Shown piece by piece: positions 1-44,910 of a stretch of DNA of 44,910 nucleotides; within the stretch, counting starts at the first letter, position 1; each line of letters opens with the position of its first letter. The notes beneath the pieces were generated by a model that did no database searches, was not told the DNA's origin, and worked only from the letters and a program-made list of their open reading frames with translations. This DNA is from Akkermansia muciniphila (lineage in GTDB: Bacteria > Verrucomicrobiota > Verrucomicrobiia > Verrucomicrobiales > Verrucomicrobiaceae). The position numbers and the translations under genes were made by a program. The DNA is taken from contig CAMAZK010000009.1 of the NCBI GenBank assembly GCA_945863205.1, forward strand, positions 1 through 44,910, given 5' to 3'.

Positions 1-104
1 GCGCCGAGCAGGCCTTTGTTCATCCCGCCGCTTGAACTGGAACAGGATACGAGAACGGAGGTCATTCCCGCGAAGGCGATGAGGATCGGGAGGTGCGTTT
101 TCAT
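1..104 (-). CDS. Putative lipoprotein (N-terminal fragment, runs off window), last visible gene of T4SS-like operon
   Basis: Reverse strand reads MKTHLPILIAFAGMTSVLVSCSSSSGGMNKGLLG..., a signal peptide plus lipobox (LVSC). Its ATG overlaps the VirB4-like stop codon (ATGA). Confidence 0.7.
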   Translation of the reverse strand, partial: MKTHLPILIAFAGMTSVLVSCSSSSGGMNKGLLG

Positions 105-2800
105 TTTTTCGATTTGGCTTGGCTGACAATCATCTTGTAGGCGTCGTCATTGAATTCCTTGAGCTGCTCGTTCTGCCGCTCGAAGGCCTCCCCGGAGGTG
201 GCAGAGGCCAGGATCATTTCCTTGGAGGCCTGATGACGACCGATGGCGATGCGCGGACGCCCCGTGGCCTCGTGGTAATAAACGAAAGAGCCGTAGGGGT
301 CCGTTTTCATCTCCGAGGGATCGGGGAAGCTGGTGACCTGCTTCTTGGTGATGGAAGGGATGCGGAAGCCCTCGCTCATGCTCTCCACATCGCGCTGGTC
401 CGGCTGCTTGAGCATGAACATGACGCGTGAGTTCCCCACCACCGAGGAGCGCACCGGGTGGTCCTTGATGCGCCCGAACTGCTGGATGATGGAGAAGACC
501 CAGCAGGAGTACTTGCGCATGCGCTCGTAATATTCGCGCGTGATGCGGTCCCCGTCCGGCATGGCCAGGAAGGCGGAGAGCTCCTCCAGGATGACGCGTT
601 TGCGCGTGGAGCGCGGGCGGCTCATGATTTCCTTGCGCAGGTCGTTGGTGATGAGGAAGGCAGCGACGGTGCGCAGCTCCTTGGCGGATTCGGGAATGTA
701 GCTGAGTTCAAAATGAACCACCTTGCCGCTGAGATCGACGTTGTTCACGCCATCCAGAATGGCGCCGTAACGACCGGTGCGGCTCCAGGGCTCCAGCAGC
801 ATGCGCAGCAGTCCGAGATCCTCGTGTGCGCGGCGCTGGCGGCTTTCGAGATTCAGCAGTTCCACGAACTGGCTGTGCGTGGGCATGTCCTCCGGCTTCA
901 TCAGCGTGTAGCCCAGGCTCATGAGATCCCACTGATTGCCGGGATTGTTCAAAAAGTCCTCCAGCAGGGACTGGTCGAGGCCCATGCGATTGAATTCATT
1001 GGCCTGGGGATCGCCCTCCATCAGTTCGGCCCTGAAATCTAGCCAGGATTCGGCCAGGGTGGTGCCCTCCGGCATGCGCTTTTTCCGCCACTCATCGGCG
1101 ATGGCGACGCGCCGCGCTGCCTCCGCCCGCAGGTCGGCATGGCGTGCGGCCCAGGTCTCAAACTGGTCCACGTAGAGGCGCTCGATCTGCTTGGCCAGTA
1201 AGGCCTGGCGGATGCGATCCTTGTCGATGTCCGGCGGCGGTCCCGCCATGAGGTGGGCGATGGCCGTGGCGCCGCCGAGCTGGTCGGGGCTGAGCGGCAG
1301 GCCGCGCGTGTCGAAGTAGTTGAAGGTGAGGTTGCCGTTGGGCCGCACGATGATCGGCTTGCAGCCGTACAGGCGCGTGAACAGGTTGTACGACAGCCCT
1401 TCCTCCACGATGGCGGTAAAATCGTAGTAGGGCGCGGTCTGCGTGAGCAGGTCGATGGTGAAGACCGATTTTCCAGCGCCAGAAGCTCCGAACATGATGC
1501 CGTGCTCCGGGCGCATGGCACCCTCCTTGCCGACAAAGGTTGTGCAGCCGACGAGAGCGCCGCGGGGGCCGTCGTAAATGGCCTCCGCCTCGTCCAGATC
1601 GCCCGTGGGCGTGCTGGAGATGGGCAGCAGGTCCGCCAGGTTCACGTCTTCGACGTAGAGCTTGAAGTCGTTGTAATTGGCCCAGCTCCAGCCGGGCATG
1701 CAGAGTTGCCAGTAGTTCCGCACGCTCGTCGGCAGGGTCGGTTCATAGGCCTGGGCGCCGCCGAGTTTCAGGATGGAGTTCTTGATGGCGGAGAGCTTGC
1801 TGGCGCAGACGTCTGGATTCCGATCCCAGACACGCACCAGGAGGTGCATGCGGTAGGGGACGACTTCATTCGTGGAGAGGCGGCGGATGCGGGTGCGCAG
1901 CTTCAGCAGCGTGGCTTCAAGGGACGGCGTGATTTTGCCGCGCTCGAGCCGTGCGACCTTGCCCTCGGTGGTGATCCGGTCTTTTTCGACATCCCCGGCC
2001 TCGATGTTCACCACCACTTGGTAGTCCAGGATGTCGAGCTGCGTGAGCAGCCGCATCATGCCGATGTAGGTGAACTTGGGCAGCGTCTTCATGACGCAGA
2101 TGCCCTGGTAAAAGCCGTCCATCTTGAAGGTGGAGGTGCCCATGCGGTAGGGCGCGGCATCGCTGTTGAAGCACATGTCGCAGACCGTCTTCGAGGGATC
2201 GTAGATGTCGTCGAGGTTGAGCGCCTCGTTTTCGAAGGCGCTGGGGTTGAAGTAGCGATAAAAAGCCTCGAAATGCTCGGCGTTCGTCATGGGAGCGACC
2301 CGCCCGCCGAGACCGCCGAGCTGCTGACGCAGCGCTTCCTCCAGCTCTCCTTGCTCGCGTTTGGCCGCCTGGAGCAGCTCCTCGTAGTAATGCCTGCCTC
2401 CTCCCATGGTCTTGCCCTGGATTTTGGAGGTGTAGTAGAACTGCAAATGCTCGCGCCGGAGCAGGTGGTCACGAATTTTTTTGTCGTAGCGGTTGTAGCG
2501 CTCCTCGCGCTGGCGCGTGGACCAGCGGTCCTGAGGCAGCTCTTCGGTCTTCTGTTTGTAGCGCTCCAGTTCCTTCCGGTAGTCGCTGTCCACACTCCAG
2601 GACACCTGCAGCCGCACCTCCGGACGCACCATGCGCAACAGCACACGCAGGTTGTCCTCCAGGGACATGAGCCAGGACGGGTCCGTGTTTTCGGTGTCCG
2701 GCATCTCGATGTTGTAGCCTTTGCCGATCGCCCCGCCGCGCTGCAGGCCGCGGTAAACGATCAGGTCCTCATCGAGATAGGTGTTGATGAATTTGGCCAT
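101..2800 (-). CDS. VirB4/TraC/TrbE-family conjugative/type IV secretion ATPase
   Basis: 899 aa; Walker A 'GASGAGKS', Walker-B-like 'RVILEELSAFL', C-terminal 'SIIQQFGRIKDHPV...NSRVMFMLKQPD' typical of VirB4 ATPases; neighbours are VirB2/VirB3-like small membrane proteins. Confidence 0.85.
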   Translation of the reverse strand: MAKFINTYLDEDLIVYRGLQRGGAIGKGYNIEMPDTENTDPSWLMSLEDNLRVLLRMVRPEVRLQVSWSVDSDYRKELERYKQKTEELPQDRWSTRQREERYNRYDKKIRDHLLRREHLQFYYTSKIQGKTMGGGRHYYEELLQAAKREQGELEEALRQQLGGLGGRVAPMTNAEHFEAFYRYFNPSAFENEALNLDDIYDPSKTVCDMCFNSDAAPYRMGTSTFKMDGFYQGICVMKTLPKFTYIGMMRLLTQLDILDYQVVVNIEAGDVEKDRITTEGKVARLERGKITPSLEATLLKLRTRIRRLSTNEVVPYRMHLLVRVWDRNPDVCASKLSAIKNSILKLGGAQAYEPTLPTSVRNYWQLCMPGWSWANYNDFKLYVEDVNLADLLPISSTPTGDLDEAEAIYDGPRGALVGCTTFVGKEGAMRPEHGIMFGASGAGKSVFTIDLLTQTAPYYDFTAIVEEGLSYNLFTRLYGCKPIIVRPNGNLTFNYFDTRGLPLSPDQLGGATAIAHLMAGPPPDIDKDRIRQALLAKQIERLYVDQFETWAARHADLRAEAARRVAIADEWRKKRMPEGTTLAESWLDFRAELMEGDPQANEFNRMGLDQSLLEDFLNNPGNQWDLMSLGYTLMKPEDMPTHSQFVELLNLESRQRRAHEDLGLLRMLLEPWSRTGRYGAILDGVNNVDLSGKVVHFELSYIPESAKELRTVAAFLITNDLRKEIMSRPRSTRKRVILEELSAFLAMPDGDRITREYYERMRKYSCWVFSIIQQFGRIKDHPVRSSVVGNSRVMFMLKQPDQRDVESMSEGFRIPSITKKQVTSFPDPSEMKTDPYGSFVYYHEATGRPRIAIGRHQASKEMILASATSGEAFERQNEQLKEFNDDAYKMIVSQAKSKK

Positions 2801-2803
2801 GCC

Positions 2804-3199
2804 TCAGCTTTCTTTTTTCTTCGCTTCAGCGGTGGATTCTTTGCTCATCGAGTCATCGACCCAGGGCAGCGCGAGCGGCTCCACCTGGCGTGGTGAAAAG
2901 TAAGGCGTCTGGGTGAGCTTGATGATCAGCCATTCCCCCAGCTCGATGTCGTAGGAGGGCGGTTTGCCCTGCTTCAGTCCGAACACGTAAGCCATGACGA
3001 CCAGCATCGGGGCACCGGCCACTCCTGCCGCCAGCAGCATGTTCGGGTTCGCGCCTTCGGACATTTTGCGGAAAAGCAGCATGCCGAGGCCGATGGCAAA
3101 CATGAAAAAGAAGGCGTTCGCGCCCTCAAAGCCGGCGATGCCCTGTTGGGTTTCACGACCCTCGTTGGTTTCGTGCAGTCGTACGCCCTGTTGTTCCAT
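2804..3199 (-). CDS. VirB3/TrbD-like small inner-membrane protein
   Basis: 131 aa with two hydrophobic segments (ANAFFFMFAIGLGMLLF; NMLLAAGVAGAPMLVVMAYVFGL); directly upstream of the virB4-like gene with a 3-bp gap. Confidence 0.55.
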   Translation of the reverse strand: MEQQGVRLHETNEGRETQQGIAGFEGANAFFFMFAIGLGMLLFRKMSEGANPNMLLAAGVAGAPMLVVMAYVFGLKQGKPPSYDIELGEWLIIKLTQTPYFSPRQVEPLALPWVDDSMSKESTAEAKKKES

Positions 3200-3287
3200 G
3201 TTCGCGCGTTTTCACAGTGATCGCCCCCTGGCCTGACGGAGTGCCAGGAGGCGCCTGAACTGCGTGGATTGAGATCGTGGTGGGGGA

Positions 3288-3605
3288 TCAGTTGCCTCCG
3301 GTGCCCATGTTGAGCGAATCGATGTCGCCCGAGCCGCCGGCCGTGGAGAACATGACCTTGATGATGATGAAGGACAGGCCGCCGATGCCGGCACCGACGA
3401 GGCCGTAGAGCACGCGCTCCGTCTGACCCATCATGAACATGACTGCGGCGAACAGAAGGCCGCCGAAGGCCAGCACGAGGCCGACCATGTTGATGATGTT
3501 GATGATGCCGCTGAATTTGTCAGTCAGATCGCCGGAAGCGGCGGCCAGAGGCATGCTGAAGCGCAGGATGTTAACACCGAGGGTGCTGATGGCGATGGAG
3601 CTCAT
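3288..3605 (-). CDS. VirB2/TrbC-like pilin-type membrane protein
   Basis: 105 aa, two TM segments (IINIINMVGLVLAFGGLLFAAVMFMMG; VLYGLVGAGIGGLSFIIIKVMF) separated by a short polar loop; operon position. Confidence 0.55.
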   Translation of the reverse strand: MSSIAISTLGVNILRFSMPLAAASGDLTDKFSGIINIINMVGLVLAFGGLLFAAVMFMMGQTERVLYGLVGAGIGGLSFIIIKVMFSTAGGSGDIDSLNMGTGGN

Positions 3606-3743
3606 AGGGGTCGAGGTGGTTCTGTTTTGTATTGATTTGGGATACGGAGAGCACCCGAATGTGCAGAGTGCTGCCAGGGGTTATCCAGACGCCATGAACC
3701 TGTGACCAAGTTTTTTTAAGCCATGGCCGCGGCCGCACCCAAA

Positions 3744-4484
3744 TCAGCCCACGAGGGCGTTTCGCAGTGATGCGAGCTCCTCCTGCACCGTCTCCTCCGT
3801 CGGAGAAGTCAGTGTGCCGGCCACCAGATCCCGCATGATTTCCCGGAAACGTTTGCGCAGCCTTGAGATCGACTGCCGGACGGCGTCGTGGCTCATGCCG
3901 AGCCGGGCGGCAAGTTCTGCATCGTTGCCGGAGCCTGCCATGGTGGGGTCCAGTCGGGGGCGCAGGGCCTCGAAGGCGGCCGCTTTGCCCGCCGCTTCCT
4001 GTTCGCTTGCGAGCTGCTCGACCGCCGCCTCGATGATTCGCAGGGCGCACATCCGCTGGTAGTTGGACTCCGGCGTGTGCTTGTCGGCTGGCTGGATCGA
4101 CATTTCGTCCTCTGCCATGGAGGCCTCAATGGACAAAATCTCCCTGCCGCCTCCGCGTTTCATGGCGGCCGCCTGCCGCTGCCAGTGCTTGATGTGTCTG
4201 CCGAAGGCCGTGAGCAGGTAATTGCGCATTTTCCCGAGAGCCGAGTCCGCCGTGGCAAACAGGTCCTTCTCCAGCACGAAGGTGAAGAAGCTCTGCGTCA
4301 GATCCTCGGCGTCTGCAGGTGAGATGCCCTGATACCGGGCGTAGGAGTAAATGGGCCGCCAGTAGATGCGACAGAGCTCGTCGAGCGCCATTCGGCCCCG
4401 GCTGAGATCACCCCCTTCGCGGACGGAAACGACCATGCTCCATCGCGTGACCGGGAATGCGCCATGATGGGTGTGTGATTTCAT
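3744..4484 (-). CDS. ECF-family RNA polymerase sigma factor (Ser/Thr-kinase-associated type)
   Basis: ORF 3744-4529; likely start at MKSHTHHGAFPVTRWSMVV (4484). Sigma region 2 'RIYWRPIYSYARYQGISPADAEDLTQSFFTFVLEKD' and region 4 'LAARLGMSHDAVRQSISRLRKRFREIM'. Divergent from a Ser/Thr kinase gene. Confidence 0.85.
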   Translation of the reverse strand: MKSHTHHGAFPVTRWSMVVSVREGGDLSRGRMALDELCRIYWRPIYSYARYQGISPADAEDLTQSFFTFVLEKDLFATADSALGKMRNYLLTAFGRHIKHWQRQAAAMKRGGGREILSIEASMAEDEMSIQPADKHTPESNYQRMCALRIIEAAVEQLASEQEAAGKAAAFEALRPRLDPTMAGSGNDAELAARLGMSHDAVRQSISRLRKRFREIMRDLVAGTLTSPTEETVQEELASLRNALVG

Positions 4485-4626
4485 GATGAAGAGGTCGGAT
4501 TCATTGCCCGCAAAGGTCTTGAGGCGCAAGTTTTGAGCGCCTTGAAGCGGTTAAAAGCGCGGTCACAATCGTGTTCGTGATGGCTAGTTGGGAGTGGCTG
4601 CGTCAAAGTTTGATGGCGATGTGGCC

Positions 4627-6618
4627 ATGACTATCGAGCCGCCCCACACACCCATGACATCCGGAGATGAACCCAGTCCAGCCAGCCAACGATCGAAGCC
4701 TGCGGGGCGTCAATCGTCGTCTTTGCGGGGGCTGGACCCCCTGGGACTGATGGAGGGCGTCCTCGGCGGGCGGGCGACGGACTGGGAGCCGCCTTTGGCG
4801 GAGGAGCTGGAGCCGTGCTTTCCGGGCTACACGGACTTTGCCTTCATCGATCGCGGCGGGATGGGGGCTGTTTACTCGGCCACCCAGGTGTCGCTGGGGC
4901 GGAGGGTGGCGGTGAAGATTCTGCCGCCCGATCTGGGCGCGGATGCGGTTTTTGTGGAAAGCTTCCACCGCGAGGCTCGGCTCCTGGCCCGACTGCAGCA
5001 CGCGCACATCGTCGCGATCTACGATTTCGGGTGCAACGACTCCGGGCACCTCTTCATCGTGATGGAGTATGTGAACGGCTCGTCACTGCTGGACATGTCG
5101 AAGACCCAGCGGCTGAAGGTCGCGGAGACTCTCGAAATCATCTCCCAGACCTGCAAGGCGATGCAGTTCGCGCACGACCGCGGCGTCGTGCACCGGGACA
5201 TCAAGCCTTCCAACATCCTCATCGACGAGCGCGGCAAGGTCCGGGTGGCGGATTTCGGACTGGCGAAGTTCATCCACCAGGAAGCCTTCACCACCTCCGC
5301 GAAGACCCAAGGGAACTTCCTGGCGGGCACTCCGGTTTACGCGGCCCCCGAGCAGCGCAGGCAGGGGGGCGCCATCGACCACCGCGCCGACATTTTCAGC
5401 TTGGGGGTCACCTTTTACGAAATGCTCACCGGGCATCTGCCGGTGGGCGTTTTTGACCCGCCGTCGAAGAAGGTCGGGTCTCCGTCGGCCCTCGACAAAA
5501 TCATCGCCAAAGCGCTTCGGGAGTCCCCGGACGATCGTTTCCGGCGGGCGGAGGACATGGGAAAGGAAGTCCGCAAGGTCGGCGAGCGGCTGGCCAAGCC
5601 GATCATCCAGCACACCATCTCCCAGCGTCCCATCGTCTCCATGATGTCCACCGTGATCGTCACGTCGGGGCTCATTTTCCTGTTCGGTGAAATCAACCAG
5701 ATTCTCGAACGGTCCACCCGCGCATCTGCATCACGAAGCATCGAGCTTTCCGGAGCCATCGTGCGCCTGGACGACACCTTCAGCGTCCTGGCCGACCGGG
5801 TGACGTGGGATCAGGCCCGCGAGCGGGTGCAGGAGAATCCCGCGTTTGAACTGGCCAGCCTGCATTCGGCGGAGGAACTCGCCCGCGTGACCGCCCTGCT
5901 TCTGGATAAAGGTGTCCGGCAGCCGCTCTGGACGGGCGGCTGGCAGGCGGATGCCACCGCCCCTTTTGAGTGGACCGACGGCACGTCGTTCGACTTTGAA
6001 GCCTGGATGCCGGTCGCGAAATCGCCCCCGGTGATCATCACCGAAATTCAGGCGAAGAATCAAAAGACCATGACCACGGCGGCAGGCGTCACGCCGGACT
6101 GGATCGAGCTGCACAACCCCGGAACGCAGCCTGTGGATCTCACCGGCTGGCAGCTCCGCCACCGGGTGGAGGGCCGCATCGGGGTGGGTTGGTTGTTCCA
6201 AGGGGACTCGGACCACGACATGATCCTTCAGCCCGGTGAGTACCGGATCGTGACCTGCTATCCGACCGAGGAGGTCGGCGGTTGGCAGATCAACTTCCAG
6301 CTTGAGGCCCAGGGCGGGCGTCTCACCTGGCTCGATCCACGCGGAAATCTAATCCAATCCTTTGACCGCGACTGGGCGGAGTTCCCCGCAGATGCCGCCC
6401 TGTTCAGCGATACGAAGGGCATGAAGTGGAGCTGGACCTCCCGTCCGACGCCCGGCGGGCCGAATCCACCGCTGGAGGGGCTGGTGGACGTGTCCGTGGA
6501 GCCTCCCGTCCCCGGGGCGGCGATCATCACCCTTTTGCCCGCCTTCGAAGGCCGCTGGGCCTTGGAGCGTCTCAGGCGCAGCCTGCCTGCCTTGCTGCGG
6601 AACAAAAAACAGCCGTGA
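4627..6618 (+). CDS. Ser/Thr protein kinase with one TM and extracytoplasmic C-type-lectin-like and lamin-tail-domain-like regions
   Basis: ORF 4588-6618 (TTG start in the track; ATG at 4627 preferred). Motifs GGMGAVYSA, VAVKIL, VVHRDIKPSNILID, VADFGLA; TM 'IVSMMSTVIVTSGLIFLFGEI'; then 'VTWDQARERV...LASLHSAEEL...LWTGGW...FEWTDGT' and 'IITEIQAKN...DWIELHNPGTQPVDLTGWQL...ILQPGEYRIV'. Confidence 0.85.
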   Translation: MTIEPPHTPMTSGDEPSPASQRSKPAGRQSSSLRGLDPLGLMEGVLGGRATDWEPPLAEELEPCFPGYTDFAFIDRGGMGAVYSATQVSLGRRVAVKILPPDLGADAVFVESFHREARLLARLQHAHIVAIYDFGCNDSGHLFIVMEYVNGSSLLDMSKTQRLKVAETLEIISQTCKAMQFAHDRGVVHRDIKPSNILIDERGKVRVADFGLAKFIHQEAFTTSAKTQGNFLAGTPVYAAPEQRRQGGAIDHRADIFSLGVTFYEMLTGHLPVGVFDPPSKKVGSPSALDKIIAKALRESPDDRFRRAEDMGKEVRKVGERLAKPIIQHTISQRPIVSMMSTVIVTSGLIFLFGEINQILERSTRASASRSIELSGAIVRLDDTFSVLADRVTWDQARERVQENPAFELASLHSAEELARVTALLLDKGVRQPLWTGGWQADATAPFEWTDGTSFDFEAWMPVAKSPPVIITEIQAKNQKTMTTAAGVTPDWIELHNPGTQPVDLTGWQLRHRVEGRIGVGWLFQGDSDHDMILQPGEYRIVTCYPTEEVGGWQINFQLEAQGGRLTWLDPRGNLIQSFDRDWAEFPADAALFSDTKGMKWSWTSRPTPGGPNPPLEGLVDVSVEPPVPGAAIITLLPAFEGRWALERLRRSLPALLRNKKQP

Positions 6619-6654
6619 GGTAGCCGGCGGCATGCGCCCCCATGCGAGGGGGAC

Positions 6655-7032
6655 CTATTTCGACCAGGCGGGCTGCGGCTCCCAGCTCTTCTCACCGTGG
6701 CCGATGCCGATGAGTTCGGCTTCTTCGGCCTCCTCGGTCTCTTCCAGCAGCGGCGCAAAGCGCTCGGAGCGGAAGCCGAGCTCCTGCTTCACGCTCGAGT
6801 GCGGATCGTCCGGATTGTGAAGCTCGCTCAGCAGGAGGAGGAGGTCGAACTGGGCATCGGCCAGCTTGATCTCGGCATCGTCGTTGACAGTGAACTTGGG
6901 GTTCGAACGGCCGGCGCGGAGGGCGCGCACGGTGTAGATCTCATCCTTCTTGGGCAGGGACTTGTAGAGGTCGAAGACCCAGGGATCGAATTGATCGTCG
7001 ATGCAGACGACCTGCTGGCCGGTTTTGAACAT
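6655..7032 (-). CDS. Conserved hypothetical protein (125 aa)
   Basis: C-terminal part of ORF 6655-7896, starting at MFKTGQQVVCIDDQFDPWVFDLYKSLPKKDEIYTVR; balanced composition, whereas the upstream part of that ORF is antisense to the esterase gene. Confidence 0.65.
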   Translation of the reverse strand: MFKTGQQVVCIDDQFDPWVFDLYKSLPKKDEIYTVRALRAGRSNPKFTVNDDAEIKLADAQFDLLLLLSELHNPDDPHSSVKQELGFRSERFAPLLEETEEAEEAELIGIGHGEKSWEPQPAWSK

Positions 7033-7143
7033 GAGCTGCGGATATAGCTTCGTGCGGTGGAATCGCAAGGGATTGGCAAGCGGCTGAAGCGGGCGCTGGC
7101 GTGCAACCAGGCCGCATTTCGGCGGTTGATCGCAGCCACGCCC

Positions 7144-7965
7144 ATGAAACACCGCTGCTCCATCCTGTCCGCCGCCGTCCTTGTCTTCTTCGTCGCTGCC
7201 TGCGAGGGGCGGGCGCAGATCGGGCTGCCTCCCGGCTTCCAGAAGCTGGAGCTTCAAGTGGAGGGCGTGGCACGCAGCGGCATCGTTTACGCACCGGCCG
7301 CTGCCATGGAGAAGCCGACTCCGGTGGTGTTCGTGTTCCACGGCCACGGCGGGACGGCTTTCAACAGCGGGCGCAGCTTTGCCATGCACAAGCACTGGCC
7401 GGAGGCGATCTCGGTCTGTTTGCAGGGCTTGAACACGCCCGGCAGACTGACCGATCCTGAAGGCAAAAAGCCGGGCTGGCAGCACGGTGCGGGTGCGGAA
7501 GGAGACCGCGACCTGAAGCTGTTTGACGCGGTGATGGCGCATTTGAAGAAGACCTACAAGGTGGACACGAAGCGCGTCTTCTCCACCGGGCACTCGAACG
7601 GCGGCGGCTTCACTTACCTGCTGTGGCAGATGCGGCCGGACGCCCTGTGTGCGGTGGCGCCGTCGGCGGCGGCCTCGGCGCGGTCTGCCAGTGCGTCGTT
7701 CAAGCCGAAGCCCTGCATGCACATCGCCGGCACGCAGGACCCGCTGGTGAAGTATGCCTGGCAGGAGCTGGCGATGGCGAAGGTGAAGCAGATCAACCAG
7801 TGCGAGGCGGAGGCGAAACCGTGGGCGCAGGACTGCACGCTGTTTCCCTCGAAGGTCGGGGCGCCGTTTGTGGCCTTCATCCATCAGGGCACGCACAAGT
7901 TTCCGGACGAAGCGCCGGCCTTGATCGCGAAGTTCTTCAAAGAGCAGTCAGCGGCGGTGAAGTAG
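7144..7965 (+). CDS. Secreted alpha/beta-hydrolase, PHB-depolymerase/LpqC-type esterase
   Basis: Start MKHRCSILSAAVLVFFVAACEGRAQ (signal peptide). 'VVFVFHGHGGTAFN', nucleophile elbow 'FSTGHSNGGGFTYLL', 'HIAGTQDPLV'. Confidence 0.75.
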   Translation: MKHRCSILSAAVLVFFVAACEGRAQIGLPPGFQKLELQVEGVARSGIVYAPAAAMEKPTPVVFVFHGHGGTAFNSGRSFAMHKHWPEAISVCLQGLNTPGRLTDPEGKKPGWQHGAGAEGDRDLKLFDAVMAHLKKTYKVDTKRVFSTGHSNGGGFTYLLWQMRPDALCAVAPSAAASARSASASFKPKPCMHIAGTQDPLVKYAWQELAMAKVKQINQCEAEAKPWAQDCTLFPSKVGAPFVAFIHQGTHKFPDEAPALIAKFFKEQSAAVK

Positions 7966-8316
7966 CGCCGCTTCCCATTCGGCCTCCTTGAAGCCGACGA
8001 GGTGGATGCCGCCCTTCGCGTCGATGGCGAAGGGGCGCTTCACGAGATTGCCGTTCTCCGACAGCAGTTTTAACGCTTCATCCGTGCTCATGGCCGACAG
8101 CTTGTCCTTGAGCCCGAGGGCGCGGTAGTCCATGCCGGAGGTGTTGAAGAGGCGACGCAGATCGCCCTCGAACGCAGCGAGCATGGCTTTGAGTTCCGTC
8201 AGCGCAGGCGGTGTTTCGCGGATGGCGATTTCCTGAAAGGGGATGGCGTGCTGCTTGAGCCACTTGAGGGCGTTCTTGCAGGTGGAACAGCCGGAGTATT
8301 GATAGACTTTGAGCAT
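7948..8316 (-). CDS. ArsC/Spx-family (YffB-like) thioredoxin-fold protein
   Basis: 122 aa; 'YQYSGCSTCKNALKWL', 'LFNTSGMDYRALGLKDKL', 'NGNLVKRPFAID', a typical ArsC/Spx family pattern. Confidence 0.8.
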   Translation of the reverse strand: MLKVYQYSGCSTCKNALKWLKQHAIPFQEIAIRETPPALTELKAMLAAFEGDLRRLFNTSGMDYRALGLKDKLSAMSTDEALKLLSENGNLVKRPFAIDAKGGIHLVGFKEAEWEAALLHRR

Positions 8317-8335
8317 GGCGAGGAATGGGAAAACT

Positions 8336-9250
8336 CTAGCTTTGAACGCGATTCATCCACGCTTCAAACTCCGCCGGCAGTTTCGCTTCGAAGGCCATCG
8401 GCTGATCGTGAATGGGGTGGTTGAAGGCGAGTTTCCAGGCGTGGAGCATCAGGCGGGGGACGCGCACGCGCTGCTTCGATGGCTGGGCGTAGATGGGATC
8501 CCCGAGGATGGGGCACTGCAGCGCCTCGCGCATGTGCACGCGGATCTGGTGCGTGCGGCCGGTGAGCAGTCGGCACTGGATCAAGGCGCAGCCCTGATCC
8601 ACGGCCAGCCGCTTCCATTCGGTCACGGCCTCCTTGCCGGCGCCATCGAGCAGGATGGACATGCGTTTGCGATCGACCGGATGCCGGCCGATGTAGTTCT
8701 GGATGCGCCCGCTTTCCTCCTTCGGCACACCGTTCACCACGGCGAGGTAGGTCTTCGAAATGCGGCGCTCGGAAAAGGCCTCGGTGAGGCGGCGGTGGGC
8801 GGTATCGTTCTTCGCCACGACCATGCAGCCGCTGGTGTCCTTGTCCAGGCGGTGGACGATGCCCGGCCGCATCTCCCCGCCGATGCCGCTGAGGTCGGGG
8901 ATGTGGTGGAGCAGCGCGTTGACCAGCGTGCCATCGGGATTTCCCTCCGCCGGATGAACGACAAGCCCGGACGCCTTGTCCAGCACTACCACGTCCGCAT
9001 CCTGATACAATATCGTCAAGGGAATGTCCTGGGCCTTGATCTCCACCTCAGCTACATCCGGCACCGTGACACTCACCACATCTCCTGACTTCAAAACAGC
9101 GCCCGGTTTGACCGCTTTTCCGTTCAGCGTGGCATGGCCCTCCTTGATGAGTTCCTGCAGTCGCGAGCGTGACTGGTCCGGCAGGCGCCTTGTGAGGTGC
9201 TTGTCGAGACGTTCGCCGATATCCGGTGTTTCAGTGATGGTCCAGTCCAC
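8336..9250 (-). CDS. RluA/RluD-family 23S rRNA pseudouridine synthase
   Basis: S4-like N-terminus 'RLDKHLTRRLPDQSRSRLQELIKEGHATLNGK'; catalytic 'PGIVHRLDKDTSG'; 'LLTGRTHQIRVHM'. GTG start. Confidence 0.9.
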   Translation of the reverse strand: MDWTITETPDIGERLDKHLTRRLPDQSRSRLQELIKEGHATLNGKAVKPGAVLKSGDVVSVTVPDVAEVEIKAQDIPLTILYQDADVVVLDKASGLVVHPAEGNPDGTLVNALLHHIPDLSGIGGEMRPGIVHRLDKDTSGCMVVAKNDTAHRRLTEAFSERRISKTYLAVVNGVPKEESGRIQNYIGRHPVDRKRMSILLDGAGKEAVTEWKRLAVDQGCALIQCRLLTGRTHQIRVHMREALQCPILGDPIYAQPSKQRVRVPRLMLHAWKLAFNHPIHDQPMAFEAKLPAEFEAWMNRVQS

Positions 9251-9338
9251 AGGACAAACTCAAGTTTCGAATTAATAAGGCAATCTGTAATTTCTGGCAT
9301 ATCGACTGCGTCCCTGCATCCTTACAAACACTCTTTCT

Positions 9339-11756
9339 TTGATCCTAGCCCCTCCAGAACAAACTTTTTTGAGCACCTGCCCGGTCTGCCAGAAGCAGAT
9401 CGATGTCACCTCTCTGGAGCCGTTCACAAAGCTGAAGTGTCCCTTTTGCGGTCAGATGGTGCGGGTCCGGCGGCGGTTCGATCACTTCATGATCGTCCGG
9501 CAGATCGGGGAAGGCGGGATGAGCCGGGTGTTTGAAGCGGAGGACGAAACCCTCGGGCGTCGAGTGGCTCTTAAAATTCTCAACCGTCAGTACTCGCGTG
9601 ACTCGGTGCGGCTGGAGCAGTTCCGCCAGGAGGCCCACATCACCGCGAACGTGACGCATCCGAACGTCATCAAGCTCTACTCCGTCGGCTACGACCAGGG
9701 CTACTTTTACATCGCCATGGAGCTCGTCGGCGGCGGCAGCCTGGAGCAGCGCATCCGGCGGGAAGGGCATCTGAAGCAGGAGGACGCGCTGCGCATCGGC
9801 CGGGAGGTGGCGGAGGGGCTGCGGGCGGCGCAGCAGCTCAACCTGATCCACCGTGACGTGAAGCCGGCGAACATTCTTTTCACCGAAACGGGAACTGCAA
9901 AGGTCGTGGACTTCGGCCTGGCGCTGTTCGCGAACCGTGGCGGCGACCAGTCGGGCGAAATCTGGGCCACGCCCTACTACGTGGCGCCGGAAAAAGTCAT
10001 CGACAATGAGGAGGACTACCGCAGCGACATCTTCAGCCTCGGTGCCACGCTTTACCACGCGATGACCGGCCAGCCGCCGCACAAGGCGGACACGAGCTCC
10101 ATCGAAGACCTCCGGCGCATCAAGTCCAAACGCGTCGCGCTGGGGGATTCCGGTCTGCGTTTCTCACCGCGAACCGAGCACGTCATCAATGGCATGCTCA
10201 GCTTCCGCCCGCGGGACCGCTTTGCGAACTATGAGGAGGTCATCGACGAGATGCGCCTCGCTGAAGGCCTGCTGGATCGCGGAGCGGTGAGGCGCCGCCT
10301 GTTCTCACGCCGGGCGAATTTGATCGGTTCCATCGCCGCCGCAGTCGCCCTGGCCTATGTCGTCGGCTGGATGCTGCGGGAGGGGGGCGAACGCCGTGCG
10401 GTGCGGAAAGTCATTCAAATCGCACCGGCCAACGAGCGTGATCTCGACGGCGGCGGCGTGACGGTGAAGGCCGGCAGGGAAACCGTCTCCCAGCGCTTCG
10501 CCGAGGCGCGGCAGGAGATGCTGGAGCAGCGGCATTTCGCGCAGGCCCGGCCGAAATTTGTCAAACTGGCCGAGTCGCCGGACATTCCGCCCTCCACGGC
10601 GAACTGGGCGCGTTTCAATGCCGCGCTCTGCGACATCGTCAACGGTCGCAAGGAAGACGCCATCGAGCAGTTGCAGAAGCTTTCCTCCGATCCTTCGTTG
10701 AACGGGCTCACGGGCTTTTTCGCCAAGATCAAGGAACGCATGGCGAACAATCTCGCCCTCGGCGCACCGCTCTCGTCGCTCGGCTATCGCACCGACAACG
10801 AAGAGATCCTCGGCTACGTGATTCACGGCCTGGCGGAGTGGCACCATGGGAACGCGCTCGTCGGTTCGGAAGAGCTGACCTACTTTTACGACCATCTTGC
10901 CGACATCAGGGGGCAGAGCGCCGCAGGTGACGCGGCGGCTGCACCACTCGACTGGCCGGCGCTCTACGGCGGCCTGGTGGAAAAGTATCAGCCGGACTTT
11001 TCCCTCGTGCGCACCGCCCTCCAGCCGCGCAGCTCGGAAAACATCGCCGAGCTTCGGGAAGCACTGGCCGAAGTCCGGCAGACGAAGGGCAAGCTCAAGA
11101 CGACCGGCGCCTTTCGCAGCATGATCGAGGAGTGGGAATCCGGGCTGAAGCGCGAGATCGCCCGCATGACCATCGATGAACAGCAGAAGCAGATGGAGGC
11201 GGACAAAAAACGCCGCCAGGCCGATCTGGAGGTCCTCACGGAGGTCACCACCATGGTTCCCGCACTCGTGCAGGGCTACGACTACACCCGGGCGATCGAT
11301 CTCCTCCGTGGCACGCACCTGGAAACGACCGACGTGCGCAACGCCCTCGACGGCCGCCTCTACCTTTACATCCAGTCGAGCGATTTCGTCCGCCAGGTCA
11401 CCTCCGACCTCATGACCAGGGAGTGGAACGGCACCATCAGTCGGCGTGAAGGCGGCCAGATCACCGGAAGAGTCACGACCACGCCGGATGGAAACACCGT
11501 GACCATCACCCTGGACCGCGGCACCGTTTCACTGCCGCTGAACAGCCTGACCTCCGAGTGCCTCATCGAGATCGCCCAGGCGTTCGCCTCCCAGGCCACC
11601 GACTCCACCGACTACTACCGCCGGCAGGAGATCATCGCCGCCTTTGCCCGCCTGAACGGCCTCACCCAGCTCTCGACCACCATCGCAGCGCAGCTCATGG
11701 AGGAGAACCGCCCCTTCCGCAGCCGCTGGATGAAGGTGATGGAAGCGGGAATCTGA
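9339..11756 (+). CDS. Ser/Thr protein kinase with N-terminal zinc ribbon and long C-terminal region after one TM
   Basis: CPVCQ...KCPFCG; IGEGGMSRVFEA, VALKIL, LIHRDVKPANILF, VVDFGLA; TM 'NLIGSIAAAVALAYVVGWML'. TTG start at 9339 by ORF track. Confidence 0.85.
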   Translation: MILAPPEQTFLSTCPVCQKQIDVTSLEPFTKLKCPFCGQMVRVRRRFDHFMIVRQIGEGGMSRVFEAEDETLGRRVALKILNRQYSRDSVRLEQFRQEAHITANVTHPNVIKLYSVGYDQGYFYIAMELVGGGSLEQRIRREGHLKQEDALRIGREVAEGLRAAQQLNLIHRDVKPANILFTETGTAKVVDFGLALFANRGGDQSGEIWATPYYVAPEKVIDNEEDYRSDIFSLGATLYHAMTGQPPHKADTSSIEDLRRIKSKRVALGDSGLRFSPRTEHVINGMLSFRPRDRFANYEEVIDEMRLAEGLLDRGAVRRRLFSRRANLIGSIAAAVALAYVVGWMLREGGERRAVRKVIQIAPANERDLDGGGVTVKAGRETVSQRFAEARQEMLEQRHFAQARPKFVKLAESPDIPPSTANWARFNAALCDIVNGRKEDAIEQLQKLSSDPSLNGLTGFFAKIKERMANNLALGAPLSSLGYRTDNEEILGYVIHGLAEWHHGNALVGSEELTYFYDHLADIRGQSAAGDAAAAPLDWPALYGGLVEKYQPDFSLVRTALQPRSSENIAELREALAEVRQTKGKLKTTGAFRSMIEEWESGLKREIARMTIDEQQKQMEADKKRRQADLEVLTEVTTMVPALVQGYDYTRAIDLLRGTHLETTDVRNALDGRLYLYIQSSDFVRQVTSDLMTREWNGTISRREGGQITGRVTTTPDGNTVTITLDRGTVSLPLNSLTSECLIEIAQAFASQATDSTDYYRRQEIIAAFARLNGLTQLSTTIAAQLMEENRPFRSRWMKVMEAGI

Positions 11757-11852
11757 AAAAGCGTTCGCGGTTCCCTGTCCCCCGCCCGCGGTTGAAAACC
11801 GGGAACAAAAAACAGAAAACCGCGAACAGAGAACAGCGAACCGCAGACAGGA

Positions 11853-12293
11853 TTACTTGATCTCCTGCGCCCAGAAGATGTGCCAGTCGTCCAGGTTGTT
11901 CAGATCGACCGCACCAGGATTCACGCTGCCGTCATCGGCGATGCCGTCGGCGTCCAGGATCGTCTTGCGCGTGGCGTCGTCGTGGATGTAGCCCTGGATG
12001 GAGAGGTTGTGCTTGTGGATGTTTCCCTTGGTCAGGTTCACGCCCGGCTGGGCCTTGACCCACGCTTCCAGCTGCGGGTAGCTCGGCTTGGTGTCGATGA
12101 AGGCCTTGAAGGTGTCGATGTTGATGCCCAGCGCGTCGAGGGTCATCTGGTCGTAGCCGCAGCCGATGCCGGGATAGTCAGAGTGCAGCTTGCCGGCGGC
12201 CGCCAGGGAGGCTTTCTGCCAGAGGCGGGGAAGGTGAAGGACGCCGAGAGGGCCGGCGATGCCGGAACTGATGAGGGGAACGATCTGGCTCAT
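11853..12293 (-). CDS. DUF5069-like protein
   Basis: 146 aa; 'LHLPRLWQKASLAAAGKLHSDYPGIGCGYDQMTLDALGINIDTFKAFI...LEAWVK' resembles DUF5069. Confidence 0.6.
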   Translation of the reverse strand: MSQIVPLISSGIAGPLGVLHLPRLWQKASLAAAGKLHSDYPGIGCGYDQMTLDALGINIDTFKAFIDTKPSYPQLEAWVKAQPGVNLTKGNIHKHNLSIQGYIHDDATRKTILDADGIADDGSVNPGAVDLNNLDDWHIFWAQEIK

Positions 12294-12403
12294 GTGTTGG
12301 ATGGGGTTAGAGTTGGGTGAGTTGCCGCCGCCGCAGCGGATGCATGCGGACTGTGACGGGCGCCCGGCTTGGCGGCAAGGAGATTTCCTCTCCCTCGCCG
12401 GGA

Positions 12404-13372
12404 CTATTTGGTCAGCTTTTGCACCAGTTTCTTCATCATGGCCGTCCCGTCCTTGGAGTGCAGATGGCTTTCGGCTGCCCCCATAAGCGCGTTGAGATTC
12501 ACCTCGTCGGCCCGGTCCATGTCGTCATAGGCCTTGTCCAGCGGGATCTGGAAGCGGAAGTAATTGTCGTCCCCGATGATCTGTCTGGCGACGTAGTCGG
12601 AGGTGTCGGTGGAGCCGTCGAACAAGACATCAATGATCGGCACCGCCCACTCGAGGGCTCCCCATTTCTGAGACTCCTCGTGGGAGATCGGGCGGGTGGT
12701 CGAGCCCGTGCCGAAACTGGCCAGCACAAAGTCGTCCACCTCCACGCGGTTGGCCTTCTTGACCTTGGTGTTGATGGCGATGCCCTCGGCCACGGCGCAA
12801 GCGCTGGGATTGTTCGCGGCCACGCCGCCGTCGATGAAGGGCTGTTTTGACCGCCCAACCTTCAGCATCATGGATGGAAAATAGGTCGGAGCGGAGCACG
12901 AGGCGCGGACGACCTCCCACAGCGGCATGTCGGAAAAGCGGTCCTGGTAGCTTTTGAAGGCCACGGGTTCGCGGGTGAAGACGTTGTAGCTGAAGATCAT
13001 CGTGGGCACCTTGAGGGAGCCGAGGGTCTTTTTCCCAAAGGCGCCCTGCAGGCACTTCTCGAGACCGTCCGGGCTGTACTTCGGCGCTGAAACACCCTCC
13101 GTGAGCGTGCGGGTCACGCGCGACCATAGCCGGGAGGCGGCACCCGGGAAGATCGTGGTTCCCTTGTTGCGATACAGATCGATGATTTCCTGCGCAGGAA
13201 TGCCCAGGGCCAGCCCGGAGGCGAGGATGCTGCCGGTGGAGGTTCCGGACATGAGCTCGAAGAAGTTGTGAATCGGCTTGCCGAGCTGCTTTTCGAGTTC
13301 GGCCAGCCAGACGGCCGTGATGAGGCCGCGGATGCCGCCGCCATCGAGAGAGAGAATACGGTATTGGTTCAT
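12404..13372 (-). CDS. Patatin-like phospholipase
   Basis: Oxyanion loop 'DGGGIRG', nucleophile 'GTSTG', catalytic 'DGGVAANNP'. No signal peptide. Confidence 0.88.
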   Translation of the reverse strand: MNQYRILSLDGGGIRGLITAVWLAELEKQLGKPIHNFFELMSGTSTGSILASGLALGIPAQEIIDLYRNKGTTIFPGAASRLWSRVTRTLTEGVSAPKYSPDGLEKCLQGAFGKKTLGSLKVPTMIFSYNVFTREPVAFKSYQDRFSDMPLWEVVRASCSAPTYFPSMMLKVGRSKQPFIDGGVAANNPSACAVAEGIAINTKVKKANRVEVDDFVLASFGTGSTTRPISHEESQKWGALEWAVPIIDVLFDGSTDTSDYVARQIIGDDNYFRFQIPLDKAYDDMDRADEVNLNALMGAAESHLHSKDGTAMMKKLVQKLTK

Positions 13373-13408
13373 GTTGGGTGTGGGGTGTGGGGTGGTGTGC
13401 GGTTGAGG

Positions 13409-14179
13409 TCAGGCCTTTTGCAGTTTTTCCCGGAGCTCTGGCATGGTCATGGACAGGGCGCCGCCGGGGTCGTTCTTCCTCCCGGGGCTGACTTCGTCAT
13501 GGCCGAGCACATGCTTGTAGTCGAAGACCTCGGGATTGTTCTCCCGCAGCCACTTCAGCAGGCGGATCAGGGCCTCTTCCTGCGTCTTGGTGTAGGCCTG
13601 GTAGGCGCCGGCCTCCTGGTTGGCGTTCTTGCGCGGAATGACGCGCACGTCGGCTGCCGGCACCGTCTCGCCATACCAGGTTTTGTAGGTGGAGCCGACT
13701 TTCTTCAGCATGCCGGCGGCCTGGACCTCGATGCCCACGAGGTGCCGGCTCACGCCGCTGCCGAGTCCGGGATACGAACTCTCTCCGGCATGGTAGCCCC
13801 AGCTGTCGAGGCTGAAGTTCTGACCGATGTTCCCGTCCTTATCGATCACGAAATACAGGAACTTGTTCCGCACCTGCTCGTCGATTCCGGCCTTCAGCCC
13901 GCTGCGGCGTCCGGCGGTGAAATGCACGACCGCCCCCAGCGGGTAGCCCCGCGCATAGCTGCCGCGCGATTTACCGGCGGGGAAGTCCTTGTCCGCGAAG
14001 GGGCACCAGAGCAGTTTTTGCCCGGTCGCGGACACGGAGGGCCGGTCCTCGGGATTTGAGCCGGAGTCCAGCAGGCCGCTCAGCATTTCGAGCACCTCGT
14101 CCTGGGCCGACGGCTCGCTCCATTTTTCGCGGACATACCAGCGAACCGTGTAGAGCTTTTCCTTTTCTTCTTTGGTCAT
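13409..14179 (-). CDS. N-acetylmuramoyl-L-alanine amidase (Amidase_2/PGRP fold), apparently cytoplasmic
   Basis: 'GAVVHFTAGRRSG', 'DSWGYHAGESSYPG', 'VGIEVQAAG', 'YKHVLGHDEVSPGRKNDPGGAL'. No N-terminal signal peptide. Confidence 0.8.
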   Translation of the reverse strand: MTKEEKEKLYTVRWYVREKWSEPSAQDEVLEMLSGLLDSGSNPEDRPSVSATGQKLLWCPFADKDFPAGKSRGSYARGYPLGAVVHFTAGRRSGLKAGIDEQVRNKFLYFVIDKDGNIGQNFSLDSWGYHAGESSYPGLGSGVSRHLVGIEVQAAGMLKKVGSTYKTWYGETVPAADVRVIPRKNANQEAGAYQAYTKTQEEALIRLLKWLRENNPEVFDYKHVLGHDEVSPGRKNDPGGALSMTMPELREKLQKA

Positions 14180-14345
14180 GGCGGATCCTTTCGGTTAAAG
14201 ATTTTCGGGAGTTGTGTGGTATTCTGCCAAGATTCCACCCCGGATGTCGATCCTGAATTGCGATTCCATCTGTCACGATTCGGTGACATGACGAACCGAG
14301 GCGTTTTTCATCCGGGAGCGAATGATTGCGGCCCGGCCATGCGGT

Positions 14346-15590
14346 TCATCTCAGCAGCGCCCGGCCTTTTTCCGCATCAAATCCATTTTCCCACTTCGCC
14401 ACCACGAGTGTGGCCACGGTGTTCCCCACGAGATTGGTCAATGCGCGGGCTTCGGACATGAAGCGGTCGATGCCGATGAGCATTGCCAAGCCCGCGACGG
14501 GGATGCCGGTGTCGATCGTGGAAAGCGTGGCCACCAGCGTGATGAAACCCGCGCCGGTGACGCCCGCCGCGCCCTTCGAGGTCAGCAGCAGCACCGCGAG
14601 CAGGCCCAACTGCTGCCAGAGCGTCAGCGGCGTGTTCGTGGCCTGCGCGACGAACAAAGCGGCGAGCGTGAGGTAGATGCAGGTGCCGTCGAGATTGAAG
14701 GAATAGCCGGAGGGGATGACCACGCCGACCACCGACTTGTCGCAGCCGTTTTTTTCCAGCTTCTGCATCAGCTGCGGCAGGGCCGTCTCGGAGGATGAGG
14801 TGCCAAGAACCAGCAGCAGCTCGTCTTTGATGAAGACAAGGATTTTCCACAGGCTGAAGCCGCAAAAGCGGCAGATCAGCCCCAGCACGACGAAAACGAA
14901 CAGCCCGCAGGTCACATAGACGCAGCCCAGGACCTTCGCCAGCTTCAGCAGCGTGCCCGGTCCCTCGGAGCCGACGGTGAATGCCATGGCGCCGAACGCC
15001 GCGATGGGTGCCACCTTCGTGATCATCGCCACCAGCTTGAAAAACACCTCCCCGACCACGTGCAGGAGTTCCAGCACGATCTGCCCGCGGTCCTGGATCT
15101 GGCACATCGCGATGGAGACGAGCACGGCGAGAAAAAGCGCCGGCAGCACCGACTCATCCGTGAAGGCCCCCACAAAGGTCTTTGGCACGATGTTCATCAA
15201 AAACGTGACCGTGCTCGAATCCTGGGCCTTCTCGGTGAATTCGCTGATTTTTGCCGCTTCCTTCACCGAAGTCTCGGACTGCATCCCCGCGCCTGGCTCG
15301 GCGATGTTCGCCACCAGCAGGCCGATGACCAGCGCCAGCGTCGTCAGCACCTCGAAATAGATCAGCGCCTTCAAACCGACGCGCCCGACGCGTTTGAGGT
15401 CGCCCATGCTGGCGATGCCCGAGACGACCGTGCAGAAAATGATCGGCGCGATGAGCATCTTGATCGCCTTGATGAAGATCTCCGCCAGCGGTTTGAGCGC
15501 AGTGCCGGTTTCCGGGTAAAACAGCCCCACCAGCACGCCCAGAACGATCCCGATCAGCACCTGCACGTAGAGGATTTTCAGCCATTTCAT
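14346..15590 (-). CDS. Dicarboxylate/amino acid:cation (DAACS, GltP/DctA-like) symporter
   Basis: Start [26 protein letters not shown]; '[27 protein letters not shown]'; '[27 protein letters not shown]'. Confidence 0.9.
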
Positions 15591-15695
15591 GGCCGCCGAT
15601 GCTGGCAGGTTCACGGCAAAAGCCAAGAGGCTTTCTTGCACCCTCCGCCGGGCGTGCTAGGCTCGCGGCCCTCTAACCTCCAATTCGCACGCATC

Positions 15696-17111
<1,416 letters not shown>

Positions 17112-17120
17112 CGAAAGCCC

Positions 17121-17381
17121 ATGTCTGCCTTTGGCAAAGCGCTGCGTCGTCTTTTGTCCGGTTCAGCGGATGCCAATATCGATTTTCAGGATCTCTGCCG
17201 GGTGCTCACGCATCTGGGGTTTGAACTGCGAATCAAAGGAAGTCACCACATTTTTCATCGCGAAGGCATCCCGGAGATCATCAATCTTCAGCCTCGCGGC
17301 AGCCTTGCCAAACCCTATCAGGTGAAGCAAGTTCGCGACGTTCTCACCCGCCACCACTTGGTGCCCAAAGATGACGAGTAA
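17121..17381 (+). CDS. HicA-family mRNA interferase toxin
   Basis: 86 aa; 'LGFELRIKGSHHIFHREG...INLQPRG...LAKPYQVKQVRDVL' HicA dsRBD-like fold; followed by a HicB-like ORF overlapping 11 bp. Confidence 0.75.
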   Translation: MSAFGKALRRLLSGSADANIDFQDLCRVLTHLGFELRIKGSHHIFHREGIPEIINLQPRGSLAKPYQVKQVRDVLTRHHLVPKDDE

Positions 17382-17583
17382 ATACGAAATCATTCTCTAT
17401 TGGAGCGATGCCGATGATGCGTTTGTGGCCGAAGTGCCCGAATTGCCCGGCTGCATGGCCGATGGCAGCACCTACGAGGAGGCGCTGACCAACGCACGTG
17501 TTGTGATCGACGAATGGATCGAAACCGCCCGTTCACTCGGACGTGAGGTGCCGCAGCCGAAAGGCCGTCTCATATTTGCGTGA
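17371..17583 (+). CDS. HicB-family antitoxin (short form, no obvious DNA-binding domain)
   Basis: 70 aa; 'YEIILYWSDADDAFVAEVPELPGCMADGSTYEEALTNARVVIDEWIETA' is the canonical HicB pattern. Confidence 0.85.
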   Translation: MTSKYEIILYWSDADDAFVAEVPELPGCMADGSTYEEALTNARVVIDEWIETARSLGREVPQPKGRLIFA

Positions 17584-17620
17584 GCGGTAGGAATTCGATT
17601 AATCCAAAGCCACAGATGAG

Positions 17621-18733
17621 GTGGATCGCATCTGTTCCGTGAAATACGTGGCTCTCATCCTGGCATTCTTCATCCTCGCTCCGCTGGCGCTCAACGCCCG
17701 GATGATGGCGCCAACGCGTCTGCGGTGGCAGTTGCAGCTCGTCACCACGGAGTTCGGCCACTGGCTGGCTCTGCTGTCGCTCGTTCTGATCTATCCGGCC
17801 ATGCATGGATCACGCTGGTCCGCTCCGCTGTTTCTGCTGCTTGCCTGCGTCTTCCTTGTCCCCGCTTTTCAGGCGTCCAAGATCGCCAAAGAGCAAGGTC
17901 TGCCCTTCTCCTGGTTGCGCCTATGGTTGCCGCTTCATCCCGCCAAATTTGAAGTTCAAACCGAACGCCGCACCTACTGGCGGGAGGGCGATGAATCACT
18001 CGACATCGTGATCTATCGCCCGATTGGGAGCAGCAAGCCGCTTCCGTGCCTGCTCATCGCCCACACCGGCGGCTGGGACAGCGGTGATCCCGGCGAATTC
18101 ATCGGCGCGAACACCGAACTCGCCTCACAAGGTTACGTCCTCTGCTCCTACGGTTACCGCCTCGCACCGAAAAACCGATGGCCTGCTCAAGCTGACGACA
18201 CCCGCCGCGCTTTTGCGTGGATTCGCGAACATGCCGCCGAGCTCGGCATCGACACGAATCGCATCGTCCTCATGGGCCGCTCCGCCGGTGCTCAAATCGC
18301 CGCCGCTTGTGCCTACGGCATGCCGGAGCTCGGCGCTCGTGCCTGCATCTCCGTTTATGGCACGCCAAACATGTTTCTCGCCCGCGAATGGGCGCTGCCT
18401 GACGATCTCCTCAAATCGCTCAATCTCGTCCGCCAATACATGGGCGGCGATCCGCACGAAGTTCCCGAATCCTACCGCACCGCCTCCGCCACCGAGTTCC
18501 TCGATCGGCACAGCCTGCCCACGCTGCTCATCCACGGCACGCTCGATTCCCTCGTCGGCATCGGCCACAGCCGGCGCTTCACCGAATTGCGCACGGATCG
18601 CGACGATCACGAGTTTCTCGAATTTCCTTGGGCCACTCATGGCGCCGATTACTTCCCATCCACCCCCGGCGGCCAGCTTTCCATGGCCGCCATCCTCCGC
18701 TTCATGGAACGATTCGTCCCGGGTAGCTCGTAG
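17621..18733 (+). CDS. Membrane-anchored alpha/beta hydrolase (lipase/esterase family)
   Basis: 'LLIAHTGGWDSGD', 'GYRLAPKNRWPAQADDTRRAFAWI', 'VLMGRSAGAQIAAACAY', 'LIHGTLDSLVGIGHS'; N-terminal TM segments. GTG start. Confidence 0.8.
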   Translation: MDRICSVKYVALILAFFILAPLALNARMMAPTRLRWQLQLVTTEFGHWLALLSLVLIYPAMHGSRWSAPLFLLLACVFLVPAFQASKIAKEQGLPFSWLRLWLPLHPAKFEVQTERRTYWREGDESLDIVIYRPIGSSKPLPCLLIAHTGGWDSGDPGEFIGANTELASQGYVLCSYGYRLAPKNRWPAQADDTRRAFAWIREHAAELGIDTNRIVLMGRSAGAQIAAACAYGMPELGARACISVYGTPNMFLAREWALPDDLLKSLNLVRQYMGGDPHEVPESYRTASATEFLDRHSLPTLLIHGTLDSLVGIGHSRRFTELRTDRDDHEFLEFPWATHGADYFPSTPGGQLSMAAILRFMERFVPGSS

Positions 18734-18782
18734 TGGAGCGCGGACCTCCGAGTCCGCAGCACTCCGCCACAACCAGCGCCCC

Positions 18783-19880
18783 ATGAAATCCCTCGGCCTT
18801 CTTTTCTGCCTCGCAGCGTCCTTTTCCCTCGCAGGCGACCTCCAGCTCACCCTCCCACCCGTCGTTTACGCCACGCCGGACGTGCAGATGAGCATCTACC
18901 ACGACAACATCGTGCTCACTGAGCAGCCGCAGGACTACCGCTTCGAATTCACCTGCAAGCTCGGCACGAACGAAGCCCGCCGCTGGACCATCACACCCAC
19001 CGATGGCGATGTCGGCGATCATCCGATCGCCATCACGGTCAAAGACGCCTCCGGCAAAGTGCTGGAGCAGGGCAAGACCACGCTGCACGTCTCCCCCCGC
19101 CAAGCGGGTGCCGACAAGTCCCTGCGCCTCCTCATCATTGGCGACAGCCTCACCAACGCGACCGTTTACCCGAACGAGATCGCCCGCCTGCTCGCCACCC
19201 CCGGCAATCCCAAGTTCACCCTGCTCGGCACGCACAAGCCCGCCTCCGCAAAACCCGGTATCGCACACGAAGGCTACGGCGGCTGGGCTTGGGCGACCTT
19301 CCTCACCAAATTCACACCGGAAGATCCCGGCGTCACCGCCGGTCCGCTTGCCCGCAAGGCCACCAGCCCCTTCGTTTTCCCTGCCGCCGATGGCAAAGCC
19401 GGCGTCTTCGATTTGAACCGCTATTTTGCAGAGCATTGCGACAACCAGCCGCCGGATGTCGTCACCTTCCTGCTCGGCATCAACGACTGCTTTGGTGCCG
19501 ATCCCAACAACCCCGATGTCAAAATCAACGCGGTGCTCGATAATGCCGACAAACTCCTCGCCGAGTTTCACAAAGCCGCTCCCAAAGCCATACTCGCCGT
19601 CGGTTTGACCACGCCGCCCAATGCCCGCCAGGAAGGCTTCACCGCCAACTACAAAGACAAATACCCACGCTGGGGCTGGAAGCGCATCCAGCATCGTCTC
19701 GTCCAGCGCATGCTCGAACGTCTCTCCAACCGCGAAAGCGAAGGCATCCACCTCGTTCCCACCGAACTCAACCTCGACCCCGTCGATGGCTACCCGGTCA
19801 ACAACGGCGTCCATCCCAACACCACCGGCTACGCCCAGATCGGCGCGAGTTTTTACTCGTGGATAAAGTCGAGCCTCTGA
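18783..19880 (+). CDS. Secreted SGNH/GDSL-type hydrolase
   Basis: Start MKSLGLLFCLAASFSLAGD; 'LLIIGDSLTNATVYPNEIA', 'GYGGWAWATF', 'LLGINDCFGADP', 'NNGVHPNTTGYAQIG'. Confidence 0.8.
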   Translation: MKSLGLLFCLAASFSLAGDLQLTLPPVVYATPDVQMSIYHDNIVLTEQPQDYRFEFTCKLGTNEARRWTITPTDGDVGDHPIAITVKDASGKVLEQGKTTLHVSPRQAGADKSLRLLIIGDSLTNATVYPNEIARLLATPGNPKFTLLGTHKPASAKPGIAHEGYGGWAWATFLTKFTPEDPGVTAGPLARKATSPFVFPAADGKAGVFDLNRYFAEHCDNQPPDVVTFLLGINDCFGADPNNPDVKINAVLDNADKLLAEFHKAAPKAILAVGLTTPPNARQEGFTANYKDKYPRWGWKRIQHRLVQRMLERLSNRESEGIHLVPTELNLDPVDGYPVNNGVHPNTTGYAQIGASFYSWIKSSL

Positions 19881-19927
19881 GGTCGAAAGGAGTAAGGTCT
19901 CCAATTTGACGTCGGAGAAATGATGCG

Positions 19928-20014
19928 CGGAGAGGGAGGGATTCGAACCCTCGGTGGAGTTACCCCCACGTCTGATTTCGAGTCAGGTGCCTTCAACCAC
20001 TCAGCCACCTCTCC
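19928..20014 (-). tRNA. tRNA-Ser (anticodon CGA)
   Basis: Reverse strand GGAGAGGTGGCTGAGTGGTTGAAGGCACCTGACTCGAAATCAGACGTGGGGGTAACTCCACCGAGGGTTCGAATCCCTCCCTCTCCG. Acceptor GGAGAGG/CCTCTCC, anticodon loop CTCGAAA, long variable arm, TTCGAAT T-loop; CCA not encoded. Confidence 0.93.
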
Positions 20015-20131
20015 TTTCGCGCTCAGATGGCGGCGAGAGTACCGCGTCCGACAGGGAATGCAAGGCGCGGCTTACAATGACTTCACGGATTTCCATTTGT
20101 GTTCAGCCCCCCCTCGCGAAGGTAAGGCGTC

Positions 20132-20362
20132 ATGAAAACCATCTGCCAGATTCTCTCAGTCCTGATCGGCCTTTTCTCCGCCCTTTGCCTGGTGCCCAGT
20201 CTGATTCCCCTTCTCGGGGCGCTGAACTGGCTGGTTCTCGTTTTTTGCCTCGTGGGGATCATCTTCGGCGTTTTCCCTGAGCGGAAGATCGGCCTGACCA
20301 TCAACATCGCCGTCGGTGTCGTGGCCTTGGTGCGCCTGATCATGGGCAGCGGGGTGGTCTGA
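20132..20362 (+). CDS. Small hydrophobic membrane protein (76 aa)
   Basis: MKTICQILSVLIGLFSALCLVPSLIPLLGALNWLVLVFCLVGIIFGVFPERKIGLTINIAVGVVALVRLIMGSGVV; plausible TM topology. Confidence 0.6.
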   Translation: MKTICQILSVLIGLFSALCLVPSLIPLLGALNWLVLVFCLVGIIFGVFPERKIGLTINIAVGVVALVRLIMGSGVV

Positions 20363-20960
20363 TCGCGGGCACTTTCACCCGGCCCTGTCTCACGCTCACG
20401 TGTGGATTTTCCTTGGCGAGAAAACGCCACGGAAGGTCCACCGCCTGGCTGATGCCGATGCGGATGTCGCTCACGACTTCGTGAGAGGCTGCGCCAGGCA
20501 CTCTGAGACCGCAGCCGGACTTCCGGCCTTTCCCGACCAGCGGCTGGCCATGGTGGCTGCCGTCGATGGCCAGCGCCTGCCCGAGCTTTCCGGGGCCGGA
20601 GCAGAGTTCGTGCGGTTTTTCGCGCCTGCGCCGCACCTGCATCTGTTCGATGCCGCGTGTCGGTTCGAGGGCGCGGACGAGGACCAAGCCATCGCGCTCT
20701 CCGCCTTTGACGAGGAGGTTGAAGAGCCAGTACATCCCGTAGTTCAGGTAAACATAAGCCGTGCCCGGCGGCCGGGAGCGCACAAACTCACGCGTGCTCG
20801 GTCGGGAGGCGGTGTGGCACGCAGGATCCCCCTCGACGGCGTAGGCCTCGGTTTCGACGATGATGCCCGAGCAGCCGTGCCATACGAACTCCACGCCAAT
20901 GAGATCATGCGCCACGTCCAAGACGTCGCGTTCGAAGAAATCGACGGTCAGCCAGTTCAT
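20340..20960 (-). CDS. 3-methyladenine DNA glycosylase (AAG/Mpg family)
   Basis: 'GIIVETEAYAVEGDPACHTASRPSTR...PPGTAYVYLNYGMYWLFNLLV', 'DGLVLVRALEPTRGI', 'ELCSGPGKLGQALAID'. Confidence 0.9.
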   Translation of the reverse strand: MNWLTVDFFERDVLDVAHDLIGVEFVWHGCSGIIVETEAYAVEGDPACHTASRPSTREFVRSRPPGTAYVYLNYGMYWLFNLLVKGGERDGLVLVRALEPTRGIEQMQVRRRREKPHELCSGPGKLGQALAIDGSHHGQPLVGKGRKSGCGLRVPGAASHEVVSDIRIGISQAVDLPWRFLAKENPHVSVRQGRVKVPAIRPPRCP

Positions 20961-20963
20961 GTC

Positions 20964-21722
20964 TCACAAACCGGTCGGATGATCCACAAACTCCCACGGG
21001 ATGCCGAAATTTGCCTCGATGTGTGCGGCGAGCGCCTTCACCCCGAAGGTCTCGGTGGCGTAGTGGCCGCCGTAGAGGACGTTGATGCCGAGTTCCTCGG
21101 CGAGCGTGTAGCTCCAGTGCGGGCCTTCACCGGTGATGAAGGTGTCGATGCCGGCTGCGGCAGCTGCGGCCACTTCAGAACCGGAGCCACCGGAGGAAAT
21201 GCCGATCTTCCGCGTCGTTTTCGGTCCTGCGCCACAGACGTGTGCCGCTGAGCCACCGAGAGCGGCTTTGAAATTCGCCACCAAGTCGTCCAGCGGCATC
21301 GCATGCTCCGCAGTCACGCCGACGTTGCTGCCCTTGTACTCCAAAAACCCGCCGGTGGGCGTCAGGCCAAGCGACTTGGCGATTTGGGCGTTGTTGCCGA
21401 GCACGGGGTGCACGTCCAGCGGCAGATGGGCGCTGTAAACGGCGAGTCCGCCTTCCGTGCAGCTTTTGAGTTTCTGGTACACCGGCCCCGTCCAGCGCTG
21501 CAGGCCGGACCAAAACATGCCGTGATGCACGATGAGCAGATCCGCGCCCACGGCGACGGCCTTCCGCATCACCGGCAGCGTCGCATCCACGGCGGCGACG
21601 ATCTTGGTGACCTTGCCGTGATGATTTTCGAGCTGCAGGCCGTTGAGGGCGTTCGAGTAATCGGCGATCTCCGCGAGGCGCAGTTCGGTGTCGAGGTGGG
21701 AGACGAGGTCGGAGAGATTCAT
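20964..21722 (-). CDS. Nif3-like dinuclear metal centre protein
   Basis: Start MNLSDLVSHLDTELRLAEIADYSNALNGLQLEN; 'ADLLIVHHGMFW', 'YSAHLPLDVHPVLGNNAQIAKSLGL', 'FITGEGPHWSYTLAEELGINVLYGGHYATETFGV'. Confidence 0.88.
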   Translation of the reverse strand: MNLSDLVSHLDTELRLAEIADYSNALNGLQLENHHGKVTKIVAAVDATLPVMRKAVAVGADLLIVHHGMFWSGLQRWTGPVYQKLKSCTEGGLAVYSAHLPLDVHPVLGNNAQIAKSLGLTPTGGFLEYKGSNVGVTAEHAMPLDDLVANFKAALGGSAAHVCGAGPKTTRKIGISSGGSGSEVAAAAAAGIDTFITGEGPHWSYTLAEELGINVLYGGHYATETFGVKALAAHIEANFGIPWEFVDHPTGL

Positions 21723-21761
21723 GCTGGACAATGGGGGTGGCGGTTCGGTAGCTTGCGCATC

Positions 21762-22517
21762 ATGTGCTGCTTCACTGGAAAAGTCGAGGAGGTCAAAAAC
21801 ACCCGCATCTTCGCGCGGCTCGGTGAGCACGGGAATCAGGTGCTCATTTACCAGATGTCTGTGAATGCGCCGCAGGATCTGGCGATGGTGCTGCCGATTC
21901 CGATCAAAGAGGGCACGAAGGAGGATGCGGTGAGGTTTTTCGACTTCTCGGAGTATGACGGCGTGTTTGAGGATTTGTGGGAGTTGTTTCCCGTTTACAC
22001 CTACTCAGCGGATCCCTTCGGTGCTTCTCCAGCGGCTGCGGGCCGGTCACTCAAGGTCGTCTCCGTCGGCGCCTACGACGCGAGCTTTGTGCCGGGCATT
22101 TCCGACTTCAGCCGGCTCGATGCACGCTTTCGCCTACCGGAGGGCGTTTGGAAAAAGCTGCCGGGCTATGCGGACTTTGGCTTTGCCGTCTTCAAACTGA
22201 AGCCGGGCCGCTCGCAGGTGCACCCGATGGCCTTTTCGTTCCCGACGGCACTGGCGGACACGGTCTTTTTCCCCACGCTGCACATCCATGATGGCGAGGT
22301 CCACGCCAAGGAGACCTTTGATCACGCCCTCTACCTCCAAGGGCCAGCGACAAACCTCGCGCGTGGCGGCTGGCAGGAATCGCCCGGCCTCGCAGTGACG
22401 AAGGTGAAGTGCGGGCTCACCCACGGCATGATCCGGCCGGAACTGCATGTTTACCGCCAGACCATGCGCGGCGAGTTCGACAACGGCGATGTCGTGGCGA
22501 AGGTGCGCACCGCCTGA
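21762..22517 (+). CDS. Conserved hypothetical protein (251 aa)
   Basis: ATG at 21762, MCCFTGKVEEVKNTRIFARLGEHGNQVLIYQMSVNAPQDLAMVLPIP...; coding-like composition, divergent from the Nif3-like gene. Confidence 0.7.
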   Translation: MCCFTGKVEEVKNTRIFARLGEHGNQVLIYQMSVNAPQDLAMVLPIPIKEGTKEDAVRFFDFSEYDGVFEDLWELFPVYTYSADPFGASPAAAGRSLKVVSVGAYDASFVPGISDFSRLDARFRLPEGVWKKLPGYADFGFAVFKLKPGRSQVHPMAFSFPTALADTVFFPTLHIHDGEVHAKETFDHALYLQGPATNLARGGWQESPGLAVTKVKCGLTHGMIRPELHVYRQTMRGEFDNGDVVAKVRTA

Positions 22518-22528
22518 ACCTGCCGCAC

Positions 22529-23356
22529 ATGCCTGAAGTCACCCGATTCGCCCCCAGTCCCACCGGATGGCTGCATCTGGGGCATGCGCATGCGGCGTTG
22601 TTTGCGCAGGAAGCGGCGGATGGCGGACGCTTTTTGATCCGGCTCGAAGACATCGACGGCACCCGGGCGCGGCCCGAGTATGAGCAGGCGATTTTTGAGG
22701 ATCTGGCGTGGCTGGGTTTAGAATGGGAGCTGCCGGTGCGGCGGCAGAGCGACCACTTCGACGATTACCGTGCGGCATTGGCAAAGCTGGAAGCGCTGGG
22801 TGTTTTGTATCCATGCTTCTGTACGCGGCGGGAGATTCAGGAGGAGATCGCGCGTGCCGGAAATGCGCCTCAAGGGCCTGACGGGCCGCTGTATCCCGGC
22901 ACATGCCGGCAGCGCAGCGCGGACGAGCGGGCGGAGCGCTTGGCGCAGGGCGAGGCTTACGCACTGCGGCTCGATGTGACGAAGGCGATGGCCGAAGTGA
23001 GCGAACTGATCTGGAAAGACCGTGCGCATGGCCTTTTCAAAGCGCAGCCGGATGTGTTCGGCGATGTGGTGCTGGCGCGGAAGGACACGCCGGCGAGTTA
23101 TCACCTCGCGGTCGTTGTGGATGACGCCCTGCAAGGCATCACGCTGGTGACGCGAGGCGAAGATCTGCTGGAGGCCACGCATCTGCATCGCCTGCTTCAG
23201 GAGCTTCTCGGCCTGCCGGTGCCAGAGTGGCATCATCATCGGCTCATCACCGACGAAAACGGCAAGCGGCTGGCGAAGCGCGATGACGCCCGCTCATTGC
23301 GCAGTCTGCGTGCGGCGGGATGGACACCGGACCAGGTGAAAGAGGCCATTCTTTGA
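22529..23356 (+). CDS. gluQ: Glutamyl-Q tRNA(Asp) synthetase
   Basis: MPEVTRFAPSPTGWLHLGHAHA (HIGH-type), 'FLIRLEDIDGTRARPEYEQAI', Cys cluster 'YPCFCTRRE...YPGTCR', 'LITDENGKRLAKRDDARSLR'; lacks anticodon-binding domain. Confidence 0.88.
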   Translation: MPEVTRFAPSPTGWLHLGHAHAALFAQEAADGGRFLIRLEDIDGTRARPEYEQAIFEDLAWLGLEWELPVRRQSDHFDDYRAALAKLEALGVLYPCFCTRREIQEEIARAGNAPQGPDGPLYPGTCRQRSADERAERLAQGEAYALRLDVTKAMAEVSELIWKDRAHGLFKAQPDVFGDVVLARKDTPASYHLAVVVDDALQGITLVTRGEDLLEATHLHRLLQELLGLPVPEWHHHRLITDENGKRLAKRDDARSLRSLRAAGWTPDQVKEAIL

Positions 23357-24082
23357 TCAGAATCCGAACAGCGGGGGCGGAACGATCTGCACGCCGCCTC
23401 CGCCGAGAGGGTTGCCCTTCGTCTCCTCGATTTCGGAGACCACGTTATCGGTAAAATTGACGCTGAGCGTGCCCACCTCGACCTTCACATAGATGACCGT
23501 TTGCACGAGATTGCCGAAGCCGTCGCGCCCGGTGGTGGTCTGCGGGACTCGCTCGTAAATGCTGTACTCGAGTTTTTCTTCCTTGCCGGTGGCGTTGATC
23601 TTTGCGCTGGTGCGGGAGGGCTTGCCGAGGGAGGCCTGCACCTCCTGACGGGTCATGCCGAGCGCCACCTGGTTTTTTTGGATCAGTTCATCCACCTGCC
23701 GGGTGCGCTCCAGGAGCTTCTTCAGATTGGCGGCGAGATTCGGATCGGCGGAAAGAACTTCCGCCTGCCGGATCCAGCCCACGACATCGCCGTGACGCGC
23801 CCGGCCACGCACGCGGTAGGCGGTGTCGGACATGGCCACGAGTGTGACGAGCGTGCCGGGGGCGAAGGAGCCCAGCGCCCGCTGAAACTTGCTGGTGGGA
23901 TACACCGGCGCCTCGATCTGCACCTTCAGCACCACCGGCTTCGGCGTCATGCCTTCCACGGAGAAGGTGCCCGGCTCCAGGCTCTGCAGGGAGGATTTAT
24001 TTCGCGGCGAGGAGGTGACAACCTGCGCATGAGCGGCCTGGGTGCACAGCAGAGCGAGGAGAAGCAGTACGTGAGCTTTCAT
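23357..24082 (-). CDS. Secreted SH3-like-domain hypothetical protein
   Basis: Start MKAHVLLLLALLCTQAAHAQ (signal peptide); 'PGTLVTLVAMSDTAYRVRGRARHGDVVGWIRQAEV' SH3-like. Confidence 0.6.
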   Translation of the reverse strand: MKAHVLLLLALLCTQAAHAQVVTSSPRNKSSLQSLEPGTFSVEGMTPKPVVLKVQIEAPVYPTSKFQRALGSFAPGTLVTLVAMSDTAYRVRGRARHGDVVGWIRQAEVLSADPNLAANLKKLLERTRQVDELIQKNQVALGMTRQEVQASLGKPSRTSAKINATGKEEKLEYSIYERVPQTTTGRDGFGNLVQTVIYVKVEVGTLSVNFTDNVVSEIEETKGNPLGGGGVQIVPPPLFGF

Positions 24083-24180
24083 GGCGGGGAATGAACGGAG
24101 AATACCCGACTCCGACGGGATGCGACAACCTTTTGTTCGACGCCCAAAGTCTCCCGCGTATCCCTTAGCACTCCAAAACC

Positions 24181-25467
24181 ATGCCAAACGGACCCCTTTC
24201 GACCAAACTCTTCGACCTCGCCAAGCAGTACATCCCCGGCGGAGTGAACTCCCCCGTGCGCGCCTTCCGCAATGTCGGCGGCGATCCCTTTTTCGTGAAA
24301 CGCGCCAAAGGCTGCCGCATCTACGATGTCGATGACCGCTGCATGATCGATTACATCGGCACCTGGGGACCGGCGATCCTCGGCCATGCGCCGATCCCGG
24401 TGATCGAGGCGATTCACAACGCCGCAAAAGAAGGTGTCAGCTTCGGCATCCCGAATCTCTACGAGGTCGAAATGGCCCGCACGATCTGTGAATGGGTGCC
24501 CAGCATCCAAAAGGTGCGCATGGTCAGCAGCGGCACCGAGGCCACGATGTCCGCCATCCGATTGGCACGCGGCTTCACCGGTCGCGACCGTCTGGTGAAG
24601 TTCGACGGCTGCTACCACGGTCACAGCGACAGCCTGCTCGTCGCCGCAGGCAGCGGAGCGCTCACGCATGGCAATCCCGACAGCGCCGGTGTGCCGAAGG
24701 CCTTCGCCGAATTGACCAGCGTGCTGCCCTTCAACGACGAAGCCGCCTTGGAAGAGCTTTTTGAGAAACAAGGCCACGAAATCGCCTGTGTCATCGTGGA
24801 GCCCTATCCGGCCAATGCGGGCCTCATTTTGCCCAAGCCGGGCTTTTTGGCCAAACTGCGCGAAATCACCGCCAAACACTGTGCGCTGCTCATTTTTGAT
24901 GAAGTCATGACCGGCTTCCGCCTCGCCCGCGGCGGCGTGCAGGAGTTGGAAAAGATCACGCCGGATCTGACCTGCCTCGGGAAGGTCATCGGCGGCGGAT
25001 TGCCCGTTGGCGCCTTCGGTGGCCGTGCCGATGTGATGGATTATCTCGCGCCGCTCGGCCCAGTGTATCAGGCCGGCACCCTCAGCGGCAACCCCGTCGC
25101 CCTCGCCGCAGGTCTCGCGCAGCTTCGCGAACTGGAGAAGAAAAACGGCTACGCGTTGCTCGAAAACCTCGGTCAGATCATGGAAGACGCCGTGCTCGAG
25201 GTCCTCAAGAAAAAGGGCCTCAACTACCGCTGGTATCGCAGAGGCAGCATGTTTTGCCTCTTCTTCACCGAAAAGGAAGTCCACAATCTCCAGGACGCCA
25301 AAACCTCCGACCTCGCCGCCTTCCGCAAATTCTTCCACCACTGCCTCGACCACGGAGTGTACTTCGCCCCCAGCCAGTTCGAAACCGGCTTCATCAGCAT
25401 GGCCCACAGCCGTGACGATCTTGAACAAACCGCCGAAGTCGCCGCCGCAGCGCTCGCGGCGCTATAA
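24181..25467 (+). CDS. hemL: Glutamate-1-semialdehyde 2,1-aminomutase
   Basis: '[27 protein letters not shown]', '[41 protein letters not shown]', '[13 protein letters not shown]', '[22 protein letters not shown]'. Confidence 0.96.
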
Positions 25468-25509
25468 AAAAACCGTGCCTCTCACGAGGCGGCATGATAG
25501 CTTCCAAAC

Positions 25510-25794
25510 ATGCCGCAGCTTACCATTGATCTCCCAGACACGATCATGCCCGCTCTGACCCGCAAGGCCGAGGGCTGGCAGCAGACGCCAGAGAGCTTTC
25601 TGTCCTCCTATGTCGTGCTCTGCCTCGAGAACGACGAGCAGCCCGCCGCCGATCCGGCACGCGAGGCGCTGGAGGATGTTTTGGAGGGGCGGGACCGGGG
25701 GCCGTTCGTTGAGATCACAGATATGAATGCCCTCAGAGAGCGGGTGATGGCTCGCGTTGCGGAACGTCTGAGAAAAAACGTCGCCCATGCGTGA
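25510..25794 (+). CDS. Putative antitoxin of ParE/RelE-type TA module
   Basis: 94 aa, overlaps downstream ParE-like toxin ORF by 8 bp; 'MPQLTIDLPDTIMPALTRKAEGWQQTPESFLSSYV'. Confidence 0.55.
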   Translation: MPQLTIDLPDTIMPALTRKAEGWQQTPESFLSSYVVLCLENDEQPAADPAREALEDVLEGRDRGPFVEITDMNALRERVMARVAERLRKNVAHA

Positions 25795-26125
25795 TCTCAG
25801 GCTGCAAGTGCATCCTGAGGTCGAGGAAACCGACCTGGTGGAGATCACCTCTCACATCGCGCAGGACAACTCAGTGGCAGCAGCGAACGTTTATGCGGCC
25901 ATCACCAGCATGTTTGTTGAATTGGCTCGTCAGCCGATGCTGGGAACGGAGATCCACCCACTGCGCCGCACCCTCAAAGGCATCCGAATGTTCGTCGTCG
26001 GCGACTATCCGAACTACCTCATCTACTACCGCCCACTGCCGGAAGTCACCGGCGTTCGCATCCTCTATGTCCTCCACGCCGCCCGGGACGCGGCCACTTT
26101 CGCCAAGGAGTACCGCCGCAAGTAA
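25787..26125 (+). CDS. ParE/RelE-superfamily toxin
   Basis: 112 aa; 'VEEIT..IAQDN..AAANVYAAI', 'LARQPMLGTEIHPLRRTLKGIRMFVVGDYPNYLIYYRPLPEVTGVRILYVLHAARD', a characteristic ParE pattern. Confidence 0.8.
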   Translation: MRDLRLQVHPEVEETDLVEITSHIAQDNSVAAANVYAAITSMFVELARQPMLGTEIHPLRRTLKGIRMFVVGDYPNYLIYYRPLPEVTGVRILYVLHAARDAATFAKEYRRK

Positions 26126-26138
26126 CCATTCGTCTTTT

Positions 26139-26486
26139 ATGCCCTCCCCCCGCTTCGCCGTCGCCCAGCTTGATGAAATTCCGCCGACACCTTGCCCCTG
26201 CGGTCAGGCGCGGCGGGCGTTCAAGGAGGATTGGAACACGCTGGCCACCGTGCATCTCACGGACATCCATGCGGATTCCAAGGCGCACTACCACCAGAAG
26301 ATGACGGAGATCTACATCGTGTTGGAAGGCGAAGGCCATCTCGAAGCCGATGGCGAAATCATCCCGCTGAAACCGATGACCAGCGTCATGATCCGTCCCG
26401 GCTGCGTGCATCGCGCTGTGGGCAAGCTGAAGATCATCAACATCCCCATGCCGCCCTTTGATCCGGCGGATGAATTCGAAGTTTGA
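26139..26486 (+). CDS. Cupin-domain protein
   Basis: MPSPRFAVAQLDEIPPTPCPCGQARRAF...; 'AHYHQKMTEIYIVLEGEGHLEADGEIIPLKPMTSVMIRPGCVHRA'. Confidence 0.8.
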   Translation: MPSPRFAVAQLDEIPPTPCPCGQARRAFKEDWNTLATVHLTDIHADSKAHYHQKMTEIYIVLEGEGHLEADGEIIPLKPMTSVMIRPGCVHRAVGKLKIINIPMPPFDPADEFEV

Positions 26487-26511
26487 GCGCGAGTGTGATG
26501 TTCCCCTGGGG

Positions 26512-26549
26512 CAAAAAAGAGGCGAGCGGTCTTCCGACACGCTCGCTCT
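26512..26549 (-). terminator. Probable Rho-independent terminator for the FG-GAP gene
   Basis: Reverse strand GCGAGCG-(loop)-CGCTCGC followed within 3 nt by a TTTTTT run; lies just 3' of the minus-strand gene ending at 26572. Confidence 0.5.
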
Positions 26550-26571
26550 CCGATCGGGGCCGTCTTGACCG

Positions 26572-27834
26572 CTACTTCTGCAGGAAGACGAACACGCCCT
26601 TCTTGTTGCCGACGAGCACGTCCATCTTGCCGTCCTTGTTCACGTCACCTGCGGTCACTTGCGTGCCGACGCCGCTGTCCTCGTCAATTTGATGCGGGAT
26701 CAGGTCCGCGCCGCCTTTGCCGTCGCGTTTGATCTGGAACCAGTAGAGCACCGCAGGCGCGCCGGGTTCGGCGTCCTTGTTCGGGCCGTGCGCCCAGTAG
26801 CGCTTGCCGGTGATGAGATCGAGCACGCCGTCGCCATCGACATCCGCCATGGTGGTGGCGTGGGTTTGGGTGAACTTCACGCCGTGCGGGCTGTCTTCAG
26901 GCTTCTCGCCGAGAATTTGATGCGTGGTGAAGCTACCGTCCGCTTTCTGCTCATACCAGGCGAAGCCGTAACCGTGCGCGTCCCAGCTCGTGAGCACGTC
27001 GTTTCGACCGTCGCCGTTCACGTCATAGACCTGCATCTGGGAGCCGCCGCGGGCGCCTTCGGGTGCGAAAGGAACAGGATGGGACACCCATTCTTCAGAA
27101 GGTGTCACCGGCTGCTCGCGCCAGCCGTCCTTGTCGAGAATGTCGGGACGCTTGTCTCCATTGATGTCACCGAAGCCGTAGCCGTGCGTGTAGCGGAAGT
27201 AGCGCTTGATGTCCGGCTTGGCGATCGCGTGATAAGTCGCCTTCGCTGTGGGATCAGACCAGTCCAACGAGGCGTAACCAAGTCGGCCGCCGGTGTGGCA
27301 GATCAGTTCCGGTTTTCCGTCGCCATCCATGTCGCCGAGCTGCGGAGACTCGTTGTCGGTCACGTCGAACACGATGTGGCGCTTCCAGGCTTCGGTGGTG
27401 CGCTTGCCAGGATTCTCATACCAAGCCGTGATGTCGCCGGGCCAGGAGAAGACGAGGATGTCCATCTTGCCATCGGAATTGAAGTCGTAGGTGTAGGTCA
27501 GGAAGTAATCCGAGTAGCCCAGCGGATCGACGGCTTTGCCTTTGAACTCAGGCGCGGACTCGAGGAATTTAGCGTGATTCGGCGCATACTCCTCGTCCGT
27601 CAGGGGTTTGTTGCGCTCGGGTTTTGGCGCGTTGTAGGCGCTGCGCTCCTTGAAATCCGGCCCCCACCACACAAACGGGCCGGCGCAAATGTCGTTGCTT
27701 CCGTCCTGGTCGAAGTCGGCGAAGTGTGCACCCTCGCACCAGAATTCGTTCGAGAGCGTCTGTTTTTCGAATTTCAGATCAGCCGCGCATAGCGGCAGCG
27801 CGAGCAGCAGGGATGGAAGAAGCAGTTTGGTCAT
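26572..27834 (-). CDS. Secreted FG-GAP/VCBS repeat protein
   Basis: Start MTKLLLPSLLLALPLCAADLKFE; repeated 'DFDQDGSNDICAG', 'DFNSDGKMDILVF', 'DMDGDGKPELICH', 'DINGDKRPDILD', 'DVNGDGRNDVLTS', 'DVDGDGVLDLITG', 'DVNKDGKMDVLVGN'. Confidence 0.85.
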   Translation of the reverse strand: MTKLLLPSLLLALPLCAADLKFEKQTLSNEFWCEGAHFADFDQDGSNDICAGPFVWWGPDFKERSAYNAPKPERNKPLTDEEYAPNHAKFLESAPEFKGKAVDPLGYSDYFLTYTYDFNSDGKMDILVFSWPGDITAWYENPGKRTTEAWKRHIVFDVTDNESPQLGDMDGDGKPELICHTGGRLGYASLDWSDPTAKATYHAIAKPDIKRYFRYTHGYGFGDINGDKRPDILDKDGWREQPVTPSEEWVSHPVPFAPEGARGGSQMQVYDVNGDGRNDVLTSWDAHGYGFAWYEQKADGSFTTHQILGEKPEDSPHGVKFTQTHATTMADVDGDGVLDLITGKRYWAHGPNKDAEPGAPAVLYWFQIKRDGKGGADLIPHQIDEDSGVGTQVTAGDVNKDGKMDVLVGNKKGVFVFLQK

Positions 27835-27902
27835 GGTGGTTGGCAGGGAACAGGCTGGAGGCGGATGATCTTGCAGCGAGACGGTGTTTGCAAAATCATT
27901 CA

Positions 27903-28163
27903 CGATCCCGGAGGGATCAAAGAAGGTAGCCAGGGGTCAAAGACCCCTGGAACATGTCACGATGGTGAACCTATCCAAGGGCGCATGCCGGAGGTATGCG
28001 AGAAGCATTCATGAACCCGGCGTGAACGAGGAGCCTTTGACCTCCTTTTGCATCCCTCCGGGATGTGCCCTTCAGAAAGATGAGTTTTGCCGCGCTTTCC
28101 GGTAGTGTTCAGCCGCTTCGCGGCTTCGACCACCGGCTACCTTCTTTGATCCCTCCGGGATCG
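27903..28163. repeat. MITE-like element with 29-bp perfect inverted repeats and internal hairpins
   Basis: 27903-27931 CGATCCCGGAGGGATCAAAGAAGGTAGCC is the exact reverse complement of 28135-28163. Internal palindromes include CCAGGGGTC-AAA-GACCCCTGG (27930-27950). TCATTCA occurs adjacent at 27896-27902 and near the other end at 28168-28174. Confidence 0.75.
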
Positions 28164-28171
28164 GGCTTCAT

Positions 28172-29545
28172 TCAATCCAGAAACTTCCCAGGATTCATAA
28201 TCCCGTTTGGATCGAGCGCGGCTTTCAGGCGCAGATGCGTTTCATGCGCGGCGGGTGAGACGGCATGTCGCCACCAGCGTTTTTTGGCGACGCCGATGCC
28301 GTGCTCCCCGGTGATGGCTCCGTTCCAGGCGATGATTTGATGGAAGAGGCGATCCAAGGCGGCCTCCGCACGTTCGCGGATCGCGGGATCGTCCATCGTG
28401 GGCACCATGATGTTGACGTGGATGTTGCCATCGCCCGCGTGGCCGAAACTGGCGACGGGGAAACCGAATTCGGCCTGCAACTTCTCCGCGAAATCGACGA
28501 GCTCGACGAGCTTGCCGCGTGGCACGACGATGTCCTCGTTCAGCTTGATCAGGCCGGTGTTGCGCAGGCTGTAGCTGAACTCGCGGCGCAGTTTCCAGAA
28601 GGCTTCGCAGGCTTCCTCGCCCATCGCTTCGTTCAGACAGATGCAGCCGAGGTCGCGCACGAGCTTGGCGAGTTGCTGCAGCTCTCCTTTGACCGATTCC
28701 GTCTGCCCGTCGATCTCGACGAGCAGATGCGCATCCCCCTGCGGCGTGACGGATTCGCCGAGATATTCGCGAGCGGCACGCAGGGTGAACTTGTCGGCAA
28801 TTTCGAGCGCGGAAGGCAGGAAGCCGCTGCCAAGGATGCGCTGCACGGCATTCGCAGCTTCAGCGAACGAATTGAAGCCTGCGGAGAGCATCGCGCGCAT
28901 CGGCGGATGCGGGATCAGCCGCAGCGTGGCCTCGGTGACGACGCCGAGCATGCCTTCGCTGCCGACCATGAGGCCAACGAGGTCGAAACCGGTTTTGTTT
29001 TTGTGACAACGACCACCGGCTTTCACGATCGAGCCGTCCGCCAGCACCGCCTCCAAACCGAGCACGTAATGCCGGGTGACGCCGTATTTCAGGCAGCGTG
29101 GTCCGCCTGCGTTCGTGGCGATGTTGCCGCCGAGACTGCATTCCTTGAGCGAGGCCGGGTCCGGCGGGTAAAACCAACCGAGTTTGCGCACGGCGGCCTG
29201 CAAATCGCCCGTAATGACGCCGGGCTCGACGACCGCCACGCCGTCCTCGAGGGCGATCTCCTTGATCTTGTTCATGCGGGCGACGGAAAGCGCGATGCCG
29301 CCTTTCAGCGGCACTGCGCCGCCGACATAGCCGACGCGCGAGCCCTGCGGAGTGACGGGGATCTTGTGCTCATTCGCGAAGCGCAGGGTTTTAGAGGCAT
29401 CTTCCGTGCTTTGTGCATGCACGACGACCTCGGGCGCGTTGGACGCGAACCATTTGTCCGTGCTGTGCGTGGCGAGGTCATCCGACGTCACGGAAACGCG
29501 ATCCGGACCGAGGAGGGTGACGAGTTGATCGGCGAGGGTGGCCAT
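28172..29545 (-). CDS. FAD-binding oxidase (GlcD / D-lactate dehydrogenase family)
   Basis: Start MATLADQLVTLLGPDRVSV inside ORF 28172-30487; 'IPVTPQGSRVGYVGGAVPLKGGIALS', 'GGNIATNAGGPRCLKYGVTRHYVLGLEAVLADG', 'GHAGDGNIHVNI', 'ITGEHGIGVAKK'. Confidence 0.9.
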   Translation of the reverse strand: MATLADQLVTLLGPDRVSVTSDDLATHSTDKWFASNAPEVVVHAQSTEDASKTLRFANEHKIPVTPQGSRVGYVGGAVPLKGGIALSVARMNKIKEIALEDGVAVVEPGVITGDLQAAVRKLGWFYPPDPASLKECSLGGNIATNAGGPRCLKYGVTRHYVLGLEAVLADGSIVKAGGRCHKNKTGFDLVGLMVGSEGMLGVVTEATLRLIPHPPMRAMLSAGFNSFAEAANAVQRILGSGFLPSALEIADKFTLRAAREYLGESVTPQGDAHLLVEIDGQTESVKGELQQLAKLVRDLGCICLNEAMGEEACEAFWKLRREFSYSLRNTGLIKLNEDIVVPRGKLVELVDFAEKLQAEFGFPVASFGHAGDGNIHVNIMVPTMDDPAIRERAEAALDRLFHQIIAWNGAITGEHGIGVAKKRWWRHAVSPAAHETHLRLKAALDPNGIMNPGKFLD

Positions 29546-29599
29546 CCATTGAGACTGGCGAAGCTTAGCGTTCGTGCAACGCGTAGAATACGAATCGCC

Positions 29600-30589
29600 A
29601 TGCCTCCGCTGATCGAAGTCACCCATCCGAAGGGAATCTACCTCCCTGAGGCGGATTTGTGGCTGGATCCGCACCGGGGGAAGGAGCGGGCGTTCGTCTC
29701 CCATGCGCACAGCGATCACGCGGCGCGGCATGCGCTGACGATCTGCTCGGAGATCACGCATCAGCTGATGGTGGTGCGCAAAACAGCCAAGAAGTCGGGT
29801 GCGGTGATGACGCCGAGGATGCGGGAGGTTTTTGAATGGGAGGGCTGGGAGCTGCGGCTGCTGCCGGCGGGCCACATCACGGGATCGGCGATGCTGCATC
29901 TCACGCGGAAGGCGGACGGGGCCACGTTGCTTTACACTGGCGACTACAAGCTGCGGCAGGGACTCAGCGCGGAACGTTGTGAGCTGATGCAGGCGGACAC
30001 GCTGATCATGGAGACGACGTTTGGCCTGCCGAAATACCGCTTCCCGGCTGCGGAGGCGGTCATCGCGCAGATGCTGGAGTTTGTGCGTGAGACGCTGGCG
30101 GCGGGCGGGATTCCGGTGCTGCTGGGTTATTCGCTGGGGAAGGCGCAGGAGATTTTGTGCGCCCTGCGGGACTCGAAACTGCCGGTGATGGTGCATTCGA
30201 GCGTGGCGCGGATCACGGAGGTGCTGGCACCGCATCTGAGTGCGCTGCCGGAGTGGCGGCTTTTTGATGCGAAGGAAGCCGCCGGGCATGTGCTGGTGTT
30301 CCCACCGGGATCGAAGCTCGAACTGCCCGGCATGCGAACGATGGTGCTTTCCGGCTGGGCGCTGCAACCGAGCGCGAAATACCGCTACGGCGTCGATGTG
30401 GCGCTGCCGTTGAGCGATCACGCCGATCATCCGGAGCTGCTGGAAACGGTGGAGCGCGTGAAGCCGCGCCGGATTTACCTCGTACACGGGGCCACACGCG
30501 AGTTCGCCTCAGAGCTGCGCTCGATGGGCCACGATGCGCGGGCGCTGGGCGCGGAGGATCAGTTGGAACTGGCCTTGCAGGCGTCCTGA
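29600..30589 (+). CDS. Metallo-beta-lactamase-fold exonuclease/RNA-processing-type protein
   Basis: Start MPPLIEVTHPKGIYLPEADLWLDP inside ORF 28265-30589; 'AFVSHAHSDHAARH', 'LLPAGHITGSAMLHL', 'LLYTGDYKLR', 'PLSDHADHPELLE', 'IYLVHGATREFASELRSMG'. Confidence 0.82.
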   Translation: MPPLIEVTHPKGIYLPEADLWLDPHRGKERAFVSHAHSDHAARHALTICSEITHQLMVVRKTAKKSGAVMTPRMREVFEWEGWELRLLPAGHITGSAMLHLTRKADGATLLYTGDYKLRQGLSAERCELMQADTLIMETTFGLPKYRFPAAEAVIAQMLEFVRETLAAGGIPVLLGYSLGKAQEILCALRDSKLPVMVHSSVARITEVLAPHLSALPEWRLFDAKEAAGHVLVFPPGSKLELPGMRTMVLSGWALQPSAKYRYGVDVALPLSDHADHPELLETVERVKPRRIYLVHGATREFASELRSMGHDARALGAEDQLELALQAS

Positions 30590-30607
30590 GCCCTCGTAGA
30601 AATCAGC

Positions 30608-32818
30608 ATGCCATCCCAGGATAACCAAACTGCCGACCGCTCCTGGATGGAGGCTCTGGAGGATTTCCTGCTGGACGAGCCTGCCGTGGAGGCGATCCGG
30701 CTCAATCCGGCATCCAAACGGGTGGAAATGGCCACGCTGGGGCGGGTAGATGGCGAACTGCTGGAGGCCAAACTGGCGGAGGTGCTGCGCAGCGTGGACG
30801 CCAAGTGGCTGAAGCAACTGCCGGAGCACTCCCGGATGCTGGAGGTCAGTCAGAAGAGCGGCGTGACGCAGATCGAAAAGCCCTCCTGCCCGACTGCGCC
30901 GAAGTTCTGGAAGTGGCGTGAGTTTGAGTGGCCGGAGGCCGATGAGATCGAGCAGGAGAGCGATGACGAATGGCGCATGCTGGCGGGGCAGGCCGCCGTG
31001 TGCGGCGCGGCGCTCGTCGCGGGCTGGCTTTTTGACCAGCCCTGGCTGTTCGTGATTTCGCTCATCGCCGGCGGCTGGGACGCGGCGAAGGACGCGTGGG
31101 AAAACATCCGGGAGGGCCGCCTCGACGTGCATTTCCTGATGCTGGCCGTGGCGGCCGGCGCGGTGGCCATCGGCGCATGGGAGGAGGGGGCGCTGCTGCT
31201 CTTCCTTTTTTCAACAAGCGGAGCGCTGGAGCATTTCGTGCTCTATCGGACGCATCGCGAGATCAATGCGCTGACCAAGGCCGCGCCAAAAATCGCGCAC
31301 GTGCTGCTGCCGGACGGATCGACGGAGGATCGCGCGGTTTTGGGATTGCGCGTGGGCGAGGTGATCGTGGTGAAGCCGGACGAGCTCTTTGCCGTCGATG
31401 GCACGGTGATCTCCGGCCTCACGGCGGCGGATGAATCGACGCTGACGGGTGAGGCCATGCCGATCACGAAGGAACCCGGCGCGGCGATCTTTGGCGGGAC
31501 GCTGAACCTGTGGGGCCTGGCGCAGGTGCGTGTGGACAAACCGGCCACGCAGAGCGCCCTGGCGAAGATCATCACGCTCATCCAGACGGCGCAGCAGATG
31601 CGGGCGCCAAGTCAGCGCTTCACCGACCGCTTCGGCACGCGCTACACCATTCTCACGCTGAGCATCGTGGCGGTGATGTTCTTCGTGTGGTGGCTGGTCT
31701 TCGGCATTCCGCCCTTTGAAAATGTCGGGGAGGCCAAGTCCTCGTTCTATCGCGCCATGACGCTGTTGGTGGTGATGAGCCCCTGCGCGCTCGTTTTGTC
31801 GATTCCTTCGGCGATTCTGGCCGCCATCGCGTGGGGGGCGCGGCACGGCGTGCTCTTCCGCGGCGGCGCGGCCATCGAAAAGCTGGCGGAGGTCGATGTC
31901 ATCGCCATGGACAAGACCGGCACCCTCACGGAGGGCGAGTTGAAGGTCACGAAGATCGAATCCTTCCCCGCAGGACGCGAAGACGACGTGATGCACATCG
32001 CGGTGAGTCTGGAGTCGAACTCGAATCACCCCATCGCCCGCGCCATCACCCGGCATGGAAAGTCGCAGGGCATCGAGGCGGAAAAACTCGCCGAGTTTCA
32101 GTCCATCGCCGGTCAGGGCCTGCGCGGGCGCACGTCCGGCGGTCTCAGCTACGTGGGCCGCCGGGAACTGGTCAAAGACAGCGCCCTGGGAGATGCGCTG
32201 GAGGGCGTGCCGGACGCTCCCGTCGGTTTCAGCGAGGTCTGGGTGCTGCATCAGCAGATCGTCGGCCGCGTCCTGCTCAAAGACGAAGTCCGGCCCGGCA
32301 GCCGCGCCGTGCTGGAAAAGCTCGCCGCTGACGGCGTGCGCACCGTCATGCTCACCGGTGACCGCCGGGCGGCCGCCACGGAGGTGGCGAAGCAGCTCGG
32401 CCTCTCCGAAGTCCGCGCCGGGCTGCATCCTGAGGACAAAGTCGCCGCGATCCGCGAATTCACACAGCAGGGCTGCAAAGTGGCGATGGTGGGTGATGGC
32501 GTGAACGACGCCCCGAGCCTGGCCGCCGCCTACGTCAGCGTGGCCATGGGCGCCCGCGGCAGTGACGCCGCCCTGGAGCAGAGCGATGTGGTGCTCATGC
32601 AGGACAAGATCGAAAAACTGCTCTCCGCCCGGATGATCAGCCAGCAGGCGCGGCGCATCATCCAGCAGAACATTGTCATCTCCCTCGGCAGCGTCATCGT
32701 CATGGCCGTGGCCTCCCTGTTTGGGATCGTGCCACTGACCTTGGGGGTCCTGACCCACGAGGGCAGCACCGTGGTGGTGTGCCTGAACAGCCTGAGGCTG
32801 CTGTTCCAGAAGGAATGA
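30608..32818 (+). CDS. P1B-type (P1B-4/CoaT-like) heavy-metal-transporting ATPase
   Basis: 'TGEAMPITK', TM motif 'MSPCALVLSIPSAI' (SPC), 'DKTGTLTEG', 'VMLTGDRRAAA', 'VAMVGDGVNDAPSLAAAYV', C-terminal TM 'LTHEGSTVVVCLNSLRLL'. N-terminus lacks CxxC. Confidence 0.9.
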   Translation: MPSQDNQTADRSWMEALEDFLLDEPAVEAIRLNPASKRVEMATLGRVDGELLEAKLAEVLRSVDAKWLKQLPEHSRMLEVSQKSGVTQIEKPSCPTAPKFWKWREFEWPEADEIEQESDDEWRMLAGQAAVCGAALVAGWLFDQPWLFVISLIAGGWDAAKDAWENIREGRLDVHFLMLAVAAGAVAIGAWEEGALLLFLFSTSGALEHFVLYRTHREINALTKAAPKIAHVLLPDGSTEDRAVLGLRVGEVIVVKPDELFAVDGTVISGLTAADESTLTGEAMPITKEPGAAIFGGTLNLWGLAQVRVDKPATQSALAKIITLIQTAQQMRAPSQRFTDRFGTRYTILTLSIVAVMFFVWWLVFGIPPFENVGEAKSSFYRAMTLLVVMSPCALVLSIPSAILAAIAWGARHGVLFRGGAAIEKLAEVDVIAMDKTGTLTEGELKVTKIESFPAGREDDVMHIAVSLESNSNHPIARAITRHGKSQGIEAEKLAEFQSIAGQGLRGRTSGGLSYVGRRELVKDSALGDALEGVPDAPVGFSEVWVLHQQIVGRVLLKDEVRPGSRAVLEKLAADGVRTVMLTGDRRAAATEVAKQLGLSEVRAGLHPEDKVAAIREFTQQGCKVAMVGDGVNDAPSLAAAYVSVAMGARGSDAALEQSDVVLMQDKIEKLLSARMISQQARRIIQQNIVISLGSVIVMAVASLFGIVPLTLGVLTHEGSTVVVCLNSLRLLFQKE
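32548..32818 (+). repeat. Direct repeat copy 1: 3' end of intact metal ATPase gene
   Basis: Aligns without gaps to 34032-34302 (offset 1484 bp); about 14 mismatches by hand count. Confidence 0.93.
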
Positions 32819-32883
32819 TTTCGCACTGTCGTTTTTTTCACCCGTCCGCTCTCCCTCTCTGCCCTGACCGAGATCTTGTCAAA

Positions 32884-32908
32884 GGGGTGAAGCCTCACCC
32901 CATTTTCC
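32884..32908 (+). terminator. Hairpin, possible terminator downstream of the P-type ATPase
   Basis: GGGGTGA-AGCC-TCACCCC perfect 7-bp stem followed by ATTTTCCC. Confidence 0.3.
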
Positions 32909-32975
32909 CGCCAGCGTTCGGGGTGGTAGGCCTGAATGAGGAGGAGCACAGCTCCAGAGGAGCGGGCATGGGAAT

Positions 32976-33365
32976 CTATTGCTCGGTAATGACCGTGAGG
33001 CCTGGCACACCCTTGAAGTGGCGGGCATTGTGCGTGACCAGAGGCATGCCGTGTTGCAGGGCTGTGGCTGCGATCCAGGAATCCGCAAGCGACATGGGCT
33101 GGCCCCGCATGGTGCGGCCAACGAGTCCTGCCCACACCCAAGCAAGGCGGTTGTTGAAGGGGAGAACCACAAAACGTGATTTGATGAACTGCTCCAGATG
33201 AAGTCTCCGCGCTTCTGACCAGTTCTGCGCGTAAGGCCACCGGTAGATTTCAGCGAGAGTCATGAATGAAACATACCACTGCTGCCCCAAGAGATGGGGC
33301 TGATAGACGGCGGCTCTGGAATCCCCTTTGTAAATGTAGCTGATGATGTTGGTATCAATCAGCAT
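32976..33365 (-). CDS. PIN-domain (VapC-like) ribonuclease toxin
   Basis: Start MLIDTNIISYIYKGDSRAAVYQPHL within ORF 32976-33596; PIN acidic residues in 'LIDTN', 'LAEIYRWP', 'LADSWIAATAL', and 'LVTHNARHF'. Confidence 0.85.
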   Translation of the reverse strand: MLIDTNIISYIYKGDSRAAVYQPHLLGQQWYVSFMTLAEIYRWPYAQNWSEARRLHLEQFIKSRFVVLPFNNRLAWVWAGLVGRTMRGQPMSLADSWIAATALQHGMPLVTHNARHFKGVPGLTVITEQ

Positions 33366-33792
33366 GCAGGTGGCCTCCAGCGGGGATTTTCTCTGATCTC
33401 CACTGCTCCAAGGCCTCATCAAAGCCCTCCCACTCAGAGGCAGTGCCGTCACCGTAGAACTCCTCAGCGTTGCGGATGATTGGTACCTTTTGCAACTCTG
33501 CTTGTTGCCGTGCTGAGAGCGGATGCCAGAAGTCCTGCGCCGCTGCGTCGTCCGCATCAATGAAAGTCGGCGCATCTGGATCGTAGCCAGGGCCATAGGT
33601 CATGTAACCCGCACCGCTACCCATCCAATCGGCCATGGTGACAGCCGGTTCCTCGGGTGGCGGCGGGCTAAGCACGGCCACCACCTTTCCGCTGCTGAGG
33701 ATCTCAATGACGGTATCGCCGCTCTGGACGGATTTAATCTCGTCGAGGCAATGCGCCGCGAAGTTGCCAAGGGTCAGTTGTCGAGTGCTCAT
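33355..33792 (-). CDS. Phd/YefM-like antitoxin with C-terminal extension
   Basis: Start MSTRQLTLGNFAAHCLDEIKSVQSGDTVIEILSSGKVVAVLSPP; overlaps vapC-like gene by 11 bp. C-terminal extra 'LSARQQAELQKVPIIRNAEEFYGDGTASEWEGFDEALEQW'. Confidence 0.65.
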   Translation of the reverse strand: MSTRQLTLGNFAAHCLDEIKSVQSGDTVIEILSSGKVVAVLSPPPPEEPAVTMADWMGSGAGYMTYGPGYDPDAPTFIDADDAAAQDFWHPLSARQQAELQKVPIIRNAEEFYGDGTASEWEGFDEALEQWRSEKIPAGGHLHAD

Positions 33793-33823
33793 GAGGCGAT
33801 GGTAAGGGAGGGGGCGAAAACCG

Positions 33824-34018
33824 TCAATGCCCTGCAAAGTACTCCGAAAGGATGATGGCGGGCGGCAGTTCGGCGGTGGAGTGACCGCCGCAGGCATCCT
33901 CGACTTTGGAATCTGCGCCGTCCTGAAGCGGGCACTTGCTGAGGATTTCGAGCGTCTTGTCCAACAGCACAGAAGACTGAAGCGCGTCTTCTTGTGCGCC
34001 TTTTCCGAGGCATTCAGA
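33824..34018 (-). pseudogene. Possible truncated gene remnant (C-terminal ~64 codons, no start)
   Basis: Reverse-strand frame SECLGKGAQEDALQSSVLLDKTLEILSKCPLQDGADSKVEDACGGHSTAELPPAIILSEYFAGH*, with stops immediately upstream at the junction with the ATPase fragment. Confidence 0.4.
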
Positions 34019-34031
34019 TCACGCTCAAGAC

Positions 34032-34302
34032 GGGCGCCCGCGGCAGTGACGCCGCCCTGGAGCAGAGTGATGTCGTGCTGATGCAGGACAAGATCGAAAA
34101 ACTGCTCTCCGCCCGGATGATCAGCCAGCAGGCGCGGCGCATCATCCAGCAGAACATCGTCATCTCCCTCGGCAGCGTCATCGTCATGGCCGTGGCGTCC
34201 CTGTTTGGCATTGTGCCGCTCACTTTGGGAGTCCTGACCCACGAGGGTAGCACCGTGGTGGTCTGCCTGAACAGCCTGCGGCTGCTGTTCCAGAAGGAAT
34301 GA
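34032..34302 (+). pseudogene. Direct repeat copy 2: 3' fragment of the metal ATPase gene
   Basis: Encodes GARGSDAALEQSDVV...THEGSTVVVCLNSLRLLFQKE*, protein-identical to the last ~89 residues of the 30608-32818 product. A GTG at 33994 could open a 102-codon ORF. Confidence 0.85.
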
Positions 34303-34384
34303 TTCGGCAGTGTCGTTTTTCCGTCTGGGCAACTCCGTGCTGGACGATTCGGGCCTTTTCTTCATAGAGTGAGGAAAATCCCAC

Positions 34385-34546
34385 ATGCGCATTCTCTCCA
34401 AAGTCCTCTGGACCCTGGCTTTTCTGGCCGCGACCTTCATCTGGATGGTGCTCTTTGAGCACGGATTCAGCATGAAGGCGCTGACGGAAGGCTCGAGCGA
34501 GGAATTGCGCGCCATCGCCGCCTGGTTCGGCGGCGGGAAAAAGTGA
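34385..34546 (+). CDS. Small single-TM protein (53 aa)
   Basis: MRILSKVLWTLAFLAATFIWMVLFEHGFSMKALTEGSSEELRAIAAWFGGGKK; ATG at 34385, stop 34544-34546; plausible TM topology (below the ORF-track size cutoff). Confidence 0.55.
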   Translation: MRILSKVLWTLAFLAATFIWMVLFEHGFSMKALTEGSSEELRAIAAWFGGGKK

Positions 34547-34590
34547 CCCGATAGACACCTCATTCAACTCAGCCAAGACCACCACGGATT

Positions 34591-35976
34591 ATGATCGTTA
34601 CGGAAGCCGAACTCGACCCCAAGTACCAAGCCCTTTGGAAAAAAGCGCTGATCTCCGCCGAGCGGAAAAACTGGGAGTACGTCATTGATCAGGTGCTGCC
34701 CATCGTGAAAGGCAATTTCGGCTTCCTGGACGGCCGTAAGCTGCTGCGCACGGCGGAGAGCGAAGTCACCGGCGGCAGCGGCGGCAAGAAATTCAGCTTC
34801 GGACTGGGCGGACTCAAACCCATCTCCAAAAAGGACCCGGAAGATGTCGTCGCCGAGCTGGAAGAGAACGTTTTCCGCAAGGATCCCTTCAATCTCAACG
34901 CGAACGAGCAGCTCTATGACATCGCGATGAAGATGCATTTCTGGGAGCTGGCGGCCTTCGCACTGGAAACGATCCGCGCCGGGCATCCGCAGAACACCAA
35001 GCACATGCACAAGCTGGCGCAGCATTACATGGCCTACGAGCAGCCTGACAAGGCCTCCGACGTGTACGCGGCCATCCGCAAGGTCGATCCGAAGGACATG
35101 GACGCCCAAAAGGGTGAGAAAGACGCGGCCGCACGCAGCTCCATCAAGAATCAAGGCTGGGGAGCCGCGGAAACCGGCGGCGGATTCCAGAGCGCCATGA
35201 AGGACGCCAGCGAGGCTGCCAAGCTGGAAATGCTCGACCGCCAGGGCATGACCCGGGACCAGATGGAGCAATTCCTGGGGGAGACGATCGAGCAGTACAA
35301 TGCCGACCAGACGAACATCCTCTACGTGAAGCGCATGGCCGACCTCTACGAGCGTCTGGAGCAGATCGACAGCGCCCTGATGTTCTACGATTACGCCCTG
35401 ACTCTGAACCCCGGGGACGTGGCCCTGCAGCGGAAGGTGGAAATCATCCGCGACAAGGTGCAGGACAAGCAGATCGAAGACTTCGAGCGCGACATCGAGT
35501 CCAACCCGGACGCGCCCGACATCGAAGAAAAGCGGGCGCAGGTAGCGGACATCCGCCGCCAGCGAGCCGAGGTGGTTATCAACGAGGCCAAAGGCCGCGT
35601 GGACCGCAACCCCACCGACAAAACGCTCCGCTACGAACTGGGGCAGGCCTACTTTAACGCCGGCCTCTACACCGAGGCCATCCCGGAACTCCAGCAGGCA
35701 AAGTCCAACCCGAACATGCGCATCAAGGCCATCCTGATGCTGGGCCGCTGCTTCGAGCGCAAGAACATGAACGACCTCGCGAAGACGTCGCTCTCGGAGG
35801 CCGCCAACGAGCTCGTCGTCATGGACGCGATCAAAAAAGAGGTCCTCTACGAACTGGCCAACGTGCTGGAAAAAATGGGCGACCGCGCGGGCAGCCTCGA
35901 TCAGCTGAAGGAAATCTACAACGCGGACTACGGCTATCGTGACGTGGCGAAGCGGGTGGAATCCTCCTACAACTGA
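34591..35976 (+). CDS. TPR-repeat protein
   Basis: 461 aa; 'LYDIAMKMHFWELAAFALETIRAGHPQNTKHMHKLAQHYMA', 'ALMFYDYALTLNPGDVALQRKVE', 'RYELGQAYFNAGLYTEAIPELQQAKSNPNMRIKAILMLGRCF'. Confidence 0.8.
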   Translation: MIVTEAELDPKYQALWKKALISAERKNWEYVIDQVLPIVKGNFGFLDGRKLLRTAESEVTGGSGGKKFSFGLGGLKPISKKDPEDVVAELEENVFRKDPFNLNANEQLYDIAMKMHFWELAAFALETIRAGHPQNTKHMHKLAQHYMAYEQPDKASDVYAAIRKVDPKDMDAQKGEKDAAARSSIKNQGWGAAETGGGFQSAMKDASEAAKLEMLDRQGMTRDQMEQFLGETIEQYNADQTNILYVKRMADLYERLEQIDSALMFYDYALTLNPGDVALQRKVEIIRDKVQDKQIEDFERDIESNPDAPDIEEKRAQVADIRRQRAEVVINEAKGRVDRNPTDKTLRYELGQAYFNAGLYTEAIPELQQAKSNPNMRIKAILMLGRCFERKNMNDLAKTSLSEAANELVVMDAIKKEVLYELANVLEKMGDRAGSLDQLKEIYNADYGYRDVAKRVESSYN

Positions 35977-36062
35977 CCTGTCGGCGCAGGACGGGAAGAA
36001 TTGTTTTCCCATCCTGATTTGCCGCTGGAAACTTGGCGGCGGGCCGCCAAGATGCGCGCCCG

Positions 36063-36950
36063 ATGCTCCACGAACTCCTCGCCGCCGCAGACACCTGGCA
36101 AACCGTCAAGGACGGCATTCCCGTGGTGATGGCTCTCATCCTGATCGAGGGCCTGCTGTCCGTGGACAATGCGCTGGCCATCGCCGCGATGGCCTCTCAT
36201 CTCGAAGAGAAGCAGCGCAAGACGGCGATGAACATCGGCTACGCGGGAGCCTACGGATTCCGCATCCTGGCGCTGTTCACCGCGGGGTTCATCATGGACA
36301 ACCACTGGCTGATGCTGGGCGGCTCGCTCTATCTCGTGTGGCTGATGTGCGCACATTTCGCTGAGCAGAGGGATGCCGCCCCGGAGGAGGGGCAGGTGGT
36401 GAATGTCAGTCACCGCAGCTTCGCCAGCACCATCGCGATGATCGCCTTCCTCGACCTGAGCCTGAGCTTTGACAACGTCGTGGCCGCCGTCGCCTTCGCG
36501 CGTGATAGCAAGGTGCTCGTTTACGTCGGCGTGACGCTGGGAATCATCACCCTGCGCATGGTGGCGGGCTACTGCATCAAGCTGCTGGAGCGCCAGCCCT
36601 GGCTGGAGCACACAGCCTTCCTGCTGGTGGGCTTCGTGGGCATGCTGCTGGGTTTCGAGCTGTGGTGGGACCACAGCGTGAAGCAGGTCGTGGACCTGGG
36701 CGGTTTCAAGCTGATCAGCGAGGCGGGCGGCCATTATCACATGGCCAAGGCGGTCAAATTTGCCGGCATCATCGGCATCATGCTCACCCATGTGGCCTAT
36801 GAGAAAAATGCAGTTGTGAAGTCCGTGCTGATGCCGCTGCTCCGCGTGCTCCTGCTGCCGGCCGAGCTCATCGCAGGCATCGTCGGCGGAGTGTTTCTGG
36901 CCGTCTCCTGGCCGTTCCGCGCGGCATGGAAGGCGCTGCGGGCGAAATAA
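36063..36950 (+). CDS. TerC-family integral membrane protein
   Basis: Start MLHELLAAADTWQTV; 'LILIEGLLSVDNALAIAAMASHLEEKQRKTAMNIGYAGAYGFR', 'IAFLDLSLSFDNVVAAVAFA'. Confidence 0.85.
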   Translation: MLHELLAAADTWQTVKDGIPVVMALILIEGLLSVDNALAIAAMASHLEEKQRKTAMNIGYAGAYGFRILALFTAGFIMDNHWLMLGGSLYLVWLMCAHFAEQRDAAPEEGQVVNVSHRSFASTIAMIAFLDLSLSFDNVVAAVAFARDSKVLVYVGVTLGIITLRMVAGYCIKLLERQPWLEHTAFLLVGFVGMLLGFELWWDHSVKQVVDLGGFKLISEAGGHYHMAKAVKFAGIIGIMLTHVAYEKNAVVKSVLMPLLRVLLLPAELIAGIVGGVFLAVSWPFRAAWKALRAK

Positions 36951-37046
36951 GCGTTGCGCCGCCCTGCGCCGCCATTGGTTTCTTCAATGCATGCTCGCGA
37001 ACGGTCGATTGGCCGTTGGTTGGGGCACGACGCATGATCCGCCCGC

Positions 37047-37709
37047 ATGAAAACACGCACCGCATCCCGGATTCCCGTCTGGCTCAAGCTGGCCTACACC
37101 GCCTTCATGGCGGTTTTGATTCCCGTTTACTGGCATCACTACGGTCCCACGAACTTCCTCTACTTCTGTGACATCGCCCTGCTGCTGACACTGGCAGGCA
37201 TCTGGCTGGAAAAGCCGCTGCTCCTATCCCTGCCCGCCGTGGGCATCCTGATGCCCCAGGCCCTGTGGTGCGTGGATTTCCTGGTTCAGTGCTGCGGTTT
37301 CAAGCTGACCGGCATGACGGCCTACATGTTTGACGAGACGAAGCCGCTCTTTCTGCGCGGTCTTTCGCTCTTCCACGGCTGGCTGCCCTTCCTGCTCGTC
37401 TTTCTCGTCTTTCGTGTGGGCTACGACCAGCGTGCGCCCAAAGGCTGGGCGGCGATGGCCATCGGCCTCTGCCTCTCGGCGTATTTCTTTTTCCCCAAAG
37501 CCGGTGAGGTGCTGGCGGACCCGGACCTGCCGCGGAACATCAATTACGTCTTCGGCATGGATGATGCGCAGCCGCAGACCTGGATGAGCCCCGGGCTTTA
37601 TCTGGTGACATGGATCGCACTTCTGGTCATCATCGTGTTCGTGCCGACTCATTTCGTGCTGAAAAAAGTCTGCCCCACTCCGGAACAAGCCGCCGCCAAA
37701 CGCGCATGA
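37047..37709 (+). CDS. Integral membrane protein of unknown function
   Basis: 220 aa, multiple TM segments; stop overlaps ATG of downstream MFS gene (ATGA). Confidence 0.7.
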   Translation: MKTRTASRIPVWLKLAYTAFMAVLIPVYWHHYGPTNFLYFCDIALLLTLAGIWLEKPLLLSLPAVGILMPQALWCVDFLVQCCGFKLTGMTAYMFDETKPLFLRGLSLFHGWLPFLLVFLVFRVGYDQRAPKGWAAMAIGLCLSAYFFFPKAGEVLADPDLPRNINYVFGMDDAQPQTWMSPGLYLVTWIALLVIIVFVPTHFVLKKVCPTPEQAAAKRA

Positions 37710-38980
37710 ACTCCCCATCCCACCCCTCCGATTGGAAACGCGGTTTCTGGAGCCTCATGGGCACGCAGTTTCAGGGCGCGTTCTCTGACAATCTGCTCAA
37801 GCAGCTCGTCATCTTCATCGTGATGGCCCAGCAGTGGCCGAAGGAGAAGCTCGACCGCCTCGTCTCCGACGCCGGCATGTACTTCGCCGTGCCGTTCCTG
37901 CTTTTTTCCATGTTCGGCGGCTGGATGGCCGACCGCTTCAGCAAAGGGCGTGTGATGGTGTGGGTGAAGGTGCTGGAGATCGTCATCATGACCTTCGCGC
38001 TCGTGGCGCTGGCAGTGCAGGACCTCAATCTCCAGCTCGTGAGCATCTGCCTCATGGGTGCGCAGAGCGCCTTCTTCGCCGCGTCGAAGTACGGCTCCCT
38101 GCCGGAACTCGTCCCGGACGACAGGCTCTCCTGGGCCAACGGCATCATCGAGATGTTGACCTTCCTGGCCGCGATTTTTGGCACACTGGCCGCCGGCTTG
38201 ATGGCGAACGCTTTCCCCGGCAGCTCGCCCTGGCCGGGCATCATCCTGGTCACGCTGTCCATCCTCGGCTGGTGGATGAGCACCGGCATCACCCGCATCC
38301 CAGCGGCCAGTCCTGACAAGCCGCTGCGGCTGAACTTCCTTGGCGAGCTGTGGCGTGAATTCCGCTGGATGAAGAAGGACCGCGACCTGTGGCGGGCGAA
38401 TCTCGGCAACACCGGCTTCTTCTTCGTCGCCGTGCTGGTGCAGATGAACCTGCTGCTCTACGCCCAGCAGATTCTGAAGGTCGATCCGCTGGAAAACAGC
38501 GTGCTGCAGGTCGCGCTCGCCATCGGCATGGCCGTCGGTAGCGTGCTCGCGGGCAAACTGAGCGGAGACCACATCGAGTATGGACTGGTTCCCGTCGGAG
38601 CCTTCCTGATGGCGGTCATGGGGCTGGTTATGGGCATGGAGGGCGTCGGAAAATCGGTCTTCACCATCTGTCTGAGCCTGCTTGGGATCGGCGGTGGCTT
38701 CTTCATCGTGCCGATCACCGCGGTGCTGCAGCACCAGCCGCCTGCGGATCGCAAAGGCGCGGTGCAGGGGGCCGCCTCCTGGCTCTCATGGGTCGGCATC
38801 AGCCTGGCGGCCGTGCTGCAGGGCGAACTCAGCCTGCGCCTGCACTGGACGCCCGGGCAGATCTTCTGGTTCTGCGCCGCCTGTGCCGCCGGGATCGGCG
38901 TCTATGTGACTTTGACCCGTCCCGGAGCGCTGCCCGCATTGATCCGGCGCTGGACGCATGGGCGTATCAATGCCGAATGA
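37706..38980 (+). CDS. MFS transporter, lysophospholipid-transporter (LplT)-like
   Basis: 'FWSLMGTQFQGAFSDNLLKQLVIFIV', 'FSMFGGWMADRFSKGRVMVWVK', 'MGAQSAFFAASKYGSLPELVPDDRLSWANGIIEM'. Confidence 0.82.
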   Translation: MNSPSHPSDWKRGFWSLMGTQFQGAFSDNLLKQLVIFIVMAQQWPKEKLDRLVSDAGMYFAVPFLLFSMFGGWMADRFSKGRVMVWVKVLEIVIMTFALVALAVQDLNLQLVSICLMGAQSAFFAASKYGSLPELVPDDRLSWANGIIEMLTFLAAIFGTLAAGLMANAFPGSSPWPGIILVTLSILGWWMSTGITRIPAASPDKPLRLNFLGELWREFRWMKKDRDLWRANLGNTGFFFVAVLVQMNLLLYAQQILKVDPLENSVLQVALAIGMAVGSVLAGKLSGDHIEYGLVPVGAFLMAVMGLVMGMEGVGKSVFTICLSLLGIGGGFFIVPITAVLQHQPPADRKGAVQGAASWLSWVGISLAAVLQGELSLRLHWTPGQIFWFCAACAAGIGVYVTLTRPGALPALIRRWTHGRINAE

Positions 38981-38994
38981 CGCCGCCTCGAAGG

Positions 38995-39029
38995 ATTCGT
39001 CATTCTGAATTCATCATTCGTCATTCATG
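38995..39029 (+). repeat. Heptanucleotide tandem repeat (5 imperfect units) ending in a start codon
   Basis: attcgtc|attctga|attcatc|attcgtc|attcATG; the last unit contains the ATG of the glycosyltransferase gene. Confidence 0.8.
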
Positions 39030-40268
39030 CCTCACATCCTCCTCCTCCCCTTCGGCAGTGCCGGCGATGTCTTTCCCTTCATCTGGCTGGGGCGGCAGCT
39101 CATGGCGCGTGGACACCGCGTGACGATGATCACGGCCTGCTTGTTTGAGGAGCATGCACGAAAAGCGGGGCTGAATTTCATCCCGCTCGGCGAGAAAGAT
39201 GAATTCGAGTCCATGATCCGCGATCCGCGCATCTGGAAGCTCGGCCACGGCACGAAGGTCGTGTTCGATTTCGCCGCAAAGTCCGTGGAGCCGTATCTCG
39301 CGGCCATCGAGAGCTGCGGGAAGGTCGATCTGATGCTCGCGCCTGTGACCGCTTTTGCCGGGCGGCTTGCCCGTGAAAAGCATGGCGTTCCGTTGATCAC
39401 CGTGCACCTGCAGCCGGCCGTTTTCCTCAGCGCACACGAGACGCCGCTGCTGCATCCCGCCATGCGCCTGCTGCGTGCGGTGCCGGTGTGGTTCAAACGC
39501 CTCCTGTTCTCGCTGCCGAACCCGGTGGATCTCTTCGCACTGCCGAAAGTCCGCCGCATCTGCGAAGCAAACGACGTCAAACCGCCACGCAGCCTGTGGC
39601 GTGAGTGGTGGGACTCGCCGGATGGTGTGCTGGCGCTGTTTCCCGAGTGGTTCGCGAAACCGCAGCCCGACTGGCCGACGAACCTGCTGCAATGGACCTT
39701 TCCACTCGAAGATCTCGCGACCGAGCAGGCGCTCACGCCGGAGTTGCAGGCGTTTTTGGCGAGCGGCGAGCGTCCGGTCGTCTTCACCCCCGGCAGCGCG
39801 AACGTTCAGGCGTCCCGCTTCTTCGCCGTCGCTGCTGAAGCCGTGCACCGCATCGGCTGCCGGGCGGTGTTTGTCACCCGCGATCCGGGGCAGGTACCGC
39901 AAGACCTGCCCGCCAGCATTTTGACCGTCGAATACGCGCCCTTCAGCACGCTGCTGAAGCATGCATCGGCCTTTGTTCACCACGGCGGCATCGGCACGCT
40001 GTCCCAGGGCTTCGCCGCCGGGGTCCCGCAGCTCGTTATGTTCATGGCCCACGATCAGCCGGACAATGCGGATCGTCTGGAGCGGCTCGGCGCCGGCATC
40101 GGCCTGAGCGTGCGGCAGTTCAAGCCGGAGCGGGTCGCGAACACCCTCCGGCAGCTGCTGCAAGGTGCAAATTCACGTGCCTCGGCGGCAAAATGCCGTG
40201 CTCGGATTTTAGAAGCTCCTGAGATCGACGTTTTGATGCGATGGATCGAGAGCCGCAGCAAGAATTGA
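39027..40268 (+). CDS. UDP-glucosyltransferase-like (GT1 family) glycosyltransferase
   Basis: 'MPHILLLPFGSAGDVFPFIWLGRQLMARGHRVTMIT' and acceptor/donor motif 'FVHHGGIGTLSQGFAAGVPQLVMFMAHDQPDNADRLERLGAGIGL'. Confidence 0.88.
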   Translation: MPHILLLPFGSAGDVFPFIWLGRQLMARGHRVTMITACLFEEHARKAGLNFIPLGEKDEFESMIRDPRIWKLGHGTKVVFDFAAKSVEPYLAAIESCGKVDLMLAPVTAFAGRLAREKHGVPLITVHLQPAVFLSAHETPLLHPAMRLLRAVPVWFKRLLFSLPNPVDLFALPKVRRICEANDVKPPRSLWREWWDSPDGVLALFPEWFAKPQPDWPTNLLQWTFPLEDLATEQALTPELQAFLASGERPVVFTPGSANVQASRFFAVAAEAVHRIGCRAVFVTRDPGQVPQDLPASILTVEYAPFSTLLKHASAFVHHGGIGTLSQGFAAGVPQLVMFMAHDQPDNADRLERLGAGIGLSVRQFKPERVANTLRQLLQGANSRASAAKCRARILEAPEIDVLMRWIESRSKN

Positions 40269-41623
40269 ACCCGCACGCGCAGCCCGAACGCCGCTTCGGC
40301 ATGCTGCAAGCCACGGCATTGAACATGTCGAACATGCTCGGCGCGGGGCCGTTCATCACGATTCCGGCGCTGATGATGACGATGGGCGGGCCGCAGTCGA
40401 TGCTGGGCTGGGGCGTGGCCCTCATCGTGGCGCTGGCGGACGGACTCGTGTGGAGCGAGCTCGGCGCGGCGCTGCAGAAGTCCGGCGGATCGTATGTCTA
40501 TCTGCGGGAAGGCTACGGCCGTGAGAAATGGGGCCGTTTCATGGGCTTCCTCTTCATCTGGCAGTTCATCCTCAGCGGCCCGCTGGAGCTGGCGACGGCC
40601 TACGTGGGCGTGGCGCAGTATCTGCAGCCGCTGTGGCCGCAGAGCAGCGACTTCACGCGGCTGTGCGCGGGTGCGGGTGTGGGCCTGTTGGTGATCTTCC
40701 TGCTTTATCGGCGCATCGAATCCATCGGTCGCATCACAGTGGCGCTTTGGGCGGGCGCACTGCTGGCGATGGGCGTCGTGATCGTCACCGGCGTGATGCA
40801 CTTCGACGCGAAGCTGGCCTTCGACTTCCCCGATGACGCGTGGCAGTTCGACACGACGAAGTGGATCGCCCTGGGCGCAGCGGCGCGGATCGGCATGTAC
40901 GACTACCTCGGCTACTACGACATCTGCTTCATCGGCGACGAGGTGAAGAAGCCGGGGCGCGTCATTCCGCGTGCGGTGATGCTCAGCCTGGTGCTGGTGG
41001 CGCTGATCTACTTTGCGGTGAATCTCTCGATCATCGGCGTCGTGCCTTGGCGTGAGTTCGCGACGGAGGAAGGGGTGGGCAAACCGGTGGTGACGATGAT
41101 GATGACGAAGATCTACGGAGGCGACTTTGCGCAGCTCTTCACCGTGCTGGTGCTGTGGACGATGGTGGCCTGCTGTTTCGCCATGCTGCTGGGCTATTCG
41201 CGCATTCCGTATGCGGCGGCGCGTGACGGCAGCTTCTTCAAGGTCTTCGGTCGCCTGCATCCGCGTCTCGGCTTTCCGCACGTGTCCTTGGTCGTCGTCG
41301 GGCTCATCGCCGCTGCGGCCACCTTTGTGAAGCTGGGCACGCTGATCGACGCGCTGCTCACCACACGCATCGTGGTGCAGTTCGCCGGGCAGATCGGCGC
41401 CCTGGTGATGCTGCGGCGTCTGAAGCCGGAGATGGAGCGGCCCTTCCGCATGTGGCTCTATCCGCTGCCCGCGCTGCTGGCCCTGCTCGGCTGGATTTAT
41501 CTGCTGGTGACGACGGATCGCGTGTTGCTGGGCTACGGGGCGCTCGCCCTCCTGGCTGGAAGCGGCGTCTTCGTGCTCTGGAGCCGGAAGACGCGCACGT
41601 GGCCCTTCGCGGAGGCGAAGTGA
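40241..41623 (+). CDS. APC-superfamily amino acid permease
   Basis: 'LNMSNMLGAGPFITIPALM', 'LVWSELGAALQKSGGSYVYLREGYGREKWGRFMGFLFIWQFI', 12-TM-like profile; overlaps upstream gene by 28 bp. Confidence 0.85.
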   Translation: MDREPQQELNPHAQPERRFGMLQATALNMSNMLGAGPFITIPALMMTMGGPQSMLGWGVALIVALADGLVWSELGAALQKSGGSYVYLREGYGREKWGRFMGFLFIWQFILSGPLELATAYVGVAQYLQPLWPQSSDFTRLCAGAGVGLLVIFLLYRRIESIGRITVALWAGALLAMGVVIVTGVMHFDAKLAFDFPDDAWQFDTTKWIALGAAARIGMYDYLGYYDICFIGDEVKKPGRVIPRAVMLSLVLVALIYFAVNLSIIGVVPWREFATEEGVGKPVVTMMMTKIYGGDFAQLFTVLVLWTMVACCFAMLLGYSRIPYAAARDGSFFKVFGRLHPRLGFPHVSLVVVGLIAAAATFVKLGTLIDALLTTRIVVQFAGQIGALVMLRRLKPEMERPFRMWLYPLPALLALLGWIYLLVTTDRVLLGYGALALLAGSGVFVLWSRKTRTWPFAEAK

Positions 41624-41663
41624 CCGCTTGATTTCCCGCGGCGTCTCCGATCTAATCGCTGCC

Positions 41664-42251
41664 ATGACGCGTCTTCTCGCCCTCCTGCTGCTTTGTACCG
41701 CCTTTCTTCATGCCGAGGAGATTGATTCTGCGGACGACACCATCGTGCTCGGCAAACGCGTGGGCTTGATCAAGCCCGGGATGGCCGCTGCGGACATCGA
41801 GAAGGCTTACGGAAAGGGAAATCTCAAGAATATGGACCTGCCCGGCCCGGAGGGCTCCACCTTTCCCGGGGCCAAGCTGTTCGAAGGCACCGACCGCGAA
41901 CTGGAGATCGTCTGGGACCCGGATCAGGAGGACAAGAAGATCGTCTTTGATGTGCGCATCCTGGGCACGGCATGGAAGTTTGAAAACGGACTCAAGGCCG
42001 GCATGACGATCGAGGAGGTCGAGAAGATCAACGGTAAGCCCTTCAAGGTGGCCGGCTTCAGCTGGGACTACGGCGGCTACGCCAACTTCGGAGGCGGCAA
42101 GCTGGCCGGCAAGGTGAGCCTTCGATTCAATCCGAGCACCGATGACATCCCCGACTACTTGCAGGGCGACAAGGAGATCTCCTCCACGGACAAAAAACTC
42201 CGCGCGGTGAAGCCCGTGGTCGAGGAGATGATCACCGTCTTCATGAAGTGA
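41664..42251 (+). CDS. Secreted hypothetical protein (195 aa)
   Basis: Start MTRLLALLLLCTAFLHAEEIDSADDTIVLGKRVGLIKPGMAAADIEKAYG (signal peptide). Confidence 0.7.
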   Translation: MTRLLALLLLCTAFLHAEEIDSADDTIVLGKRVGLIKPGMAAADIEKAYGKGNLKNMDLPGPEGSTFPGAKLFEGTDRELEIVWDPDQEDKKIVFDVRILGTAWKFENGLKAGMTIEEVEKINGKPFKVAGFSWDYGGYANFGGGKLAGKVSLRFNPSTDDIPDYLQGDKEISSTDKKLRAVKPVVEEMITVFMK

Positions 42252-42975
42252 GCGGATAGATGCGGACATCCACGCCGGCGGAGCCGATGACATGATCCGG
42301 CGGCCGCTGCGGATCGGCGAAACCCGCCTGGAGCAAAGGTTCCAAGTTCCAGGCTTCAAGTTTCACGTTTGCCAACGGGTACGGCGTGTGGTGCACCTGG
42401 CCACAGCGGATGCCGCGTGGCGTTTGTGAGAAGAGCAGGTAGCGCTCGGCGAGGAAGAATTCGAGTGAGCCGGGTTCAGCGGGATGGGTTTCGCGCGCGA
42501 GTTGATAGCGGAAGCGTGATCCGGTCGCTTCGCCCCGTCGGTGGCAGGTGTAGTCGATCCAGCCGTCCGAAATCGAAGCCTGCATCCGCGCATGCTGATA
42601 CGGCAGATGGAAAAAGGTGCGCGCGGTCCAGACGGCGAGCGCTTGATCGCAGTCGAGCGAGTAGAACCACACGCCTGCGCGGCCCTGCTCATCGTGAACA
42701 TAGGTGCGGACATTGAGTTCAAGAAAGTTGCTGACGCCCGGCACAGAGGGGCAGAAGCGCGGGCGGACGCCGCGCATGAAGAACGGCACGATCGCCAGCC
42801 ACGCGTCACCTTGAAACGTGTCCACGAACAGGCCCGGCGGCAGAGTGCGCTGAATCTCCTCCGCGTCCCAGCGCCAGTGCAGGAAAGCCAGCCTCTCCCA
42901 CCGCTGCAGCATCACATGAGCGCACGAAGGACGCTCGCGAACGGCGAGTCGGGACTCTGGCGTGGGAGACGGCAT
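42241..42975 (-). CDS. YqjF-like DUF2071 protein
   Basis: 'WERLAFLHWRWDAEEIQRTLPPGLFVDTFQGDAWLAIVPFFMRGVRPR', 'FLELNVRTYV', 'GVWFYSLDC'. Start assigned at MPSPTPESR. Confidence 0.85.
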   Translation of the reverse strand: MPSPTPESRLAVRERPSCAHVMLQRWERLAFLHWRWDAEEIQRTLPPGLFVDTFQGDAWLAIVPFFMRGVRPRFCPSVPGVSNFLELNVRTYVHDEQGRAGVWFYSLDCDQALAVWTARTFFHLPYQHARMQASISDGWIDYTCHRRGEATGSRFRYQLARETHPAEPGSLEFFLAERYLLFSQTPRGIRCGQVHHTPYPLANVKLEAWNLEPLLQAGFADPQRPPDHVIGSAGVDVRIYPLTS

Positions 42976-43032
42976 GCATGAAGGATACGCCTGAAATGAC
43001 GGCCTTGCGCCTTTCACATTCGTTCTTCAGTC

Positions 43033-43575
43033 ATGCGCACTCGATCATCGGCCCTTGCCGTCCTGCTTTTCTCCGTCCTCGTCAGTTCCTGCACCTCCAT
43101 GAAACCCGCCCCGCTGAAAACCGTGCCTCACGTCGATTTGAACCGGTATGCGGGCGACTGGTATGTCTTCTCTCACATTCCCTACTCGCTGGAGAAGGGG
43201 AAGGTTGGGACGCTGGACCGCTACGCCCTGCGGCCTGACGGCAAGATGGACAACATCTTCCTCTTCCGCCGCGGCAGCCTCGATGCTCCGCTGGAGCAGT
43301 GGAAAGGGGTGGCCTGGGTTCACAACAAGAGCACCAACGCCGAATGGCGCGTCCAGTTCGTCTGGCCGCTGCGGGTGCCGTATCTCATCATCGACCTCGA
43401 TCCGGACTACCAGTGGAGCGTGATTGGCTATCCGAACCGCAAGCTCGCCTGGGTGCTCAGCCGCAAGCCGGTGCTCGATGAAAAAACCTATCGCGGCATC
43501 CTGGAGCGGATGGCAAAGCAGGGCTATGACACGCGCCTGCTGGCGAAGGTGCCTCAGCGGACCGCTGACAGGTGA
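43033..43575 (+). CDS. Lipocalin (Blc-like outer-membrane lipoprotein)
   Basis: 'LLFSVLVSSCTS' lipobox; 'VDLNRYAGDWYVFSHIPYSLEKG', 'WVLSRKPVLDEKTYRGILERMAKQGYDTRLL'. Confidence 0.88.
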   Translation: MRTRSSALAVLLFSVLVSSCTSMKPAPLKTVPHVDLNRYAGDWYVFSHIPYSLEKGKVGTLDRYALRPDGKMDNIFLFRRGSLDAPLEQWKGVAWVHNKSTNAEWRVQFVWPLRVPYLIIDLDPDYQWSVIGYPNRKLAWVLSRKPVLDEKTYRGILERMAKQGYDTRLLAKVPQRTADR

Positions 43576-43668
43576 TGACCACATGCCGGAAAAAGTTTTG
43601 TTCTTGGTGGCTTGGGGTCACAGTTGCTCGTCACGGCCTGACAAGCTGGAGGTTCTTGACAAACTCTA

Positions 43669-43990
43669 CCGAACGCCGAAGCGGAAACGCTTGAAGTGAG
43701 CATCGCCGTTGATGTTTGAAGGCCAACGGCCTTCTGTAACAAAGCGAAGAGTTGCGCTGCGAAGCGGCGCTACCCTGGTTTATGACGCGACGGCCGGCAG
43801 GAACGCCGAAGGTGTTCCGCATCTGCCGGGGGCCAGAGCCGGTGCGGAACACCTTTGGCGTTCCGGGCTTTGACGTCGCCTTTCTCCAGGGTAGCCTCGA
43901 CGAGACTCGGCAATCCTTCGCTATGATTCGAAAGCCCCTTTTGGGCTTATGCCTGGCGCGCCAAAGGCAAAGCATCATCCCGACGACGCA
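43669..43990. repeat. Hairpin-rich palindromic intergenic region
   Basis: 43800-43821 GGAACGCCGAAGGTGTTCCGCA pairs with 43843-43864 TGCGGAACACCTTTGGCGTTCC (one G:T-type mismatch); outer arms GCTACCCTGG (43769-43778) and CCAGGGTAGC (43886-43895). Also AAGGCC-AAC-GGCCTT and AAGCCC-CTTTT-GGGCTT. Confidence 0.75.
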
Positions 43991-44017
43991 TCCGAATGAA
44001 GAGTGGTTGATGAACCC

Positions 44018-44248
44018 TTAATGCGGCGTCACGAACAACGCTCTGTCTGATGGCTCCTCGGCAGATGCGCGGCGAGCTGCCTCACGCTCGATCTGCCAGC
44101 GAAGCCACGCACGGCGCAGAAAATTTGCGGCATGCAGTTCGTGGGCGCGCTTGTGCAGCAGCTCCGCTCGAATCTCGTGTTTCCGTTGCTCCTGAAATGA
44201 TTCGCGGCCATCCACAATGAAGCGCAGATGGCCGCGAGAAGTGTTCAT
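44018..44248 (-). CDS. Hypothetical protein (76 aa)
   Basis: MNTSRGHLRFIVDGRESFQEQRKHEIRAELLHKRAHELHAANFLRRAWLRWQIEREAARRASAEEPSDRALFVTPH; upstream of repeat region. Confidence 0.45.
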   Translation of the reverse strand: MNTSRGHLRFIVDGRESFQEQRKHEIRAELLHKRAHELHAANFLRRAWLRWQIEREAARRASAEEPSDRALFVTPH

Positions 44249-44262
44249 GGGATGAAAGCGGT

Positions 44263-44910
44263 TTACGCAAACAGCTTCGTCACCGGCTTGGCCTTCACCA
44301 GTTCGCGCGGCTGATTGAGATGATTGTAAACAATCGTCTCGGGGTCGATGCCGACGGCGTGGTAGATGGTGGCGAGGAGTTCGGTCGGATGCACGGCGTC
44401 TTCGACGGGCGCGGAGCCGGTGGCGTCGGATTTGCCGTGAATGTAGCCGCGCTTGATGCCGGCACCGCCGACGACGGCGGTGTAGCAGTAAGGCCAGTGA
44501 TCGCGACCGTCGGCGCTGTTGCCGTTGCCGCTGGTGGACACGCCTTTTTCCGGGCTGCGGCCGAATTCACCGAGGACGACGACGATGGTTTCGTCGAGCA
44601 GGCCGGTGGCGTCGAGATCGGAGAACAGAGCGCTGAGGCCCTGGTCGAGCATGGGGCCGCTTTGGTTCTTCATGCGCTGCGTGAGGCCGACGTGGTGGTC
44701 CCAGCTGTGATTGTCCGAGTTCGCGACCTTGGGCCAGATGACTTCGACGACGCGCGTGCCAGCTTCGAGCAGACGACGGGCCAGCAGGCAGCTTTGACCA
44801 AAGGTGTTGCGGCCGTAGCGGTCGCGCAGGTTTTCGGGTTCGCGGTCGAGAGCGAAGGCATCACGGGCGCGGCCGCTGGAGATGAGGTTCAAGGCCTGGC
44901 TGTAGTAGCT
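44263..44910 (-). CDS. DUF1501-family protein (C-terminal part, runs off window)
   Basis: '[31 protein letters not shown]', '[20 protein letters not shown]...[31 protein letters not shown]...[18 protein letters not shown]', typical DUF1501. Confidence 0.9.

Follow-up and report, generated by a model that had tools for sequence, protein, structure and literature searches.

A silently diverged second copy of a metal ATPase gene end behind a predicted toxin-antitoxin module: a probable joining of two alleles in a Verrucomicrobiaceae genome

The window, which is the whole stretch of 44,910 nucleotides analysed, carries a heavy-metal ATPase gene whose 3' end occurs a second time behind a predicted toxin-antitoxin pair, and the question raised by this locus is how one gene came to have two ends that differ only at silent positions. 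The structure is real, the core of the original prediction, namely that two alleles of the gene were joined, is upheld, and import of DNA is the likeliest route, if not a proven one. The locus is best explained, with confidence at about an even level, as the scar left by imported DNA in a one-sided (homology-facilitated illegitimate) recombination. The features of the locus are as follows.

29600-30586, plus strand: ligase-associated exonuclease (RMMBL/beta-CASP type), present once in the genome
30608-32818, plus strand: full-length P1B heavy-metal ATPase (SPC motif; TIGR01512/TIGR01525)
32548-32836, plus strand: repeat copy 1, ATPase 3' end and terminator, from the alignment
32837-32975, no strand: junction J1, following the T-run of the terminator and not related to the spacer between ATPase and small ORF in relatives
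32976-33365, minus strand: PIN-domain toxin (VapC-like), 129 aa, Pfam PF01850, E 1.5e-15
33367-33792, minus strand: antitoxin-like gene, 141 aa, adjoining the PIN gene on its upstream side, pairing conserved in relatives
33824-34031, minus strand: remnant of an SNF2-type helicase (DrmD-like), last ~62 codons, truncated at junction J2
34032-34036, plus strand: junction J2, GGGCG common to helicase and ATPase sequence, also at 32548-32552
34032-34320, plus strand: repeat copy 2, 5'-truncated ATPase 3' end and terminator, joined to the native downstream genes
34385-34546, plus strand: small membrane ORF, 53 aa, directly following the ATPase in relatives
34591-35976, plus strand: TPR-repeat protein, native downstream gene

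The two copies of the ATPase end (32548-32818 and 34032-34302) were aligned without gaps over 271 bp with 14 mismatches, and both, read in the ATPase frame, encode the identical 89 aa and stop; the original prediction of a gap-free recurrence with about 14 substitutions and the same protein of about 89 aa is thus exact. The similarity continues for about 18 bp beyond the stop into the T-rich terminator, giving a full repeat of 289 bp (32548-32836 and 34032-34320; 94.1% identity, E 4e-124), whereas on its 5' side it ends sharply at 34032. The longest identical stretch between the copies is 77 bp, the copies are separated by 1213 bp, and the insertion amounts to 1484 bp. Direct repeats of this kind are very few in the ~1.2 Mb of the genome sampled, and with this rarity and a gap-free match of such length and identity a chance match is ruled out.

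All 14 substitutions are synonymous and none is nonsynonymous, and the comparison of the two classes of change, which had been proposed as a check, revealed no frequent amino-acid replacement. Pairs of genus orthologues with 12-23 substitutions in this C-terminal stretch often show no amino-acid change either, so the pattern matches the ordinary divergence of two functional full-length alleles. The polarity of the copy-specific changes was read from outgroup states tabulated from the relatives; five changes are specific to copy 1 (32596, 32674, 32725, 32734 and 32795) and at least four to copy 2 (32584, 32728, 32764 and 32779), all of them silent, and for a neutral fragment the probability that all four copy-2 changes would be silent is about 0.004-0.009, indicating that copy 2 had only recently been cut off from a functional allele. 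The copies are sisters in the tree of the repeat stretch (99% support) and have FQKE and the same 3' UTR in common, which together show two closely related alleles; an incoming allele taken straight from the lineage with the ATPase in its other context (G029, G016, G014 and G027) was rejected on these same features. The prediction that two full-length alleles had diverged under selection before being joined is supported by the complete lack of nonsynonymous changes, the similar orthologue background and the silent changes private to copy 2. Its alternative, a fragment that is itself expressed and selected, found no support for expression, and the fragment, which has neither the start of the ATPase nor its catalytic domains, is most likely functionless at present. 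A simple in-place duplication whose fragment is retained by such selection would agree with the unchanged amino acids and with the reading frame of copy 2, open from a GTG at 33994, but is very improbable, as the fragment lacks the parts just named, the DNA between the copies is foreign, and similar fragments elsewhere do carry amino-acid changes (10 nonsynonymous codons in the one on contig C72).

The relatives compared, MAGs labelled Prosthecobacter, Verrucomicrobiaceae and the like, indicate which of the two ends is native. The ATPase, small ORF and TPR genes are directly contiguous in at least 17 genus relatives (G001, G002, G004, G008, G011, G012, G013, G015, G017, G021, G023, G026, G028, G030, G032, G058 and G067), so copy 2 represents the native 3' end, and the 1484-bp insertion is absent from all other genomes among the 68 family genomes searched; the proposed comparison, asking whether in relatives the ATPase is followed directly by the ORF at 34385-34546 and the segment is missing, is thereby answered in the affirmative. 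The segment between the joints, absent in relatives, is by sequence comparison foreign DNA. A tandem duplication of the ATPase, small ORF and TPR genes followed by loss was rejected, as neither the small ORF nor the TPR gene has left a remnant between the copies.

The segment was predicted to hold a toxin-antitoxin module, and this holds for the sequence, with a PIN domain (PF01850) and a conserved antitoxin-like gene upstream on the minus strand. Homologues of the PIN protein at 60-72% were found in G013, G028, G056 and G024, its scores fall under the NCBIfam cut-offs for tRNA(fMet)-specific VapC, and the antitoxin-like gene has no match among the models of Pfam, NCBIfam or PADLOC, the VapB and Phd families included; the pair is accordingly named a predicted toxin-antitoxin module, with "VapC-like" as a label only. 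In G024 and G021 the helicase, DrmD-like by PADLOC, heads a row made up of an antitoxin-like gene, a toxin gene (in G024 the PIN homologue) and a type IIG restriction-modification (RM) gene. Since the intact helicase homologues have type IIG RM genes as well as antitoxin and PIN genes beside them, the cassette is a piece of a defence locus, and the description of the insert as a toxin-antitoxin cassette is right as to these genes but incomplete, because the insert also carries the cut-off end of a helicase from such a locus. The rest of the genome yielded no full copy of this helicase. The sequence common to helicase and ATPase at 34032 is GGGCG and nothing longer. Junction J1 contains a GGGGTGA-TCACCCC hairpin, which was considered as a repeated element and rejected, with one copy in ~1 Mb. 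An insertion sequence or composite transposon was likewise rejected, no transposase domain being present among the ORFs of the segment tested.

Under one-sided recombination, the donor would have been a close relative, about 5% divergent, with an ATPase allele followed by the toxin-antitoxin segment and the piece of defence helicase. Donor DNA would have been anchored by homologous recombination inside the ATPase gene, its non-homologous end being joined through the GGGCG microhomology to the resident ATPase gene at a point 271 bp short of the gene end, either directly or through a circularised fragment integrated in Campbell fashion; the outcome would be a complete ATPase, the foreign cassette, and the severed resident 3' end on its native terminator with the small ORF and TPR gene. 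That the ATPase 3' end is present as two diverged alleles is consistent with a homologous anchor on one side, and the joint at few bp with the other, GGGCG being only 5 bp in a GC-rich genome and weak alone. We infer the import, as opposed to joining within the genome, and the order of events. The proposal that an incoming ATPase allele and toxin-antitoxin cassette recombined into a resident locus stands as the best reading, with relatives that lack the insertion, but is tempered on two counts: no donor locus with the ATPase adjoining this toxin-antitoxin pair was found in the 68 family genomes, a set from which same-species genomes are absent, and the 5' neighbour of the ATPase is also rearranged. 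ComEC is present in the source genome, although it is not diagnostic of competence, as the E. coli control has ComEC too. Loop-out of the cassette across the direct repeats is plausible, and the toxin-antitoxin pair may hinder loss by such recombination.

The rearranged 5' side makes joining within the genome a serious rival. The 3' end of the exonuclease gene abuts a convergent aroK in relatives, while here the ATPase begins 21 bp further on (breakpoint J0, about 30571-30640), so that the import model needs a second rearrangement, the upstream neighbour being the RMMBL gene and not the relatives' upstream genes. Two full ATPase copies, one beside the RMMBL gene with the toxin-antitoxin and helicase genes and the other ahead of the small ORF and the TPR gene, might have existed, with a deletion or inversion through GGGCG fusing the helicase to the 3' end of the second copy and its 5' part lost. 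This is possible, though distinctly on the less probable side. The order of RMMBL gene then ATPase is seen in no relative, the aroK of the source genome lies on contig C169 with its 3' end copied on C53, which points to a much rearranged neighbourhood, the ATPase occupies two genomic contexts across the genus, and the silent-only divergence is accounted for equally well. The scheme nevertheless requires a prior duplication or import of the whole ATPase gene, two close ATPase copies were present in none of the genomes searched, and the recurrence of gene-cassette-tail structures at unrelated genes is left unexplained. The ATPase itself has probably moved between members of the genus: the window ATPase groups with the clade of G029, G016, G014, G027 and G011 in the tree, and most of that clade is far more distant in the TPR and exonuclease genes.

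An artefact of assembly, in which two strain haplotypes with and without the insertion were strung together in one contig, is unlikely. The source genome, that of an uncultured Prosthecobacter-like bacterium, is a fragmented metagenome bin (420 contigs, 79% complete), its assembly does branch, as contigs C53 and C169 stop at one and the same base behind aroK, and divergence of about 5% is typical of co-occurring strains. Against this, the joint at 34032 has an overlap of 5 bp and no k-mer, and the longest identical run is that of 77 bp; with overlaps so short, a de Bruijn graph is not expected to join there without spanning reads. Comparable structures are moreover found in other assemblies (G015 and G027).

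Accessory genes that lie between conserved genes and are swapped with no mobility genes of their own are known in Neisseria as minimal mobile elements, in which both ends are homologous; unlike the present locus, they consequently leave no duplicated gene end. Laboratory events of illegitimate recombination often replace or delete resident DNA. The term "minimal mobile element" occurs in passages of PMC3082526 and PMC1538595. Homology-facilitated illegitimate recombination is known experimentally from three transformable species, Acinetobacter, Pseudomonas stutzeri and Streptococcus pneumoniae (PMC2884548, PMC3240628, PMC5361080), and by analogy the locus would work like one of its products, with one homologous anchor, an illegitimate other end and foreign DNA trapped beside a conserved gene; the laboratory events, however, used defined donor DNA, whereas here a duplication of 271 bp remains and the process is read from the scar in an uncultured Verrucomicrobiaceae genome. 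The same process has been invoked for the displaced 3' ends of Vibrio T6SS arrays (PMC5361080). In the T6SS arrays of Vibrio cholerae and in Rhs/CDI loci, with their displaced or orphan 3' ends, a new module likewise comes to stand behind the conserved portion of a gene and displaces the former 3' end downstream (PMC5361080), but toxin domains and immunity genes are swapped there under obvious selection, while here the metal pump is whole and an unrelated toxin-antitoxin cassette was gained. Merodiploids generated by transformation in S. pneumoniae are similar as partial duplications from imported DNA, but differ in being mostly large, unstable tandem duplications at repeats (PMC3784515).

The wider interest of the locus lies in the recurrence of its structure, which was searched by sequence only, without gene calls, in about 1.2 of 4.9 Mb, so that the count is a lower bound. 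The same structure was observed at a transketolase gene on C169, with an inserted NYN gene and copies about 970 bp apart, and at a 968-aa ORF on C72, with an inserted PIN gene and copies 1045 bp apart, while C109 presents a mirror image in which the 5' end of an ORF is duplicated 883 bp apart; in other genomes, a 1030-aa biotin-dependent carboxylase-like ORF in G015 is accompanied by a GNAT gene and a duplicated end within 1016 bp, and in G027 the defence helicase itself is accompanied by a PolyVal kinase gene and a second copy of its end. This recurrence makes both a one-off misassembly and a site-specific element less likely. An integrative element that targets and restores gene 3' ends, like e14 in icd, would agree with the silently different copy restoring the 3' end and with inserts of about 1 kb, but has very little probability: the segment contains no integrase, only the PIN domain being found among its ORFs, no fixed core or site is seen across the cases, which vary in their targets, in their contents and in the length of the repeat (about 100-290 bp), the left edge lies inside the helicase gene, and the version on C109 concerns a 5' end. 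One-sided recombination fits the whole set, as it is integrase-free and accommodates both 3' and 5' cases. Silently diverged gene-end duplications can be regarded as fossils of one-sided recombination that show which allele was cut, how divergent the partner was and what was gained, and if confirmed would allow a simple count of such events in uncultured bacteria, where transformation escapes testing, and open the question of the reason for which toxin-antitoxin genes so frequently form the cargo. The in-contig 3'-end cases in the sampled quarter of the genome all enclose a PIN-fold nuclease gene (PIN, PIN and NYN), an apparent preference that rests on three cases. A speculative generalisation, to which we attach low probability, is that Verrucomicrobiaceae recurrently gain toxin-like cassettes (PIN, NYN and similar), one at a time, by copying the end of a conserved neighbouring gene, whereby the gene would stay intact, the copied end would mark the insertion and the toxin-antitoxin pair would block loop-out across the repeats. 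Across the cases the divergence between copies varies from about 5 to 20%, and in three of the four cases counted the changes in the matched part are mostly silent.

The ATPase gene of the window is separated from the upstream RMMBL exonuclease gene by only 21 bp (30586-30608), whereas a convergent aroK adjoins RMMBL in nearly all the relatives examined, which marks a further breakpoint. A second copy of the aroK 3′ end was observed on contig C53, behind a methyltransferase-like gene. The two aroK 3′-end copies (stretch L186, 6817-7059, and stretch L187, 9825-10067) are identical at 242 of 243 positions. Contigs C53 and C169 both terminate at the same base, and the C-terminal tail of aroK is altered.

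Other gene-end duplications were detected in the genome of the window. On C169 (L187, 2204-5166), a NYN-domain gene lies behind a transketolase gene, and after it comes a 185-bp duplicate (91%) of the transketolase 3′ end; the sequence directly behind the transketolase gene is common to this contig and the relative G006, where a short, older remnant of the transketolase tail is present. On C72 (L207, 14852-16043), a 968-aa ORF is followed by a PIN-domain gene and then by a diverged copy of its own 3′ end, while C109 (L280, 3985-4956) displays the mirror image: an inserted ORF lies between a leading N-terminal fragment and the full 1171-aa ORF to which that fragment corresponds, the duplicated stretch being 89 bp (94%).

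Like structures were also observed in relatives, such as a 1030-aa biotin-dependent carboxylase-like ORF in G015 (C82, L172/L262), behind which come a GNAT gene and, 1016 bp downstream, a duplicate of the ORF's own 3′ end; and a defence helicase gene, a PolyVal-kinase gene and a copy of the helicase 3′ end in G027 (C144, L175, 7014-8346), beyond which lie a REP-type transposase-like ORF and then a type IIG RM gene. In several members of the genus, toxin-antitoxin-type genes have a DrmD-like helicase on one side and a type IIG RM enzyme on the other (L061, L174).

Directly 3′ of the ATPase in the relatives G033 and G019, near-palindromic repeats of about 102 bp, starting AAGTGATGCGGGCACTC, occur in pairs 790 bp apart and are MITE-like:

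L038, 6027-6128 and 6819-6920, near-palindromic repeat pair
L040, 5697-5797 and 6488-6589, near-palindromic repeat pair
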